Shown here piece after piece: positions 1-64,000 of a DNA stretch of 64,000 nucleotides. The translations under genes and the position numbers were made by a program. The notes beneath the pieces were generated by a model. That model was not told the origin of the DNA. It did not search any database and saw only the letters and a list, made by a program, of their open reading frames with translations. Numbering within the stretch: the stretch's first letter is position 1; every line of letters begins with the position of its first letter. The DNA is from Hymenobacter sediminicola (GTDB lineage: Bacteria > Bacteroidota > Bacteroidia > Cytophagales > Hymenobacteraceae): contig NZ_CP060202.1 in assembly GCF_014250515.1 (NCBI RefSeq), forward strand, positions 2,663,001 to 2,727,000, in the 5' to 3' direction.

Positions 1-134
1 TTGCCTGCGTCTACTCCAAGCAGTGGCCGGCGCGCCATTCTCTGGATGTGGCCATGGAATACACTACCCAGCCTTTCATCGTGTCCTTCGACGACCTGGC
101 TACGGCCTATAGCTGGCTGCAACAAACCGGTTAG
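1..134 (+). CDS. C-terminal fragment of an unidentified protein (5' end outside window)
   Basis: The frame starting at base 3 is open from the window edge and ends at TAG 132-134, giving 43 residues with a natural amphipathic composition ending DDLATAYSWLQQTG. The longer overlapping frame that begins at base 1 has a Ser/Pro/Arg-rich shadow composition, so I prefer this one. The tail resembles the last strand and helix of small STAS/SpoIIAA-like proteins, but the fragment is too short for a family call. Confidence 0.5.
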   Translation, partial: ACVYSKQWPARHSLDVAMEYTTQPFIVSFDDLATAYSWLQQTG

Positions 135-499
135 AGGCCGCTATATCCGAGCTGGCTACACGGATACTCCACTGGATGCTGGCAGAGCAGAATACAGGGT
201 TTCAACTCAGGAACAGCGCACGGTTTTGCGGGTTTCCTCGCGCTGTCTCGAACAGGCTGACGGTACTGTAACGCCCCCCGTCTGCAGGAGAGCTGCTCTG
301 GCGCCGGGCGAAACCGGACCAGCGGACCAAGTCTGATGTAACTGATAGTAAGGACAATGCCAGGTGCGCCGCCTGCTGCTTTCTGTTTGAATTGTATCAG
401 AAGCTGTTTGATTCCTGTTTTTCGCCTCGTAGCGAATCCAGGACCTTTGCTGGGCGTAGTTGATAGTGAGTCAACTCAATATCCTAGTACAACTGTCTG
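135..499. other. Intergenic region upstream of the first cupin gene
   Basis: 365 bases without a convincing gene. The one notable element is a 23-base segment (389-411) that matches 2655-2677, upstream of the alcohol dehydrogenase, at 19 positions. A small hairpin (GTTGA/TCAAC, about 458-474) lies just upstream of the cupin start. No clear TAnnTTTG promoter was seen. Confidence 0.5.
389..411 (+). repeat. Copy 1 of a 23-bp element shared with the ADH upstream region
   Basis: The segment around TTGTATCAGAAGCTGTT matches 2655-2677 (TTGTATAAAAAGCTGTT) at 19 of 23 positions. It lies about 90-110 bases upstream of the cupin start. The second copy lies 67-89 bases upstream of the ADH start and directly follows the AraC gene, so an AraC operator is possible. 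This is inference; chance similarity is not excluded. Confidence 0.3.
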
Positions 500-907
500 A
501 TGGAAAACCACATCAACGCCCCTTCCGGCACCCAGCAAGGAGCAGCTGAAAACTTCAACGGCGTTGCGTGGGTGACGCTGCTCACCCAACCCGGCAACCC
601 GACCGACTGCGTAGTCGGCGACGTGACCTTTGAGCCCGGTGCCCGCAACAATTGGCACTCGCACCCAGCCGGCCAGATTCTGGTTGTGACGGCTGGCATG
701 GGCTACTACCAAGAACAGGGCAAGCCAGCCCAACTGTTGCGGCCGGGCGACGCCGTAAGCATAGCACCTGGTGTAGTACACTGGCACGGGGCTACGACTA
801 CCAGTCTGTTTACCCACCTGGCCATCGGCCCAAATTCCAGTCAAGGCATGGCAGACTGGGGCGCCCCCGTCACGGACGAAGAATACCAAGCAGCCCACCG
901 CCCCTAG
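500..907 (+). CDS. Cupin-domain protein (first of two tandem copies)
   Basis: 135-residue single-domain cupin without a signal peptide, so probably cytoplasmic. Cupin motif 1 carries His53, His55 and Gln59 (NWHSHPAGQ); motif 2 carries His94 with a further His96 (VVHWHGA). These are the usual divalent-metal ligands. The fold and length match small carboxymuconolactone-decarboxylase-associated cupins and the cupin hydroxynitrile-lyase-like group, but the substrate cannot be read from sequence. The next gene encodes a close paralogue with an N-terminal signal, followed by an AraC regulator and an alcohol dehydrogenase, which suggests a small-molecule oxidation or detoxification set. ATG at 500 precedes all conserved motifs. 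Confidence 0.88.
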   Translation: MENHINAPSGTQQGAAENFNGVAWVTLLTQPGNPTDCVVGDVTFEPGARNNWHSHPAGQILVVTAGMGYYQEQGKPAQLLRPGDAVSIAPGVVHWHGATTTSLFTHLAIGPNSSQGMADWGAPVTDEEYQAAHRP

Positions 908-1167
908 CCAGCATTTCGGCGCTGGTGAGCATGGGCGGGATTGAGCCGCTGCTGCAGGCACACGTCGGAACGGGCCTGCAGCAACGGGGTGACACAGGCC
1001 CATGTGCAACAGCCAATTGTGCTGGACGAAGCGTTACACCATCACTCTCCCCTCTTTTTAAGGCAGTGCGGCTTGCTAGTGTGGCAATAGTTGCAGTGGC
1101 CGGTTAAAAAACCAAGTATCCGGCTGGCGCGCTTTTGCAGCCTGTTTCACCATCTCACGATTTCCCT

Positions 1168-1674
1168 ATGACCAGCCTTCGAACCGCTCAGATTTTTCTC
1201 GTCCTGAGTACCGTGCTTCTGTTGACTAGCTTCGGGACTAAGCTTCCTCAGCAGACGCAGCCGCCGACGCGTAAAACCACGCAAAACCTCATCTTCCCGA
1301 AAGGCCAGCGGGCCCCAGCTGCCAATTTCACGGGCACCGTTTACCTCTTTCCGTTGGTGCAAGATGATACTACGTTCCATTGTGTGAGCGGCAGCGTCAC
1401 ATTTGAGCCAGGAGCCCGCTCAAACTGGCACACGCATGCTGCCGGCCAGATTCTGCTGGTGACTAATGGCGTGGGCTACTATCAGGAAGCGGGCCAGCCC
1501 ATACGTCTGCTGCGCCAAGGGGATGTCATCAAGGCCCAGCCGGGCGTGAAGCACTGGCACGGGGCCTCGCCACGGCAGGCCATGACGCACATTGCGCTCA
1601 ACGTCAATACCGAGAAGGGCATTGTGACTTGGCTGCAGCCCGTGACAGAACAGGAATACACCAGCTACCGGTAG
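1168..1674 (+). CDS. Exported cupin-domain protein (second tandem copy)
   Basis: 168 residues from ATG 1168; an upstream in-frame start at 1135 would bury the signal sequence. Residues 1-24 form a hydrophobic signal peptide or membrane anchor ([13 protein letters not shown]), so this copy is probably periplasmic or envelope-bound, unlike its neighbour. Cupin ligands are conserved: His88, His90, Gln94 and His129 ([16 protein letters not shown]). Identity to the upstream cupin is high around the motifs, so the pair likely arose by tandem duplication with one copy gaining an export signal. It ends 7 bases before the GTG of the AraC gene, suggesting co-transcription. Substrate unknown. Confidence 0.87.
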
Positions 1675-1681
1675 CCCGCCT

Positions 1682-2656
1682 GTGCCAATGCCCTCCGCGA
1701 AATCCCAACCACTTTCACCGATTCGGAGTTTATACCGACAGCGCCGCCTGATGCTGGCGCTGTCGAATCCAATGCCGCAGCCTCACCTTCTTGCCCAGTC
1801 TTCTGCCCATCCTCTTATCAGTGGCGAAATTTGTGTGGCGACAATGGAGGATGTCCGCCGGGTAATGGGCGCCTTCAGCCGGCGCGACCATTTTAAGGTG
1901 GTGCTGGTGCTGGAAGGAGCAAACGAGCTGCATTACGCTACCCGCAGCTACGCCGTAGACAAGCCAGCCTTGGTGTTTACCAATCGGCTGGTGCCCTACT
2001 CCTGGGAGTTAGTCGAAGGTGGCGGCGACCAGCAGGGCTATGTCTGCGGCTTCACCGAAAGCTTTCTGCATTCGGCTATGCGCGGCGTCAGTCTCAAGGA
2101 ATCGGTACTCTATAAGGTAGATGGCAACCCGGTGTACTTTCTCATCGCCGAGCAGCAGCGCTACCTCGCGCAGATATTTGAGCGGATGCTCCAGGACCAG
2201 GCAACTGATTATCCCCATAAGCACGACCTGCTGCGTAGCCAGCTTTCCCTCATTATTCATGAAGCGGCACAGATGCAGCCGGCCAGTGCGTACCCCCAGC
2301 CCTCAACCAACGCAGCGGAGCGCATCACAGCCCTGTTTTTAACCTTGCTGGACGCGCAGTTTCCGGTGACAACGCCTGCTGACGAGCCCATCCTGAAAAA
2401 TGCCCAGGACTACGCCGACCGCCTGGCCGTGCACGTCAATAGCCTGAACCGGGCGGTGAAGGAAGTCACGGGAAAGTCTACTACCACCCACTTGGCCGAA
2501 CGGCTCGTGCACGAAGCTAAGACGCTGTTGCAGCACACCGACTGGCCCGTGGCCGACATTGCAGACCGCCTCGGCTTCGAGTATGCGACTTACTTCACTC
2601 GCTTCTTCAAGCAGCATACCGGCAGCACGCCGTTGGCCTTCCGCCATCCTGCTTGA
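1682..2656 (+). CDS. AraC-family transcriptional regulator
   Basis: Up to 324 residues. The C-terminal region (about 225-324) is an AraC/XylS double helix-turn-helix: the segment VADIADRLGFEYATYFTRFF followed by KQHTGSTPLAFR is the classic second helix-turn-helix signature. The N-terminal part is a cupin-like effector domain. The start is uncertain: GTG 1682, ATG 1688 and ATG 1751 are all in frame, and the conserved part begins after residue 24, so ATG 1751 is possible. It sits between the cupin pair and the alcohol dehydrogenase and probably regulates one or both. A 23-bp element directly after its stop recurs upstream of the first cupin. Confidence 0.87.
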   Translation: MPMPSAKSQPLSPIRSLYRQRRLMLALSNPMPQPHLLAQSSAHPLISGEICVATMEDVRRVMGAFSRRDHFKVVLVLEGANELHYATRSYAVDKPALVFTNRLVPYSWELVEGGGDQQGYVCGFTESFLHSAMRGVSLKESVLYKVDGNPVYFLIAEQQRYLAQIFERMLQDQATDYPHKHDLLRSQLSLIIHEAAQMQPASAYPQPSTNAAERITALFLTLLDAQFPVTTPADEPILKNAQDYADRLAVHVNSLNRAVKEVTGKSTTTHLAERLVHEAKTLLQHTDWPVADIADRLGFEYATYFTRFFKQHTGSTPLAFRHPA

Positions 2657-2677
2657 TTTGTATAAAAAGCTGTTCGA
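2655..2677 (+). repeat. Copy 2 of the 23-bp element, upstream of ADH
   Basis: Matches 389-411 at 19 of 23 bases and overlaps the last bases of the AraC stop codon. It lies 67-89 bases upstream of the ADH start, a plausible distance for an activator site. Confidence 0.3.
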
Positions 2678-2743
2678 CAGCTATTCGCCAACGACCTCAA
2701 CTGACGGGCACTTTTACCACTTCACTCATTTAGCCAGCCTACC

Positions 2744-3784
2744 ATGATACCAGCCAAAGGTTACGCAGCACAAAGCCCGACCACAGACCCCGCCCCTTGG
2801 AACTTCGAGCGCCGTGACGTCGGGCCGCACGATGTGCAGATTGAAATCTTGTTCTGCGGCGTCTGCCACTCCGACCTGCACCAAATCCGCAATGAGTGGT
2901 TTCCGGGCATCTTCCCGATGGTGCCGGGTCACGAAATCGTGGGCCGCATTACCAAAGTGGGCGAACATGTGAAGAAATTCAAAGTAGCTGAGTTGGCCGG
3001 CGTAGGCTGTATGGTAGATTCCTGCCAGGTCTGCGTAAACTGTAAGGACGGGCTGGAGCAATACTGTCTGGAAGGCAATACCCAGACTTACAACAACCTC
3101 GGCCGCGACGGAGCACCCACCTACGGCGGCTACTCCAACACCATTGTGGTGCGTGAGGAATTTGTGGTGCACGTATCGGAGAAGCTGGATCTGGCCGCGG
3201 TGGCCCCGCTGCTTTGTGCCGGCATCACCACATACTCGCCGCTACGCTACTGGAAAGTGGGTGCCGGCCATAAGCTGGCCGTGGTTGGGCTGGGCGGCCT
3301 GGGCCACATGGGTGTGAAGTTTGGTGTGGCCTTCGGCGCGGACGTGACCGTGCTGAGCACCTCCCCTTCTAAGGAAGCCGACGCTAAGGCCCTCGGTGCT
3401 CATCATTTCGTGGTGACCAAGGACGAAGCCCAGTTGGAAGCCGTAAAAGGCTCCTTTGACTTCATTCTCGACACCGTAGCAGCCGACCACGACATTCCGC
3501 TGTACCTGTCGCTGCTCAAAACCAGCGGCACCCACATCTTGGTTGGAGCTCCGCCTAAACCCATGGAAATTCCTGCCTTTGCACTTATTCCGGGCCGTAA
3601 AAGCGTGTCTGGCTCTACCATCGGCGGCATTGCCGAAACTCAGGAAATGTTGGATTTCTGCGCCGAGCACAACATCGTTTCCGATATCGAGCTGATTGAC
3701 ATCAAGGACATTGCCGCTGCTTATGAGCGGATGGTAAAAGGGGATGTGCGCTACCGCTTCGTCATCGACTTGGCTACGCTGTAA
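2744..3784 (+). CDS. Zinc-dependent alcohol dehydrogenase, NAD(P)+ (CAD/YahK type)
   Basis: 346-residue medium-chain dehydrogenase, a normal length for the family. Catalytic zinc ligands are Cys38 (in CGVCHSD), His63-Glu64 (PGHE) and Cys157 (PLLCAG). The structural zinc site is Cys94, Cys97, Cys100 and Cys108. A Rossmann motif GLGGLG at 181-186 binds the nucleotide cofactor. The closest recognisable subgroup is the cinnamyl-alcohol/YahK-like broad-specificity aldehyde reductases. It would interconvert aldehydes and primary alcohols in the cytoplasm. It follows the AraC regulator with an 87-base gap, so it may be controlled by it. One oddity is KVAELAGVGCMVDSC at 80-94, where most relatives have a short DxVGVG segment; this is conservative. 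Confidence 0.93.
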   Translation: MIPAKGYAAQSPTTDPAPWNFERRDVGPHDVQIEILFCGVCHSDLHQIRNEWFPGIFPMVPGHEIVGRITKVGEHVKKFKVAELAGVGCMVDSCQVCVNCKDGLEQYCLEGNTQTYNNLGRDGAPTYGGYSNTIVVREEFVVHVSEKLDLAAVAPLLCAGITTYSPLRYWKVGAGHKLAVVGLGGLGHMGVKFGVAFGADVTVLSTSPSKEADAKALGAHHFVVTKDEAQLEAVKGSFDFILDTVAADHDIPLYLSLLKTSGTHILVGAPPKPMEIPAFALIPGRKSVSGSTIGGIAETQEMLDFCAEHNIVSDIELIDIKDIAAAYERMVKGDVRYRFVIDLATL

Positions 3785-3800
3785 CCACTACTAAACAGGC

Positions 3801-4250
3801 ATGAAACGACCGTCGTTGCCACTACTGCTCCTATTGCTGCTGTTGAGTGGCACCGGGGCGTGTGAAAACGATTCCTCTGAGCCCGCCAATTTGCCTACGA
3901 TGAGCACCCGACTTCGCATTCGGATTGGTTCCGACACCTTCACCGCTACCCTGTTCGACAATCCTTCTTCCGCGGCCTTCGTAGCCCGGCTGCCTCTCAC
4001 CGTTGCAATGAGTGAGCTAAACAGCAACGAGAAGTATTACGACTTCGCGACTGGCCTGCCAACCAATGCCACCAATCCTGGCACCATTCAGGCAGGCGAT
4101 TTGATGCTGTATGGTAGTGAAACACTGGTTCTGTTTTACAAAAGCGTTGCCACCTCCTACCGCTACACACGGCTAGGGCGCATTGATAACCCCGCGAGAC
4201 TAGCGGCGGCTCTGGGGGCTGGCAGCGTCACCGTAACATTCGAACTATAA
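3801..4250 (+). CDS. Cyclophilin-like-fold lipoprotein
   Basis: 149 residues. A leucine-only signal segment ends at a putative lipidation Cys21 (SGTGAC); Thr at -3 makes the lipobox atypical. The mature part (IRIGSDTFTATLFDNPSSAAFVARLPLTV, then a YDFATGLP-like segment and VLFYKS) matches the bacterial cyclophilin-like beta-barrel family (Cyclophil_like2), whose molecular role is not established. Most such proteins are exported. It follows the ADH by 16 bases and may belong to the same transcript. Confidence 0.75.
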   Translation: MKRPSLPLLLLLLLLSGTGACENDSSEPANLPTMSTRLRIRIGSDTFTATLFDNPSSAAFVARLPLTVAMSELNSNEKYYDFATGLPTNATNPGTIQAGDLMLYGSETLVLFYKSVATSYRYTRLGRIDNPARLAAALGAGSVTVTFEL

Positions 4251-4375
4251 GTGCGGCAACCCGCGCACTTGCTCACGTGCAGCAGACGCAGGACACGGGC
4301 ATTTTGCTCTTCACTAATAGCCTAGCAAGGACAGCAACGACCATTTACCGACTATCGACCGGGTCTTTCAAAGCC

Positions 4376-4948
4376 ATGAAGAATCTACCAAAAACAATTT
4401 TTGAGCGGGATTTGGCTGGTGAAATCATCCGGCTCGACGACCCAGAATACCCGCAGATTTACGCCGTCATTCGCAAAGCCATCCATATTACCTCTCAACT
4501 CAATTCTATGATGGTGGATGATGAGGACGAGGTTCGGCGCGTTTTCAGCGAGCTGATCAACCAAGAGGTAGACAAAACCTTTTTCCTGATTCCGCCTTTC
4601 TACACGGACTTCGGCCACAACATCCGGATTGGCAAAAACGTGTTCGTGAATTTCGACTGCGTGTTCATGGACCGTGGCGGAATTACATTGGAAGACAACG
4701 TCTTGGTGGGTCCGAAAGTGAGTCTGATTACTACCAACCACCCACTGGAGCCCGCGCAACGTAAAAGCACCTATTCCAAGCCTATTCTTATACAGAAGAA
4801 TGCCTGGATTGGGGCTAATGCCACGGTCATGCCCGGCATTACCATCGGAGAAAATGCGGTAGTAGCGGCTGGTGCAGTTGTCACGAAGGATGTGGCGGCC
4901 AACACTATTGTAGCGGGCGTACCGGCCCGTGTGGTAAAGAAAATCTAA
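4376..4948 (+). CDS. Sugar O-acetyltransferase, hexapeptide-repeat family (maltose/galactoside type)
   Basis: 190 residues from ATG 4376; an upstream in-frame start at 4277 adds 33 residues without conservation. The C-terminal half consists of left-handed beta-helix hexapeptide repeats (IRIGKNVFVNFDC, ITLEDNVLVGP, IGANATVMPG, IGENAVVAAGAVVTKDV). The catalytic His is expected in TTNHPLEP, as in LacA/Maa. The N-terminal helical segment is typical of maltose acetyltransferases. It would transfer acetyl from acetyl-CoA to a sugar hydroxyl in the cytoplasm. Sugar specificity cannot be assigned. Confidence 0.88.
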   Translation: MKNLPKTIFERDLAGEIIRLDDPEYPQIYAVIRKAIHITSQLNSMMVDDEDEVRRVFSELINQEVDKTFFLIPPFYTDFGHNIRIGKNVFVNFDCVFMDRGGITLEDNVLVGPKVSLITTNHPLEPAQRKSTYSKPILIQKNAWIGANATVMPGITIGENAVVAAGAVVTKDVAANTIVAGVPARVVKKI

Positions 4949-5010
4949 CGTATACTCATGCTTGGCGGGCCAAACCGGCGCTTTCTACCTGCCTTTATTT
5001 CCTTTTCGTC

Positions 5011-5637
5011 ATGAATACTGAACCCGAAAACGCAAGTCCTCACGATGACTCGCGACGCACGTTTCTTAAACAGTCGACGCTGCTGACTGCCATGGCTCTG
5101 GTGCCGGGCCCGGTAGTATCGGCTGCCGAGGCCAAGTTGGACGAGCGGGTGGCTGAGGCCATTGAGCAAGTACCGCTGAGCCTGAAAGTGAATGGCAAAA
5201 AGCTGAAGCTTTCGGTAGAACCCCGCACGACGCTACTCGACCTGTTGCGTGAGCAACTGCACCTGAACGGCACTAAAAAAGGCTGCGACTATGGCCAGTG
5301 TGGGGCCTGCACTGTGCACGTGGATGGCCAGCGGGTAAACAGCTGTCTGAGCTTCGCGGTGATGCACGACGGCAAGGAAATCACCACCATTGAGGGCCTA
5401 GCCGACGGCGACAAGCTGCACCCCATGCAGGAGGCGTTTGTGAAGCACGACGGCTTTCAGTGTGGCTACTGCACGCCCGGCCAGATTATGAGTGCCGTGG
5501 CCTGTGTGCGTGAAGGCCACGCCGGCTCTGAAGGTGAAATACGGGAGTATATGAGTGGCAACATCTGCCGCTGCGGAGCTTACTCAAACATCGTGGCGGC
5601 CATCCAGGACGTGAAGAAGGGAGGACAAAAGGTATGA
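5011..5637 (+). CDS. Molybdenum hydroxylase, [2Fe-2S] small subunit (PaoA/IorA-like)
   Basis: 208 residues. The N-terminus carries a twin-arginine signal (SRRTFLKQS, Arg15-Arg16) and a hydrophobic stretch to about residue 38, so the assembled complex is probably exported folded. Two iron-sulfur clusters are clear: a plant-ferredoxin-type set Cys92, Cys97, Cys100 and Cys112, and a second set Cys151, Cys154, Cys186 and Cys188 (CGYCTPG, CRCGA). This is the xanthine oxidase family architecture. It overlaps the FAD subunit by four bases (ATGA), indicating translational coupling. Gene order and the 4Fe-4S site in the next subunit point to a periplasmic aldehyde oxidoreductase of the PaoABC type. 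Confidence 0.94.
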   Translation: MNTEPENASPHDDSRRTFLKQSTLLTAMALVPGPVVSAAEAKLDERVAEAIEQVPLSLKVNGKKLKLSVEPRTTLLDLLREQLHLNGTKKGCDYGQCGACTVHVDGQRVNSCLSFAVMHDGKEITTIEGLADGDKLHPMQEAFVKHDGFQCGYCTPGQIMSAVACVREGHAGSEGEIREYMSGNICRCGAYSNIVAAIQDVKKGGQKV

Positions 5638-6617
5638 ACCAGTTCCAGTACAGCCGCCCTACCAAGCAGCAGGCCGCCATCGACGCAGTTGCCAAGGACC
5701 CCAATGCCGCCTTTATTGCGGGTGGCACCAACCTCGTGGATTTGATGAAACGCGGGGTAACAAGCCCGCAGAAGCTGGTTGACATCAACCGCCTGCCATT
5801 AGGCAAGATTGAGTCCCAGAACAACGGATTGCGTATTGGCGCTCTGGCCCTGAACTCGGCCGTAGCTGAGGACCGGCAGGTGCGTGAGAAGCAGCCGCTC
5901 CTAGCCTTAGCCCTGAATGCCGGAGCCTCGCCGCAGCTGCGCAATATGGCTACCGTAGGTGGAAACATGCTGCAGCGCACCCGTTGCGCTTACTTCTACG
6001 ATACTACCATGCCGTGCAACAAGCGCCAACCCGGTACCGGCTGCGGCGCGCTGGAAGGCGTTAACCGGATGCACGCCATCTTCGGCTTTTCAGATAAGTG
6101 TATTGCCGTGCACCCCTCCGATATGAGCGTGGCGCTGGTAGCCCTAGATGCAGTGGTGCAGGTAAGTGGCCCTAAAGGCAACCGCAGCATTCCCTTCGCC
6201 GACTTCCACCGCCTGCCCGGCGACACGCCCGAAAAGGACACTAATCTTGCGCCTGGGGAGCTGATAACAGCCGTGGACGTGCCGGATGGTCCTTTCACCA
6301 AGCATGTGCACTACCAAAAGGTGCGCGAGCGGGCCAGCTACGCTTTTGCGTTGCTTTCCGTAGCAGCAGCGCTGGACATCGACGGCAGCAATATTATTAA
6401 AGCGGCGCGGCTGGCCATGGGCGGCGTGGCCCATAAGCCCTGGCGTCTCACAACTGCTGAGCAGATGTTAGTTGGCAAGCCGGCTACCGAAGAAACATTC
6501 CGGCAGGCGGCCGATGTGGCTATGCAGGGCGCCAAGTCTTTCAAGCACAATGCCTATAAGCTCAAGCTTGGCCCTAATGCAATTGTCCAGGCGCTTAAAA
6601 CCGCCGCAGCCGCTTAA
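5634..6617 (+). CDS. Molybdenum hydroxylase, FAD-binding medium subunit (PaoB-like)
   Basis: 327 residues. The N-terminal FAD-binding motif FIAGGTNLVDLMK (27-39) and the second flavin loop TVGGNMLQRT (107-116) are intact. An insertion with Cys118, Cys128, Cys137 and Cys156 (RCAYFYD, PCNKR, GTGC, KCIAVHPSD) matches the extra [4Fe-4S] cluster of PaoB and of 4-hydroxybenzoyl-CoA reductase beta. The C-terminal CO-dehydrogenase flavoprotein domain follows. No signal peptide is present, so export would rely on the Tat signal of the small subunit. It starts inside the previous stop codon and is followed 13 bases later by the large subunit. Confidence 0.93.
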   Translation: MNQFQYSRPTKQQAAIDAVAKDPNAAFIAGGTNLVDLMKRGVTSPQKLVDINRLPLGKIESQNNGLRIGALALNSAVAEDRQVREKQPLLALALNAGASPQLRNMATVGGNMLQRTRCAYFYDTTMPCNKRQPGTGCGALEGVNRMHAIFGFSDKCIAVHPSDMSVALVALDAVVQVSGPKGNRSIPFADFHRLPGDTPEKDTNLAPGELITAVDVPDGPFTKHVHYQKVRERASYAFALLSVAAALDIDGSNIIKAARLAMGGVAHKPWRLTTAEQMLVGKPATEETFRQAADVAMQGAKSFKHNAYKLKLGPNAIVQALKTAAAA

Positions 6618-6630
6618 CCCCGATTTTGTT

Positions 6631-8865
6631 ATGAAAACCCCAGAAAAGCAAATCGGAGCGCCGATGAACCGGGTAGATGGCCGCCTGAAAGTGACCGGTG
6701 CGGCCACCTATTCGGCTGAATACGAGCTGCCCGGCATCACCTATGCCGTGCTCGTGGGCAGCGCCATCACCAAAGGCCGCATTACGGGCATCGACAGCAA
6801 GGCCGCTGAGCGAGCCCCTGGCGTGCTGGCCGTCATCACCCACTTCAACTCGCCCAAAGTACCGGGCTTCGATACGGCAGGCAAGGACCCGTCTCAGCCG
6901 GCCACAGTTGGCGGGCCGATTAAGATATTTCACGACGATAAAATTCGCTTCAACGACCAGCCAATTGCCATTGTGGTGGCCGATACGCTGGAGCGGGCCC
7001 GCTTTGCTGCACGGCTGGTAAAAGGGCAGTACGCACCGGAAAAGCACCAGACCAACCTGGAGGCCAGCAAGCCCCAGGCTTTCCTCCCAACTTCGGCCAA
7101 GAAGAATCCGAAGAACCCCATGAACGACTACCAGCGGGGAAAGGCGGATGCGTATAAGGCTGGCGCTATCAAGCTGGAACAGGACTATGTGATTCCGACC
7201 GAGGTGCACCATCCGATGGAGCTCCAGGCCATTACGGCGCACTGGGAAGCGCCCGACCGCCTAACAATTTACGACAAGACGCAGGGCACCATGGCCACCC
7301 GGCGCGACTTTGCCAAAGAATGGGGCTTGCCCGAAGAAAACGTAAAGGTCATTGCCACATTCGTGGGCGGTGCTTTCGGCAACGCGCTGCACAGCTGGCC
7401 CCACGAGTCAGCTGCCATCATGGCGGCTAAAGTGGTGAATAGGCCGGTGAAGCTGATGCTGACCCGCGAGCAGATGTTCACGATGGTGGGCTACCGGCCC
7501 TACACTTGGCAGAAAATTGGGATGAGCGCCACGGCTGATGGCAAAATCACGGCTATTACGCACGAGAGCATCGGCCAGACGTCCAGCTACGAGGAGTTCA
7601 CCGAATCGACGCTGGCCCAGACGCGCATGATGTATCAGTCGCCTAATCTGACCACGCGCTACCGTCTGGCCTCCCTTGATATCGGCTCGCCCATCTGGAT
7701 GCGCGGCCCGGGCGAGGCGACCGGCGCGTTTGCGCTGGAGTCCGCTATGGATGAAATGGCGCACCAGTTGGGCATTGATCCGCTGGAATTCCGGCTGCGC
7801 AACTACACCGATACTGACCCCGAAAACGGCAAGCCGTGGAGCACTAAGTTTTTGAAGGAATGCTACCAACTGGGTGCTGACCGTATTGGTTGGAACAAGC
7901 GCCAGCTGAAGCCCGGCAGCGTACGAGACGGCGACTGGCAGGTGGGCTACGGCATGGGCGTGGGTACGTTCGGGGCGCACCGGGGCGCGGCTACTGTAGG
8001 CGCCCAGCTGTTGCCCAATGGCACGGTGCTGCTCCAGTGTGCCACCACCGACATTGGCCCGGGCACCGGCACCGTAATGACGCAAATTGCGGCCGACACG
8101 CTTGGTATGGACCCGCAGAAAATCCGGTTCGAGTTGGGCAACTCTTCTTTCCCGAAGGCGGGCACGCAAGGTGGCTCCTCCACTGTGAATAGCGTGGGTC
8201 CGGCCACGCAGCAGGCCTGCCTGGCCCTGAAGGACAAGCTGCGGCAGTTGGCGGCGGTAGGCAGCGCGGCTTTTGCCTCGGCTAAGAAAGAGGATATCAT
8301 CCTGACAGATGGGTACCTCACGCTGGCCAGTAACTCCACTGCCCGCGTACCCTACGCCGAATTATTGAAGCAAGCCGGCGGCACAGCCGTAGCTGTGGAA
8401 GCCAAGCCCGATGGTGCCGGTCAGAAGTATTCCATGTACTCGTTTTCGGTACATTTTGCCGAGGTGCGGGTGCATGTGCTTACCGGCGAGGTGCGGGTGA
8501 GCAAACTGGTTTCCTGCGCCGATGCAGGCACCATCGTTAACGAGAAAACCGCCGCCAACCAGATGAAAGGCGGCGCGGTAGGCGGTATTGGCATGGCCCT
8601 GATGGAGCATGCCATCATCGACGACCGGTACGGCCGCTACATCACCAAAGACTTCGCCGATTATCACGTCCCGGTAAATGCCGACTCGCCCGACATTCAG
8701 GTGGCATTTGTGAACCAGCCTGACCCGCACGTCAACGCGTTGGGCACGAAGGGCATTGGGGAAATTGCCACTATTGGTGTGGCTCCTGCTATTGCCAATG
8801 CGGTGTTCAATGCCACCGGCAAGCGGGTGCGGGAGTTGCCCATCACCCCCGACAAGCTGGTGTAG
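6631..8865 (+). CDS. Molybdenum hydroxylase, molybdopterin-binding large subunit (PaoC-like)
   Basis: 744 residues from ATG 6631; the longer frame upstream overlaps the FAD gene and lacks conservation. Domain order is the a/b hammerhead (about 18-140) and then molybdopterin-binding domains 1 and 2. The catalytic base is the Glu of GIGEIATIG, about residue 711. Glycine-rich cofactor loops are present (FVGGAFGN, RGPGEATGAFALE, GTQGGSSTVNS). The length is close to E. coli PaoC, much shorter than fused xanthine dehydrogenases. It would hydroxylate an aldehyde or N-heterocycle. The accessory insertion chaperone (PaoD/XdhC) is not encoded within the window. Confidence 0.94.
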   Translation: MKTPEKQIGAPMNRVDGRLKVTGAATYSAEYELPGITYAVLVGSAITKGRITGIDSKAAERAPGVLAVITHFNSPKVPGFDTAGKDPSQPATVGGPIKIFHDDKIRFNDQPIAIVVADTLERARFAARLVKGQYAPEKHQTNLEASKPQAFLPTSAKKNPKNPMNDYQRGKADAYKAGAIKLEQDYVIPTEVHHPMELQAITAHWEAPDRLTIYDKTQGTMATRRDFAKEWGLPEENVKVIATFVGGAFGNALHSWPHESAAIMAAKVVNRPVKLMLTREQMFTMVGYRPYTWQKIGMSATADGKITAITHESIGQTSSYEEFTESTLAQTRMMYQSPNLTTRYRLASLDIGSPIWMRGPGEATGAFALESAMDEMAHQLGIDPLEFRLRNYTDTDPENGKPWSTKFLKECYQLGADRIGWNKRQLKPGSVRDGDWQVGYGMGVGTFGAHRGAATVGAQLLPNGTVLLQCATTDIGPGTGTVMTQIAADTLGMDPQKIRFELGNSSFPKAGTQGGSSTVNSVGPATQQACLALKDKLRQLAAVGSAAFASAKKEDIILTDGYLTLASNSTARVPYAELLKQAGGTAVAVEAKPDGAGQKYSMYSFSVHFAEVRVHVLTGEVRVSKLVSCADAGTIVNEKTAANQMKGGAVGGIGMALMEHAIIDDRYGRYITKDFADYHVPVNADSPDIQVAFVNQPDPHVNALGTKGIGEIATIGVAPAIANAVFNATGKRVRELPITPDKLV

Positions 8866-9304
8866 ATGGGTGAAGCTCTTGGCACTAGGTTCAAGTTTAT
8901 CAGGTAGTTTGCCTGCTAAATAGTGCAGCAGCATGTACAGTTTTCCCGCTTACGCCTTCATATGGTTTTCTAGCATCAGTCGGGTATTCCGGTCACTTTC
9001 TGGTGCAGCGTTGAATCCCATCAGTTGAAGATCTTGCGAGGATTTTACCCGCTATTCGGCGAACAGCTACTAATGCAGTAGCGGAGCCCATTATGTTGGT
9101 ATGGCTGTGACTTGCGTAAATTGCGCCGGTACCAGCAGATTCGCCGGTGAAATAAACATTCAGGTTCCAGAGTAGCCATTTGCGCAAAGCTGGTTTCGGA
9201 AACAAGTACGTGGTGTATGATGAGCAACACTTGCTCGGATTATATCAGAACCTGACTACACCTTACTCCCTTCCAGTTCGCTGGACTCAACGATAGAAGA
9301 GCAT
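8866..9304. other. Gene-free interval between the Mo-hydroxylase operon and ybaB
   Basis: 439 bases without a supportable gene. A 70-codon minus-strand frame at 8993-9205 has no recognisable domain. Bases 9239-9254 (ATTATATCAGAACCTG) match part of the shared element at 391-406 at 14 of 16 positions, which may be coincidence. Confidence 0.5.
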
Positions 9305-9634
9305 ATGTTTGACATGATGGGCATGATGGGCAAAATGAAAGAGTTGCAGGAGAAAATGCAGCAGGCCCAGCAGGAAATGCAGTTTGTGACGGCCACCGGC
9401 GAAGCGGGTGGCGGCCTTGTGCGCGCCACCGCCAACGGTCAGCGCCGCGTGATTAAGCTTGAAATTGATGAAACCCTCCTCTCCGACCGGGAAATGCTGT
9501 CGGACCTAGTAGTGGCGGCCGTGAACAAGGCCCTGGATGAAGCCGGCGACAAAGCCAAGGAGGAGCTAAAGCGCAAGACCAGCGGCCTGATCCCGAATAT
9601 TCCTGGCCTCGACCTCGGCGGTTTTGGCCTCTAG
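9305..9634 (+). CDS. ybaB: YbaB/EbfC family nucleoid-associated protein
   Basis: 109 residues, the usual length. Layout follows the family: an N-terminal Met/Gln/Lys-rich helix (MGKMKELQEKMQQAQQEM), then a beta-sheet with GLVRATANGQRRVIKLEID, then a C-terminal helix DLVVAAVNKALDEAGDKAKEELKRKT. YbaB proteins form dimers that bind and condense DNA. It is commonly linked to recR and dnaX, neither of which is present here. The downstream glycosyltransferase reads back into its last codons. Confidence 0.95.
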   Translation: MFDMMGMMGKMKELQEKMQQAQQEMQFVTATGEAGGGLVRATANGQRRVIKLEIDETLLSDREMLSDLVVAAVNKALDEAGDKAKEELKRKTSGLIPNIPGLDLGGFGL

Positions 9635-10712
9635 CAGCATTTCAACGCCAATTTCTGCTGTAACCGGTATTGCTGACGCCTGCGCCGATGTAGCCGTAGT
9701 AATACTGAACTGGAATGGTGCGGCCCTGCTGCGTCAGTTTTTGCCATCGGTGCTGGCCTACAGCAATGCGGCACAGATTATCGTCGTTGACAATGCCTCA
9801 ACGGATGACTCCGTGGCCGTTCTGGCACAGGAGTTTCCGCAAGTGAAGCTACTTGCGCATGCCGCCAACTTAGGCTTTTGTGAGGGCTATAATCAGGCCC
9901 TTAGCCAACTGGCACCCGATATCCGGTATGCGGTGCTGCTCAACTCCGATGTGGCCGTGACGCCGGGCTGGTTGCAGCCCATACGTCAGCTCCTGGAAGC
10001 ACGCCCTGCCGTAGCGGCCGTTCAGCCCAAAATACGGGCCCACGCGCAGCCGGAATTGTTCGAATACGCCGGAGCTGGTGGCGGCTACCTCGACCGGCTG
10101 GGCTACCCCTTTTGCCGTGGCCGCCTCTTCGACACCCTGGAACACGACCACGGCCAGTATGATGATGCACGACCGGTAGCCTGGGCTACTGGGGCTTGCA
10201 TGGCGGTGCGCCTGAGCGCCTGGCGTGCGCTAGACGGGCTGGAACCGGAATTCTTCGCGCACATGGAGGAAATAGACCTATGTTGGCGCCTCTGGAATGC
10301 CGGCCATGAGGTGTGGTACCACGGTGGCAGCACGGTGTACCACGTTGGGGGCGGCACCCTGCACAAATCCAACCCACGCAAAACCTACCTCAACTTCCGC
10401 AACGGGCTGGCGCTAGTCTATAAAAACACGCATGCATCGGAGCTGGCCAGCACTTTGGCTACCCGTCTTGTGCTGGATTGGGTGGCGGCGCTGCGCCTGC
10501 TGCTGCAGGGCGAATCGGCGGATGCCCGCGCCATCCTGCGGGCTCACCGTGACTTCTACCGCCGCCTCCCCTATTGGAAGCAGAAGCGCCGCCAGTATCC
10601 GCCGCGCCTCACGCAGCAGCGGCCGGGCGTGTATCGGGGCAGTCTGGTGTGGGCATATTTCGGGCAGGGCAAACGGAAATTTTCGGAACTGGATACTCGC
10701 TTGCTTTCCTGA
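9624..10712 (+). CDS. Glycosyltransferase family 2 (rhamnosyltransferase-like)
   Basis: About 362 residues. The GT-A fold is recognisable: VAVVILNWNG (23-32), VVDNASTDDS (54-63), NLGFCEGYN (82-90) and the metal-binding NSD at 107-109. Later motifs are WATGACMAVR and FFAHMEEIDLCWR, typical of dTDP-rhamnosyl transferases of this family. No ATG precedes the conserved core; the only in-frame start is TTG 9624, which overlaps ybaB by 11 bases. It would act at the cytoplasmic face of the inner membrane on polysaccharide intermediates. Donor and acceptor unknown. Confidence 0.88.
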   Translation: MASSSISTPISAVTGIADACADVAVVILNWNGAALLRQFLPSVLAYSNAAQIIVVDNASTDDSVAVLAQEFPQVKLLAHAANLGFCEGYNQALSQLAPDIRYAVLLNSDVAVTPGWLQPIRQLLEARPAVAAVQPKIRAHAQPELFEYAGAGGGYLDRLGYPFCRGRLFDTLEHDHGQYDDARPVAWATGACMAVRLSAWRALDGLEPEFFAHMEEIDLCWRLWNAGHEVWYHGGSTVYHVGGGTLHKSNPRKTYLNFRNGLALVYKNTHASELASTLATRLVLDWVAALRLLLQGESADARAILRAHRDFYRRLPYWKQKRRQYPPRLTQQRPGVYRGSLVWAYFGQGKRKFSELDTRLLS

Positions 10713-10762
10713 TTTTGGCGGCAGATTCTGCTATTGCGAAGTAGCTAAAATGGGCTGTTCAC

Positions 10763-10792
10763 AAAAAAGCCTGCCCTTTAATGAGAGCAGGC
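10763..10792 (-). terminator. Rho-independent terminator of the PspC gene
   Basis: On the minus strand, GCCTGC, a 12-base loop and GCAGGC are followed by TTTTTT. It lies just downstream of the PspC stop codon. Confidence 0.7.
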
Positions 10793-10815
10793 ACCTAAAG
10801 AAGCCAACATGCACG

Positions 10816-11034
10816 TTATAAATCCCAGACCGTGCTGCGCTGCCGGCGCATGGCACGCCGCACGTTCATCCAGAAGGCAAGAGCGAAGTACAGCACAATG
10901 GGCGAGCCAAAGGTGAAGAACGAAGCGTATACGAAGGAAAGCCGGACACTGCTGGAAGAGAAGCCCAACCGGTTGCCCAAAGCATTGCATACCCCGAAGC
11001 TCTGCTTTTCGATGTAGTCGGTAAGACGTTTCAT
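10816..11034 (-). CDS. PspC-domain membrane protein
   Basis: 72 residues starting at ATG 11034 (MKRLTDYIEKQSFGVC). A PspC-type N-terminus is followed by one hydrophobic helix pair (FVYASFFTFGSPIVLYFALAF) and a basic tail (NVRRAMRRQR). PspC proteins are inner-membrane stress-associated factors; small stand-alone copies are common in Cytophagales. The longer frame upstream adds 63 residues with no similarity. It is transcribed away from the OmpA-like gene, 157 bases apart, and followed by a terminator. Confidence 0.82.
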   Translation of the reverse strand: MKRLTDYIEKQSFGVCNALGNRLGFSSSSVRLSFVYASFFTFGSPIVLYFALAFWMNVRRAMRRQRSTVWDL

Positions 11035-11191
11035 AGCATCCTGTTGTAAAGACTGAGTGTTGCTAACCTGGTACAAAATAACAAGATACGTGTGCCTGAG
11101 CAAGCTCAAGCGGTGCAAATTCCTTCCAAGATACGTCTCCCGTACGCGGTTTTCCGTTTGTTGTCTGAAATTCCGCCCCGATACTCTGCTT

Positions 11192-13000
11192 ATGAGAAGC
11201 CTTTCGCACCTGATTTCGCCCACCTTGCTTCTGGTTGTAGCCGGTACGCTGCCCGGTTGTACGCTACCTAAGATGTTGAAGGTTGCGCAAAGCGGTCAGC
11301 AAGTGAGCGTGCAGCCTTCGGTGCTGGAAAGCAACGGCGAAAATGTGCTGTTTGAGGTAACGGCCCGCGTGCCGGCTAAGCACCTGAAAAAAGGCGCGGC
11401 CTACGGCCTCAATCTGCGCTACGTCTATGATAATGGCCTGCGCGAAGACACGCTGGGTCGCCTTTCCTTCGTATCAGGCGAGTATGTGTACGATGAGGAA
11501 AAAAAGGACCAGTTGGTCCTCAAAAAGCAGCTCTCTTTCCCCTACACTCCGGCCAAAAGCCCCGGCGAACTACTGGCCCTCCCCGAAGCCCGCGAGTTGA
11601 AGGCAAAAGGCAAGCGGGTGAAAGGCAAGGAGTTTCGGGTGGCGCGGGGCATCGTAAGCACGGGCCAGCTGGTAGTGCGTCAGGATACGGCCATTACGCT
11701 ACTGGTTGATAACGTAGACAATAACATGAGCGGCACCCGCGTGCTGCCGTTTTTCTTCGATGCAGGCAAGGCCGAAATTCGTAATTACCTGGGCACCAAT
11801 GTAGCAGCGCTAGAAGACTTCATTGAGGCCAACCAGCGCACCGAAAAGGTGATGATAGTGGCCGGGCACTCGCCCGACTCGCTGGATGCCCACGACCGGC
11901 GCCTGGCCGACAAGCGGGTGCTGGCGCTACAGAAGTATTATAAAAACCGCGTCGATACGGATTCCTACCTGAACCGGGTGCGCGACATCGACTTCGAAAC
12001 AGAAGCTTATCACCGGCGCTGGGACCTGTTTCTCAACAAGGTGCAACAATCGGCGCTGAAGCCCGCGCAGGTCGATTCGGTGCTGCTGCTCATCAACGAT
12101 ACGCCCGGCACCTATGCTCAGAAGGAAAAGAGCCTGCACAAGCTCTCCTACTTCGACTATCTGGAGCAGTACATCTACCCGGTGATGCGCTTCGGAACGG
12201 TGGCCGTGCAGTATTCGGCGCCCAAGCGCTACGATTCGGAAATCTATCTGCTCTCGAAAAAGATAGTAGAGAAGCAGCTGGAGGCCGATGCCCTGACGCC
12301 GGAGGAGCTGCGCTACTCGGCCACGCTCACGCCGCTGCTGGCCGAAAAGCAACGCATCTACGAAACCTCGGCCGCTACCACCGGCCGCTGGGAAGCCTAC
12401 CACAATTTGGCCGTAGTGCTGCTGCTGCGTTCCGAAAAAGAGGTGAGCGACAAAGTGCGCCGGGCCTATCTGCGCCGCTCGGCCGTGAATTTTACGCTAG
12501 CCGCGCACCGCAACCCCACGGCTAACATGTTCTACCGCGTAGCCACGGCCTACCACCGCGCCGGCGATAAGCTGGAAGCCCTGCAGAACTACGACTACGC
12601 CATCAAGCTGGGCGGCCCGCGGCCCGTATTGGACAAGGTATTTGCTGATAAGGCAGCGCTGGAAATCGAAGTCGGGCAGTTGGATGATGCGCTGGGTAGC
12701 CTCAGCTATAGCTCCAAAAGCTACCAGAACACCATGAACCGGGCGCTTATCTACCTGCTCAAAGGCAACTACGAAGGCGCCACCAGCATCTACCAGGAAG
12801 CCCTTATCCTGAAGCCCAACGACCCGCTGGCCTACTACTGCCTGGCCGTAGTGGCCGCACGCCAGCAGGACGAAACCCAAATGGGCCAAAACCTGCGCCG
12901 CGCCGTGCAGCTCGACCGGAAGTTCGCCAGCCGCGCCGTCGAGGACCTAGAGTTTGCCGAATACGCTAAAGGGAAGGTATTTCTGGAGGTGTTGCGGTAG
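11192..13000 (+). CDS. Lipoprotein with OmpA-like domain followed by TPR repeats
   Basis: 602 residues from ATG 11192; the frame upstream overlaps the divergent promoter region. A signal peptide ends in a lipobox with Cys23 (TLPGC). An N-terminal beta-rich region is followed around residues 190-260 by an OmpA/MotB-like peptidoglycan-binding module (FFFDAGKAEIRN, then VMIVAGHSPDSLDAHDRRLADKR). The C-terminal third is tetratricopeptide repeats (YRVATAYHRAGDKLEALQNYDYAIKL, later ALIYLLKGNYEGATSIYQEAL). Probably an outer-membrane lipoprotein that touches peptidoglycan and recruits partners through the TPRs. OmpA domains usually sit at the C-terminus, so the order here is unusual. No specific system can be named. 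Confidence 0.8.
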   Translation: MRSLSHLISPTLLLVVAGTLPGCTLPKMLKVAQSGQQVSVQPSVLESNGENVLFEVTARVPAKHLKKGAAYGLNLRYVYDNGLREDTLGRLSFVSGEYVYDEEKKDQLVLKKQLSFPYTPAKSPGELLALPEARELKAKGKRVKGKEFRVARGIVSTGQLVVRQDTAITLLVDNVDNNMSGTRVLPFFFDAGKAEIRNYLGTNVAALEDFIEANQRTEKVMIVAGHSPDSLDAHDRRLADKRVLALQKYYKNRVDTDSYLNRVRDIDFETEAYHRRWDLFLNKVQQSALKPAQVDSVLLLINDTPGTYAQKEKSLHKLSYFDYLEQYIYPVMRFGTVAVQYSAPKRYDSEIYLLSKKIVEKQLEADALTPEELRYSATLTPLLAEKQRIYETSAATTGRWEAYHNLAVVLLLRSEKEVSDKVRRAYLRRSAVNFTLAAHRNPTANMFYRVATAYHRAGDKLEALQNYDYAIKLGGPRPVLDKVFADKAALEIEVGQLDDALGSLSYSSKSYQNTMNRALIYLLKGNYEGATSIYQEALILKPNDPLAYYCLAVVAARQQDETQMGQNLRRAVQLDRKFASRAVEDLEFAEYAKGKVFLEVLR

Positions 13001-13044
13001 ACAGCTCTTACCGGTGCAAAAGAGCGTTACTTATTTGAAGTGCT

Positions 13045-13380
13045 ATGAAAACAAGAGCCTATTCCCTTCTGGCATCGGCAGCACTGTTTACTGGTTGCCT
13101 TTCTACTAAAGTACCTCCTACCGAGCCCGACAGTGCGCTACTGCTGCAGTTGAATAATCGGCAGCTTACTGTGACTTCATTGAGTTCTGCTATCCAGACC
13201 AACATTACCCGACAGGAGCAAAAAGGCGATACGCTGGTCCTGACGTATACAAAAGGTGCTTTTCTTCGCAATCCTTCAAATACGGTTGCCGTGGCTGAAA
13301 ACATCCGGTATGTCAGGTGCGCAAATCAGGTATATAGAGTAGTAGCGGCGGCTGACGGCTTGCGGCTTGAGCCGTTGTAA
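13045..13380 (+). CDS. Small uncharacterised lipoprotein
   Basis: 111 residues. The signal peptide ends at a probable lipidated Cys18 (LFTGC). The mature part is predicted beta-rich with no recognised motif. It lies 44 bases downstream of the OmpA/TPR lipoprotein on the same strand and could be co-transcribed. Composition is less GC-rich than its neighbours. Function unknown. Confidence 0.7.
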
Positions 13381-13410
13381 CTTGCCTTTTCCATTGTGAA
13401 GCCGCCTTTA

Positions 13411-13442
13411 TTTGCCCGTCCCGGCTAGCCGTTGTAGCTTTA
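13411..13442 (+). promoter_or_regulatory. Promoter of the pyruvate dehydrogenase E1 beta gene
   Basis: TTTG at 13411-13414, a 20-base spacer, then TAGCTTTA at 13435-13442, one base off the Bacteroidota -7 consensus TAnnTTTG. The start site would be near 13448, giving a leader of about 45 nt. Confidence 0.6.
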
Positions 13443-13493
13443 CGCGCCGGCTGGCCCGGCTTTTTCATTCTGACTTTCGAACTGCAACAGACT

Positions 13494-14477
<984 letters not shown>

Positions 14478-14495
14478 AGAAGCTCTGCTTTTCGC

Positions 14496-14534
14496 AAAAA
14501 GCCCCGCAGCCGTTCTGGTTGCGGGGCTTTTTTA
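14496..14534 (+). terminator. Rho-independent terminator after pdhB
   Basis: AAAAAGCCCCGCAGC, a short loop and GTTGCGGGGCTTTTTT form a GC-rich stem with one mismatch-tolerant closing pair and a T tract. The flanking A run allows termination from the opposite strand as well, which suits the convergent gene at 14604. Confidence 0.9.
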
Positions 14535-14603
14535 TTACGGAACGGGAAGCCAGTTCACTCATCTATATCCAAATTCAAGACTGGATTCCAAATGGTTCTG
14601 CTA

Positions 14604-16004
14604 TTACCACAATATCCGTGGCCCCAACTCCAGCGTAGCCTGTGCCGTTGCCGATGCCCAGAAGCAGACCGCCACAAAACCGATGTACGCCACGCTCACA
14701 GCCGCTAGCTGCCAGCGCAGCAACTGGCCCGGGCGCCACGCCGTGGGCCAGCCGAAGCACAGCACCGCATAGAGGAGCAGATGCAGCGGGAGCAGGAAGC
14801 GGCATTCCATGCTCATGGGCAACATAGGCAGGCAGGGCACCAGCAACACCGCCAGCACCAGCCACTGGTGCCAGGGTAGCTTGCGGAAACGGGTACGCAG
14901 CAACACGAGCAGCGCCCCGAACCATACCGTATAGTTCAGCCACGCCAAACCCCAGGTAGGCACGTACACCCGCTTGATATACGGCGTCGGATATTGCACA
15001 TCAAGTCCATTGAACAGCCGCCAGGCATACATTTTCGTGAATGTGAGCGGATGACGCAGCACCAGTTGCAGATAACTGCCGTATGAATCGAACCAGCCGA
15101 TACGCTCGGCCTTCACCAGTTGCTCGCCGGCTACGTCCCGGAAAATCATAACGGGCTCGTAGTAGTCGGTTCGGATATTGGTTTCGTACTTCTGGTGCAA
15201 CAGTCCCCACTTCAGCTTTTCGCGGTAGAGGTTGTTTGTTTCGAGGTTCTCGTGCTGGGCCAGTACCAACGGCGAGTTTTGCTGGAACTGGTAGTGGTTG
15301 ATCAGCAGCTGCGGCAACCACACTAGCGCCAGGCCGGCCAGCAGCGCCAGCGTACGAGCCATCCGCCGACTACCATTGATGTGGGGCGGCAACACAGCCA
15401 GAAGCGCCATGAAAAAAGGAACAGAAATCAGATAGGTAGGGCGCATGTTGCAGGCCGCTGCCACACACATTCCGGCTCCCACTGCTCCCCACAGGCCGGT
15501 ATTATACAGCAGCAATACACCTAGTCCCAGCGCCCACAGAGCCGGAAAATCGGTGAGTGTGAAGTTGAAATAGTCGCGCCACAGGGCAAAGCCCAGCGCC
15601 GCAAAGGCCAGCCGCCGCACCCAGGCCAGAGGCTCCTGCTGCCCCCTGACGGCCTGCCACAGCCGTGGCCCAATCAGCCCAAACCCTACGGCCGCCGATA
15701 CCGCTCCGAACACCCGGGCAAAGAAAATGGGCGGCAGATTGGTGTAGAACTGCACGATTCGCAGCGGCAGCAGCAACAGCGGCAGCAGGTACCCACGGAA
15801 ACTATCGTGAAAGTTGAGGAGCGAGAAGCTACCCTGCTTGTGGTAATAGATGGAAATGAACCAATAATTCAGCGAGTCATGGTATAAGCGTGTGTAGCCA
15901 GAGAAAGGCAGGTACAGCAAGTACGCCAGCAACAACAGCAGCGTCAGGCGCCAATACGGGAGCCGCGGACGGTCAGGCCAAGCCGATAGTATTCGTGTCA
16001 GCAA
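14604..16004 (-). CDS. Polytopic membrane protein, GT-C glycosyltransferase-like (copy 2)
   Basis: 466 residues from a TTG start at 16004. There are about ten or more hydrophobic segments. A short acidic loop after the first helix (YTRLYHDSLNYWFIS) is in the position where GT-C enzymes place their catalytic aspartate. Overall layout resembles dolichyl-phosphate-mannose mannosyltransferase/ArnT-like proteins, but the family cannot be fixed by eye. It is a clear paralogue of the upstream gene: both carry FWRDxFxFTxxDxPAL, a LNY or LDV segment before a YxxxxY motif, and similar C-terminal helices. A lipid-linked sugar substrate is inference. Confidence 0.72.
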   Translation of the reverse strand: MLTRILSAWPDRPRLPYWRLTLLLLLAYLLYLPFSGYTRLYHDSLNYWFISIYYHKQGSFSLLNFHDSFRGYLLPLLLLPLRIVQFYTNLPPIFFARVFGAVSAAVGFGLIGPRLWQAVRGQQEPLAWVRRLAFAALGFALWRDYFNFTLTDFPALWALGLGVLLLYNTGLWGAVGAGMCVAAACNMRPTYLISVPFFMALLAVLPPHINGSRRMARTLALLAGLALVWLPQLLINHYQFQQNSPLVLAQHENLETNNLYREKLKWGLLHQKYETNIRTDYYEPVMIFRDVAGEQLVKAERIGWFDSYGSYLQLVLRHPLTFTKMYAWRLFNGLDVQYPTPYIKRVYVPTWGLAWLNYTVWFGALLVLLRTRFRKLPWHQWLVLAVLLVPCLPMLPMSMECRFLLPLHLLLYAVLCFGWPTAWRPGQLLRWQLAAVSVAYIGFVAVCFWASATAQATLELGPRILW

Positions 16005-16031
16005 GAGAATTTGAGGTTTAGCGAAGCCCGT

Positions 16032-17501
16032 TTAGTCGTCCACCAAGGACTTGCCTTTGCCAGGGTCGGGCTGCAAGTTGCGGAAAGTGGCTGCGGAAAG
16101 CCAGAAGCAGCTGCCCAGCCACAGGCCGATTACCAGCAACCCCGCTACCAACCGTAGCGGCCGGCCCCGCCACCAGGCCTGATAGGGCCGAAGTGAAAAC
16201 CGGAACGCGGCCACCGAAAGCAGCAGCAAATGCAGCGGCAGCACAAACCTCGACTCAATAGCAGTAGGCACGGCCACCGCGCAGGGCAGCAGCAGCGCCA
16301 GCAGCAGCAAGGCACGCGGCCAATTCAGCCAACGCACTGGCTTGGTCCCTACGACTACGCTCAGCGCCAGCCCCAGAACCGTGTAATTCAGCAGTTGCAG
16401 TAAGTGGCGTTCCGGGCCGTAGTCGTGCAGTAGGTACGGGGCCGGTTGCTGCACGTCAAGCCCGTTGAACAAGTGCCGCACGTAGCGCCAGCCGTAGTCG
16501 AGGGGGTTGCGTAGCGCAATGTCCAGAAACTGGCCGTACGACGAGTATTGGCTTATTCCGGCTTCTTGCAGCACCCGCAGCCCGGTCGGGTCCACGAAAA
16601 ACAGGCGCTTGCTCAGGTCGGCATCGTAGCGGAGCAAACGGGTACCCCAGGTTAGCTGCTTAAGATATAGTGGCGCCTGCTCCGTATCAGAAACGCGGGC
16701 CAGCACCAAGGGCGTATTCTGCTGAAAATGGAGCCGGTTAATGGCCAGTTGCGGAGCCAGCGCCAGCGCCATGCCTAGTAGTAGCAACGCCCAACGGAAT
16801 AACCTCTTAGCTAGGCTGTGCCGGTCGTGTTGCCAGTTCCACCAGGCTGCCAGGGCCAGCGCCGGAGGCACGGCGGCCAGATACATCGGGCGGCTGTTGA
16901 AAGCAGCGGCGAGGCTGAGTCCTGCTAGCAGCCACCAGCCCAGCCCCCGCCGACCACATGCCCATAAGGCCAGCAACAGCAGCGTCAGAGCCGGCATATC
17001 AATCATGGTGAAGCTGAAATGGTCGCGCCAGAACACAAAGGACAGCAGCACCAGCGCCAGCCAGCGTATTCCAGCCACGCGGCCGGGCACTAACTGCTGC
17101 CACATCGCCGGAATCAGCCAGGCGTAGAGCGCCGCAGCCCACACTACCCCCATAGCTTTGGCGGCCTGCGGCATGGTGCAGGAAGTAAAAAACCGGATGA
17201 TAAGAGCCGGAAAGTGCAGCAGCGCCGCCAAGTAGCCGCGCGTGGGTGTATCGAAATACAGCAGTGAAAAGGCTTGGTGCTGCCGCTGAAAGGATACAGC
17301 CAGCTCCCAGTAGTGGCCGGCATCGTAGGGCATCCGCTCCCCCGTGAGCCCGCCGCCCAACAGGAAATAGGTGCCATAGAGTCCCACGACCACCAATACG
17401 CGCACCCAGAGCGGCCAGTCATGTCGCCAGAGGCTAGCTGCAGTATCTGCGGGCCTGCTCACGGCTGCGGAAATAGAGGGTAGCGGGTTCAACTCGGGCA
17501 T
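16032..17501 (-). CDS. Polytopic membrane protein, GT-C glycosyltransferase-like (copy 1)
   Basis: 489 residues, ATG at 17501. Many transmembrane helices are present, with the loop GERMPYDAGHYWELAVSF after helix 1 where GT-C enzymes carry acidic catalytic residues. Shared landmarks with the downstream gene include FVFWRDHFSFTMIDMPAL and FNGLDVQ-PAPYL. The two genes are 27 bases apart on the same strand and form an operon by tandem duplication. Likely an inner-membrane transferase or a membrane protein of surface-polysaccharide metabolism. Its donor is unknown. Confidence 0.72.
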   Translation of the reverse strand: MPELNPLPSISAAVSRPADTAASLWRHDWPLWVRVLVVVGLYGTYFLLGGGLTGERMPYDAGHYWELAVSFQRQHQAFSLLYFDTPTRGYLAALLHFPALIIRFFTSCTMPQAAKAMGVVWAAALYAWLIPAMWQQLVPGRVAGIRWLALVLLSFVFWRDHFSFTMIDMPALTLLLLALWACGRRGLGWWLLAGLSLAAAFNSRPMYLAAVPPALALAAWWNWQHDRHSLAKRLFRWALLLLGMALALAPQLAINRLHFQQNTPLVLARVSDTEQAPLYLKQLTWGTRLLRYDADLSKRLFFVDPTGLRVLQEAGISQYSSYGQFLDIALRNPLDYGWRYVRHLFNGLDVQQPAPYLLHDYGPERHLLQLLNYTVLGLALSVVVGTKPVRWLNWPRALLLLALLLPCAVAVPTAIESRFVLPLHLLLLSVAAFRFSLRPYQAWWRGRPLRLVAGLLVIGLWLGSCFWLSAATFRNLQPDPGKGKSLVDD

Positions 17502-17600
17502 TTAGCAGGCAGACTAGATAAGCAAATGGGCCGGCAGGAGGGATTTTACGTACCTTTTGCCTAAAGCTACGCCGCATTTCCCCTACCCTCGCCTTCCCAC

Positions 17601-18137
17601 ATGAATCACCGCCTGCATCTTCGATTCGAGCAGCTTGAACAAGCTACTGACCGCCTGCTGAAATCGGCCGAGGCGCTGGGCAGCAAGTCACACCAGTCAC
17701 CGGGGCTAGGCCAATGGTCGGCGGCGCAGGTAGTGCAGCATCTGGTGGTTTCGGAAACCGGCATATCTCAGTATCTCGACAAGAAGCTGCAGCACTCTGA
17801 GGAATTGGAAAAGGCCGGGCTGGGTCACACACTCAAGTCGGTGCTGCTACGCGTGTTGCTGCGCCTGCCTTTCACCCGCTTCAAGGCGCCATCCCGGCTA
17901 GCCGAGCTGACGCCAGACCAGGTGGAATCGTTGCCGCAATTGCGCGAGGAATGGCAGTCGGTGCGCCGCCGTTTGGAGCAGACGCTAAACGAATATCCGG
18001 GCAAGCTCCTGGACCGGGCCATTTTCAAGCACCCACGTTCCGGCATGCTCACCATTTACCAAACCCTGGATTTCATGCTCGACCATGTGCTGCACCACCA
18101 GCGTCAGCTCGAACGGATTGGCAAAGCCCTCCAGTAG
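17601..18137 (+). CDS. DinB-family (DinB_2) putative metal-dependent protein
   Basis: 178 residues, a four-helix-bundle DinB/YfiT-type protein. The likely metal ligands are His47 (QWSAAQVVQHL) and His162 and His166 near the C-terminus (LDHVLHHQRQL), spaced as in the family. Known members are thiol-dependent transferases or hydrolases, often acting on bacillithiol or similar thiols, but most are uncharacterised. Divergent from the GT-C pair. Confidence 0.85.
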   Translation: MNHRLHLRFEQLEQATDRLLKSAEALGSKSHQSPGLGQWSAAQVVQHLVVSETGISQYLDKKLQHSEELEKAGLGHTLKSVLLRVLLRLPFTRFKAPSRLAELTPDQVESLPQLREEWQSVRRRLEQTLNEYPGKLLDRAIFKHPRSGMLTIYQTLDFMLDHVLHHQRQLERIGKALQ

Positions 18138-18193
18138 CTATTAGCCGGTCTACACTAGCATCAGTTACAGGTTGAGCAGGGCGGAAGTGAAGC

Positions 18194-18640
18194 CTACTTC
18201 TTCTCCCGAACGATATCAGCGTAGCTGGAATGCCGCGTCATTTCGGTGAAAGTGGCAGTCAGCTCTGGTGGTGGCACCGTGAGTTTGCGTAGCTTCAGAT
18301 CCAGCCAAGCCCCATCAACGGCTACCACGGCAGCCTCGCGGCCATCGGCTTTGTAAAGAGTATGGACAATGCGCCAGCGGGAGCCATCGGCATTTAGCCC
18401 ACCCAGCTCTGCCGAGACGCGGATGATTTCGCTCAAGTGAATTTCCTTCAAAAAGCGGGTGTCTTCGCGGAACAGAATGGGGCCAATGCCTAACTCGGCA
18501 AACCGATGCATGGAGAAACCTTGGTCAGCCAGGAAGTCTAGCCGCACCTGAGCAGCATAGTCGGTGTAGGCAGAATGGCGCATGTGTACGTTCGGGTCCA
18601 TGTCGGCCCAGCGCACCGTGAAACTCTTGATATAGGTCAT
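18194..18640 (-). CDS. Acyl-CoA thioesterase, hotdog fold (4HBT family)
   Basis: 148 residues. The N-terminal RWADMDPNVHMRHSAYTDY is the 4-hydroxybenzoyl-CoA thioesterase signature: Asp in the first helix region, then N-x-H followed by the hotdog helix. The length is normal for a single-domain hotdog thioesterase. It would hydrolyse an acyl-CoA or acyl-ACP in the cytoplasm; chain length is not predictable. It is followed 44 bases upstream by the methyltransferase gene on the same strand, so the two may share a transcript. Confidence 0.87.
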   Translation of the reverse strand: MTYIKSFTVRWADMDPNVHMRHSAYTDYAAQVRLDFLADQGFSMHRFAELGIGPILFREDTRFLKEIHLSEIIRVSAELGGLNADGSRWRIVHTLYKADGREAAVVAVDGAWLDLKLRKLTVPPPELTATFTEMTRHSSYADIVREKK

Positions 18641-18684
18641 GCTTGCGGAATAAATAAGGAAAAAGCCGGATATGAGCGAACCGC

Positions 18685-19431
18685 TTAGGCGTCGCGCTCC
18701 ATGCGCATAGTGAGGCGCACCAGGTATTGCTGCTGCTCGTCTTCGCCCAGAAACTCTACTTCGTAGCCGGCATCCTCAGCGTAATCCTGCACGATGCTGG
18801 CATCAGCGAAAAGCCAGGGAAATTCGGCGCCTTGCTGTTCGCCGTACTGCATCACGTAGGTCACCTCGCCGTAGTAAGGCCCATTCAGGTCGAAGACCAA
18901 GGCACCCTCTTCGTCCTCGTAGAGGTAGCTGATATCGGAAGAGGTAGCCAGAATCTGGCCGCCGGGCGCCAGCATGGTACGGGCGTGGCGCAGGAACTTC
19001 TCCAGTCCCTCCAGGGTGCCCACCAGCCCCACACCATTCATCAGCATGAGCAGCGTATCGTATTTCTCATGTGCCAGTGGCGCGGCAAAAATGTCGTGGC
19101 AGGCTACTTCCCGTACCCCCCGCTCCTGCATCACCTGCACCGCTCCAGCCGAAATATCAACGGCTTTTACCTCAAAGTCGCGGCTCTGCAGTTCCAGCGC
19201 ATGACAGCCGGCCCCAGCTCCTAAGTCCAGCACGCGGCCGCGGCACTCGTCCAACGCTTGCCGCTCCAGCTCAGGCATTTCCCATAAGCTGCGGAAAAAG
19301 TAGGCCGCTGGCAGGGGCTCTTCTTCGGCTACATTGCTATGTACTGTAAGGGAGGCGTCCAGTTGCCCCCGCTGATAATCGAGCAGGGCGTGGCCAAGTG
19401 GGTCTGCTGAAGAAAAATTGCTGGCTGGCAT
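18685..19431 (-). CDS. SAM-dependent class I methyltransferase
   Basis: 248 residues from ATG 19431; the frame extends 52 residues upstream with shadow-like composition. Motif I is RVLDLGAGAGCHALEL, followed by VKAVDISAGAVQVM and the motif II/III region YDTLLMLMNGVGLVGTLEGL and LAPGGQILATSSD. This is the Methyltransf_25/11 layout for small-molecule methylation. The acceptor substrate is not evident. The Asp/Glu-rich C-terminus (LYEDEEGALVFDLNGPYYGEV) recurs in Bacteroidota homologues. Confidence 0.88.
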   Translation of the reverse strand: MPASNFSSADPLGHALLDYQRGQLDASLTVHSNVAEEEPLPAAYFFRSLWEMPELERQALDECRGRVLDLGAGAGCHALELQSRDFEVKAVDISAGAVQVMQERGVREVACHDIFAAPLAHEKYDTLLMLMNGVGLVGTLEGLEKFLRHARTMLAPGGQILATSSDISYLYEDEEGALVFDLNGPYYGEVTYVMQYGEQQGAEFPWLFADASIVQDYAEDAGYEVEFLGEDEQQQYLVRLTMRMERDA

Positions 19432-19608
19432 ACGATAAAAATGCGGGTGAGCCAGCGGTACGCCGGCGCCGCAAGTTACGGCATTGCCGGTAGTCACTCG
19501 CCGCCTGCTACCCACCTGAACACGGACTGAGGCAGAACAGGGCCGGCGTATCCTTCTGGCACTGGGTTGCGTTTGGCTAGTATCCAAGCAGAACCTGACG
19601 CTACTCTC

Positions 19609-19992
19609 ATGTCTACCAACCTCGACTACCTCAACCCGAACCTTCTACCACTCGAAGATAAAGTCAATGCCTATCTGGCAGCAGAAAAAGATCTGCAAAG
19701 AGCTCAGGTGGAAGCAGTAAACCTATCTTCTGAACAGATCCAGGAAGCGGCGGCCGCGCAGCAGTTCGAGCAGCGTTCCGCTACCGGCAGCTTCCCTCAG
19801 CACGCGGAGGAAGTGCAGCAAAAGCTTCAGAATCTGCACGAAGATATAACCCGGCTGCGTCAGGAAATCATTCAGCTGTTACCCGTGCGCGACGAATGGG
19901 TCAAAGTCAATCTGGGCTACGGCCCCAGCCGCGTCGGCGCGTTTCAGGTGGCCGGTTCTGCCGGAGACTATGAGTTGCGTGTGATTCAGTAA
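19609..19992 (+). CDS. Uncharacterised coiled-coil protein
   Basis: 127 residues from ATG 19609 (MSTNLDYLNPN); the longer frame upstream would overlap the divergent methyltransferase promoter. Residues about 28-98 are rich in Gln, Glu, Ala and Leu with heptad spacing (VQQKLQNLHEDITRLRQEII), predicting a coiled coil. The C-terminal part (YGPSRVGAF) is compact. There is no signal peptide and no recognised domain. Confidence 0.65.
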   Translation: MSTNLDYLNPNLLPLEDKVNAYLAAEKDLQRAQVEAVNLSSEQIQEAAAAQQFEQRSATGSFPQHAEEVQQKLQNLHEDITRLRQEIIQLLPVRDEWVKVNLGYGPSRVGAFQVAGSAGDYELRVIQ

Positions 19993-20556
19993 AGCCGACT
20001 TTCACGCAACATCAGCAAGTGGACTTCTCAGAGTGCACTTGCGCTGCTCTAGGCGCTTATGAGCCGGCAGCATCAATAAGTGAATACCCCTATCAGGCAA
20101 CACAGGCCCGATTCGCCAGCTCATAATTGCTGGCGAATCGGGCCTTTTGACGTCCGGCCCCTGCATCCACAGCGCTGTGCCTCCTGTCGGAGCCGTTGCG
20201 CAGACCTTAATGACTACAAAAAAATTAAGGCGAACCAACGGCCCGCCTCAATTCCACAACCAAAACACCTAAAAAACTATTCTTTCTTCCACCTCTGTAT
20301 CAACTATTGAGCCAAAGTACATTCTAGTTCAGCTTGCCACCTTCGTGGCCCGCTTACGCTTACTCAGTACGGTGTATATACATCTGATAAGTCCATAAAA
20401 TAATAACACATCATTCGTGTACTTAATAATAATTATACGCTATAATTGCCCATATACTATACATAATATTGCACTTTATAAATAAATCCATATCACTCTG
20501 ACATCTAACAAATAAGAATAACCATAAATCAACTTTTCAATTTCCATTTCTTCTGT
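19993..20556. other. Intergenic region with a hairpin and an AT-rich tract upstream of the lectin-like surface gene
   Basis: 564 bases. The first part holds a perfect 17-bp inverted repeat (20104-20145). From about 20330 to 20556 the sequence becomes strongly AT-rich compared with its surroundings, which fits a promoter and untranslated leader for the large secreted protein. No gene was found. Confidence 0.55.
20104..20145. terminator. Perfect 17-bp hairpin, probable bidirectional terminator
   Basis: AGGCCCGATTCGCCAGC at 20104-20120 pairs exactly with 20129-20145 across an 8-base loop. Only TTTT follows on the plus strand, so termination is plausible but not certain. Confidence 0.6.
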
Positions 20557-23500
20557 ATGAAAGCACTTTTTACCTTTTGGCAATCCGGGCATTTCCTGAA
20601 GTGGTATTTTCCCTTTGCTGTTCTATTAGGTGGCCTCTTAGGCATAAGTGGCCAAGCGCATGCCCAGTTTCCACGGCTCGAAACCTTCCGCAACTCCACA
20701 GCAACCGGCTGGACCATTGGTGGTAGCGCCTACCTCACTGACAACGGCAGTACCGGAGGCGACGCAGCTGGCGAAGGGTATCTACGTCTGACCCAGGCCA
20801 CTACCTATCAGGCCGGCTATGCCATCGACAACAGCTCCTTTCCGGCGACGCAGGGCTTCAGTATTTCCTTCGAATACTTCGCCTACGGTGGTACCACGCC
20901 CGGCGCAGACGGTTTCAGCGTGTTCCTGATTGATGGCAGCACGCAGAACTTTACCATTGGAGCTTCCGGCGGCTCACTTGGCTACGCACAGAAAACAGAC
21001 ATTCCGGGTGTCAGCAACGGCTACATCGGCATCGGAATTGATGAGTGGGGCAACTACTCGAATCCGACGGAAGGCCGCAATGGCGGTATCAACTCCGGTA
21101 GCTTGACGCCCGACGCAGTGGCTATCCGGGGTGCGGGCAACGGCGCGGGTACCGACCAGTACCCCTACCTAACCGGCACCCAGTCGTTGCCGTTCAGCCT
21201 CGACGTGGCAACACCCCGGGCGCAAAACGGCTCCTCCGACTACCGACGCGCCTTTATTGATGTCATTGCTTCCGGTGGTACCTACCGCATCACCATCCGG
21301 ATTCAGCATGGCACCGACGTAACGACTACCATCAGCAACTACGTGGTATCGGCGCCGCCCAGCACGTTGCGCGTTGGCTTTAGCGGCGCTACCGGTGGCA
21401 GTACCAACATCCATGAAATCCGCAATCTGCAGATTGTGCTGCCACCCGTGGCCGCCAACGACCAAGCCGTTACGCTGCTTGATACCAACGTTTCGTTTGA
21501 TGTAGTAGGCAACGACCAGGCACCAGGCAGCAGCATCGATGCCGCTTCCGTTGATCTGAACCCCAGTCAATCGGGCATTCAGAATACCTATACTGTGGCT
21601 GGAGAGGGCACCTTTAGTGTCAACGCGGTTGGTGTTGTCACCTTCGACCCAACCCCAACATTTGCTGGTGTTGTCCGGATTCCGTACCGCGTCAACTCCA
21701 TTCTGAATTCGACCTCCAACCTAGCCAACCTCACTGTGCGGGTGGCTACTACCTGCGCCACGCCAGGCAAGGACGGCCCGGGCACGCTGACTGCCAGCTC
21801 GATTCTGAACACCTACTTTCCTGGCACGGCCAGCGTAGCTGCTGGTAGCAGCACTGTAACCGTAGGAACTGCTGCCGCCGGCACTACTCCCATTTCGGCG
21901 GGTGACCTGGTATTGCTGATGCAGATGCAGGGAGCCACTATCACGACGGCCAATGATGCCTCCTATGGAGCTAACAATGCGACTGGCACTGGTAACTCAA
22001 CCACCGACTTCACGGCTGGACAATATGAGTATGGTATTGCCGCCGCCGACCTGCCCCTCGCCGGGGGCACACTCCAACTGGTCGGTGGCCTTACGCGCAG
22101 CTACCAAAACCTCGACTATGACGACGCAAGCAACCCTACCGGGCAGCGCCGCTTCCAGGTGATTCGGGTGCCGCAATTCTCTGACCTGGATGTAAGCGGC
22201 ACTGCTTCGGGCACACCCGCTTGGAACGGCAGCACCGGCGGCGTACTGGCCCTGGACGTGGCGGGCCTTACTTCGTTTGCCAGCGGCTCAGTAGTTGACC
22301 TAACGGCCAAAGGATTCCGGGGCGGCGGCGGACGCGCCACTAATGGCAGCACTACTGCAATGGGCTCAGACTACCGGCGAGGCAACTCAGGGGCGCATGG
22401 TGCCAAAGGAGAAGGCACGGCCGGCACACCGCAGTTTGTATACAACGGCACAGGCATCGTGAATGGCGGCCTTGCGGGGTATCGAAATGGCTTTACGGGC
22501 CGGGGTGCGCCAGGCAATGCCGGTGGCGGTGCCGTGGATTTTACTCCTGCTTCTAACTCCGGCAATGCCGGTGGAGCCGGTGGCGGCAACGCCGGTACAG
22601 GCGGTTTGGGTGGCTACGGCTTTGGCTCGAGCAATACTGGTGCACAGGCACTGGGCGGTGCGGCAGTTGCGCTGGCCAGCACTACTCGCATTACAATGGG
22701 TGGTGGTGGTGGGGCCGGCTCGGCTAATGGCACTGGCTCCGGCAACAGCAACTTTACGGCAGCCAGCGGCGGCCTGGGCGGCGGTATTCTACTTCTCCGA
22801 ACCGGCACAGTAAGCGGCACAGGCACTCTGCGCGCCAACGGCGGCAACGCACCCGGCACCGCAGCCGATGCAGAAGGGGCTGGGGGCGCTGGGGCGGGTG
22901 GTAGCATTGTGGTGCTGGCCAACCTGACTTCTGGCCTGAGCAACCTGACGCTGCAAGCCAACGGCGGAACTGGCGGCAGCGCCAACACGGCAGCGGCCGG
23001 CAACTACGGCCCAGGCGGCGGCGGCGGCGGCGGTTTTGTATATACGAATGGTGCTGCTACCACCTCGGTGGCAGGCGGAGCGGCCGGGCGTACTTCCAAC
23101 GGCAATGTTGTTTTTGGGGCTACCAGTGGCAATGCCGGAACTTCATTTACCACCGCCGGGCGAGGCATACCTTATACCATTGCGGGTGCCGGCGGCTGTC
23201 TGCCTGAACTCAACACGACTCTGGCGACCAGCACTCCTACCCTGACTCGTAGCGGCGGCGCGGGCAGCAGTGTAGCTCCTGCCACCTACTCCCTGACTGT
23301 ATCCAACACGGGGGGCGGCTCGGCTACGGGCGTGGCTGCACGCGTGACATTACCAGCCGGGCTGTTTGGCTACGATGCTTCCGGCCCCACGAGCGTGACC
23401 ATTTGGCGGGCCGATGGCAGCACGTTCACGCCTACCGGCTACACCACACCGGCTGGCGGTACCAACACGCCCGCTTTCGGCAATATTTTCCTGCCCAGTG

Positions 23501-24273
23501 ACGCTACCCTCCTGATTTCTTTCCGGGCCACGGTAGCGGCCAGTGCGTTGGATGAGGTATTTTACCAAGCCAGTGCCGCCGTCACCTACGCCGACCCTAC
23601 CCGCGACCAAACGACTGACCTCGTGAGCCCCGGCGCAACCTACACGAGTGGCGGCCCGGTGGAAGGCTCCAACTACGCCAGCGCCAGCAATACCACCGAG
23701 GATGTGCGCATTGCCCGTCCGCTGCCTGTAGAGCTAGCCATTTTTGAAGCCAAAGCCTCCGGCACCGACGCCCTGCTAACCTGGGTAACAGCATCCGAAA
23801 AAAATAATGCCCGTTTCGAAGTGGAACGCTCCCTCAACGGCACGGCCTTCGAGCGAATTGGCAGTGTGCAGGGCCAGGGCACTACTTCTCGCCGCACTAG
23901 CTACCGCTACACCGATGGAGGTGTGGGCAAGCTCGGCTTGCAAGTAGTGTATTACCGCCTCCGGCAAGTAGACAACGACGAAGGTTCGTCGCTGAGCCCG
24001 GTGCGGGTGGCATCGTTCAAAGTTGGAAAAGGTGTCGTAAGCCTCTACCCTAACCCGGCTCCAGCTCAGGCAACCTTGGATCTGACTGGCTTACCAACTG
24101 GTGTTTATCAGGGTGAAATTCTGGACCTGACAGGCCGTAGCATACTTGCCATGCCTTTGCAGGGCGCTACCACTCAGCAGCTGCAGCTCACCAACCTGCC
24201 GGCCGGCACCTACCTGCTCAGCCTACGCGGCCAGGGCCAAAACCTGATGCTACCGCTGGTACACAAACAGTAA
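20557..24273 (+). CDS. Large secreted T9SS cargo protein: lectin-like domain, Gly-rich region, sorting domain
   Basis: 1,238 residues. A long N-terminal signal peptide ends near AHA-Q37. Residues about 38-300 resemble an L-type (legume-type) lectin-like beta-sandwich (FSISFEYFAYGGTTPGADGFSVFLID and the GYIGIGIDEWGNY strand). A region of about 590-880 is extremely rich in Gly, Asn, Ala and Thr (GGGG, GNAGGAGGGNAG runs). A DUF11-like repeat (YSLTVSNTGGGSATGVAARVTLPAG) follows, then a fibronectin-like module (ALLTWVTASEKNNARFEVER). The last 90 or so residues form a T9SS type A sorting domain (SLYPNPAPAQATLDL, TNLPAGTYLLSL). It should be carried across the outer membrane and attached or released there. 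It could bind sugars or act in adhesion; this is inference. Confidence 0.88.
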   Translation: MKALFTFWQSGHFLKWYFPFAVLLGGLLGISGQAHAQFPRLETFRNSTATGWTIGGSAYLTDNGSTGGDAAGEGYLRLTQATTYQAGYAIDNSSFPATQGFSISFEYFAYGGTTPGADGFSVFLIDGSTQNFTIGASGGSLGYAQKTDIPGVSNGYIGIGIDEWGNYSNPTEGRNGGINSGSLTPDAVAIRGAGNGAGTDQYPYLTGTQSLPFSLDVATPRAQNGSSDYRRAFIDVIASGGTYRITIRIQHGTDVTTTISNYVVSAPPSTLRVGFSGATGGSTNIHEIRNLQIVLPPVAANDQAVTLLDTNVSFDVVGNDQAPGSSIDAASVDLNPSQSGIQNTYTVAGEGTFSVNAVGVVTFDPTPTFAGVVRIPYRVNSILNSTSNLANLTVRVATTCATPGKDGPGTLTASSILNTYFPGTASVAAGSSTVTVGTAAAGTTPISAGDLVLLMQMQGATITTANDASYGANNATGTGNSTTDFTAGQYEYGIAAADLPLAGGTLQLVGGLTRSYQNLDYDDASNPTGQRRFQVIRVPQFSDLDVSGTASGTPAWNGSTGGVLALDVAGLTSFASGSVVDLTAKGFRGGGGRATNGSTTAMGSDYRRGNSGAHGAKGEGTAGTPQFVYNGTGIVNGGLAGYRNGFTGRGAPGNAGGGAVDFTPASNSGNAGGAGGGNAGTGGLGGYGFGSSNTGAQALGGAAVALASTTRITMGGGGGAGSANGTGSGNSNFTAASGGLGGGILLLRTGTVSGTGTLRANGGNAPGTAADAEGAGGAGAGGSIVVLANLTSGLSNLTLQANGGTGGSANTAAAGNYGPGGGGGGGFVYTNGAATTSVAGGAAGRTSNGNVVFGATSGNAGTSFTTAGRGIPYTIAGAGGCLPELNTTLATSTPTLTRSGGAGSSVAPATYSLTVSNTGGGSATGVAARVTLPAGLFGYDASGPTSVTIWRADGSTFTPTGYTTPAGGTNTPAFGNIFLPSDATLLISFRATVAASALDEVFYQASAAVTYADPTRDQTTDLVSPGATYTSGGPVEGSNYASASNTTEDVRIARPLPVELAIFEAKASGTDALLTWVTASEKNNARFEVERSLNGTAFERIGSVQGQGTTSRRTSYRYTDGGVGKLGLQVVYYRLRQVDNDEGSSLSPVRVASFKVGKGVVSLYPNPAPAQATLDLTGLPTGVYQGEILDLTGRSILAMPLQGATTQQLQLTNLPAGTYLLSLRGQGQNLMLPLVHKQ

Positions 24274-24291
24274 TAGGGTCCCACGAAAATC

Positions 24292-24326
24292 AAAAAAGCC
24301 TGCCGGATGTTCCGGCAGGCTTTTTT
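24292..24326. terminator. Bidirectional rho-independent terminator
   Basis: A run of six A plus GCCTGCCGGA pairs perfectly with TCCGGCAGGC plus six T, around a 3-base loop. It sits between the convergent T9SS genes and can serve both. Confidence 0.92.
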
Positions 24327-24339
24327 GTTAGCTATTCCT

Positions 24340-26217
24340 CTACTGCTTCACAATTCTGCTCACCAGCTTGCTGCCGGCTACTTCTACTGTGAGCAAGTAG
24401 ACTCCAGGCGCTACGCCCGGCAGGCTTATCGTCTGGCGGTTGGCGCCAGTGCGCACTGCCAGTGCCTGGGTAGCTACTGTGCGGCCAAGCAGGTCGGCTA
24501 CTACCAGCGTGCCACTACCAGCACTACGGGCTTCAAATGTAATTGTGGCCGATTCCTGTACTGGGTTGGGGAATGTGGCGAAGCTTTCCGCTACCAGCGC
24601 CGCTGGCTGCGTCGAGAGTACCACACTCAGGTCCCGGGCCCCGCGGAACACCTGCCCCCGGATTTCACCACTCGGATTGGCCGCCGTGTGCAGGTTCACA
24701 TACACACTGTCGCGGCGGAACTGTAGGGCCCGCCGGGCGGTAAAGGGCCGGGCGGCATTGGGGGCCGGATTGGTAGGTAGCCAGAAGCCTTCGGCGGCGC
24801 TGGGCAGCGTAGCCGAATCAAAGAACGGCATCAGGTCGAAGACTACCGGCCCGGCCTGCGTGCGCAACCCGGTATGGAAGTGCCCCATGGTAGCGGGGCC
24901 ACTCAGGCCGCCCCAGGCCATGCTGAAGTGCACATTGCTCTGGTCCCGATCCATGCTCACGAAACCGGAGCCATAGCCAGGGCTGGTAACCGGCGTAGGC
25001 CGCTCCTGCGCACCATTGAGCGAAAACACGTAGCCTTCACGCGCCAGACGGTATACCTGCCCCCGGATTTCACCATTAGGGTTGGCCGCCGTATTGAACA
25101 CCATATTCACTCCACCCTGCAAAAACAAGTTCACGGCGGCGGCATTGAGGCCCGTCAGGCTGACGGAAAAGGCGTTGGCCGTGCCGGCCGGAATGGTAAC
25201 GTTAGTGAGTGGCGTAGCCGGATTTGCCTGCCCGGCATCGGCCTGGAACAGCGCCAAGCTCGTTGGGGCGCTGCTCAGGCCAGTATGCGCCACAAAAATC
25301 CGAAGTGTATCGAACGTAGAATTAAGCCGCAGGAAGGAAACTGCCTTGGCCGTTGATGTTACGGCCGGCACCATCTGGGCGCCATCGAAGCGGGCGTCGT
25401 GGCTCAGGTAACGGGCATCCCGAATCAATTGCCCCCGGATTTCGCCGCCAGGGTTGGCAGCGGTGTGCACATTAATGTAAATCTGACCAGCCAGCATTGC
25501 CGTTACAATAGCCGGCGTAGGCGTTACTTCGCCCTCAATCACATTGCCCGACACGAACGGCATCAGATCCAGTACCACCGGACCAGCCACGCCCGTAGCG
25601 CCCTGATGAAAATGCGCCATCGTAATTGGGCCGCTCAGCCCCGCTACCACCACCCGGAACTTCAACTTGTCCTGGTTCTGGGCGAGATTGAAGGTGCCGA
25701 TGCCCACAGCTGTCGTCGTGACGGGTGGCACTTCCTGCGCCCCCGACAGCGACGCCACAAACTCCTCATCCTTCTCTATTTCGATCTGGCCCCGAATTTC
25801 GCCACCAGGATTGGCTGCCGTATGAATATTGATGTAGTAGCCGCCGCGCAGGTACCGGTCCAGCTTGGTGCGGTCAATATCTGCCCCGGTCAGGTAACCC
25901 TGAATCCGGTTGCCCCGGATAAAGCGAAACAGGTCCGTTACAACTGGCCCTGCCACGCCCCGAAAGCCAAGGTGCGTATGCGCCATCGTCACAGGTCCGC
26001 TTAGCCCACTGAAAGCCCCTGAAATAAACAATGTGTCGCGCGTATTATTCAGCGTGAAGCTGACGGCCCCGCGAGCTGCAGTGGCCACAGCCGGCACTTC
26101 CTGGCTCCCGCTCAGGGAGGCACCCAGCAGCAGGTGCGGGCGCTGATGGTCAGCGAAGACGGTGCTACTGCTTAGCGAAGTGCATAGCAGCAGCAAGCGA
26201 GTAAGAAGTTGTTTCAT
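24340..26217 (-). CDS. Secreted protein with four CHRD domains and a T9SS sorting domain
   Basis: 625 residues from ATG 26217 (MKQLLTRLLLL), with a cleavable signal peptide. Four tandem CHRD (chordin-like) domains are recognised by their repeated endings: HTAANPGGEIRGQ (two copies), NTAANPNGEIRGQ and HTAANPSGEIRGQ, and by openings such as SLSGAQEVPPV. Three units carry a conserved metal-like GPxTMAHxHxG loop; the third unit has SLALFQADAG instead and has lost the histidines. The C-terminus (ATFPNPVQESATITFEA, then GVYLLTVEVAGSKLVSRIVKQ) is a T9SS sorting domain. CHRD domains occur in bacterial extracellular proteins of unknown role, and some bind calcium. Confidence 0.92.
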   Translation of the reverse strand: MKQLLTRLLLLCTSLSSSTVFADHQRPHLLLGASLSGSQEVPAVATAARGAVSFTLNNTRDTLFISGAFSGLSGPVTMAHTHLGFRGVAGPVVTDLFRFIRGNRIQGYLTGADIDRTKLDRYLRGGYYINIHTAANPGGEIRGQIEIEKDEEFVASLSGAQEVPPVTTTAVGIGTFNLAQNQDKLKFRVVVAGLSGPITMAHFHQGATGVAGPVVLDLMPFVSGNVIEGEVTPTPAIVTAMLAGQIYINVHTAANPGGEIRGQLIRDARYLSHDARFDGAQMVPAVTSTAKAVSFLRLNSTFDTLRIFVAHTGLSSAPTSLALFQADAGQANPATPLTNVTIPAGTANAFSVSLTGLNAAAVNLFLQGGVNMVFNTAANPNGEIRGQVYRLAREGYVFSLNGAQERPTPVTSPGYGSGFVSMDRDQSNVHFSMAWGGLSGPATMGHFHTGLRTQAGPVVFDLMPFFDSATLPSAAEGFWLPTNPAPNAARPFTARRALQFRRDSVYVNLHTAANPSGEIRGQVFRGARDLSVVLSTQPAALVAESFATFPNPVQESATITFEARSAGSGTLVVADLLGRTVATQALAVRTGANRQTISLPGVAPGVYLLTVEVAGSKLVSRIVKQ

Positions 26218-26384
26218 GGATGTAAGTGATAAATGATGGACAAAAGCCAACGGCTACATTGGCTACTCGTTGATAACTACCGATTCGCTGCTTTAGAGTT
26301 ATGTATAAAATTGCGTCCTTCGCAGCCCATTTCGTTTTTAGCCCATCTATATGGGTGTTTCATTGCCTTTCTTCCCCCATTCCT

Positions 26385-26861
26385 ATGGAAGCTCCCAACC
26401 CCGATTTCATGCGCGAAGCCATTCGCCTTTCCGTTGAAAAAATGCAGGCCGGCCATGGCGGTCCATTCGGTGCTGTCATCGTGCGCGACGGTAACATCAT
26501 TGCTCGCGGCTTCAACCAGGTTACGAGCACCAACGACCCTACCTGCCACGCCGAGGTAGATGCCATCCGCAAGGCCTGCGCCGTGCTAGGCACCTTCCAG
26601 CTCGACGACTGCGACCTATACACGTCCTGCGAGCCATGTCCCATGTGCTTGGGCGCCATCTACTGGGCCCGCCCGCGCCGCGTATTCTACGGCAACACCA
26701 AAGCCGATGCCGCCGCCATTGGCTTCGACGACCAGTTCATCTACGACGAAATCGAGAAGCCTCTCGACCAGCGCCGCCTCTCCATGACCGAGCTGCTCCG
26801 TGACGAAGCCAGCGCCGGTTTCCGTGCCTGGGAGCAAAAAGAAGGCAAGACCGAGTACTAG
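26385..26861 (+). CDS. guaD: Guanine deaminase (nucleoside/nucleotide deaminase family)
   Basis: 158 residues from ATG 26385, close in length to B. subtilis GuaD. Zinc ligands are His55 (CHAEV, with the proton shuttle Glu57), Cys85 and Cys88 (SCEPCPMCLGAIYWAR). The AIYWAR segment and the C-terminal GFDDQFIYDEI are characteristic of the guanine deaminase branch rather than tRNA adenosine deaminase TadA. It converts guanine to xanthine and ammonia in the cytoplasm. It is convergent with ffh, separated by a 46-nt palindrome. Confidence 0.88.
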   Translation: MEAPNPDFMREAIRLSVEKMQAGHGGPFGAVIVRDGNIIARGFNQVTSTNDPTCHAEVDAIRKACAVLGTFQLDDCDLYTSCEPCPMCLGAIYWARPRRVFYGNTKADAAAIGFDDQFIYDEIEKPLDQRRLSMTELLRDEASAGFRAWEQKEGKTEY

Positions 26862-26886
26862 TTTTGAGCCGATAAGCCAACTTAAT

Positions 26887-26932
26887 TAAAAGAAAGAGCC
26901 CTGAACGATATCGTTCAGGGCTCTTTCTTTTA
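26887..26932. terminator. Perfect 46-nt palindromic bidirectional terminator
   Basis: A 23-base arm beginning TAAAAGAAAGAGCCC pairs completely with its complement around an ATAT centre with no loop in DNA. It has a T-rich end on both strands and lies between guaD and ffh. Confidence 0.9.
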
Positions 26933-26949
26933 GCACTTGTCAGATTGAT

Positions 26950-28299
26950 TTACCGCAGCGGACCTTTCATGCCCATCATGCGGGCCATTTGCTGCATACC
27001 GCCTTTGGTCTGGCTCATTTTGTTCATGGTGCGCATCATTTTGCGCATGTCCTCAAACTGCTTCATCAGGTTGTTTACCTGCTGAATGTCGGTGCCGGAA
27101 CCTTTGGCAAGGCGGCGGCGGCGGCTACCGTTCAGCAGCTCCGGCTGGGCACGCTCAGCGGGCGTCATGCTCTGGATAATGGCTTCAATCGGCTTGAAGG
27201 CGTCATCGTCGATGTCTACGTCCTTGATGGCTTTGCTCATGCCCGGAATCATACCTACCAAGTCCTTCAGGTTGCCCATCTTCTTGATCTGCTCCAGCTG
27301 CGAGAGGAAGTCGTCGAAGTTGAACTGGTTTTTGCGGATCTTCTGGTTGATGCGCTTGGCCTCCTCCTCGTCGAACTGCTGCTGCGCGCGCTCTACCAGG
27401 CTGATAACGTCGCCCATACCCAGGATGCGCTGCGCCATCCGGTCGGGGTAGAACAGGTCGAGGGCCTCCATCTTCTCGCCCGTCGAGATGAACTTGATGG
27501 GCTTTTCTACCACCGCCCGAATCGAGAGGGCCGCACCACCGCGCGAGTCACCGTCGAGCTTGGTGAGCACCACGCCGTCGAAATTCAACCGGTCGTTGAA
27601 GGTTTTGGCGGTATTCACGGCGTCCTGGCCGGTCATAGAATCCACCACGAACAGCGTTTCGCTCGGGTTAATGGCCCGTTTCACCGCTTCAATTTCGTTC
27701 ATCATCTGCTCGTCCACGGCCAGGCGGCCGGCGGTATCGATGATGACGACTTTCTTGTTGTTTTTGCGCGCAAACTCGATGGCGTTCTGCGAAATCAGCA
27801 CCGGATTCTTGTTTTCCGGCTCCGAATACACCTCCACGCCAATCTGCTCGCCCAGCACTTTCAACTGGTCAATAGCGGCCGGACGGTACACGTCGCAGGC
27901 CACCAGCAGCACGTTGCGGCCCTGCTTTTTGATGTGGCTAGCCAGCTTGCCGGCAAACGTGGTTTTGCCCGAGCCCTGCAGGCCCGACAGCAGTACCACA
28001 GCCGGCTCGCCTTTAATGACAATGTCCTGCTTCTCGCCGCCCATGAGCTGGGTCAACTCGTCATACACAATTTTGGTCATCAGCTGGCCCGGCGACACGC
28101 TGATGAGCACGTCGCGGCCCATGGCCTCTTCCTTGATTTTGTCGGTGACTTCTTTGGCTACTTTGTAGTTTACGTCGGCATCGACAAGGGCGCGGCGGAT
28201 TTCCTTTACGGTGGCCGCTACGTTGATTTCGGTGATGCTGCCCTGGCCTTTCAGGGTTTTGAAGGCGCGGTCGAGCTTGGTACTGAGGTTATCGAACAT
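26950..28299 (-). CDS. ffh: Signal recognition particle protein Ffh
   Basis: 449 residues, the normal length. The N domain (1-90) is followed by the G domain with G1 GLQGSGKT at 106-113, DTAGR at about 188 and TKLDGDSRGG at about 247, plus the DVYRPAA insertion-box motif. The methionine-rich M domain closes the protein (MKQFEDMRKMMRTMNKMSQ, MQQMARMMGMKG). Ffh binds the SRP RNA and signal sequences emerging from the ribosome and docks with FtsY. Its RNA partner is encoded in the same window at 52305-52400. Confidence 0.97.
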   Translation of the reverse strand: MFDNLSTKLDRAFKTLKGQGSITEINVAATVKEIRRALVDADVNYKVAKEVTDKIKEEAMGRDVLISVSPGQLMTKIVYDELTQLMGGEKQDIVIKGEPAVVLLSGLQGSGKTTFAGKLASHIKKQGRNVLLVACDVYRPAAIDQLKVLGEQIGVEVYSEPENKNPVLISQNAIEFARKNNKKVVIIDTAGRLAVDEQMMNEIEAVKRAINPSETLFVVDSMTGQDAVNTAKTFNDRLNFDGVVLTKLDGDSRGGAALSIRAVVEKPIKFISTGEKMEALDLFYPDRMAQRILGMGDVISLVERAQQQFDEEEAKRINQKIRKNQFNFDDFLSQLEQIKKMGNLKDLVGMIPGMSKAIKDVDIDDDAFKPIEAIIQSMTPAERAQPELLNGSRRRRLAKGSGTDIQQVNNLMKQFEDMRKMMRTMNKMSQTKGGMQQMARMMGMKGPLR

Positions 28300-28507
28300 C
28301 TGGTGATGTGCTGAGTATTAACGGGCTACTATGCTGGCGCTTCCGGGTATCCGGAACGGAAATCTGGCGCAGCAAATGAATTGACTTTTAACGGAGGCCG
28401 CCACAAGAAGCAGATTCCACCGTTGATTGGCTTCCCAAAAGTAACCAGAAAACCCCGAAAGGCCGCACCTGTGTACCTTCGCGCTTCTGTCGCTATTCTG
28501 CCTGCCT

Positions 28508-29827
28508 GTGTCTGCTGCCCGTCCGCTTCGTTTGCTCGTCATCACCTACTACTGGCCGCCTTCGGGCGGGGCCGGCGTGCAGCGTAGCCTTAAGTTTGTG
28601 AAACACCTGCCGGCGCTGGGCGTCGAGCCCACGGTCATCACCGTCGACCCCGAAAAAGGCGCGTATCCGGTGCTGGACCACTCGCTCGCATCCGAGGTGC
28701 CGGCCGGCGTACGGGTTATCCGCACCGATACCTCGGAGCCGTTCGGCAGCTATAAGAAGCTCACGGGCCGCCAGCAGATTCCGTACGGCGGCTTTGTGGG
28801 GGAAAACAAAACCAGCCTCACACAGCGGTTTTTCAAGTTTGTGCGCGGCAACCTGTTTATCCCGGATGCCCGCCGCGGCTGGAACCGCCACGCGCTGCGG
28901 GCCGTGGCCGACCTGCTGGCGCAGGGCGAACAGTTTGATGCCGTACTCACCAGCTCACCTCCTCACTCTACCCAGCTCATCGGACTGGAGATGAAGCGCC
29001 GCTATGGGCTGCGCTGGCTCGCTGACCTGCGCGACCCTTGGACCGACATCTACTACCACCACGAGTTGAACCAGACCCCGCTGGCCCGCCGCCTCGATGC
29101 GCGCTACGAACGCCAAGTGCTGGAGCAGGCCGATATCGTCCTGACTACCAGCACCGATACGCGCCGCCTGTTTCTGGAAAAGTCAAAGGCGCTGCAGCCC
29201 GACAAATTCCATGTGCTGCCCAACGGCTACGACGAAGCAGACTTTCAGGCGCCTTCCGTGCCACCCACCGATGCACTACTCATCACGCACACCGGCACCA
29301 TCTCCGAAACATATCATATTGAGCTGTGGCTGAGCGCGCTGGCTGAGTGTCGCCGCCGCCACCCCGCTGTGCCGCTACGGCTGCGTTTCGTGGGCAAGGT
29401 ATCCGAGGAAGTGCGGCGGCAGGTGGAGGCGAATGGCCTGTTGGACTGCACCGAGTTGGTAGCTTTCGTGCCGCACGACGAATCGGTGGGCTATTTACGG
29501 CGGGCCACGGTGCTGCTGATGGCTATTCCGGATGTGCCGCACAACCTGGGCATCCTGCCAGGCAAGGTGTTTGAGTATCTGGCGGCCAACAAACCTGTTA
29601 TCTGCATCGGCCCAGCCGGCTCCGATGCGGACGTATTGCTGCGCGAATGTGGCGCTGGACATGCCTTTTCTTACGGCGCATACGAGGCCATGCTCGAGCA
29701 TCTGGAAGGCTTGGTGGCGCAGTGGCGCATCAATCCTAACCTCGATTTGCCCACGCTAGGCCACGCCCGCTACTCGCGCCGCGCCCTCACGGAGCAGCTG
29801 GTAGCGCTGGTGCGCGGGAGTAAGTAG
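28508..29827 (+). CDS. Glycosyltransferase family 4 (GT-B fold)
   Basis: 439 residues from GTG 28508. The N-terminal LLVITYYWPPSGGAGVQRSLKFVKHLPALGVEPTV is a typical GT4 opening. The donor-binding half contains FHVLPNGYDEADF, THTGTISE and the EX7E-like region IPDVPHNLGILPGKVFEYLAANKPVICI. It would transfer a nucleotide-sugar residue to a glycan intermediate on the cytoplasmic face of the inner membrane. It opens the nonulosonic-acid locus and lies 117 bases upstream of pseB. Confidence 0.88.
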   Translation: MSAARPLRLLVITYYWPPSGGAGVQRSLKFVKHLPALGVEPTVITVDPEKGAYPVLDHSLASEVPAGVRVIRTDTSEPFGSYKKLTGRQQIPYGGFVGENKTSLTQRFFKFVRGNLFIPDARRGWNRHALRAVADLLAQGEQFDAVLTSSPPHSTQLIGLEMKRRYGLRWLADLRDPWTDIYYHHELNQTPLARRLDARYERQVLEQADIVLTTSTDTRRLFLEKSKALQPDKFHVLPNGYDEADFQAPSVPPTDALLITHTGTISETYHIELWLSALAECRRRHPAVPLRLRFVGKVSEEVRRQVEANGLLDCTELVAFVPHDESVGYLRRATVLLMAIPDVPHNLGILPGKVFEYLAANKPVICIGPAGSDADVLLRECGAGHAFSYGAYEAMLEHLEGLVAQWRINPNLDLPTLGHARYSRRALTEQLVALVRGSK

Positions 29828-29895
29828 CCAATTGGCCGTTCATAAATCAGGTTGTTGGGCGTTAGGAATATCGCCGGCCCTAACTGCGTAATCAT

Positions 29896-29903
29896 TACTT
29901 TTG
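29896..29903 (+). promoter_or_regulatory. -7 promoter element upstream of pseB
   Basis: TACTTTTG fits the Bacteroidota -7 consensus TAnnTTTG. A start site near 29909 would exclude the upstream ATG at 29852 and supports the TTG start at 29945. No good -33 element was seen. Confidence 0.5.
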
Positions 29904-29944
29904 CCCTCCCAATTTGCCAGCCGGGCGTCAACGGCACTTCTCTT

Positions 29945-30964
29945 TTGGCTCTCGACCTCAATCACAAATCTATTCTGGTAACCGGCGGCACCGGTTCGTT
30001 CGGTAAGCAGTTCGTGCAGACCGTGTTCGAGAAATTTCCGCAGGTGAAGCGCTTGGTGGTGTACTCGCGCGACGAACTGAAGCAGTACGAAATGTCACAG
30101 ACGTTTCCGCAGAGCCAGTACCCGGCCATCCGCTACTTCATCGGCGACGTGCGTGACGGCGAGCGGCTAAAGCGCGCCTGCGAAGGCATCGACATCATTG
30201 TGCATGCCGCCGCCCTTAAGCAGGTGCCCGCCGCCGAGTACAACCCGATGGAGTGCATCAAGACGAACATTTTCGGGGCCGAAAACGTGATAAATGCTGC
30301 CCTCGACTGCGGCGTGAAAGACGTGGTAGCCCTGAGCACGGATAAAGCGGCGGCGCCCATCAACCTCTACGGCGCTACCAAGCTCTGCTCCGACAAGCTG
30401 TTTGTGGCGGCCAACAACATGAAAGGTGCCCGCGACCTGCGTTTTTCGGTGGTGCGCTATGGCAACGTAATTGGCTCACGTGGCTCAGTAGTGCCATTTT
30501 TTCTGCAGCGCCGCGAAACCGGTGTGCTGCCCATCACGCACCCTGGCATGACACGCTTCCACATCTCCCTTGAACAGGGCGTAGACTTGGTACTGTATGC
30601 GCTAGAGCACAGCTGGGGTGGCGAAATCTTCGTGCCGAAAATTCCGAGCTACGTCATTACGGAGGTAGCCAAAGCCATTGGACCGGACTGCCGACAGGAA
30701 ATCGTGGGTATCCGGCCCGGCGAGAAGCTGCACGAGGAAATGATAACCGAAACCGATGCGCTAAGCACAGTAGAGCTGGCTAAATATTACGTGATTCTGC
30801 CTTTCACACCGCAGTGGGACGTGGAGAAATTCATTGCCCACTTCAACGGCAAACGCGTACCTGAAGGCTTCCACTATGATTCGGCCAACAACGACGAGTG
30901 GCTTGATGCGGAGCAGATCCGGGAGGAAATCCGGCTGCACGTAGACGCCGAGTTTGCGGTGTAG
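29945..30964 (+). CDS. pseB: UDP-N-acetylglucosamine 4,6-dehydratase (inverting)
   Basis: 339 residues from TTG 29945, a length typical of PseB. The short-chain dehydrogenase/reductase layout has GGTGSFG at 14-20, SRDELKQYEMS at 41-51, the catalytic Asp133 and Lys134 (STDKAAAP) and Tyr142-Lys146 (YGATK). The replacement of the usual Ser/Thr-Tyr-Lys triad by the Asp-Lys-Tyr set marks the inverting 5-epimerising dehydratases. It makes UDP-4-keto-6-deoxy-L-AltNAc, the first step to pseudaminic acid. A terminator follows, then the rest of the pathway. An upstream ATG at 29852 exists but lies before the likely transcription start. Confidence 0.95.
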   Translation: MALDLNHKSILVTGGTGSFGKQFVQTVFEKFPQVKRLVVYSRDELKQYEMSQTFPQSQYPAIRYFIGDVRDGERLKRACEGIDIIVHAAALKQVPAAEYNPMECIKTNIFGAENVINAALDCGVKDVVALSTDKAAAPINLYGATKLCSDKLFVAANNMKGARDLRFSVVRYGNVIGSRGSVVPFFLQRRETGVLPITHPGMTRFHISLEQGVDLVLYALEHSWGGEIFVPKIPSYVITEVAKAIGPDCRQEIVGIRPGEKLHEEMITETDALSTVELAKYYVILPFTPQWDVEKFIAHFNGKRVPEGFHYDSANNDEWLDAEQIREEIRLHVDAEFAV

Positions 30965-30982
30965 CCCATCCGAATTTTCAAG

Positions 30983-31020
30983 AAAGAAGGCCGTTTCTCC
31001 GGAAGCGGCCTTCTTTTTTT
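30983..31020 (+). terminator. Rho-independent terminator after pseB
   Basis: AGAAGGCCGTTTC (from 30985) pairs with GAAGCGGCCTTCT (ending 31014) around a 4-base loop, followed by TTTTTTT. It separates pseB from pseC. Confidence 0.88.
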
Positions 31021-31094
31021 GATGGTCTAGTTCTCCTACGTCTTGGTTTCACTTATGCTTTCTGTAGCGGCGGCAGGCAATGCCTCTGGTTATG

Positions 31095-31102
31095 TACTTT
31101 TG
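31095..31102 (+). promoter_or_regulatory. -7 promoter element of pseC
   Basis: TACTTTTG sits 7 bases before the ATG at 31110. The predicted start site at about 31108 leaves a leader of only about two nucleotides. No TTTG -33 element is visible. Confidence 0.5.
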
Positions 31103-31109
31103 CGAACCT

Positions 31110-32276
31110 ATGCACACCTTCCAGCCCTCCCGTCCCATTGCCTACGGCCGCCAGCACATCACCGATGAAGATGTGCAGGCTGTGGTGGAAACTCTGCACT
31201 CCGACTACCTCACGCAGGGCCCGAAGGTGGCTGAGTTTGAGGAGAAATTCGCGGAATACATTGGGGTAAAGTATGCGGTGGCTGTGAGCAACGGCACAGC
31301 AGCACTACACCTGTGTGCGCTGGCGCTGGGCGTACGGCCAGGCCAGCGCGTCATCACTACGTCCATCACCTTCGCAGCCTCTGCCAACTGCGTGCGCTAC
31401 TGCGGCGGTGAAGTACATTTCGTGGACATTGACCCGGCTACGGCTCTTATTGACCTACAGGCGGTGCGCTGGCTGCTGGAAAGTCACCCGAAAGGCTACT
31501 TCCACGGCCTGATTCCGGTGGATTTTGCCGGCCTAGCCGTGAATCTGGAACAAGCCCGGCAGCTGGCCGATGAGTTTGGCCTCTGGATTATCGAAGATGC
31601 CTGCCACGCACCCGGCGGCTTTTTCACGGACTCGACCGGGCAGGAGCAGCGTTGCGGCAACGGGCAGTTTGCCGATCTAGCCATCTTCAGTTTCCACCCC
31701 GTCAAACATATTGCGACCGGTGAAGGAGGCATGATTACGACCAACCGCGCCGACCTGTACCAGGAGCTGCTGAAGCTGCGCACCCACGGCATCACGAAAG
31801 ACCCAGGCCAGATGAGCCGCAACGACGGCGGCTGGTACATGGAAATGCAGGAGCTGGGCTACAATTACCGCATGCCCGACATGCTCTGCGCGCTGGGTAT
31901 CAGCCAGCTTACCCGTGCCAACGCCGGCCTAGCCCGCCGACGTCAGCTAGCCGCTCGTTACGATGCCGCTTTTGCTGAACTGCCCGCCGTGCAGCCGCTG
32001 GCTAGTGCGCCGGGCCACGCTTATCATCTCTATGTGATTCAGGTGCCGGACCGCAAAGGCTTGTATGATTTCCTGCGTACCCGGCAGATTTTCGCGCAGG
32101 TGCACTACATTCCGGTACATACCATGCCTTACTACCAGGGTTTGGGCGGGCATGCCGGCGACTTCCCACTTGCGGAGCAGTACTACGCACATTGCTTAAG
32201 CATCCCGCTGTTCCCCAGTCTTTCGGATGAGGAGCAGCAGTATGTTATCGACTGCGTCCGGGAATTTGTAGGCTAA
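31110..32276 (+). CDS. pseC: UDP-4-amino-4,6-dideoxy-N-acetyl-beta-L-altrosamine transaminase
   Basis: 388 residues from ATG 31110. A DegT/DnrJ/EryC1/StrS aminotransferase with the PLP-binding Lys199 in AIFSFHPVKHIATGEGG, plus VSNGTAALHL and the DFAG and EDACHAPGG motifs. FHPVKHIATGEGG is diagnostic of the PseC group rather than ArnB or WbpE. It transfers an amino group from glutamate to the PseB product. It is followed by pseF after 44 bases. Confidence 0.95.
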   Translation: MHTFQPSRPIAYGRQHITDEDVQAVVETLHSDYLTQGPKVAEFEEKFAEYIGVKYAVAVSNGTAALHLCALALGVRPGQRVITTSITFAASANCVRYCGGEVHFVDIDPATALIDLQAVRWLLESHPKGYFHGLIPVDFAGLAVNLEQARQLADEFGLWIIEDACHAPGGFFTDSTGQEQRCGNGQFADLAIFSFHPVKHIATGEGGMITTNRADLYQELLKLRTHGITKDPGQMSRNDGGWYMEMQELGYNYRMPDMLCALGISQLTRANAGLARRRQLAARYDAAFAELPAVQPLASAPGHAYHLYVIQVPDRKGLYDFLRTRQIFAQVHYIPVHTMPYYQGLGGHAGDFPLAEQYYAHCLSIPLFPSLSDEEQQYVIDCVREFVG

Positions 32277-32320
32277 TACCGGTCCGCTGCTGTCAGCATC
32301 ACTTCCTTACTCCTCTCCTC

Positions 32321-33046
32321 TTGAAGAAAGTTGGCATCATTTCGCAGGCTCGCATGACTAGCACCCGGCTGCCGGGCAAAGTGCTGATGCCGGTGGCGGG
32401 CCAGCCTTTGCTGCACTACCACGTAGCGCGGCTGCAAGCCAGCGGCCTGCCCCTGTATATAGCTACCACGGCTAATGCTACCGATGATCCGCTGGCGGCT
32501 TTTGCCGAAACCTATGCCCTGCCCTGCACCCGTGGCGACGAGCACGACGTACTGAGCCGCTACCGGCAGTGTGCGGCTCAGCATGAGCTGGACGTAATTG
32601 TGCGGGTGACATCAGACTGCCCGCTGCTGGACGGTGAGGTGCTGTTCCAAGGCGTGCGCGACTATCTGCAAGCCAACGACTCTCGCCTGTATCTGTCCAA
32701 TGTGCTGGACCGCACGTTTCCGCGCGGCTTTGATTTCGAGGTGTTTTCGCGGGAGCTGCTGGAGGAAGCTTTTACGCAGGCCACACTGCCCTCCGACCGG
32801 GAGCATGTCACGCCCTATATTCACCAGAACCGCTCCGGCCGCGTCCGGTTCCGGCATATCACGCGCCCCACCGACCGCAGCCACTACCGCCTCACCGTGG
32901 ATACGGCCGAGGATTTCGAGTTGGTGCGGCAACTGATTGAAACGTATGGAGCCGCCACGCTTTCCGCCGAAGGCCTGATTGAGTTGCTGGATCAGCACCC
33001 CGAGCTGGCGGCGCTGAACGCTCACATCGAACAAAAGAAACTCTGA
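32321..33046 (+). CDS. pseF: Pseudaminic acid cytidylyltransferase (SpsF-like)
   Basis: 241 residues from TTG 32321. The N-terminal IISQARMTSTRLPGKVLMPVAGQPLLHYH is the CMP-sugar synthetase nucleotide-binding loop, and VTSDCPLLDGEV carries the acidic metal ligand. The SpsF branch often substitutes for PseF in bacteria. It activates pseudaminic acid with CTP. Its stop codon overlaps the ATG of the next gene by one base, so the two are translationally coupled. Confidence 0.88.
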   Translation: MKKVGIISQARMTSTRLPGKVLMPVAGQPLLHYHVARLQASGLPLYIATTANATDDPLAAFAETYALPCTRGDEHDVLSRYRQCAAQHELDVIVRVTSDCPLLDGEVLFQGVRDYLQANDSRLYLSNVLDRTFPRGFDFEVFSRELLEEAFTQATLPSDREHVTPYIHQNRSGRVRFRHITRPTDRSHYRLTVDTAEDFELVRQLIETYGAATLSAEGLIELLDQHPELAALNAHIEQKKL

Positions 33047-34533
33047 TGCCACTCCCCCGCCTGCTCCTGCGCGCCGACGGCAACTCCCGCATTGGGCTGG
33101 GCCACGTGATGCGGCTGCTGGCGCTAACTGAAATTCTGCGCGAAGAAGCCGCCGAATGCATGTTTCTGGTGCGTGAGCCCAGCCCGGAGTTGCAAGCCCA
33201 ACTCACGGAGGCGGGCTGCACGGTGCTGGAAGTGCCCGTACAGCCGCTGGCCGAAGAAGCCGCCTGGCTGGTACGCCACATCCTGCTCGCCACCGATATT
33301 CTGGTGCTCGATGGCTACTCTTTCACCTACGGCTACCAGCATACGGTGCGCGGCGCGGTGGCCCGCCTTGTGTATCTGGATGATCTGCACAGCTTTCCGC
33401 TAGTGGCAGATATGGTGCTGAATCCGGCCGGCGGCATTAGCCTCAGTCACTACGACATGCGCCAGCCGGGCGCACGCCTGCTGGCTGGCCCTGCGTACGC
33501 ACCGCTCCGGGCGGCCTTCCGCCAGGCTTCTTCACTGCCCGCTTCTACCGCCGCTCCCGACACCGTATTGGTGTGCCTCGGCGGGGCCGACCCCACGCAC
33601 CAGACGCAACACGTAGCCGCGGCGCTGCTGGCGCTGCCTACCGTAGTGCAGGTGCATGCCGTGCTGGGCAGCGCCTATTCCGGCTGGGACGACCTGCACG
33701 CCTGGGCCATGCAGCAGCCGCGCCTTACCCTGCACCGTAACCTGTCGACGGCGGAGCTGGTGGAGCTGATGCGCCGGTGTGGGGCGGCTGTGTGCTCGCC
33801 CAGCACCGTCAGCTACGAATATTGCGCGGCGGGTGGCGGCATCCTGCTACTGTTACCCGTGGCCGATAATCAGCACGATATCAATCAGTATCTGCGTGAA
33901 GCAGGCGTGGCGCTGCCGTACCCTAGTGCCCCGAACGTGCTTACTTCGGCGGAGGCGGGCAAGCTGGCCGAGCAATTGCGGCACCGGCAGCGGCAGGTAT
34001 TTGATGGCCTCGCACCGGTACGGCTGCGTCAGGAGTTCCGGGCGCTGCAGCTCCCGGCTCCGCCGTTTCATCTGCGCCCGGCCCGCCCCACCGATTCGGC
34101 GCAGCTGCTGGCCTGGACCAACGACCCCACGGTCCGGCAGCACTCCTTCAACCCCAACCCGGTGCCGCAAACTGAGCACGAGCAGTGGTTTGCCGCCCGC
34201 CTCACCGACCCGAACAGCCTGCTCATGGTGGCTGAAGATGCCCCCACGGGCCGGCCGGTAGGCTTGATCCGCTTTCAGCTTGAAGACAACCAAGCCACGC
34301 TCAGCTACCTGCTTGATGCCGCATACCGAGGCCGGGGGTTGGCGCCGCTGCTGCTGCTGGCCGGCACGCGGCTGGCGCTGCAACGCTTTTCGGCGGTGCA
34401 GCAGGTGCTGGGGCTTGTGCAGCCTAATAATCTGGCCTCTGTAAAGGCATTCCAGCGCGCCGGGTTTCGCCAGCTAGCGCAACAATCTGATGCTACTCTG
34501 GATGCTCTTACGTTCGTTTGGGAAGCGGCCTGA
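33046..34533 (+). CDS. Fused PseG nucleotide-sugar hydrolase and PseH-like N-acetyltransferase
   Basis: 495 residues with two domains. Residues 1-335 or so are PseG: RADGNSRIGLGHVMRLLALTEIL carries the family His in GHVMR, DGYSF carries the catalytic Asp region, then LVYLDD, LLAGPAYAPLR, LGGADPTH and the donor loop SPSTVSYEY. Residues about 345-495 are a GNAT domain (FHLRPARPTDSAQLLAWTND, then YLLDAAYRGRGLAPLLLLAG for acetyl-CoA binding). PseG removes UDP from the 2,4-diacetamido sugar and PseH acetylates the 4-amino group just before it. Fusing them couples consecutive steps. The pathway would otherwise lack a PseH gene here. Confidence 0.9.
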   Translation: MPLPRLLLRADGNSRIGLGHVMRLLALTEILREEAAECMFLVREPSPELQAQLTEAGCTVLEVPVQPLAEEAAWLVRHILLATDILVLDGYSFTYGYQHTVRGAVARLVYLDDLHSFPLVADMVLNPAGGISLSHYDMRQPGARLLAGPAYAPLRAAFRQASSLPASTAAPDTVLVCLGGADPTHQTQHVAAALLALPTVVQVHAVLGSAYSGWDDLHAWAMQQPRLTLHRNLSTAELVELMRRCGAAVCSPSTVSYEYCAAGGGILLLLPVADNQHDINQYLREAGVALPYPSAPNVLTSAEAGKLAEQLRHRQRQVFDGLAPVRLRQEFRALQLPAPPFHLRPARPTDSAQLLAWTNDPTVRQHSFNPNPVPQTEHEQWFAARLTDPNSLLMVAEDAPTGRPVGLIRFQLEDNQATLSYLLDAAYRGRGLAPLLLLAGTRLALQRFSAVQQVLGLVQPNNLASVKAFQRAGFRQLAQQSDATLDALTFVWEAA

Positions 34534-34673
34534 CGTAGTTGAGGCCGGCTTGTCTTCAGCGGTGGGCAGCAGTCACGTAGCAAGCCGGCACTAGAAGCCG
34601 TAGAATATCTGGCTGCCGATTTGGCCGGAGAGCCGTACTTTTAGGCCTCTTTTCGCGCTCCTTCGCTTTTGTT

Positions 34674-35708
34674 ATGCAACTTGGCTCCCGCCTCATTGGC
34701 CCCGACCAGCCGCCGCTCATTATTGCTGAACTCAGCGGCAACCATAACCAGGACCTGAATCGGGGCCTCGCTATTGTGGATGCCATGGCCGCAGCCGGCG
34801 CCCACGCCATCAAGCTCCAGACCTACACCGCCGATACGATGACGCTGCCCGGCGCCTACCGCATCGACGACCCCAATTCGCTGTGGTTTGGGCGTGAGCT
34901 GCACGAGCTGTACCAGGAAGCTCATACGCCCTGGGAGTGGCACCAGCCGCTATTCGAGCGCGCCCGCCAGCACGGTATGCTGGCCTTCAGCTCGCCTTTC
35001 GATGAAACGGCCGTGGATTTTCTGGAAACCCTGGACGTGCCGGCCTACAAGATTGCCTCCTTCGAAAATACCGACTGGCCCCTGCTGCGGCGCGTGGCCG
35101 CGACCGGTAAGCCCGTTATTATGAGCACCGGCGCCAGCACGCTGGCCGAAGTAGCCGAGGCGGTGCAGGTGTTGCGCGAAGCCGGTTGCCAGGATCTGGT
35201 ACTGCTGAAGTGCACCAGCACCTACCCCGCAACGCCCCAGAATACCAATCTGCGCACCATCCCGCATTTCCAGCAGCTCTTCCCCGACTCCCTGGTGGGC
35301 CTCTCCGACCATACGGCCGGCGTGGGTGCGGCCGTGGCGGCCGTGGCGCTGGGCGCCTGCGTCATAGAAAAGCATGTGACGCTGCGCCGCGCCGACGGCG
35401 GGGTGGATTCGGCGTTTTCGCTGGAGCCTGAGGAAGTGGCGCAGCTCGTGACCGAAACCGAGCGGGCGTGGCAGGCACTAGGGCAGGTGCAATACGGTGT
35501 GCAGCGCGCCGAGGAGAAAAGCCGCCTCTACAAACGCTCCTTGTATGTAGCGCAGGACATTCGGGCCGGTGAAGTTTTCACCAAAGAAAACCTGCGCGTG
35601 GTGCGCCCCGGCGACGGTCTGCCGCCCCGCTACTACGACCAGCTCCTCGGCAAGCCGGCGCGGCAGAACCTGGCGGCCGGCACGCCGCTTACCTGGGACG
35701 CGCTGTAG
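34674..35708 (+). CDS. pseI: Pseudaminic acid synthase
   Basis: 344 residues, a normal NeuB-family length. The TIM-barrel catalytic part includes IIAELSGNHNQDLNRGL, IKLQTYTADTMTL, FSSPFDETAVDFLETLDVPAYKIASFE, LKCTSTYPA and GLSDHT. The C-terminal antifreeze-like SAF domain (KRSLYVAQDIRAGEVFTKENLRVVRPGDG) is present. SGNHN and the C-terminal GLPP are the PseI version of the NeuB motifs, rather than the legionaminic or sialic acid version. It condenses the trideoxy sugar with phosphoenolpyruvate. Confidence 0.95.
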   Translation: MQLGSRLIGPDQPPLIIAELSGNHNQDLNRGLAIVDAMAAAGAHAIKLQTYTADTMTLPGAYRIDDPNSLWFGRELHELYQEAHTPWEWHQPLFERARQHGMLAFSSPFDETAVDFLETLDVPAYKIASFENTDWPLLRRVAATGKPVIMSTGASTLAEVAEAVQVLREAGCQDLVLLKCTSTYPATPQNTNLRTIPHFQQLFPDSLVGLSDHTAGVGAAVAAVALGACVIEKHVTLRRADGGVDSAFSLEPEEVAQLVTETERAWQALGQVQYGVQRAEEKSRLYKRSLYVAQDIRAGEVFTKENLRVVRPGDGLPPRYYDQLLGKPARQNLAAGTPLTWDAL

Positions 35709-35716
35709 GCCCGCTT

Positions 35717-37021
35717 ATGCCCGTTTCTCCCGTACCGCCCACCATCACGGCCCGCCTGCGCGACATGCTGCAGCTGCGTTTTACGCCGTTGTTTGCGGCA
35801 TTGCCGGCCCGGATGCTGGACTCCATTTCGCCAACGAATCTGCTGAAGCGGGTGGCGAAAGTGCTGGGCTATGCGGGGCTGCGGCTGGTGGGCAATGTGT
35901 TTCAGCCTATTCGCAATCCGGAAAAGCTGCAGGGCGCAGTGTGGCTGTACGTGGTGAGCCAGAACAACTACGAGGCGCTGCAGTTTTTGCGGGAAACCCG
36001 GCCCGCCGCCGTGCTGGTGGCCGGGCAAAGCAAGCAGATCGGGCGCTACAACGCCGTGGTGAATCGGTTGTCGCTGCGGCGGAAGCTACTGTATTACTGG
36101 CAGTTTCCGCTGGTGCTGCTGGGCCTGTGGCGTACGGAGGGGCAACAAGCCTGGCGGTTTTTCGACCTTATTTTCAACGCCGTTGGCTACTACGAGGTGT
36201 ATCGGCGGGCACTGCGGCACTATCGGCCCAAAGCAGTGATTTTTGCCAACGACCACAACGACGACGCCCGCGCGCTGCTGCTGGCCTGCCGCGCCGAGGG
36301 AGTGCCCACGGCCTACGTGCAGCACGCCAGCGTAAGCACCAACTTCCCGCCCCTGGGCTTCGACCTAAGTTTGCTGGAAGGCCAAGACGCGCTGGACAAA
36401 TACCGGCAGTGCGGGCCGGTGCAGGGCCGGATAGAGCTGGTAGGCATGCCCAAAGCCGATGCCTTCCTGGCCCGAAAAAACCAGAATCCGCAGGTGCTGC
36501 GCGTAGGAATTGCGTGCAACACGCTGGATTCTACGGAGGCCATTTCGGCAACGGTAGCGTACCTGCTGCGCGAATTTCCCGGCCTCACCTTCACCTTCCG
36601 TCCCCACCCTGGCGACCCGCGCGACTTCCAATTTCTGGGCCAACAGCACCCGCAACTGCTTTCCTCGGATGCCCGCCAGCAAAACGTGTTTGAGTTTCTG
36701 CAGCAGCACGATGCCCTGATTGCCGCCGATACCAGCACGCACTTGGAAGCCACCCTGCTGAACGTAGCAAGCCTCTACTACCGCTTCGGGACGCACGCCG
36801 TGGCCGATGACTACTACGGCTACGTGGCCCGGGGGCTTGTAGAGCGGGCCCGCACCCTGCCGGAACTGGCAGCGCTGCTGCGCCGCTACCAGCAGCACAA
36901 ACCCGCCGACCTGTACCAGCGGGCGGCCTATTACAATGCCACGCTGGGCACGCCCGATGAGGGCCACAGCCAGCAGCGGGCCGCCCGCCTGCTCGATGAG
37001 TGGCTGAAAACTGTGGTATAA
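35717..37021 (+). CDS. Putative GT-B-like glycosyltransferase, candidate pseudaminic acid transferase
   Basis: 434 residues; no recognised family by eye. The C-terminal half has a GT-B-like or polysialyltransferase-like layout: FRPHPGDPRD carries the conserved HP motif seen in capsule Kdo/sialyltransferases and CDP-glycerol transferases, and ADTSTHLEATLLNVASLYYR is the nucleotide-binding TST-like segment. The middle contains VPTAYVQHASVSTNFPPLGFDL. It starts 8 bases after pseI, and the locus has no other obvious nonulosonate transferase, so it may be the enzyme that uses CMP-pseudaminic acid. The specific function is inference. Confidence 0.65.
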   Translation: MPVSPVPPTITARLRDMLQLRFTPLFAALPARMLDSISPTNLLKRVAKVLGYAGLRLVGNVFQPIRNPEKLQGAVWLYVVSQNNYEALQFLRETRPAAVLVAGQSKQIGRYNAVVNRLSLRRKLLYYWQFPLVLLGLWRTEGQQAWRFFDLIFNAVGYYEVYRRALRHYRPKAVIFANDHNDDARALLLACRAEGVPTAYVQHASVSTNFPPLGFDLSLLEGQDALDKYRQCGPVQGRIELVGMPKADAFLARKNQNPQVLRVGIACNTLDSTEAISATVAYLLREFPGLTFTFRPHPGDPRDFQFLGQQHPQLLSSDARQQNVFEFLQQHDALIAADTSTHLEATLLNVASLYYRFGTHAVADDYYGYVARGLVERARTLPELAALLRRYQQHKPADLYQRAAYYNATLGTPDEGHSQQRAARLLDEWLKTVV

Positions 37022-37091
37022 CCTGTAGCTTCGCCCGTTTCCGGCGGCATGTTTCGCCGGCTCATCGGTACAGGCTACTTTCCGTTTCGGC

Positions 37092-38456
37092 GTGATGCTC
37101 CCTCCTCTTCCTCCTGTGGCGCCCGTTTCGGCCGAAATCCGGCTGGCTTACGTGCTGCGCCACTTCTGGCAGGCATACGAGTCCGCACCGATTACTACGA
37201 CCATAGGCCACGCAAGCCAACAGCCGCAGGTGGAAGCAGCGGATTGCGCCGGACACTTCTTTGCAGGCCGGGCGCCCTATCCGGCTGCTCCTTCCTGGCG
37301 CGAATGGCAGGGCCGGAAGCTACCGTTCTTTTTTGACCCGCACCCCAGCCGGCCGCTCCTGGAATTATTGCCGGATAAGCGGGCCCGCATCAACTTCGAC
37401 CTGATTTCGGCGGCCTTCTATTTACTCAGCGGCTGGCAGGAGTTTTTCTCCGACGAGCGGGACCGGCACGACCGGTTTCCGTACGTGGCCAGCGTGCAGC
37501 ACCGCTACGGCTTCGTGACCGTGCCGGTGGTCAACTACTACTTCGACATCCTGAAAACAGCCGTGGAACACGCCACGGGCCAGTCGCTGATGCCGCGCCG
37601 CTGGGCGGCTGGCGCACCGTTTGCCACCTTCGTTACGCACGATATAGACGAGTTGCGCAGCGCTTGGAAAGTTCCGGCCAAAGCGGCGCTGCAACGGCGA
37701 GACTGGCTGGGTTTCGGCCAGCAGATCTGGCGGCATTTGACGCAGCCGGATGCCTGGGACAACCTGGAGATAGTGCATAAAACAGTGACGGGATACGGCG
37801 CCAAAAGCACGTTTTTCATGCTGCCTGAGCATAAGAAAGCTTCAAATGGCACGCCGAATGCCGACTACGCAATGCCAATGGTGCGCAAACGTGTCACGGA
37901 ATTAGCAAGGAATGGCTCCGAGCTGGCAGTGCATGGCAGTATTGGCACCGCAACCAACCCGCAACAGCTGCAGCAGCAACGGGCACAGCTGCCTGGAACA
38001 GTAGCGGGCGTCCGGTTTCACTACTTGGGCTGGGAGCCGCGTATCACCCCTACCATGCTTGATTCGCAGCTTTTCAAGTACGACACTACGCTGGGCTTCG
38101 CGGAACACTTTGGCTTCAGGAATTCTTACTGCCGGCCTTTTCATCCCTTTGATTTCACGCGGCGCCTGGCCTGCACCTTTCTGGAAATTCCGCTCAACGT
38201 CATGGATGCTACGCTGCACCACCCTAACTACCTGCAACTGGCGCCCGACGAAATTCTGCCGGCCCTTATGCCTATGTTCCAGGAAATCGAGCGGTTCGGG
38301 GGCGTCTGCACGCTGCTCTGGCACAACGACCATTTCGACCCGGCCAATGCCACCACCGGCCCACGCCAGTTCGCGGAGCTGATGCAGTACCTTCGCAGCC
38401 GCAACACGGCCTTCGTCAATGGCCAAGATGTGGTGGAGTGGTGGGTTTCTGGATGA
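37092..38456 (+). CDS. Polysaccharide deacetylase family protein (DUF7033-like N-terminal domain)
   Basis: 454 residues from GTG 37092 or ATG 37095. The first 180 residues or so are an accessory domain common in Bacteroidota deacetylases. The NodB-like catalytic part starts at FVTHDIDELRSAWKV, where Asp-Ile-Asp carries the catalytic base and metal Asp. LAVHGSIGTA supplies metal His, and the C-terminal TLLWHNDHFD supplies the last catalytic His. No signal peptide is visible, so it may act in the cytoplasm on lipid-linked intermediates. Between the transferase and the flippase it fits glycan modification. The acceptor is unknown. Confidence 0.8.
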   Translation: MMLPPLPPVAPVSAEIRLAYVLRHFWQAYESAPITTTIGHASQQPQVEAADCAGHFFAGRAPYPAAPSWREWQGRKLPFFFDPHPSRPLLELLPDKRARINFDLISAAFYLLSGWQEFFSDERDRHDRFPYVASVQHRYGFVTVPVVNYYFDILKTAVEHATGQSLMPRRWAAGAPFATFVTHDIDELRSAWKVPAKAALQRRDWLGFGQQIWRHLTQPDAWDNLEIVHKTVTGYGAKSTFFMLPEHKKASNGTPNADYAMPMVRKRVTELARNGSELAVHGSIGTATNPQQLQQQRAQLPGTVAGVRFHYLGWEPRITPTMLDSQLFKYDTTLGFAEHFGFRNSYCRPFHPFDFTRRLACTFLEIPLNVMDATLHHPNYLQLAPDEILPALMPMFQEIERFGGVCTLLWHNDHFDPANATTGPRQFAELMQYLRSRNTAFVNGQDVVEWWVSG

Positions 38457-38516
38457 CAGTTTTCCCATAGAAACCCACCTCTATCCACCAACTCACCACT
38501 CCACTAAGCCACTATT

Positions 38517-39989
38517 TTGGGTATCGTTCGGCGGCAGGGCCTGCGCAACACGGTTATTTCTTACATGGGGCTGGCCCTGGGCTTCGTGAATACGGTGCTA
38601 GTGCTGCCCAAAGTGCTGGAGCCGCACCAGATTGGCCTGACCAGCGTGCTGGTGGCGCTGGCTACCATGTTTGCGCAGGTGTCGGCCTTCGGGTTCGGCA
38701 ACATGGGCATTCGGTTTTTCCCATATTTCCGGCAGCGCGAAGCCGGCCACCACGGGTTTCTGCCGTTTCTATTGGGCGTGCCGCTGCTGGGTTTTTCGCT
38801 GGTAGCGGCGCTGTATCTGTTGGGCAAGCCGCTGGTGTTGAGCTGGTATACCGAGGATGCGGCGTTACTCAACCAATATTACGTGTGGGGATTGGTGCTG
38901 GCCCTATTCACGCTGCTGCTCAACCTGCAGGATGCCTACCTGAAAGCCCTCTACCACACCGCCTTCTCCTCTTTCTCACAGGAAATAGTTCTGCGCCTGC
39001 TCATTACGGCCGGCGCGCTGCTCTTCGGCAGCGGCTACCTCGACTTTCACGGCTACGTGCTCTGGTACATCGGCGTCAATAGCAGTATTGCGCTGCTGCT
39101 CACGGTGTACACGGCCTTCATTGGGGAGCTGCATCTGCGGCCTACACGGGCGGTGCTGGGGGTGCGGCCGCTACGCGAGATGCTCAGCTTCGGGGCCTTT
39201 GCGCTGCTCGGCAACGTGTCGGGCGTCATCATCACCACCATCGACTCGCTGATGGTGGGCTCGAAGGTAAACTTCGACGGGGCGGGCGTGTACAGCGTGG
39301 CGTTTTTCATCAGCACGGCGCTGGTGCTGCCGTTCCGGGCGCTGTATAAGATTGCCTTTCCGCTGCTGGCCGATTACTGGAAAGACCAGGATTTGCCACG
39401 CATGGCCGATTTCTATCAGCGCACCACTCGCCTCAACACGCTACTGGGCTGCTATCTGGCTTTGGGCATTGCGCTCAACCTCGACTTCATCTTTGCCCAG
39501 ATGAAACCGGCCTACGCTGTCGGTGCCACGTCGGTGCTTATCCTGCTGGCCGGCCGCCTCTTCGACGGCATTACGGGCGTCAACGGGCTCATCGTCGTCA
39601 CGTCGCCGCGCTACCGCTACGACTTGCTGTTCAATGCCTCGCTGGCCGCCGCTACCGTGCTTATGAACCTGCTGCTGATTCCGCGCATGGGCCTGACCGG
39701 CGCCGCCGTAGCCGCCGCCATTGCCTTGGTTTCCATCAATATAGCCCGCACTTGGTTTGTATGGTACAGCTTCGGCCTACAACCTTTCGACCGGCGTGTG
39801 CCGCTGATTCTGCTGCTGGCTGCCGCCGCTGGTCTGGCCGCGTGGCTGGTGCCGTTCGTGTACTCGCTATTCGTCACGATGCTGCTTCGCTCCACGGTGC
39901 TAACGGCGGTGTATGGAAGTCTGCTGCTGCTTACTAATGCCGAGCCACAAGTGCGGGAGGTATTGAGGAAGCTATTGAAGCGGGTATAG
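38517..39989 (+). CDS. Oligosaccharide flippase (Wzx/RfbX-type polysaccharide exporter)
   Basis: 490 residues from TTG 38517, with about 12-14 transmembrane helices. The MATE-like MVF fold with GFGNMGIRFFPYF after helix 2 and GLTGAAVAAAIALVSINIARTWF matches Wzx-type flippases. It would move undecaprenyl-linked oligosaccharides across the inner membrane. As the last gene of the locus, it suggests the nonulosonic acid is built into a lipid-linked repeat exported to the surface. Confidence 0.85.
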   Translation: MGIVRRQGLRNTVISYMGLALGFVNTVLVLPKVLEPHQIGLTSVLVALATMFAQVSAFGFGNMGIRFFPYFRQREAGHHGFLPFLLGVPLLGFSLVAALYLLGKPLVLSWYTEDAALLNQYYVWGLVLALFTLLLNLQDAYLKALYHTAFSSFSQEIVLRLLITAGALLFGSGYLDFHGYVLWYIGVNSSIALLLTVYTAFIGELHLRPTRAVLGVRPLREMLSFGAFALLGNVSGVIITTIDSLMVGSKVNFDGAGVYSVAFFISTALVLPFRALYKIAFPLLADYWKDQDLPRMADFYQRTTRLNTLLGCYLALGIALNLDFIFAQMKPAYAVGATSVLILLAGRLFDGITGVNGLIVVTSPRYRYDLLFNASLAAATVLMNLLLIPRMGLTGAAVAAAIALVSINIARTWFVWYSFGLQPFDRRVPLILLLAAAAGLAAWLVPFVYSLFVTMLLRSTVLTAVYGSLLLLTNAEPQVREVLRKLLKRV

Positions 39990-40191
39990 ACTGCGGCTAC
40001 ACTTATTTCTCTGCTCTTATTTCTGCTTAAATCAGTCTGCTGTCAAAGCCTAATTTAAGCACATTAATAATCTTTTTATCAACGCATTACATATAAATAT
40101 TTCTTTAAAATTAAGTCTAATTCGACCCACTTTCGGTATGGCTATCTGCATGTGTAGAGCGACATTCAGCAGAAACTAACAGCTTACTGGT

Positions 40192-40917
40192 ATGAGCAAG
40201 ACACACATTCTGATGTACCTGCTGTTGAGTTGGGCCACCGTGCTCAGCTCGTCTTGTAAAAAGGAGGAAACAGTGGATGGCCTGCGCATGATTGATGGCA
40301 TACCTTATTACCACTTCACTGACAGCGACAAACCATGGCTATCCGCGCAGGAAGGCGAAGTCTGGAGATTTGAGAACCAGCAAGGCGTACAGCGAGGGTA
40401 TCGAGTCAACAAAGTCTATCAACAAAATAAAGCTGATAAAAGAGAATACGGCCCTCCTGGAATACCTAGTGGTACACCTAAACTTTTGAGCTACCACGAC
40501 CGAGTAACTGTTTGGTTGAGTGCCACTGATAGCATGCGCGGAACACAGGAAATACAATTTCATCGTGACGCTGCGATGCTTTCAAATTCGATATCCGGGG
40601 GATACGACAAGAATCGAAGCCAGTTTTACGTGGAAGGAATGTGGTACGGGTTTGTTGGCAATACGAATTTGAACAGCGACTATTTCAATTGTTGGGGTTT
40701 GAAGTTCCCACGCGGTGAGAACTTGAATGGTCCATTTATGCAGATCACAGTCCGGGGCCGGCAGTACAACGATGTCATTGCATTCATTGGCACAGATAGA
40801 GGACCCTCTTGCCCATCGGCACCTTCCTCTTTCATGCAGGAACTGTACTACGACCGCCGCGCGGGAATGGTGAAGATGGTCAGCAAAGCGGGCGAAGTGT
40901 GGGAAAGAGTGCCATAG
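40192..40917 (+). CDS. Uncharacterised lipoprotein, AT-rich
   Basis: 241 residues. The signal peptide ends at Cys22 (VLSSSCKK), a plausible lipidation site. The mature part is rich in Tyr, Ser and Asn and has no recognised domain (VDGLRMIDGIPYYHFTDSDKPWL). The gene is more AT-rich and lacks the strong third-position GC bias of its neighbours; a 200-base AT-rich spacer precedes it, which may indicate recent transfer. It is convergent with the permease; an 11-bp hairpin overlaps its stop codon. Confidence 0.7.
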   Translation: MSKTHILMYLLLSWATVLSSSCKKEETVDGLRMIDGIPYYHFTDSDKPWLSAQEGEVWRFENQQGVQRGYRVNKVYQQNKADKREYGPPGIPSGTPKLLSYHDRVTVWLSATDSMRGTQEIQFHRDAAMLSNSISGGYDKNRSQFYVEGMWYGFVGNTNLNSDYFNCWGLKFPRGENLNGPFMQITVRGRQYNDVIAFIGTDRGPSCPSAPSSFMQELYYDRRAGMVKMVSKAGEVWERVP

Positions 40918-40933
40918 CGGAACACTCTTTCCC
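40901..40933. terminator. Hairpin overlapping the stop codon of the lipoprotein gene
   Basis: GGGAAAGAGTG at 40901-40911 pairs with CACTCTTTCCC at 40923-40933; the stop TAG lies in the loop. No T tract follows, so its role as a terminator is unsure. Confidence 0.4.
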
Positions 40934-40942
40934 GCTCTTCGC

Positions 40943-42394
40943 CTACCGGCTCGCGTCTTCGGCATTCCCCAGCTTGCTGTGCTTGCGGCCGTACCCGAAA
41001 TAGATGCCTAGGCCGATAGCCAGCCACACGGCCAGCCGCAGCCACGTTTCCCACGGCAACGACACCATCATCAGCACGCAGGTCAGGATGCCGAGAATGG
41101 GCACCAGCGGCACGAACGGCGTGCGGAAGCCGCGCGGCGCGTTAGGCTCTTTCTTGCGCATAATCAGGATGCCCACGCACACCATTACAAAGGCCAGCAG
41201 CGTGCCGATGCTCGTCATCTCGCCCACTACCGAAATGGGCACGAAGCCGGCAAACAGCGCAATAAACAGCCCCAGCAAAAGATTCGACTGCAATGGCGTG
41301 CGGAACCGCTCGTGAATGCGGGCGAAAACCGGCGGCAGCAGGCCGTCCTTCGCCATGGAGAAAAATACGCGGCTCTGCCCCAGCAAATCCACCAGAATCA
41401 CGGACGTGTAGCCGATGATAATGGCCAGAATCACGGCCGACGACAGCCAGGCATACGGCGTTTTTTCGATGGCAATGGCCACTGGCGCCGCACTGTCCTT
41501 GAACTCGGTGTAGTTAGCTAGGCCGGTCATCACGTGGCCGAAAAGCACAAACAGCACCGTACACACCAGCAGCGAGCCAATGATGCCGATGGGCATATTG
41601 CGCTGTGGATTCTTGGTCTCCTGCGCCATAGTAGCCACAATATCGAAGCCGATGAACACGAAGAATACTACGCCGGCCCCGCGCAGAATGCCGCTCCAGC
41701 CAAACTCGCCGAATACACCCGTATTCTGCGGAATGTATGGCTGGTAGTTAGCCGGATCAATGTATTGCCACCCCAGCCCGATAAACACCAGCACCACGGC
41801 CACTTTCAGCGTGACTACCAGCGCATTGAACCACGCTGAGCCTTGCGTGCCACGAATAATAATCATGGTAATGGCCAGCACAATGAGCATGGCCGGTACG
41901 TTCACAAAGCCGTGTACGATGCTTCCATCGGCGAGCTTGGCCGTTTCGAAAGGGGAAAGCACGAGCTGCGGTGGCAGGTTGATACCGTATTTGCTCAAGA
42001 ATTTGAGCAGGTACTGCGACCAACTGATGGCTACCGTGGCAGCCCCCACCGAGTATTCCAGCACCAAGTCCCAACCGATAATCCAGGCAAACAGCTCACC
42101 CATAGTGGCGTAGGCGTAGGTGTAGGCTGAGCCGGACACAGGTACCATGGAGGCAAATTCGGCGTAGCACAGCGCTGAAAACGCACAACCCACCGCCGCC
42201 ACAATGAAGGAAAGCGTAACGGCCGGCCCGGCATTGTTGGCGGCCGCAATACCGGTGAGGGAGAACAGGCCCGCCCCGATGATAACACCAATGCCGATGG
42301 TGATGAGATTGAAGCCGTTCAGGCTTCGTTTGAGAGTGTTAGCGCCCGTTTCAGCCGCTTCCTGCCGCAGCAGTTCCAATGATTTTTTAAGCAT
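40943..42394 (-). CDS. APC-superfamily amino acid permease, under a SAM riboswitch
   Basis: 483 residues from ATG 42394. Twelve or so transmembrane helices are present, starting ITIGIGVIIGAGLFSLTGI, the conserved helix 1 substrate-binding region of cationic amino acid transporter-like APC proteins (YfnA/CAT type). The AGVVFFVFIGFDIVATMAQE segment is the helix 6 signature. The proton-coupled uptake mechanism follows from the family. A SAM-I riboswitch and strong promoter lie upstream on the same strand, so the natural substrate may be methionine or a related sulfur amino acid; this is inference. CAT-type transporters otherwise import cationic or broad-range amino acids. Confidence 0.9.
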   Translation of the reverse strand: MLKKSLELLRQEAAETGANTLKRSLNGFNLITIGIGVIIGAGLFSLTGIAAANNAGPAVTLSFIVAAVGCAFSALCYAEFASMVPVSGSAYTYAYATMGELFAWIIGWDLVLEYSVGAATVAISWSQYLLKFLSKYGINLPPQLVLSPFETAKLADGSIVHGFVNVPAMLIVLAITMIIIRGTQGSAWFNALVVTLKVAVVLVFIGLGWQYIDPANYQPYIPQNTGVFGEFGWSGILRGAGVVFFVFIGFDIVATMAQETKNPQRNMPIGIIGSLLVCTVLFVLFGHVMTGLANYTEFKDSAAPVAIAIEKTPYAWLSSAVILAIIIGYTSVILVDLLGQSRVFFSMAKDGLLPPVFARIHERFRTPLQSNLLLGLFIALFAGFVPISVVGEMTSIGTLLAFVMVCVGILIMRKKEPNAPRGFRTPFVPLVPILGILTCVLMMVSLPWETWLRLAVWLAIGLGIYFGYGRKHSKLGNAEDASR

Positions 42395-42724
42395 ACAATA
42401 GGGCAGCACGAAGCGCAGCTTCGCGGATCAGTGAACAGGCCGGCGCCATCTGCCACGGGCAGAAGCGCAGAGCCGCATGCCAGCTAGGCAAGCGGGCCGG
42501 GCAGCCAGAAAATACAGGGGAAGAAAACGCAGGCAGGCATCAGCCTAGCCCATTACCAACCGACAAGGGATAGACCCGATCAGCAATTCCAGGTGCACTC
42601 AGCAGCAACAACAGCCTGTGCTACAACAGCCCCGGGCCTCCATAGGTAGGCGCCGGAAAGCAGCAGAAACAACGAAACGGGCAGTAAGGCGAGGCAGGAA
42701 ATCCACGGCAACTTGTTTTTATAT
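42395..42724 (-). other. Long leader between the SAM riboswitch and the permease start
   Basis: About 330 nt of untranslated leader with no gene seen. Near the start codon, at about 42408-42424, GAAGCGCAGCTTC-type complementarity could hide the ribosome-binding region. No T-tract terminator follows the aptamer, so control of translation is more likely than transcription termination, but this is inference. Confidence 0.45.
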
Positions 42725-42806
42725 GGTCAGGAATTGGCACCGTTCCGGCAGTATCCGGGTGGTTGCCGACGCTTCATAGAGCCTGTCTCTCAGCGCCTCT
42801 GTATAA
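42725..42806 (-). promoter_or_regulatory. SAM-I (S-box) riboswitch
   Basis: On the minus strand the sequence reads AGAGG, GAGAGACAGGC, TGAAGCG, CGGCAACC, then GGTGCCAATTCCTGACC, in the order and spacing of the S-box aptamer core. The conserved GAGGGA-like P2 junction, TGAAG P1/P2 loop, GGCAACC P3 side and GGTGCCAATTCC are all visible. It begins about 28 nt after the predicted transcription start. S-box RNAs bind S-adenosylmethionine and repress sulfur amino acid genes. Confidence 0.9.
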
Positions 42807-42839
42807 AAACAATCCTTTGTCGGTAAAGAATTGATGCGG

Positions 42840-42872
42840 CAAAGGTACGTTCGGCCGACGTGCATTTACAAA
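42840..42872 (-). promoter_or_regulatory. Promoter of the riboswitch-permease transcript
   Basis: Reading the minus strand, TTTG (complement of 42869-42872), a 21-base spacer and TACCTTTG (complement of 42840-42847) match the Bacteroidota TTTG/TAnnTTTG consensus. The predicted start near 42834 precedes the aptamer. Confidence 0.75.
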
Positions 42873-42989
42873 CCGGCGTGTGGTACTTCCATAGCCACCT
42901 TGCGAAGAGCCGACCACACATTGCAGGTAAAGTTTAACCCCACTATTGACTTTTTTTTATTTCACCCGAACTATTCTATTTGAAAAAAC

Positions 42990-43005
42990 TGGCATCTGAG
43001 TTGCG
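42990..43005 (+). promoter_or_regulatory. Possible sigma-54 promoter of the Spy-like gene
   Basis: TGGCATCTGAGTTGCG shows GG and GC dinucleotides ten bases apart, as in the -24/-12 sigma-54 consensus TGGCAC-N5-TTGCA. Start would be near 43016, leaving a 70-nt leader before ATG 43089. The -24 box differs from consensus in one base and the -12 box at its last base. Confidence 0.4.
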
Positions 43006-43088
43006 TATAGGCATTCCACAAGCACAAAAACTGCCCTCAAAGCGCAAGTGCCTCTTTTCTCAAATTCAACAATTCTAATACCTCTGTC

Positions 43089-43511
43089 ATGAAAAATCCT
43101 CTCGTTCTGCTCGCTGTTTTTGCCTTTTCGGTTAGTGTAGCTTCAGCCCAGACAGCTACCACCAAACCCGACCGCAAGGCCAGAATGGAGCAGGCCGGCA
43201 AAACGCCAAAAACACCCGAACAGCGCGCCGACCACGCCGCGCAACGCCTCGCAAAGGAGTTGGGTTTATCCGCCGCTCAGACGGCACAAGTGCGTGAGCT
43301 GCACATTGTCCGGTACAAGGAAATGGAGGCCAAGCGCGCCCAGCTTGCCACCACCGACAAAACCCAGCGCCATCAGGCAATGAAGGCTGGCAAGGAGCGG
43401 TACGAAGCGCAGCTCAAACAAATCCTGAGTGCCGAGCAGTACACCAAATACGCCCAGCTGCGCGCTGAAAAAGCCGAAAAGCACAAAGGCCACCGCAAAG
43501 CCAAAGGTTAG
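43089..43511 (+). CDS. Spy/CpxP-like periplasmic protein (LTXXQ-type)
   Basis: 140 residues. The cleavable signal peptide ends in SVASA-Q (about residue 21). The mature protein is almost wholly helical and rich in Lys, Arg, Ala and Gln. LGLSAAQTAQVRELHIVRYKEM matches the LTxxQ/Spy helix, and ILSAEQYTKYAQLRAEK supplies the second characteristic helix. Spy-like proteins are periplasmic chaperones or metal-binding stress factors; the role here is inferred. A possible sigma-54 promoter precedes it and a strong terminator follows. Confidence 0.8.
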   Translation: MKNPLVLLAVFAFSVSVASAQTATTKPDRKARMEQAGKTPKTPEQRADHAAQRLAKELGLSAAQTAQVRELHIVRYKEMEAKRAQLATTDKTQRHQAMKAGKERYEAQLKQILSAEQYTKYAQLRAEKAEKHKGHRKAKG

Positions 43512-43529
43512 TTTTCGCAGTGAATAAGC

Positions 43530-43563
43530 AAAGAGCCCCGCCAGCATTGGCGGGGCTCTTTTG
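43530..43563 (+). terminator. Rho-independent terminator after the Spy-like gene
   Basis: AAAGAGCCCCGCCA at 43530-43543 pairs perfectly with TGGCGGGGCTCTTT at 43548-43561 around a 4-base loop, followed by TT. Confidence 0.9.
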
Positions 43564-43588
43564 TGCTTTGGTATTTTGAAAATACCGA

Positions 43589-43680
43589 GTCATCTTGAGC
43601 GGAGCGAAGGACCTTGTTATGCCCGACGCCGTTGATACTTGTGGGGGCGTGATAAGGTCCTTCGCTCCGCTCAGGATGAC
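43589..43680. repeat. Dispersed palindromic element (HPERSEGP-type, Hymenobacter-like)
   Basis: GTCATCTTGAGCGGAGCGAA at 43589-43608, continuing through GGACCTT, is repeated in inverted form at 43652-43680, with one change, around a 31-base non-repeated core. The sequence TCATCCTGAGCGGAGCGAAGG is a well-known dispersed element in Hymenobacter and other genomes. Its right arm overlaps the last codons and stop of the EcsC gene. Confidence 0.85.
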
Positions 43681-44417
43681 AACTCCTTTTTCGGTTCTTG
43701 GCCCTCAAACCAGCGCATGCGGTAGCAGTTGATAGCGGTTTCGCCAAGCTGCTCCAGAAGGCGGTAGTTAGCCACTGCTCCTACTGCCGCCCCAATAACG
43801 GGTACCAGCTGGGCCATTTTAGCGAGGTCGATGTAGTCGCGGTACTCCTGCTGGAAGGTGCGCCAATCGAAGTCGTGCACGTCGGGCGGAAGCGTGTGGC
43901 GGTAGGTTTCCCAGGTGGCAAGGCGCTGGTAGGTTTCATTGCGGGTGTGCTGGCTGCTGAAGGCCAGCTGGAAAATGTGCAACAGATAAACCCGCTCGGA
44001 ATAGTCGCGCGCATCGTAGCCGTAGAGGGCGGCCACATCGAAAAGCAGCTTGAGCTTGATGCTGAGCAGCAGCGGAAAATCGGCGAGGCCGAGCAGGAAG
44101 CCACCGGCGCCCGTCACGGCTCCTTCGGCGGCGGCTGTATTGCGGTAGGCCCGGATGCGGCGTTGCACGGCCTCTTCGCGCTCCGCCAGCGTGCCCGTAA
44201 GAAGTGGCTTCTGCGTGACATACTCGGAGCCAAACAACACGCCGCGCACCATCTGCTTGATAGCCGAGGTAATAGCCGCGTGCACCTTTTCCGGTAGCAA
44301 CGCATTCAACCGCGCCTGCACACGCCGCGCCACCCGGTTCAGCAGCGAAGGAGGCTGCTGCATCCGGCGCTGCCAAGCATACAGTTCGTCACGGGCAGGT
44401 TGGTCGGCGGGAGTCAT
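43671..44417 (-). CDS. EcsC-family protein
   Basis: 248 residues from ATG 44417 (MTPADQPARDELYAWQ); the upstream extension of 22 residues is not conserved in character. The EcsC domain spans most of the protein, with the glycine-rich hydrophobic hairpin GAVTGAGGFLLGLADFPLLLSIKLKLLFDVAALYGYD and the C-terminal LVPVIGAAVGAVANYRLLEQLGETAINCYRMR. The molecular role of EcsC proteins is unclear; in Bacillus the gene is linked to an ABC transporter. The last three codons, including the TGA stop, lie inside the dispersed palindrome, so the original C-terminus may have been replaced. Confidence 0.85.
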   Translation of the reverse strand: MTPADQPARDELYAWQRRMQQPPSLLNRVARRVQARLNALLPEKVHAAITSAIKQMVRGVLFGSEYVTQKPLLTGTLAEREEAVQRRIRAYRNTAAAEGAVTGAGGFLLGLADFPLLLSIKLKLLFDVAALYGYDARDYSERVYLLHIFQLAFSSQHTRNETYQRLATWETYRHTLPPDVHDFDWRTFQQEYRDYIDLAKMAQLVPVIGAAVGAVANYRLLEQLGETAINCYRMRWFEGQEPKKELSS

Positions 44418-44442
44418 ATGAAATTGCTCGATGCTACAAGTC

Positions 44443-44917
44443 CTACGGTTTGCCTTTGATATAGAAAATGTCTCGTACCACAAAGGTGGTGTCTATACCA
44501 AGATTAGTTGTTTGAAAGTCAACCCTTGCAGCGTAAGTCCAGATATAGGGCCTGAGCTCTCCGTGTTTGATGGGTTCAATAACAGGAGTGAATTTTACAA
44601 TTCCGGTGTCGCCTACCATTATAGCCGAATCACGCATAGTCATTTTGCCCTAGGAACTATAGAGCACTACAACGGGCCGCTGTATAGTATTTGATTTAGC
44701 CATATCAGAAAGTAATGGATGACTTAGATAGACTTTAACTGAAAAAAGGCTCTCCTACCTCAATTGCATCTCTACTTCCAGAGTTTAAGGCGTTTATTGA
44801 TATCTGCTCTGAAACCGGTGCGACAGACACTGCCTGAGGACTGTCGGTATTACCTGAACAGCCGAATAGTATACAGCAGCCGAATAGGATTGCATACGCG
44901 TTTCTGAAATTGCTCAT
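44443..44917 (-). pseudogene. Broken lipoprotein gene (frameshift plus in-frame stop)
   Basis: Two minus-strand fragments belong to one former gene. The first (44735-44917) encodes a signal peptide with lipobox (CCILFGCSG) and runs to GEPFFS before a stop. Removing one T from the T6 run at 44742-44747 keeps the frame open through VKVYLSHPLLSD and VVVLYSS to a TAG, after which GKMTMRDSAIMVGDTGIVK continues in the same frame to 44443 (DTTFVVRDIFYIKGKP). Thus one frameshift in a homopolymer plus one amber codon separate the pieces. The protein family is unrecognised. The region is more AT-rich than its neighbours. A sequencing error could explain the frameshift but not the stop. Confidence 0.65.
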
Positions 44918-44931
44918 AACAAATATGAGAA

Positions 44932-45957
44932 CTACTTGAGGTTGTATATCCGCTCGATAATCTCCACGACTTTCATTCCTTCCAGCGCATTGGTGGTGGC
45001 GAAACCGCGCTTCTGAATGGTGTCTACTACGTTTTCGATGACCTGGACGTGGTTGGCGGCGCTGCCCTGGTAAGGGCCGTAGTCGTTGGCGGGGTTGGTG
45101 GGCGGTAGTGTGGGCAGCTGGTATTCCTGGAGGTGGCAGTACTCTACTTTGTCCATGTACTGGCCGCCGAGGCGCAGGCTGCCGCGCTCGGCTACCACCG
45201 TGAGGGAGCTTTCGAGGTTTCGGTCCCAGACGGCGGTGCTGTATTGCAGGGTACCGCTGCCACCGCGCACCAAATCGAAAGTAACGAGGCCGGAATCTTC
45301 GAAGTCGGTGAGGGCGGCGTGGTTGAAGTCGCGGAAGCGGGCTTGGATGTTCTCGATGTCACCAAACACCCAGTAGAGCAGATCCACGAAGTGGCTGAAC
45401 TGAGTGAAGAGCGTGCCGCCGTCCTGCTGCCGGGTACCTTTCCAGCCGCCGGCCTTGTAGTAGCGCGCGTCGCGGTTCCAGAAGCAGTTGATTTGTAGCA
45501 GGTAAATATCACCGAGGCGTCCTTCGTCGTAGACCTGCTTAAGCCAGGCGGCAGGCGGCGAGTAGCGGTTCTGCATCACCCCAAACACGAGACGACCGGT
45601 TTGCAGAGCCGTATGCACGAGGTCTTCGGCGTCGCGCTTGCGCAGCGCAATTGGCTTTTCGACCACTGCGTGCAGCCCGGCCCGAAGGCCCTGAATAGCC
45701 TGCGGCGCGTGCAGGTGGTTGGGCGTAGCCACGGTCAGAACGTCGGCAGCGGGGCCATGCTGTAGGTAGTCTTCTAAGGAAAGGAAGAACGGGACGCCGG
45801 GAAACTCGGCGGCCAATCCGGCCTGCAGCTCCGGCCGCACATCGATGAGGGCAGTGAGCATGGCGCCGGGGTGGCGCGAGACGAGGGCGGCGTGGCGGTG
45901 GCCGATGTGGCCCACACCGCAGATAACAAAACGAACGGCAGAAGCAGAATCAGCCAA
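44932..45957 (-). CDS. Gfo/Idh/MocA-family oxidoreductase, WlbA/WbpB-like
   Basis: 341 residues from TTG 45957. An N-terminal Rossmann fold (FVICGVGHIGHRHAAL, LIDVRPELQ) is followed by TPNHLHAPQAIQGLRAGLHAVVEKPIALRKRDAEDL, carrying the EKP motif, and the C-terminal substrate domain with CFWNRDARYYKAGGWKGT and DGGTLFTQFSHFVDLLYWVFGDI. The last two segments match UDP-N-acetylglucosaminuronate 3-dehydrogenases (WlbA/WbpB). It would oxidise the sugar C3 with NAD+, preparing for transamination. The aminotransferase at 47034-48188 is the logical partner. Confidence 0.85.
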   Translation of the reverse strand: MADSASAVRFVICGVGHIGHRHAALVSRHPGAMLTALIDVRPELQAGLAAEFPGVPFFLSLEDYLQHGPAADVLTVATPNHLHAPQAIQGLRAGLHAVVEKPIALRKRDAEDLVHTALQTGRLVFGVMQNRYSPPAAWLKQVYDEGRLGDIYLLQINCFWNRDARYYKAGGWKGTRQQDGGTLFTQFSHFVDLLYWVFGDIENIQARFRDFNHAALTDFEDSGLVTFDLVRGGSGTLQYSTAVWDRNLESSLTVVAERGSLRLGGQYMDKVEYCHLQEYQLPTLPPTNPANDYGPYQGSAANHVQVIENVVDTIQKRGFATTNALEGMKVVEIIERIYNLK

Positions 45958-46049
45958 AGGAGTGCGGGGTTCGGGGCAGGAGATGGTGCAGCAAGCTCCG
46001 AAAAAACGCGGGTTTCTCCGCCGAACGAATAGAAAGCTCAGAAAATGAA

Positions 46050-46101
46050 CGGCGGTTGCTGCCTTTCCCGAAAGCTAATCGAAGAAAGGCAGCAACCGCC
46101 G
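46050..46101. repeat. Perfect 18-bp inverted repeat between oxidoreductase and M48 genes
   Basis: CGGCGGTTGCTGCCTTTC at 46050-46067 pairs exactly with 46084-46101 around a 16-base loop. No T tract follows on either side. It may be a terminator working with Rho, or a small dispersed palindrome. Confidence 0.6.
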
Positions 46102-46128
46102 AAACACGAATTATTAATATTATAGGCC

Positions 46129-46935
46129 CTACAGCAGGCGCTTCAGCTCCGTGAAATTGGTGTTGCTGACGGTGCGGCTGGCGCAGCCCAACGACTGGGC
46201 ACTTTTCTGGATGTTGGTGATGCGCGAGCCCGGGTTGGGGTGCGTGCTCAAAAATTCGGGCGTGCCGCCTCCCCCCTGCTTTTCGGCCTTGATGAAGAAG
46301 CCAGCGGCCCCGTCGCAGTCGTAGTAGCGGGTGCCGTTGAGGTAGATGGTGGAGTATTTATCAGCGTCCAGCTCGTAGTCGCGGCTGAATTTGAGCTGAC
46401 CAATGCCGGCAGCCAGCTGCACGAGTTGGCTGGAGGACCGGTTGCCGAGCACAATGCCCAGCAGCAGGCTAGTGCCGTATTGTTTCTGCAGAATCTGGGT
46501 ACTGTGGCGACGGTCGGCGTGGGCAATTTCGTGGCCCAGGATGCCAGCTAACTCACTCTCGTTATCCAGAAACTTAATCAGGCCCGAAAACACGTAGATG
46601 TGGCCGCCAGGCGTAGCAAAGGCATTCTGTATCTGGTCGTCTTTGATGATCTGCACGTCCCAGGGGAACTGCGTGCGGTACTTCAGGTTGCCATTATCGA
46701 GCACGCGCTTCACCACGCCGTCGAGCAGTTGGTAGGCGCGGGCGTTTTTGGAGCGCTCCATCAACTGGCCTTTGGCGCGGTACGTGGAGTCGGTTTGGCG
46801 GGCCACCTGGGCGCCCAGCTCGATATCCTGCTGGATAGAGAACAGGCTGAACTGAGCTGGCTTGTTGATGGCGGCAGTGGTGAGAGCAGCTACCCCGGCC
46901 AGCGGCAGTAGCAGCGTCAGAAAGGAACGGCGCAT
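46129..46935 (-). CDS. M48-family metalloprotease
   Basis: 268 residues. An N-terminal hydrophobic signal segment (FLTLLLPLAGVAALTTAA) predicts export. The zinc motif HEIAH at 135-139 and the downstream Glu188 (RDYELDADKYS) complete the active site. The intervening GGHIYVFSGLIKFLDNESELAGIL and the C-terminal STHPNPGSRI are typical of BepA/YfgC-like or LoiP-like periplasmic M48 peptidases. These degrade or assist misfolded envelope proteins. It lies between the two diamino-sugar genes on the same strand. Confidence 0.9.
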   Translation of the reverse strand: MRRSFLTLLLPLAGVAALTTAAINKPAQFSLFSIQQDIELGAQVARQTDSTYRAKGQLMERSKNARAYQLLDGVVKRVLDNGNLKYRTQFPWDVQIIKDDQIQNAFATPGGHIYVFSGLIKFLDNESELAGILGHEIAHADRRHSTQILQKQYGTSLLLGIVLGNRSSSQLVQLAAGIGQLKFSRDYELDADKYSTIYLNGTRYYDCDGAAGFFIKAEKQGGGGTPEFLSTHPNPGSRITNIQKSAQSLGCASRTVSNTNFTELKRLL

Positions 46936-47033
46936 AAGGAGAAAGTAGAGACGTTGAAAAGTGGTGTCTATACGGCGGAAAGAAAAAACAGTGCCAGCCC
47001 GCCACTACATCGAGCCAGCAGTCCGGAATCCGG

Positions 47034-48188
47034 CTACGCCCAGGCTCGTACTACATCTGCCACATACGCCAGCTGCTCCTGTACCAAAGTAGGGTGAATG
47101 GGCAACGACAGCACAGTGCGACACAGGCGCTCAGCTACCGGAAACTGCCCGGCGTGGTAGCCCAGATACTGGTAGGCCGGTTGCAGATGATTAGGCAGCG
47201 GATAGTATACTTGGCTCGGTACGCCGTGCGCCGCAAGGTGCTGCTGCAGCGCATTACGGCGGCCGGGCTCGTCGGCTACGGTGAGGGTGTATTGGTGAAA
47301 TACGTGGGTGCTGCGCGGGTCGCGGGCCGGCACCGAAATAGTCTGCAAGTCGGCCAGCGCAGCATCATAGGATGCAGCTACGTGCTGGCGAGCGGCAGTC
47401 CATTGGCTAAGGTAGCGCAGCTTTACGCGTAGCAGAGCGGCCTGCACAGTATCGAGGCGGGAGTTGAGGCCGATGTACTCGTGGTGGTATTTGCGGGTCT
47501 GGCCGTGGTTGGCCAACTGGCGCAGGTAGGCAGCACGGGCCTCGTCGCGCGTAAACAGGGCCCCGCCGTCGCCGAAGCCGCCCAGGTTTTTGCTAGGGAA
47601 GAACGATGTGGTGCCCACCTCTCCTACTGTACCCGCCACCCAAAATTCGCCGCGGCTAGTTCTAAACGTGGCTCCAATGGCCTGCGCATTGTCCTCAATC
47701 AGGGCCACACCGTGCTGGTCCGCAACGGCCCGCAGCGCTTCCAGATCGGCGCACTGCCCGAACAGATGCACGGCCACAATAGCACCGGTACGGCTCGTAA
47801 TGGCCGCTTCTACCGCCTGCGGATCGAGGTTAAAGGTATCCGGAAGTACATCGACAGGCACCGGAACCAACCCCAGCACGGCGGCAGCTTCCAGCGTGGC
47901 CACATAGGTAAAAGCAGGAACAATAACTTCGGCCCCGCGCGGCAGGCGCAGCGCCATCAAGGCAAGTTGCAAGGCGTCGGTGCCATTCGCGCAGGGCACC
48001 ACGTGCGGGCCGCCGAGGTACTCGCTCAGCTCCAGCGCAAACTGCTGCACAGCCGGCCCCTGAATGAAAGCAGCCTCATCAAGCGCCTGGCGTAAGGCCT
48101 CGTCTAGCTCAGCCCGGATAGGCGCATGCTGGGCACGTAGGTCGAGAAGCTGAATGGGGGCAGACGGAGGCAGGGGAAACTGAGGCAC
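47034..48188 (-). CDS. DegT/DnrJ/EryC1/StrS aminotransferase, WbpE/WlbC-like
   Basis: 384 residues from GTG 48188. The PLP lysine sits in TSFFPSKNLGGFGDGGALFT. CANGTDALQLALMAL, PAFTYVATLEAAAVLGLVPVPVDVLPDTFNLD, VAVHLFGQCADLEAL and EDNAQAIGATF closely follow the WbpE/WlbC/FdtB group that puts an amino group on C3 of UDP-sugars. Together with the WlbA-like gene it could make a 3-amino-uronic acid sugar. No WbpD/WlbB acetyltransferase was found nearby. A -7 element TATCTTTG (complement 48213-48220) lies just upstream. Confidence 0.88.
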   Translation of the reverse strand: MPQFPLPPSAPIQLLDLRAQHAPIRAELDEALRQALDEAAFIQGPAVQQFALELSEYLGGPHVVPCANGTDALQLALMALRLPRGAEVIVPAFTYVATLEAAAVLGLVPVPVDVLPDTFNLDPQAVEAAITSRTGAIVAVHLFGQCADLEALRAVADQHGVALIEDNAQAIGATFRTSRGEFWVAGTVGEVGTTSFFPSKNLGGFGDGGALFTRDEARAAYLRQLANHGQTRKYHHEYIGLNSRLDTVQAALLRVKLRYLSQWTAARQHVAASYDAALADLQTISVPARDPRSTHVFHQYTLTVADEPGRRNALQQHLAAHGVPSQVYYPLPNHLQPAYQYLGYHAGQFPVAERLCRTVLSLPIHPTLVQEQLAYVADVVRAWA

Positions 48189-48212
48189 AGGCAGACGCTA
48201 ACTACTACTGCC

Positions 48213-48220
48213 CAAAGATA
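48213..48220 (-). promoter_or_regulatory. -7 promoter element of the WbpE-like gene
   Basis: The minus strand reads TATCTTTG, fitting TAnnTTTG. The predicted start is near 48207, about 19 nt before the GTG start. The -33 element is unclear. Confidence 0.45.
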
Positions 48221-48345
48221 GACGCGTGCCGTCAGCAACCATACGGCCCATCTGCGCGCAACCTCCGGCGTTATGGTTGCGTTAAGCGAGCCAGAGCCAG
48301 CTACATCGTAGCTGCGCTATATGTCTCCCTTAATCTCTCCCTACC

Positions 48346-49254
48346 ATGTTCAGGAAAAATCTCACTCTCCACGCTCTGTCGGCTATGTTGCTGATGGGGG
48401 GCGCTGCTTTCACCCAGACCAGCTGCACCGAAGGCCAGAAAAAAGAAGTGTCAGCGGAAAGCGACCAAGCGTATAATGACTTCTCCACTTTCGTATCGGA
48501 TACCGAAGCCAAAGCCGATGCCGTAGCCAACGAAGCAGAAGCCGACTACGACCGGGAAACCGCCCAGCTGAAATCAGACTTCGACGCCAAAGTAGCGGCT
48601 GTAGATAAGTACGCCGACCAGTACGATGACGCCCGCCGCCAGGAGATTGAAGCATTGCGCACCCGCTATACCACTGCATATGACAAGCGCGAAATGTCTT
48701 GGAAAAACCGGGCTACTGCTGGTACCGCTAGCGCCAGCACTGGTGTTCTGAAAGTAGGTAAGTACTACAAGCCCATGAATCCGGCCGCTCAGGTTACGGC
48801 AGCTAATGCGCGTACTACTTACGAAAACTTCGTGAATAACATTAAGCAGAACGAAGACAAGTACGACATCGACGATTGGCGCTATATCAACTCCGAATGG
48901 CGCGCCCTCGATGAAGCCTATGACAAAGTGAAGGGCGACATCCCAGCAAAAGACCTAGCTGAAATTCAAAAAGAAAAGCTGAAGTACGCCGCCTTCAAAT
49001 CGTTTGATAAAGCTGAAGCCCGCACTGCACAGGGCGCCGACGCCGTGAGCGGCGAGGCCAGTGAAGTGAAAGCCGAAACGGCCGATGAGCGCAGCAAAGT
49101 AGGCCAGGCTGCCAGCAACACCGCTTCCGACGTGAAGGAAGCAGGTAAAGATGTTGGCCAAGGTGCCGCCAATGTTGGCAAAAAAGTAGGCGGTGCCGTG
49201 AAAGGCGCTTATAAAGAAGTGAAGTCGGAAGTAAAAAACACCGACAACGACTAA
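48346..49254 (+). CDS. LEA-like repetitive lipoprotein
   Basis: 302 residues. The signal peptide ends at Cys27 (FTQTSC), an imperfect lipobox. The body is almost wholly helical and rich in Ala, Lys, Glu and Asp. The last 80 residues repeat 11-residue-like units (EVKAETADERSKVGQAASNTASDVKEAGKDVGQGAANVGKK), reminiscent of LEA group 3 and YtxH/YjbJ-type stress proteins. Such proteins are often desiccation- or osmotic-stress-related; this is inference. Expected to be attached to the outer or inner membrane by its lipid. Confidence 0.72.
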   Translation: MFRKNLTLHALSAMLLMGGAAFTQTSCTEGQKKEVSAESDQAYNDFSTFVSDTEAKADAVANEAEADYDRETAQLKSDFDAKVAAVDKYADQYDDARRQEIEALRTRYTTAYDKREMSWKNRATAGTASASTGVLKVGKYYKPMNPAAQVTAANARTTYENFVNNIKQNEDKYDIDDWRYINSEWRALDEAYDKVKGDIPAKDLAEIQKEKLKYAAFKSFDKAEARTAQGADAVSGEASEVKAETADERSKVGQAASNTASDVKEAGKDVGQGAANVGKKVGGAVKGAYKEVKSEVKNTDND

Positions 49255-49276
49255 TTACCACAGCACCCACCCGGGT

Positions 49277-49312
49277 AAAAGAGCTGGTTTCCGAGAGGAG
49301 GCTGGCTCTTTT
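49277..49312 (+). terminator. Possible terminator after the LEA-like lipoprotein
   Basis: AAAAGAGC and GCTCTTTT are 20 bases apart with partial pairing between, ending in TTTTGT. Confidence 0.45.
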
Positions 49313-49360
49313 GTATTTCGGCTACTGCCTGCGTGAGCCGCTAAGCATCTACAGTGCCGT

Positions 49361-50257
49361 CTATTTTAGCTCTGTAAGCAGCCAGTAGAGCTTTAGAGCA
49401 TCTAGTTGGCGCAGGCTGGGCTGCGCCGAAAGCAGATTACGGCGTACCTGCTGCTGCCGCAGTTGGAAAGCCCCGCGTACGGCTTCTCCCAGTCCCCAAC
49501 GGTGCAATTGCAAAGCTGCTTTCAGGAGCTTGGTATCAGCGCCCAAGCCTTCTGCCAAGTACAAGCGGGCCAAGTTACGGACAGCATCATGCGTTTTCTG
49601 CAGGAACTGAGCCGCTGGTTCTAGGCCGTCGTGTAGCACCGGATTATCAAGATGCAGCACACTGATGCTGGCTTGGCGCAACAACCAGCCAAACTTGGTG
49701 TCCTCGTGTCCGTAGCGGGTCAGGCTCTCATCTAGGCCAAAGCGACGAAATACTTCCGTGCGCACCAGCATATTATTGAGTGTGAGTTGGCCATGTGGAG
49801 CGCGCTGGCGAAGCGCGGCGGGGCGGGCCTCACGGCGGCGGCCGTAGAGCCAGCGCAGATGCAACTCAGTAGCAGCCGGCGCGGCCAGCTCATACGTAGT
49901 ACCTCCCACCAACACCGGCGCCAAGTGGCAGGCGGCAGCATAGCGGGCCAAAAACTGGTTGTCGGGCAACAGGCTGTCATTATCCAGCAGCAGCAGCCAC
50001 TCGTGTTTCGCGGCGCTGGCCAACTGATTCCGGATAGCGGCGCGGCCTACATTGTGCGGTAGCTCTTGATAGCACACTCCGGGCAATGTGGTCAACTCGC
50101 GGTTGGGGTGCCGCATAGCTTCCCGGGAGCCATCATCTAGGCAGTGGATTTCCAATGGGCCCGGCCAGGCGGCGGCCTGCGCCAGCAGCGCATGCACCAG
50201 CGGCGTCACGTCGCGGTTGTACACCGGAATCAGTACCGAAAGACCAGGTGAGTTCAA
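49361..50257 (-). CDS. Glycosyltransferase family 2
   Basis: 298 residues from TTG 50257. The GT-A N-terminus is VLIPVYNRDVTPLVHALL, then CLDDGSREAM, VGRAAIRNQLASAAKHEWLLLLDNDSLLP (DND as the metal-binding motif) and FGLDESLTRYGHEDTKFGWLLR carrying the catalytic ED. No transmembrane helices. A soluble or peripheral transferase of unknown substrate. Neighbours are not sugar-biosynthesis genes, so no pathway is assigned. Confidence 0.87.
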   Translation of the reverse strand: MNSPGLSVLIPVYNRDVTPLVHALLAQAAAWPGPLEIHCLDDGSREAMRHPNRELTTLPGVCYQELPHNVGRAAIRNQLASAAKHEWLLLLDNDSLLPDNQFLARYAAACHLAPVLVGGTTYELAAPAATELHLRWLYGRRREARPAALRQRAPHGQLTLNNMLVRTEVFRRFGLDESLTRYGHEDTKFGWLLRQASISVLHLDNPVLHDGLEPAAQFLQKTHDAVRNLARLYLAEGLGADTKLLKAALQLHRWGLGEAVRGAFQLRQQQVRRNLLSAQPSLRQLDALKLYWLLTELK

Positions 50258-50392
50258 TTACAGCTTGCTATGTAAGGTTGACTCGGCGCTAACTCGCCTT
50301 TGCGCCTGCTCAAAAAGCTGATGAGCAAAAACCGTTCTAGTATCCTGATAGTAGTTGCGGGCACACTGGTTGCACGCCCGCACCTGCTGGGC

Positions 50393-51106
50393 TCAGGACA
50401 TGGCCGTCATAGAAAACGGGGTGGTTTCAGAATCAATCAGCTGGCCCTGCTCGCACTTGAGCACCCGCTTAGGGTATTGCTGGATAATCTGGTAGTTGTG
50501 CGTAGCCATGAGCACGGCTGTACCGGAGTTGTTAATTTCCACAAACAGGCGCATAATGCTGTCCGCCACGTCCGGGTCGAGGTTGCCGGTGGGCTCATCA
50601 GCGAGTAGCAGTAGCGGCTCGTTGAGCAGGGCCCGCGCAATTACTACGCGCTGCTGTTCGCCACCGGAAAGCTGGTGCGGCATTTTGGCGGCCGAGTTGG
50701 CCAGTCCCACCCGCATCAGTACTTCTGAAATGCGCTGCTGCTTGCGTGCCTTGCCGCTCCAGCCCGTAGCATTCAGCACAAACAACAGGTTTTCAGCCAC
50801 GGTACGGTCGAAAAGCAGCTGAAAATCCTGGAAGATGATGCCCAGCTTGCGGCGCATAAACGGCACTTTGCTGCTGCCCATTAGCTTGGGCAGCGGAAAC
50901 CCAACCACAGTGCCCGTGCCGCCGCCCAGCGCCAAGTCGGCGTAGAGCGTTTTGAGCAGGGAGCTTTTGCCGGAGCCAGTGCGCCCCACCAAATAGGCGA
51001 ATTCACCTTTGTCAAGCGAGAACGTGACCTTTTGCAGCACAGTATTCACGTCCTGCATAATGTAGGCGTCGTGCAGTTCGATAACCGGGTTGGAGGCAGT
51101 GGGCAT
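50393..51106 (-). CDS. Cell-division/ABC transporter ATP-binding protein, FtsE type
   Basis: 237 residues from ATG 51106. Walker A GRTGSGKS at 41-48, signature LSGGEQQ at 146-152 and Walker B LLLLADEP at 165-172. The Q-loop [16 protein letters not shown] is characteristic of FtsE. The permease partner FtsX is not adjacent, as is common in Bacteroidota, where it may be encoded elsewhere. FtsEX activates peptidoglycan hydrolases during division. Confidence 0.9.
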
Positions 51107-51215
51107 AAGGGCGAAGATATAGGACCGGGGGTTTCCCGAAAAACAGGATTCCGGGCAACGCAAAACGGGCCAATCGGCTCTTTTGCGTTGCCCGGAATGC
51201 GTCAAAGGCTCTACC

Positions 51216-51419
51216 TCAAATTTCTAGCTTCTGCAGCTTTCCAAATTCCAACCCTTCAATGACAGCAGCCAGTGGTACTTCCTTGTTTTCAAGGCCGTAG
51301 CGGTGCAGGTCTTTCAGGGGCCGGTCGGCGCGGAAATACGCAATCAGCACGAAGTTTTCGTCGCGCAGCTGGATATAGTCCGGAATTTTGGCTTTGCCTT
51401 TTACTTTGATGATATACAT
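51216..51419 (-). CDS. Small conserved hypothetical protein
   Basis: 67 residues from ATG 51419 (MYIIKVKGKAKIPDYIQL). Compact alpha/beta composition, basic N-terminus, no signal peptide. It lies 109 bases upstream of ftsE on the same strand and 124 bases downstream of the transaldolase. No family was recognised. A 19-bp inverted repeat lies between it and the transaldolase gene. Confidence 0.65.
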   Translation of the reverse strand: MYIIKVKGKAKIPDYIQLRDENFVLIAYFRADRPLKDLHRYGLENKEVPLAAVIEGLEFGKLQKLEI

Positions 51420-51434
51420 GACGTGCTGCGTTGA

Positions 51435-51528
51435 TTGATGCGTTGATTGTTGACAGTCTTGGCCCGTAGCTGAAACGAGATGGAACGAATCCATTCGGCA
51501 ACCAGTCCTTCAACAATCAACGCATCAA
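51435..51528. repeat. 19-bp inverted repeat with 56-base loop
   Basis: TTGATGCGTTGATTGTTGA at 51435-51453 is the exact complement of 51510-51528. The arms contain TTGATG and TTGATTG direct-repeat pieces. It lies between the small protein and the transaldolase and could be a regulatory hairpin or relic of a mobile element. Confidence 0.6.
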
Positions 51529-51543
51529 CAAGGCCTAAATCAG

Positions 51544-52200
51544 CTAGCCATTCACCTTGGCGTGGTCGGCCAGGAAGGTAGCCAGACCTTTATCGGTGAG
51601 TGGGTGGTTGAGCAGACCCGTAATAACATTCAGTGGGCAGGTTACCACATCAGCACCCAACTCAGCGCACTGGATGAGGTGCGGCACGTGGCGCACTGAG
51701 GCAGCCAGCACCTGCGTGGGGTAGCCATAGTTGGAGAAAATGTCTACAATCTGCTGAATCAGTTGCAGGCCATCAGCCCCAATATCATCCAGACGCCCTA
51801 CAAACGGCGACACGTAAGTAGCACCGGCTTTGGCAGCCAGCAGGGCTTGCCCAGCCGTGAAAATCAGTGTGCAGTTAGTTTTGATGCCTTTCTCCGAGAA
51901 ATACTTGATGGCTTTTACGCCTTCCCGGATCATGGGCACTTTCACCACAATGTTGGGGTGCAGCTCGGCCAGGGCCTCTCCTTCCCGGATAATGCCCTCG
52001 TAGTCGGTGGCAATTACCTCGGCCGATACGTCGCCATCCACGATTTCGCAGATTTTCTTGTAATGGCTCATTACGGCATCGGTGCCGCGGATGCCTTCTT
52101 TCGCCATCAGCGAAGGATTGGTGGTCACGCCGTCGAGCACGCCCAGCTCCACAGCTTCCTGAATGTCTTTCAGGTTGGCAGTATCAATGAAGAATTTCAT
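51544..52200 (-). CDS. Fructose-6-phosphate aldolase / TalC-type transaldolase
   Basis: 218 residues from ATG 52200 ([10 protein letters not shown]), matching the short transaldolase/F6P aldolase subfamily. The Schiff-base Lys87 is in [19 protein letters not shown] and [29 protein letters not shown] are family landmarks. It either transfers dihydroxyacetone units in the pentose phosphate pathway (TalC) or cleaves fructose-6-phosphate (Fsa); sequence alone does not decide. Confidence 0.93.
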
Positions 52201-52304
52201 GCGGGTAGGTTGGAAACAAAGATGCCCCAAAGCTAGCCATTCGCGGGCAAACTAGCCGCGCGGCTTTCTTCGGGGCACCTTCTTATAATTCGGGAGAAAA
52301 GGGC

Positions 52305-52400
52305 AAAAAAAAGCGAGCCAAAATCGCACCGCTCAACCGTCTACCCTTGCTACCTTCCGGTCCTGGGGGAGTTCAACAGGAGCTGGTCGTTCTGACTCGC
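52305..52400 (-). ncRNA. ffs: Signal recognition particle RNA (small bacterial type)
   Basis: On the minus strand the conserved SRP core AGGACCGGAAGGTAGCAAGG (complement of 52345-52364) is present. The ends GCGAGTC (52394-52400) and GGCTCGC (52313-52319) pair, followed by a run of eight T (52305-52312). A TACCTTTG -7 element at 52406-52413 predicts transcription starting at about 52400, agreeing with the 5' end. The RNA is about 88-96 nt. It assembles with Ffh for co-translational targeting of membrane proteins. Confidence 0.92.
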
Positions 52401-52405
52401 CGTTG

Positions 52406-52413
52406 CAAAGGTA
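52406..52413 (-). promoter_or_regulatory. -7 promoter element of the SRP RNA gene
   Basis: TACCTTTG on the minus strand ends six bases before the predicted RNA 5' end. It is a useful internal calibration of the start-site distance in this genome. Confidence 0.65.
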
Positions 52414-52524
52414 CGCACAGATTTCACAGAATCGGCACGCAGGCCTCATCTTTTCAGGAAAAGCTGCTGTATTGTGAGGTTGCAGCGTGACTGTCAGCCA
52501 CAAAATTTCCTGACCACCCTTTTG

Positions 52525-53415
52525 CTACTCCTTGCTGAAGCGCTGCACCGCTACTGCTTGCCCCTGCTCAATGCGCAATAGGTACTGGCCGGCCGCCAGT
52601 ATTTCGATAGGCAACAGCACGGTCCCATCGGGCCGGGGCAGCAGCTGCGTAAGCGGCAGCACGCGCCGGCCCAGCAAGTCTGTAACCTGCACGGTCGCCG
52701 TGTGGCGGCCAGTCGGCAGCTTCAACGTAAGAATATTGCTGGCCGGATTAGGGAAAAGAGCCAGCGCCAGCGTATTGCGAGCTGCCTGCGTGGCCTGCGG
52801 CGTGCCGAATGTGAGGCGAATATTGGCCAAAATATTGGTGGCCGTCAGGGTGGTGGCACTCGTTACGGGCACGGTTCCGGTATAGCGCCGGCAGGCAATC
52901 CGGATTGGATTCATGGTGACACCGTACAGGTACCGGGCGCGTGGCCCAATGGTGGCCTGCACGTTGCCGCCGCGCCGGAGCACCAGCACCGCTAGATTCT
53001 GGCCGGCAGTATTGGCGTAGGCAAACGGACGCTGCAGCGTTACTTCCTGATAGCCAGCGGCGGTAGCATTCGTAAAGTTGCCCGCATACACCCGCTGGTA
53101 GCCCAGCGTATCGAGCGTCCCGTTCTGAAACTCGGTGGCAGTGGTTGTTTTGAGGTATATAATGACTCCTGTGAGCGGCTGCAGCTCCGTGCCATCCGAT
53201 TTCTCAAAAGCCAGCCTTGTGATATTGCCAGCCTGCGCGATGCTCGGCTGCAGATAAATCGTTTCGTAGGCTCCCTCAGAGCTGGCATGGTTGATAGGCG
53301 ACAACGCCGAAATCTGGGTGCCACCCGTGATGGTCACGACCTGCGCGGTGGCTGGGGTGAGCATAGCGCTGGCTGCAGTAGTGCAAATCAGAAAAGAGAG
53401 TAGATTTTTCAGCAT
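52525..53415 (-). CDS. Secreted protein with T9SS type A sorting domain
   Basis: 296 residues. A signal peptide ends around ATA-Q25. The body is a beta-sandwich without a named family (ISALSPINHASSEGAYETIYLQPSIAQAGNITRLAFEK), somewhat like modules that describe surface adhesive proteins. The C-terminus LALFPNPASNILTLKLPTG to AGQYLLRIEQG is a T9SS sorting domain. It should be exported through T9SS and anchored at the surface or secreted. Function unknown. Confidence 0.85.
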   Translation of the reverse strand: MLKNLLSFLICTTAASAMLTPATAQVVTITGGTQISALSPINHASSEGAYETIYLQPSIAQAGNITRLAFEKSDGTELQPLTGVIIYLKTTTATEFQNGTLDTLGYQRVYAGNFTNATAAGYQEVTLQRPFAYANTAGQNLAVLVLRRGGNVQATIGPRARYLYGVTMNPIRIACRRYTGTVPVTSATTLTATNILANIRLTFGTPQATQAARNTLALALFPNPASNILTLKLPTGRHTATVQVTDLLGRRVLPLTQLLPRPDGTVLLPIEILAAGQYLLRIEQGQAVAVQRFSKE

Positions 53416-53520
53416 GGTTCGTGAAAAAGGTGAAGTTCAAATAAGAGCAATTTTCGGTTACCAACCTTACGTACAAGGATTTACTATGGATACTTGAGTG
53501 CTGTTTGCAGGCCGAATAAA

Positions 53521-53561
53521 TGCCAACAGGTCCGTACTGCTGGAGCACGGACCTGTTGGCA
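53521..53561. terminator. Perfect 15-bp hairpin between two minus-strand genes
   Basis: TGCCAACAGGTCCGT at 53521-53535 pairs exactly with 53547-53561 around an 11-base loop. It probably terminates the 53585-54058 gene, although the T tract is weak. Confidence 0.6.
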
Positions 53562-53584
53562 TGAAAATCTATGGGCAGCGGCCA

Positions 53585-54058
53585 TTAGGGCTTTTCCCAG
53601 GCTTTGCGCGCCGACTTCACCTGTTTCTTGAGCTGCTTGGAGTATTTGTCGATGGCCGCCATTTCTACTACCAGCGGGCCAGAAACCGGGGGCGTCACTT
53701 CCAACTCGGAGTAGCCGGCATAGCTTACATGCAGTACCGGCGCCTGATGGGTAGTTTTCAGAATGAACATGCCAGCGGAATTGGTGATGGACGACTGCCG
53801 CTCATCCTGCCGCAACGACACTGTGACACCGGCCAAGGGTTTGCCGCTTTGGTTCTGCACGTTCCCGGTAATTACGCGCACTACGGGCTCAGCAGGCAGC
53901 GTCTCCGCAAGTTGTGGCGGCGTGCTTTCCAGGGTTTCTGCGGCGGGCTGCGGCTCTGTTTTCTTGGCAGGTGCCGTTGCTGGCCGGGCCACAGGTTGCT
54001 GGGCCAGCACCAGGTGCGGCAACAGAAACAGTACTGTGTAAAGAAGGAAATTTCTCAT
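53585..54058 (-). CDS. Exported protein with carboxypeptidase-regulatory-like domain
   Basis: 157 residues from ATG 54058 (MRNFLLYTVLFLLPHLVLA-Q). The signal peptide is followed by a Pro/Ala/Thr/Glu-rich linker (about 22-70), then a carboxypeptidase-regulatory-like beta-sandwich (VITGNVQNQSGKPLAGVTVSLRQDERQSSITNSAGMFIL), the same fold that begins many SusC-like receptors. The Lys-rich tail follows (KQLKKQVKSARKAWEKP). A full SusC/D is not present, so this is a stand-alone exported protein. Function unknown. Confidence 0.78.
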   Translation of the reverse strand: MRNFLLYTVLFLLPHLVLAQQPVARPATAPAKKTEPQPAAETLESTPPQLAETLPAEPVVRVITGNVQNQSGKPLAGVTVSLRQDERQSSITNSAGMFILKTTHQAPVLHVSYAGYSELEVTPPVSGPLVVEMAAIDKYSKQLKKQVKSARKAWEKP

Positions 54059-54262
54059 AATAGAACCCTGGAAACGGAACAACAGAAGAAGTTGGCAGGG
54101 AAAATACAAAAATGAATTCAACTTTTTGGGCCGTCAATAGTATATCCTCTTTTTTAGTGATTAAGCACCAGAACAGCCCAAATGTTGGTCTCGGCTGGTT
54201 CAATTCACCTTACTGACTGCGTCATTCTATTGTAAGTAAACGCAGAAAGGCTGCTGTTGGAT

Positions 54263-54293
54263 TTTGGCTGGGTCCGGTCGGTTCGTAGCTTTG
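54263..54293 (+). promoter_or_regulatory. Promoter of guaA, apparently leaderless
   Basis: TTTG at 54263-54266, a 19-base spacer and TAGCTTTG at 54286-54293 match the Bacteroidota consensus exactly. The ATG begins at 54298, about where transcription should start (54299), judging from the SRP RNA promoter. The mRNA would then have no leader. Confidence 0.7.
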
Positions 54294-54297
54294 TGCT

Positions 54298-55830
54298 ATG
54301 CCTCAACAAATCCTGATTCTCGATTTTGGGTCGCAGTACACCCAACTCATTGCCCGGCGCATCCGGGAATTGAATGTCTACTGCGAAATCCATCCGTATA
54401 ACCACGCCCCGGACCTCACTGAGGATATCCGGGGCGTTGTGCTTTCGGGCTCGCCGTGTTCCGTGCGCGACGCCGACTCGCCCAACCCTGACCTGAGCCG
54501 CTACCTGGGCCGCGTGCCGGTGCTGGGCGTGTGCTATGGCGCGCAGCTGCTGGCTCAGCAGCAGGGCGGCGAGGTGCTGCCCGCCACCATTCGGGAGTAT
54601 GGCCGCGCCCGCCTGGCGCGCGTGCACCACGAAAGCCCGCTGCTGCATGGTGTGCCCACCGAGTCACAGGTCTGGATGTCGCACGGCGACACCATCAAGA
54701 CCCTGCCGACTGGGTTTGATATCATTGCCAGCACGCCGGAAGTGGCGGTAGCCGCCTTCAAAATTGGGGGGCAGGAAACCTACGGCATTCAGTTTCACCC
54801 CGAAGTCACGCACTCGACGGATGGCAAAACGCTGCTCCAGAACTTCGTGGTGAACATCTGCGGGCTGGACCAGAGCTGGACGCCAGAGCACTTCGTGGAC
54901 AGCATGGTGGAAACGCTGCAGCGCACCATCGGCGAGGAAGACCAGGTGATTCTGGGCCTCTCGGGCGGCGTGGATTCCAGCGTGGCAGCGTTGCTGCTGC
55001 ACAAGGCAATTGGCAAGCGCCTGCACGGCATTTTCGTGAACAACGGGCTGCTGCGCAAGGACGAGTACGAAGACGTGCTGCACTCCTACAAAGACCTGGG
55101 CCTTAACGTGCGCGGCGTGGATGCCTCGCAAGAATTCTACGCGGCCCTCACCGGCCTGACGGACCCCGAGCTGAAGCGCAAAGCCATTGGGCGTACCTTT
55201 ATTGAGGTGTTTGACCGCGAAGCGCAAAAAGTAGACGGCGCCCGCTGGCTAGCTCAGGGCACCATCTACCCCGATGTGATTGAGTCGGTGTCGGTGAAGG
55301 GTCCGGCCGTAACCATCAAGAGCCACCACAACGTGGGCGGGCTGCCCGAGAAGATGAACCTGCGCATTGTGGAGCCGCTGCGGGCACTGTTCAAGGATGA
55401 AGTGCGCGAAGTGGGCCATACGCTGGAGTTGCCGGTGAATATTCTGCACCGCCACCCCTTCCCAGGCCCCGGCCTAGGCATCCGCATCCTCGGTGACATC
55501 ACGCCCGAGAAAGTAGACCTGCTGCAGCGCGCCGATGCCATCTTCATCAACGGCCTGAAAGAGCACGGCCTCTACGAAAAAGTATGGCAAGCCGGCGTGA
55601 TGCTGCTGCCCGTGCAGAGCGTGGGCGTAATGGGCGACGAGCGGACCTACGAGCGGGTAGTAGCCCTGCGCGCCGTGACCAGCGTGGATGGCATGACCGC
55701 CGACTGGGCCCACCTGCCCTACGAGTTCCTGGCTGACGTGAGCAACAAAATCATCAACCAAGTGCGCGGCATCAACCGCGTGGTCTACGACATCAGCTCC
55801 AAGCCACCGGCTACCATTGAGTGGGAATAA
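54298..55830 (+). CDS. guaA: GMP synthase (glutamine-hydrolysing)
   Basis: 510 residues, normal length. The class I glutamine amidotransferase domain has its catalytic Cys79 (LGVCYGAQ) and His/Glu in [12 protein letters not shown]. The ATP-pyrophosphatase domain starts with [16 protein letters not shown] at about 218 (SGGVDS P-loop). The C-terminal dimerisation domain follows ([25 protein letters not shown]). It converts XMP to GMP in the cytoplasm. A possible leaderless promoter precedes it and a terminator follows. Confidence 0.97.
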
Positions 55831-55857
55831 GGGAGTAAGCGGAATTTTTCTGCGAAG

Positions 55858-55892
55858 AAAACGGCTGCCGGCTTAGTGCCGGCGGCCGTTTT
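55858..55892. terminator. Bidirectional terminator after guaA
   Basis: AAAACGGCTGCCGGC at 55858-55872 pairs with GCCGGCGGCCGTTTT at 55878-55892 (one G-T pair). It lies between convergent genes. Confidence 0.88.
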
Positions 55893-55895
55893 GCT

Positions 55896-57785
55896 TTACT
55901 TGGTTTTTTCGCGCAGTTCCAGCAGCGCCTGAGCATTGATATAATACACCGCGCCATCCTTACTCTGCTCCCGGTTTAGATTGCGCAGGTATAGGTGTAG
56001 TTGAATACCGTCGGTGGCGGCATGGAGAGTCAGGCCTTTAGCCGGCAGCTCGATAGAACGCTCCGGGTTGGTGCCGTATACACGAACAAGGGAGTCGGCG
56101 GTGGCTCCGGGAGTCAAGGTAAGGCGGGTCTGCCAGCTACTATCGGTGCGGAGTTGCTGCAGGAGTAGCTGGCGGCCATAGTGCTGGGCCAGCAGGCGAT
56201 ACGTACCTTCCAGTATATTGAAAGTTGTGGCTACTTCCTCTGCAGGCGGATTGTACATGCTCGACTCTATATTGTTGAGCCAGTAGCGCCCGTTACCTAA
56301 TGGCCAGACCTTGTCCTCTTCGTGCTGGAAATTGGCTGACCGTATGGCCACGGCTTCCGTGACTGCGGAATTTGTGGAGGCAATACCGCTTACCTGTTCT
56401 ATCCGGTTAGCGGCCCAATGTCGGCGCGTCCAGTTATCGGCATCGTTCAGAGAATCAGGCAAGGCTAAGCTGGCAGCAAACAGGGGCTGCAGTTGGTGAG
56501 CGGCTTCCCGCTGCGTGAAGTAGTAAAAGATGGAGGATAACCGTGTATGCACCGTTTCCGGTAAGTTGGGCACCCGTTGACTGGCTCCATCCAGCTTACC
56601 GTTTTGCAGCAGCTTGTATTGAGCGGTTAGTTCAACCAGCTGGTTTAGCTGGCTCCGTTCGGACACGGCAAAGGCGCTCAACGGGCCCGCTGAAGCCACA
56701 AACGCCACTGCTGCCAGCGAGGCCGGAATCCAGATGATGCCCCGCCCCTGCCGCCACAGAAAATACGCCGCTATAACGCCCAGCCACACAGCCAGCACCA
56801 GTACAAAGTAGCGTTCCTCGGTGATGCCATACGCTTGCACGCGGGTACCAATGGCCACGAACAGCAACGCCAGCAGCGGAAACAGCGCCCGGTAGAACCA
56901 GCGGGCAAACGTACGAATCCAGGTGTTTTCGGCGGCGTTGCGAATAGGATGAATCAGCAGCAGCGCGAAAATACCGGCCACTGAAAACGCCAGAATCAAG
57001 GTAGAAACCCAGCCTTTTGGCAGCGTCCAGAGCACCACAATACGGGCCAGATAGGCATACAGAATACCTAGGTATAGTACCACCAGCGGCAGCAGCACAA
57101 ACTGCGTGAACAGCTTCAGCCCCTTTGGATAGGCAGTTTCCTGCTCTAGCGCCGCCCAGTCATGTGGCACGCCGGCCAGAAAAAACCAGGTATTGAATAC
57201 GGTAGCCATAACCGTGAACAGATGCTCGTAGATATGCCGGTCGAGCTTAATGTCAAACAGGTTTTCTACTGCTACCAGCGCCAGTGCACAGCCAGCAAAC
57301 AACACCCCGGAATACAGTCCGCCGGTCAGGATACGTAAAAACAGGGTTTCATTATAGCGCCAGAAGCCGGGCGTGTCGGCCTCGCGGCGCAGTTCGGGCA
57401 GGTAGGGCACCACGGCCACCAGTAGGTGCAGGCCCAGCAGCAACAAAGCCAGTCGCGACGCCCATATTATGGTAGGGTCTGTAGGGCAGAGCCAATACCA
57501 TAGCCCCAGCAACGCTACGGCCCCGGCGGCAACTAGCACGCGCCCCAGCCGCGTCCAGCTGTACCGTTCTCCAGCCAGAGCCACACTCAGCGTGAGCGGT
57601 AGCCCTAAGGCCGCCGCCGACAGCGTCGGAAACAGCCAGTCCAAGACAGCTTTTTCTTTGTAATCGAGCCGCTGATAGTAGATGGCTACTGCGCCCAGCA
57701 ACAGGCTACAGCATAGCGTAAGCGGGAAACGGCGAACCACACGGACGGCTTCGGTAGCCAGACGCTGCAGAGAGGGAAGTTGCAT
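55896..57785 (-). CDS. DUF4153-domain integral membrane protein
   Basis: 629 residues from ATG 57785. The first 400 residues hold about ten or more transmembrane helices (LVVLYLGILYAYLARIVVLWTLP). The C-terminal 230 residues are soluble and probably extracytoplasmic or cytoplasmic (NKLDGASQRVPNLPETVHTRL, AVYYINAQALLELREK). DUF4153 proteins are widespread in Bacteroidota and have no established function. No partner genes suggest a role. Confidence 0.88.
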   Translation of the reverse strand: MQLPSLQRLATEAVRVVRRFPLTLCCSLLLGAVAIYYQRLDYKEKAVLDWLFPTLSAAALGLPLTLSVALAGERYSWTRLGRVLVAAGAVALLGLWYWLCPTDPTIIWASRLALLLLGLHLLVAVVPYLPELRREADTPGFWRYNETLFLRILTGGLYSGVLFAGCALALVAVENLFDIKLDRHIYEHLFTVMATVFNTWFFLAGVPHDWAALEQETAYPKGLKLFTQFVLLPLVVLYLGILYAYLARIVVLWTLPKGWVSTLILAFSVAGIFALLLIHPIRNAAENTWIRTFARWFYRALFPLLALLFVAIGTRVQAYGITEERYFVLVLAVWLGVIAAYFLWRQGRGIIWIPASLAAVAFVASAGPLSAFAVSERSQLNQLVELTAQYKLLQNGKLDGASQRVPNLPETVHTRLSSIFYYFTQREAAHQLQPLFAASLALPDSLNDADNWTRRHWAANRIEQVSGIASTNSAVTEAVAIRSANFQHEEDKVWPLGNGRYWLNNIESSMYNPPAEEVATTFNILEGTYRLLAQHYGRQLLLQQLRTDSSWQTRLTLTPGATADSLVRVYGTNPERSIELPAKGLTLHAATDGIQLHLYLRNLNREQSKDGAVYYINAQALLELREKTK

Positions 57786-57932
57786 AAATAGAGCAGGGAA
57801 TAAGGGCGGCAAGAAACGTACTTATTGGGCTTCTTTCCTATTTTCCTGCTGAGCTACCGGCGGCCGTATCAACGCGGCGCTTTCTGCGTACTAGCAAAGC
57901 ACTGGCTGTAAACTTCTGCCCTCCTACCCCTT

Positions 57933-60900
57933 ATGAAAAGACCTTCGCTTCGTCAATTTCTGGCTATTTCTGTGCTGGGATTGGTGCTGACGTTGGTAGG
58001 AACGGCCTGGGTGCTGGGCACACGCTGGGGCCAGCGGCAGCTAGAGAAGCTCATTCGGGAGCGGGTATCGCGCAACTCCGACTTGGTGCTGGCGCCCTTT
58101 GAAGTGGACATTTCGGCATTGCGCCACTTCCCGCATTTCACCGTTTCGCTGCGGCACGTGCTGCTCACCGATACTTCGTTTGGGCGGGCGGTACCGGTGC
58201 TCCGGGTGGGGCAAGTAGATGCGCGGCTGGAGCTGAGCCACATCTGGCGCGGCGAGTTCCGGATGAGCCACCTGACACTGCGCGATGCTGAGTTCCGGCA
58301 GCTGACCGACTCGCTCGGGCGCGACTGGGGCCTGCGTGGTAAAGGACCGCGCCGCAACACGCCCAGCATACCGCCCAACTTCGACCTCGACTCCCTGGTA
58401 TTGGTGAACGTGAGCGTGCAGGACCGCAACGAGTTGCACAATGGCGGCTTCGATGCCTATGTGCGGCAGGGCCGGCTCGTGGTGCAGGTGCGCAAAGGCC
58501 TCGCCCATACCACAGGCACCCTGGATGGGCAACTCAACTACCTGCGCAGCGGACGTGGCAATCTGTTCCAGAACGAGCCAGTTGTGGCCCAGATTCGCTA
58601 CCGTTACGACTTTCGGCGGCGCGAAGGCACTTTTCTGCGTACCCGCGCCACGCTCAACGGCGACACGGTGCTGGTAAATGGCACCCACCGGGGCGCGGCG
58701 CCCAATGAACCCCGCGGTACCCGCCTCAACCTGCAATTTGAGGGCAAGCAGCCGCTACTGGAAGTGCTACACGTGGCGCTGCCCACCAGCCTCGACCATT
58801 TTCTGGATGACGCCCGCAGCCCCAGCCACGCCCATATCCGGTACAGCATCCGGGGCATCAGTGGCCCCACTACGCGGCCTCGTACCGTTCTTCGCTTTGC
58901 CCTGCGCAACGCCCAGGTGCAGTGGGCCGATTCGGCGCGGAGGATACAGCGCTGGGATGCGCGCGGCGTGTTTGATAACGGCCCCAGCCACTCACCCCGC
59001 ACCACCAGCCTCTCGTTTGAGCAGTGCCGTATCTACTCGAAAGCCGGGGAGCTGGACGCCTCACTCACGGTATCTGACTTTACACGCCCGCGCCTGCAAG
59101 GGCACGTGCGGGGCCGTACCGAGCTGCAGACGCTGGCTTCTGTGGTGGTACCTACCCTCTGGCGTGCCCGCCGAGGCGAGGCCACCATTGACCTGAAACT
59201 GGACGGCACACTGCCTGAAATACCAGACCGTGCTTCCCGCCGCGCGCTGCGCGCCGACACGCTGTTGCCACCCATTGCGGCCCGCGGTACTGTACAGCTC
59301 GAAAATGCGTCCTTCACTATTCCGAGGCGGCAAGCTGATATGACAGGGCTCAACGTGCGTATCCGGCTACGCGACAGTCTATGGACGCTGGAAAACTTGG
59401 CAGGACAGCTGAATGGAATGCAGGTGCGGGCCAATGCTACTACCACGTATCTGCTGGCCTATTTCAGCGGGCAACACCCGACCACAAACGTAACAGGCAC
59501 TTTTGAAGTAGACGAGTTGCGCACCAGAGAATTGCAGCGGCTGCTGGCGGCCCCGCACGGCCGAAACCGACCCGCCCAGCGAGCCGCACGCCTAGGCCGC
59601 ACGCCCAACCAGGAGTTGGCAACTAAGGCCATGAACTTGCTGCCACCGGGCCTGCGCCTCAACATTCGGCTACGCTGCGGGCTACTGATACTGGCCTCCG
59701 ATACGCTGGAGCAGCTGGCAGCTACAGTACGCCACAACGGGCGCTATGTGCAGCTCCGTGACCTGCACGTGCGCGTATGGGGCGGGCAAGTGAGTGGCGT
59801 AGTAAGCTGGCCGACTGATACGCTCAATCTGCAGCCCGTAGCGGCCCGGCTGGCGGTGCAGTTTCCTTCCCTCAACTACCAACAGCTGCTGGCCCGTGTA
59901 ACGCGCCCTTCGCGCCGCGCCCCTGGTGCCCCCAAGGACCCTACCCTGCGCGAAGTGCTGCTGGCTGCCAACGGACAGGCAACTGTGGTGGTAAATGAAT
60001 TGGTGCTGCCCGGCAACAACAACCTGCGCAATGTGCGTCTGCGCATCGATAAAAAGGGTCCCAGCTTCCTGATTCCGGCGCTTTCCTTCCGCTCCAGCTC
60101 GGGCGGCACCGGGCAGCTCAGTGCCAGCGCCCGCCTCAAGGGCACGCAGCTACTCAATGCCCGCGCCGACCTCAACCTGCGCTACGCTACCCTCGATGTG
60201 CAGCATCTGCTGCAACTACTGGCCTCTTTGAGCACCATTCCCTCGCCAAACGACGATGCCCCGCGCCGCCGCCCTACCCGTACGCCCGGCGCCTCCTCTC
60301 CTTTTCTTGACGGCACCGTGACCGGCCGGGTAAACGTAGCCGCTGACCAGATCCGGTACGGGGCCTTGCGGGGTAGTCAGTTTAAATTGGTGAGTAGCCT
60401 GGATGCAGGTGCAGCGCGGTTAGAGCAGTGTTCATTACAGGCGTTCGGTGGAAACATTTCGTTGCGTGGCGTATTGCAGACCAACGCTGGCGCCAATTCC
60501 CACCCGCTGCATGCCCAACTCCGCCTGAACCGTATTCAGCTACCGGAGCTGTTTGGGCTGGCTACCGGTCTTGGCCTAGATGTGCTGGCTCCTGAGAACA
60601 TTAGGGGTACTATGGATGGCGAAACTGACCTGCATACCTCCCTCGACAATGCTTTTCTTCCCAAGCTCAGCCAAACCCAGGCTTTCCTCAAAACGCAACT
60701 CCATGACCTGGAATTGCTGAACGTGGAAGCCTTGATGGAAGCCCTGAAATTCATGCGGGAAGAGCGCACCAGCCACCTTTACTTTGAACCCGTGAGCCCC
60801 CGGTTTGTGCTGGATGGCGGCCGTCTGCTGATTCCGAACCTGCAGCTCAATAGCAACCTCACGGATATGGACGTGAGCGGAGAATACTACCTCACCGGCC

Positions 60901-61172
60901 AGGCCAACCTATATGTGGGCTTGAGTCCCTTACAGGCGCTGTTCGGCAACAATGAAAAGCGAATTGCCCGTATTCAGAGCGGAGAAGCTGCCCAGCGTCG
61001 CAGCCGGGGCCTTGTTTACCTGAACCTGAGCCGAACTACGCCCGGCAGCCGCTACAAGGTGCGCCCCTTCCAGAAGCAGGAACAACGCCAGAACAAGGAC
61101 GCAATGCTGCTGGAATATCAGGAGCTGCTCCGCACCCAGAAGCTGGATACCACGCTTCGCCTGCTGCAATAG
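57933..61172 (+). CDS. AsmA-family protein
   Basis: 1,079 residues. One N-terminal transmembrane helix (AISVLGLVLTLVGTAWVLG) anchors a large periplasmic part. The first region (RERVSRNSDLVLAPFEVDISALRHFPHFTVSLRHVLLTD) matches the AsmA N-terminal beta-groove, and the C-terminal part (ATGLGLDVLAPENIRGTMDGETDL, DVSGEYYLTGQANLYVGLSPLQALFGNNEKR) is AsmA_2-like. Such proteins bridge inner and outer membranes and are linked to phospholipid transport or outer-membrane homeostasis. Tail-to-tail with the kinase gene, 12 bases apart. Confidence 0.9.
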   Translation: MKRPSLRQFLAISVLGLVLTLVGTAWVLGTRWGQRQLEKLIRERVSRNSDLVLAPFEVDISALRHFPHFTVSLRHVLLTDTSFGRAVPVLRVGQVDARLELSHIWRGEFRMSHLTLRDAEFRQLTDSLGRDWGLRGKGPRRNTPSIPPNFDLDSLVLVNVSVQDRNELHNGGFDAYVRQGRLVVQVRKGLAHTTGTLDGQLNYLRSGRGNLFQNEPVVAQIRYRYDFRRREGTFLRTRATLNGDTVLVNGTHRGAAPNEPRGTRLNLQFEGKQPLLEVLHVALPTSLDHFLDDARSPSHAHIRYSIRGISGPTTRPRTVLRFALRNAQVQWADSARRIQRWDARGVFDNGPSHSPRTTSLSFEQCRIYSKAGELDASLTVSDFTRPRLQGHVRGRTELQTLASVVVPTLWRARRGEATIDLKLDGTLPEIPDRASRRALRADTLLPPIAARGTVQLENASFTIPRRQADMTGLNVRIRLRDSLWTLENLAGQLNGMQVRANATTTYLLAYFSGQHPTTNVTGTFEVDELRTRELQRLLAAPHGRNRPAQRAARLGRTPNQELATKAMNLLPPGLRLNIRLRCGLLILASDTLEQLAATVRHNGRYVQLRDLHVRVWGGQVSGVVSWPTDTLNLQPVAARLAVQFPSLNYQQLLARVTRPSRRAPGAPKDPTLREVLLAANGQATVVVNELVLPGNNNLRNVRLRIDKKGPSFLIPALSFRSSSGGTGQLSASARLKGTQLLNARADLNLRYATLDVQHLLQLLASLSTIPSPNDDAPRRRPTRTPGASSPFLDGTVTGRVNVAADQIRYGALRGSQFKLVSSLDAGAARLEQCSLQAFGGNISLRGVLQTNAGANSHPLHAQLRLNRIQLPELFGLATGLGLDVLAPENIRGTMDGETDLHTSLDNAFLPKLSQTQAFLKTQLHDLELLNVEALMEALKFMREERTSHLYFEPVSPRFVLDGGRLLIPNLQLNSNLTDMDVSGEYYLTGQANLYVGLSPLQALFGNNEKRIARIQSGEAAQRRSRGLVYLNLSRTTPGSRYKVRPFQKQEQRQNKDAMLLEYQELLRTQKLDTTLRLLQ

Positions 61173-61184
61173 CCGTCCATTATA

Positions 61185-63284
61185 CTAAGCCGGTAGCACC
61201 AGCGTAAACTCCGTGTAGTTGCCTTCTTCCGTTTCTACTTGCAGCACTCCGCCATGCCCTTTCGTGACGATATCGTGGGCCAGTGATAAGCCTAGGCCCG
61301 TTCCTTGGCCGGTGGGTTTGGTAGTGAAAAAGGGGGTAAAAATCTGCTGTTTCACTGCCGCCGACATACCCGTACCATTGTCGCGCACCCGAATCTCAAT
61401 CTGGCTGCCCACACGGCGGCTGCTTACATGGAGCACAGGTGCATAGTCTGCGCCGAGCTGCGCTTGGCGGGCGGCCAGCGCGTGAAAGGCATTGGTGAAC
61501 AGGTTGAGCAGTACCCGGCCTATCTCCGTGCGCACCAGCTGCGCCTCCTGCACCGACTCATCCAGCTCTGTACGCAGTGTTGCCTGAAAGCCGTGGTTTC
61601 TGGCCTGCATTTCCTGATAAGCCAACCGCAGATTCTCTTCTATCAACTCATTTACCCGTACCAGTTCGTGCTGGCTGGTGCCGGTACGGGCGTGCGTCAG
61701 CATGTCGGTGATGATGGAGGAAGCACGCTGCCCGTGCTGGCTGATTTCCTGCAGGTTTTGTTTGAGGCCCGCCAGAATCTCCTGTTTTAAACCATCCGTC
61801 GCGCCTAGTGTTGGCACGGCGCGCGTGCTGTCTTGGTCGAGCATAGCGACGCTGACTTCCGCGAAATTCTTCATGAAATGCAGCGGATTCTGCAACTCAT
61901 GCGCAATACCAGCTGACAGTTCACCTACAAACGCCCATTTCTCAGCCGCTACCAACTGCTGCTGGGTAGCCAGCAAATCAGCCTGTTTCTGTTCCAGCAA
62001 GGCATAAGCGCGCTGCTTCTGGCGGTTGCTGCGCCACAGCACCACGCTTAGCCCAGCCACCGCCCCCAGTCCCACCAACGACACCACCAAAAGCCACTGC
62101 TGCTGCTGGTTTTTCTGCCGGATCAGCTGCTCGTTGCGGGTCAGTTGGCTAATTCGGGTTTGCCGGCGGTCCAGCTCGTAGCTGTACTGCAGAGCGGCAA
62201 TGCGCCGAATAAGCTCACGGCTGCTGAGGCTGTCCTGATAGGTACCGTACAGAGTCTGGTACCGGTAAGCATCCGGAAAATGCCCGAGCCGTACGCTGGC
62301 CTGGGTAAGCACTTCGCTCACATCTCGGATATTCTCTTTCACGCCGCTGCGCAGGCTGGCCTGCAGGCTGGCTTTGCCATAGATCAGGGCACTATCGGGG
62401 CGGTTGGTATGCAGGTGGGCGCGGGCCAGCACGAGCTGGGTCCAGGGTAGATAGCCGACTACGTCCAGCTGCCGGAGCTGGTGCAGCACCCGGTAGCTGT
62501 AAGCAAAGGCTTTGGGGTAGTTTCCTAACCGCTCCTCCATATCCGCCACATTCATTTCCTCTACCAGAAAGCCAGGCTCATCACCCAACTGGCGTGTCAG
62601 AGTAGCATCCTGCTGGTAATAGCGGCGGGCACTATCCCAGTTGCCCTGTGTGCGGTATAAGTCGCCGAGGCCGCGCAGGCCCTGCGACACTCCCGGCTGA
62701 TTGTGGTGGTGCCGGGACAGTTGTAGGCACCGCTCCAGATACTCGCGCGCCTTCTCATACTCACCTACCTCCGTACTGATAATGCCCATCTGCGCGTTCA
62801 TCAGCACCAGCCAATGCGGGTCTTTCAGACGCTCAGCCAGAGTTAGGGCTTGCTGGGCATGGTCCAGCGCCTGCGTATAGTTTCCTTGGCCGGAGAAGAT
62901 ATAGGCCAGATTGTAGGTGCAAGCCAGCTGGTTGCGCAGGTCGCCGATTTCAGAAAAAGCCTGGCGAGCCTGCTGCGTATAGAGCTGGGCCGGGCCGTAT
63001 TCATTGCGTTTGCGGTAATAAAAGCCGAGTCCAAGCTGCGCTTTTGCTTCGCCGAAACGGTAATGTAGGCCCTGAGCCAGCTGCAGGGCATCCTCGAAAG
63101 AAGCGCGCGACTCGCGGGGCGCTTTGGAACGCTGCTCAAATGCCAACTCGTTCAGCCGGTTTACTCGCGTCGTATCAGCCTGTGGGTGCGCCTGCACTTT
63201 TGCCCGCAGTTGCTCGAGCTTGGGCGTTTGAGCGCCTGCTGCTGAAGCAGTCAGCAAAATCAACAACAAAATGCAGGATTTCAA
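61185..63284 (-). CDS. Sensor histidine kinase with extracytoplasmic TPR domain
   Basis: 699 residues from TTG 63284 (MKSCILLLILL), a start chosen because a -7 element ending at 63323 would place transcription after the upstream GTG 63368. The N-terminal signal segment is followed by tetratricopeptide repeats (about residues 20-370), a transmembrane helix (about 397-417), a linker coiled coil and the histidine kinase core. The phosphorylated His462 (AGIAHELQNPL), the N box (VLLNLFTNAFHALA), DNGTGM, FTPFFTTKPTGQGTGLGLSL and the G box are intact. Signals sensed by the TPR part are unknown. No response regulator is adjacent. Confidence 0.92.
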   Translation of the reverse strand: MKSCILLLILLTASAAGAQTPKLEQLRAKVQAHPQADTTRVNRLNELAFEQRSKAPRESRASFEDALQLAQGLHYRFGEAKAQLGLGFYYRKRNEYGPAQLYTQQARQAFSEIGDLRNQLACTYNLAYIFSGQGNYTQALDHAQQALTLAERLKDPHWLVLMNAQMGIISTEVGEYEKAREYLERCLQLSRHHHNQPGVSQGLRGLGDLYRTQGNWDSARRYYQQDATLTRQLGDEPGFLVEEMNVADMEERLGNYPKAFAYSYRVLHQLRQLDVVGYLPWTQLVLARAHLHTNRPDSALIYGKASLQASLRSGVKENIRDVSEVLTQASVRLGHFPDAYRYQTLYGTYQDSLSSRELIRRIAALQYSYELDRRQTRISQLTRNEQLIRQKNQQQQWLLVVSLVGLGAVAGLSVVLWRSNRQKQRAYALLEQKQADLLATQQQLVAAEKWAFVGELSAGIAHELQNPLHFMKNFAEVSVAMLDQDSTRAVPTLGATDGLKQEILAGLKQNLQEISQHGQRASSIITDMLTHARTGTSQHELVRVNELIEENLRLAYQEMQARNHGFQATLRTELDESVQEAQLVRTEIGRVLLNLFTNAFHALAARQAQLGADYAPVLHVSSRRVGSQIEIRVRDNGTGMSAAVKQQIFTPFFTTKPTGQGTGLGLSLAHDIVTKGHGGVLQVETEEGNYTEFTLVLPA

Positions 63285-63322
63285 AGCAAATAAGCCGTTT
63301 GGAACAGTAGCGTTGAGCTTTA

Positions 63323-63330
63323 CAAAGCTA
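63323..63330 (-). promoter_or_regulatory. -7 promoter element of the histidine kinase gene
   Basis: The minus strand reads TAGCTTTG at 63330-63323, fitting TAnnTTTG. The start near 63317 lies upstream of TTG 63284 but downstream of GTG 63368. No -33 element was seen. Confidence 0.5.
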
Positions 63331-63415
63331 CCATTTTCCCTGTTGCTACCCAGCACTCCTGGCGGCACGATCAGGCTGGTCAGGCAACGGTCGGACTATA
63401 GCATCGGTTGGCGCT

Positions 63416-64000
63416 TCAAAATCCTTTGGGCAGGTCAATTCCCCGAATTGTCCGAAACAGGCTCAAGGCATTCTGATCGGTGAGGCCGCCGATATAGTCT
63501 GTCAACAGGATAATCTGCTCATATGCAGTAGCGACCTGCTGGGGGCCTTCGGCCCGAAACTGCTCGGGCAGCAGGTGCAGCAACTTGCGGGAGCGTGGCC
63601 CAGTATGGGGGTCGAAGGTGGCGTGCAGAAACGCATCGAGCAGGCCAGCCAATACTTCGAAGCCTGCCGCCTCTATTTCCAGTACCGGGCGGCTGCGGTA
63701 CAAGTGCTCCACCGTGAGGCGGTGCACGTGCTGGAGTTGCTCCCAACAGTCGAGTTGCTGGACCAGCGGCTCATCGGCGCGGCCGCGCAGCAGGTCGTCG
63801 GCGCGGTTGGCAAAAAGGCGGGCGGTTTGTTGCACCAGGCGGTTGATGAGGCGCGCACGCAGATAGCCGAGTTCCTCGCGCCAGTCGCGCCACTCTACCG
63901 AGCCTCGGCGGCCGGGCGCGTCGCCGAGCATGTCGCGCAGCAACGCCAGTCCGATTTCGCACGGAATCAGGCCCAGTTTGAGGCCGTCCTCAAAATCGAT
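63416..64000 (-). CDS. dgt: Deoxyguanosinetriphosphate triphosphohydrolase, 3' part (5' end outside window)
   Basis: 194 residues of the C-terminal part, open to the window edge. DFEDGLKLGLIP at the visible start corresponds to the HD-domain part of dGTPase, in which the final metal Asp (DFED) is followed by a helical region (WREELGYLRARLINRLVQQTARLFANRADDLL). The closing helices (EQFRAEGPQQVATAYEQIILLTDYIGGLTDQNALSLFRTIRGIDLP) match the family's C-terminal domain. The enzyme cleaves dGTP to deoxyguanosine and triphosphate. N-terminal HD motifs lie outside the window. Confidence 0.9.
   Translation of the reverse strand: MDFEDGLKLGLIPCEIGLALLRDMLGDAPGRRGSVEWRDWREELGYLRARLINRLVQQTARLFANRADDLLRGRADEPLVQQLDCWEQLQHVHRLTVEHLYRSRPVLEIEAAGFEVLAGLLDAFLHATFDPHTGPRSRKLLHLLPEQFRAEGPQQVATAYEQIILLTDYIGGLTDQNALSLFRTIRGIDLPKGF

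Follow-up and report, generated by a model that had tools for sequence, protein, structure and literature searches.

A SAM-I riboswitch beside a poly-cysteine leader peptide: a candidate two-input leader for sulfur uptake and assimilation genes in Cytophagales

Introduction

SAM-I riboswitches (Rfam family RF00162) are recognised as full-length aptamers that score above the family's gathering score and lie upstream of sulfur amino acid genes, and the locus described here resembles them in these respects. It differs from them in what stands at a fixed short distance from the P1 helix: neither a terminator nor the main gene's own start, but a codon at which a leader peptide begins.

Poly-cysteine leader peptides of Actinobacteria are reportedly the subject of Canestrari et al. 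(2020), as papers citing that work have it. In mycobacterial poly-cysteine uORFs, as described in the accessible text, the stalled ribosome uncovers the main start. The actinobacterial leaders of Seliverstov et al. 2005 (PMC1262725) share with our locus a short ORF, a run of cysteine codons near its stop, sulfur genes downstream and the lack of a conserved terminator, and Rho was suggested, weakly, for them too; unlike in our locus, where a SAM-I aptamer precedes the ORF by a few bases and the host belongs to Bacteroidota, no riboswitch is mentioned in the part of that source available. Ribosome-mediated attenuation on tandem cysteine codons has also been proposed for the uORFC-8-2 motif before cysS of Rhodobacterales (PMC8632094), which differs in having an intrinsic terminator with two stems, a dominance of UGC and, in the accessible text, no mention of a riboswitch.

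Three further systems join a riboswitch to a second element. At the Mycobacterium tuberculosis ppe2 locus (PMC11260477) the riboswitch first targets a uORF that the main gene needs, as we propose here, whereas the aptamer binds B12, termination-reinitiation is the process named and the text available describes no amino acid sensor. The SAM-I leader of Xanthomonas campestris (PMC7270179) likewise has a second, tRNA-related input, but its expression platform binds uncharged initiator Met-tRNA directly, and a leader peptide is not mentioned in the accessible part of the paper. In the SAM-II leader of Sinorhizobium meliloti metA (PMC9373788), as here, the aptamer adjoins a start codon upstream of the one in use; there, however, AUG1 is in frame with metA and unused in its natural context (AUG2 being the other start), and the word cysteine is absent from the main text. 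Within Bacteroidota, some long 5′ UTRs of Bacteroides thetaiotaomicron hold short ORFs reminiscent of leader peptides, according to the text available of PMC7366714.

SAM-I riboswitches, cysteine leader peptides, riboswitch-controlled uORFs and SAM-I combined with a tRNA input are each known singly. None of the titles and abstract beginnings among the full-text matches listed (for example the best 25 of 640) reported the pairing of a SAM riboswitch with a cysteine leader peptide, in a survey that took in few subscription papers and no bioRxiv preprints.

Results

A SAM-I aptamer and its promoter

The window, by which we mean the whole stretch of 64,000 nucleotides that was analysed (Hymenobacter sediminicola, contig NZ_CP060202.1, positions 2,663,001 to 2,727,000), contains a leader composed of the following parts, in the order in which they would be transcribed.

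42840–42872, minus strand: Bacteroidota-type promoter, TTTG (42872–42869), a 21 nt spacer and TACCTTTG (42847–42840); motif kept in orthologous leaders.
42810–42834, minus strand: hairpin CAATTCTTT...AAAGGATTG between promoter and aptamer, at the presumptive 5′ end of the RNA; paired in the leader fold.
42716–42809, minus strand: SAM-I (S-box) riboswitch aptamer, P1 TTTTTATA / TATAAAAA (class A); alignment of aptamers, P1 paired in the fold of 42809–42704.
42599–42706, minus strand: leader peptide uORF of 35 codons (VDFLPRLTARFVVSAAFRRLPMEARGCCSTGCCCC) followed by TGA, its GTG start lying 9 nt past P1.
42602–42628, minus strand: cysteine codons 27–28 (42628–42623) and 32–35 (42613–42602) of the uORF, adjoining its stop; frame conservation and TGT bias.
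42395–42598, minus strand: untranslated stretch of 204 nt from the uORF stop to the permease start, presumed site of attenuation; no intrinsic terminator.
40943–42394, minus strand: APC-superfamily amino acid permease (CAT/BcaP-like), 483 aa; PF13520, PF00324, PF13906, NCBIfam BcaP and PDB matches.

A first, sequence-only reading of this DNA had claimed an S-box aptamer on the minus strand with all core segments, preceded by a promoter, and had named an RF00162 covariance-model search as a check. That search gave a score above the threshold, not below it: the model matched 42809–42716 on the minus strand over its positions 1–108 at 71.9 bits (gathering score 44.4, E 7.5e-15), that is, as a full-length aptamer. 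The core segments, including those named in the earlier reading, and the helix architecture are present in the alignment, in which four positions are marked as non-standard pairs relative to the consensus; the last hairpin is short, with three letters against 19 model positions. By its sequence the element is a genuine SAM-I aptamer, and it is predicted to bind SAM.

The claimed promoter was also borne out by comparison. Of the 68 orthologous permease leaders, 66 have TAnnTTTG in the 80 nt that precede the aptamer (4/568 control windows), at a distance of 28–35 nt, and of 28–32 nt in 64 of them; an upstream TTG accompanies it at a spacing of 16–23 nt in 46/68. Transcription would start near 42834. 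A sigma-70 promoter scan returned no promoter, an empty result that is expected because the promoter is of the Bacteroidota type. Sequence resembling the hairpin at 42810–42834 was seen in eight of the 12 orthologous leaders displayed. Four SAM-I copies are present in the H. sediminicola genome (one contig of 4.51 Mb), and downstream of them, as judged by sequence motif, are the permease, MetY, MetH and a homoserine dehydrogenase-like gene.

The permease and the aptamer upstream of its orthologues

The nearest gene downstream of the aptamer is indeed an APC permease, as had been stated, although the distance to its ATG (42394) is 321 nt and not 330. The protein matches PF13520 at 186.8 bits, PF00324 at 134.7 and PF13906 at 65.6, its C-terminus is of the CAT type, and its nearest solved structures in the PDB are 5oqt and 6f34; a permease of H. 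psychrotolerans matches it at 94% identity. The best NCBIfam model was BcaP (NF053761) with 564.6 bits, and as this lies under the curated cut-off of 690 we call the protein BcaP-like, not BcaP. According to the accessible text of PMC7058034, BcaP of Lactococcus lactis transports branched-chain amino acids and also methionine, and cysteine less so. Transport of methionine and cysteine by a BcaP-type protein would fit a leader that reads SAM and cysteine, and we infer that the substrate is a sulfur amino acid (methionine and/or cysteine/cystine) or a related sulfur compound. The methionine-type substrate proposed in the sequence-only reading was in this sense reasonable and too narrow, because the leader carries a cysteine sensor and because the permease sometimes stands behind a sulfur monooxygenase gene.

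Orthologues were defined as 90 of 102 database rows at at least 81% identity (30 upstream stretches obtained directly and 60 fetched), and 15 paralogues were taken from the rows at 56–59% identity. Aptamers were located with R1, a covariance model built from 25 aptamers, which replaced a regular expression for the core (61/105) that missed real copies. With R1, an aptamer was found directly upstream of the permease in 68 of the 90 orthologues. By the same search, none of the 15 paralogues had an aptamer within about 1.1 kb upstream, and none was found in the 1.5 kb upstream of nine further permease relatives (L291–L299) from Pedobacter, Larkinella, Chitinophaga, Spirosoma, Mucilaginibacter and Siphonobacter.

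Loss of the aptamer was considered for the remaining 22 orthologues and rejected for most of them: 20 were re-examined (L120 and L121 lay outside this set), and 19 of them have an aptamer farther upstream on the strand of the permease, at 2.5–2.9 kb in 18 loci and at 4.0 kb in L385; in L387 no aptamer was present in the extended upstream DNA. In all of these 19 operon-type loci (L368–L386) the aptamer is followed by a cysteine-tailed ORF at +9 or +10. Between leader and permease lie, as judged by N-termini, an ATP-grasp gene (18/19) and a luciferase-like monooxygenase gene (18/19), with an additional dehydrogenase-like gene in L385. The protein families of the intervening genes were checked in L379 and L385, where the ATP-grasp proteins gave weak RimK-like matches. 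For the monooxygenase of L379, the best of 17 NCBIfam models was SfnG (TIGR04021) with 238.6 bits against a cut-off of 382.95, so that we call it SfnG/SsuD-like only; its relatives in the PDB are named luciferase-like, alkanesulfonate and dimethylsulfone monooxygenases. The H. sediminicola genome itself gave no match for this monooxygenase, and for the ATP-grasp protein the match was weak (21.6 bits). By gene content, the permease in these relatives sits with predicted sulfur scavenging genes, and leader, ATP-grasp gene, monooxygenase gene and permease gene would form one transcript. Similar ATP-grasp genes stand behind SAM-I leaders elsewhere (L022, L026, L033, L270–L272), and those tested match family models weakly.

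With the aptamer directly upstream in 68/90 orthologues, 2.5–4 kb upstream in 19 of 20 others and absent from about 1.1 kb upstream of the 15 paralogues, SAM-I control of the permease, as first claimed, is well supported by conservation.

A poly-cysteine leader peptide behind the aptamer

The sequence-only reading had remarked on a long leader without a terminator. The absence of a convincing terminator stands; what was missed is the cysteine uORF at 42706–42599, which begins with GTG at 42706, has its stop codon at 42601–42599 and encodes a peptide terminating in CCSTGCCCC. Counting an ORF as cysteine-tailed when at least three of its last ten residues are cysteine, and reading from the first ATG or GTG at +2 to +14 after P1, we found such an ORF in 61 of the 68 permease leaders against 0.99 expected from dinucleotide shuffles, while other start codons in the same leaders gave 5/249. 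The start is an ATG or GTG at +7 to +12 in 55/68, with a subgroup at +2/+3, and of the 47 occurrences of TGY-TGY-TGY-stop, 46 are in frame with that start. Seven leaders fall outside the count of 61: L115 lacks an ORF of this kind, L081 shows its cysteine run only in another frame (TTG start), and L088, L110, L111, L113 and L122 have uORFs with two clustered cysteines.

Analyses running from the uORF to the permease (codon positions relative to the stop, composition, codon differences and pairing) cover 60 of the 68 leaders, the eight without a match to the permease-start motif (L043, L044, L046, L047, L049, L050, L095, L116) being left out. TGT outnumbers TGC by 221 to 116 among the cysteine codons of the permease-leader uORFs (221/337), whereas the ratio is 11:139 in 30 permease coding sequences and 6:24 in 11 genes of the window; the minor cysteine codon of the permease genes is thus the one preferred in the uORFs. 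Little conservation is seen in the peptide body, with 72, 60 and 86 differences at codon positions 1, 2 and 3 in 14 disjoint pairs, a weak excess at the third position. Start, frame and cysteine run being kept while the body is not, the profile is that of a leader peptide.

Many of the peptides have 3–7 clustered cysteines, as a functional cysteine-rich small protein, binding metal or active in redox chemistry and itself regulated by SAM, would have. Such a protein is hard to reconcile with a body and length that vary (23–39 codons in permease leaders, 23–51 in class A loci, see below), with cysteines at or near the stop codon and with the preference for the minor TGT codon, and we consider it quite improbable. 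As expected of a ribosome-mediated attenuator, the ORF is short, has its run of regulatory codons near the stop and a conserved start in frame with that run, and genes of the cysteine pathway lie downstream of such leaders (CysH, a NIR_SIR-domain reductase, MetY and the sulfur monooxygenase operon); the permease itself would presumably belong to the same pathway. That the leader consists of an aptamer followed by a cysteine uORF appears near certain from these comparisons.

Poly-cysteine uORFs free of an aptamer were sought in the H. sediminicola genome and discarded as candidates: of 22 matches to TGYTGYTGYTGYTRR (4 for the reversed control pattern), six have a true stop, and five of these, all but the window's own, were unconvincing by eye from their flanking sequence.

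Two classes of SAM-I leader in Bacteroidota

SAM-I aptamers were detected in 119 of 120 genomes of the family, 76 of 98 of the order and 167 of 198 of the phylum. The loci from these searches were taken best-scoring first, not by random draw, together with stretches fetched from lists, and the counts that follow describe this set. R1 placed 129 aptamers, the incomplete L167 and second matches in L011 and L182 being left out; the 25 loci that had supplied the model, originally found by RF00162, were among those searched and match by construction. They fall into two types by P1: class A (..TTATA../..TATAA..) with 77 loci and class B (..TTATC../..GATAA..) with 51, one locus being unclassified. 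An ATG or GTG at +7 to +12 is present in 66/77 class A loci vs 2/51 in class B, where 14 loci have one at +1 to +6. Cysteine-tailed ORFs number 50 of 77 in class A against 0.54 expected (52 in a second count), and 0/51 in class B.

The cysteine-tailed class A loci are concentrated in the family of H. sediminicola (31/33); seven other families of the order contribute 14/32, and one locus, L227 (1/5), comes from another order of the class. None was present among the 30 best-scoring loci of the phylum search. Downstream gene starts were assigned mechanically, a few of them wrongly (for example in L287), and the genes behind cysteine uORFs of class A include MetY, CysH (tested in L028, L273 and L280), a NIR_SIR-domain reductase (L261), Na+/H+-antiporter-family proteins (L034, L246), ATP-grasp proteins (tested in L022), a protein with a peptidase M14 domain (L277) and the permease, which such a leader precedes in another genus of the family as well (L268, L278, L281). 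Class B loci precede MetH, MetB/MGL, Hom and MetK where the gene was recognised by motif, and some class A loci without a cysteine tail stand before MetH or MetX-like genes.

When the seven loci that repeat the permease set are removed, 46 of 70 class A loci have the cysteine tail and 24 have none by our criterion. The 24 loci that keep the aptamer without the tail, like the RF00162 match itself, are what one would expect if an ordinary SAM-I riboswitch acted directly on the permease and the cysteine-tailed ORF were incidental. An incidental ORF would not account for the excess of cysteine-tailed ORFs in the permease leaders over expectation, the agreement in frame (46 to 1), the bias to TGT and the fixed start, and P1 lies 9 nt from the start of the uORF whereas the permease start is 321 nt away; we therefore regard direct action of this kind as very improbable. 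Several class A leaders of MetY (for example L174, L178, L184, L254) have an ATG at +7 to +10 and an ORF of 17–52 codons with no cysteine run, and because they keep the start without the run, the uORF start seems from these sequences to be older or more stable than the cysteine part.

Two plasmids of H. volaticus (NZ_CP095067.1 and NZ_CP095069.1; L366 and L367) carry a related promoter, a class A aptamer and a uORF with two cysteines before TonB-dependent receptor genes, and neither has an annotated feature over the uORF. This suggests outer-membrane uptake of a sulfur compound. A small helix (CCGGCAG...CTGCCG type) precedes the cysteine run within the uORF of 12 aligned MetY leaders (from L012–L036, with L267 and L274); its sequence changes look compensatory, and it could be a pause hairpin.

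The stretch between uORF and permease

Direct SAM-I control through an intrinsic terminator was rejected, as the leader contains no credible one: a scan of 40500–43800 found eight terminator-like sites against 4.8 expected, and in the leader only two overlapping stems of 5 bp. The untranslated stretch between uORF and permease measures 122–432 nt in the 60 leaders analysed. RNAalifold on the 12 MetY leaders gave no conserved terminator or sequestering structure, and past the aptamer only the small helix inside the uORF. The cysteine codons pair with downstream RNA slightly better than shuffles do (mean z −0.64 and −0.28). A rho gene is encoded in the genome.

The lack of an intrinsic terminator and of a conserved alternative structure, the weak complementarity to the cysteine codons, the long untranslated stretch and the rho gene together make Rho-dependent termination within that stretch our first choice for the attenuation step, at slightly less than an even chance. 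The region after the uORF contains C and G at 0.30 and 0.29, without an excess of C over G, and has more structure than its shuffled versions (mean z about −1.5); this composition and structure do not favour a classical Rho site.

RNA structure that hides the permease start is our second choice for the same step, and a tentative one. The corresponding version of the two-input mechanism, in which the output is purely translational and the stalled ribosome uncovers the permease start, is a sub-model of the reading that we prefer and overlaps it in likelihood; we rate it as possible, though short of probable. It agrees with the structured RNA after the uORF and with the cysteine genes of M. smegmatis, which are cited as attenuated at translation in the accessible text of PMC13236596. 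It accords less well with pairing between cysteine codons and the start region, which averages z −0.44 in permease leaders and +0.13 in the others, and with the hairpin at the permease ATG, which is also present where the aptamer is 2.5–4 kb away and of which none is evident before MetY.

At 42407–42425, some 12 nt ahead of the permease ATG, this hairpin varies in sequence and is present in most of the orthologues that were folded, whether or not the aptamer is adjacent; before the permease paralogues no hairpin of the type was evident by eye. Since it also precedes permease genes far from an aptamer, we rejected it as a part of the switch.

A model with two inputs in series

A-rich leaders serve translation initiation in Bacteroidota, and cysteine codons at a stop codon are a classic stall place that reports charged tRNA-Cys. 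The explanation that we favour, with somewhat more confidence than an even chance would give, is a composite sulfur-status leader in which SAM gates the start of the uORF and stalling at its cysteine codons relieves attenuation. With SAM bound, P1 would draw the A-rich sequence immediately before the uORF start into pairing and keep ribosomes away from it; with SAM scarce, P1 would open and the uORF would be translated. If charged tRNA-Cys were scarce as well, the ribosome would stall at the cysteine codons beside the stop codon and protect or remodel the RNA up to the main gene, so that the permease would be expressed and bring in methionine and/or cysteine or a related sulfur compound. If cysteine were plentiful, the ribosome would complete the uORF and depart, and expression would be attenuated. 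In the logic that we prefer, SAM would switch the permease off, expression would be partly off when SAM is low and cysteine ample, and it would be on when both are scarce.

The geometry of the leader is consistent with such gating. The 3′ strand of P1 (AUAUAAAAA) stops 9 nt short of the uORF start, which puts it within the footprint of an initiating ribosome, so that a P1 closed by SAM should lower initiation at the uORF. Predicted ligand-free folds point partly in another direction. When 45 nt after P1 were included, P1 formed in 10/68 permease leaders and the uORF start paired with the aptamer in 45/68; with 15 nt after P1 the figures were 28/68 and 43/68, and forcing P1 left the start region more open (0.88 vs 0.57 unpaired). 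GTTGCCG, before the GTG of the uORF, is complementary to the invariant aptamer core CGGCAAC (42700–42770 of the window), and in these models the two could form an anti-aptamer helix that hides the uORF start.

Because the start is hidden in most of these ligand-free folds, SAM might free it instead. The sign would then be opposite: without SAM the aptamer core would hide the uORF start, completion of the uORF would repress the permease and a stall at cysteine codons would relieve the repression. There is a parallel in M. tuberculosis, where translation of the metE uORF suppresses MetE (accessible text of PMC11260477), and the resulting OR gate, with the permease on if SAM or cysteine is low, is also sensible physiology. 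However, the exact motif AAGTTGCCGTG is found in only 30/68 leaders and several variants break the core pairing, and pairing of start and aptamer is rarer in the other class A loci (24/63), where P1 forms in 46/62 with 15 nt after it. A P1 at −9 to −17 should, moreover, itself hinder initiation at the uORF. We consider the opposite sign unlikely.

We think it more probable than not that a class of Cytophagales SAM-I riboswitches directly targets the start codon of a poly-cysteine leader peptide, that the resulting two-input leader, responsive to SAM and charged tRNA-Cys, governs a regulon of sulfur assimilation and uptake, and that the cysteine half has been gained or lost while the SAM-gated start stays. 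If this is true, a single leader would join a riboswitch and a ribosome-stalling attenuator in series, with access to the second sensor controlled by the first, and this arrangement would explain how some Bacteroidota SAM-I leaders work without terminators. It would also mark out a sulfur regulon open to testing in an order that has received little study, hint at substrates for transporters of unknown specificity and provide dozens of candidate small ORFs with predictable function.

Other elements in the window

An inverted repeat, TCATCCTGAGCGGAGCGAAGGACC / GGTCCTTCGCTCCGCTCAAGATGA, lies between genes at 43588–43680 and resembles sequence found before some permease orthologues; it is possibly a dispersed intergenic repeat. 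A Bacteroidales small SRP RNA (RF04183) was matched at 52409–52307 on the minus strand with 71.4 bits against a threshold of 55.2.
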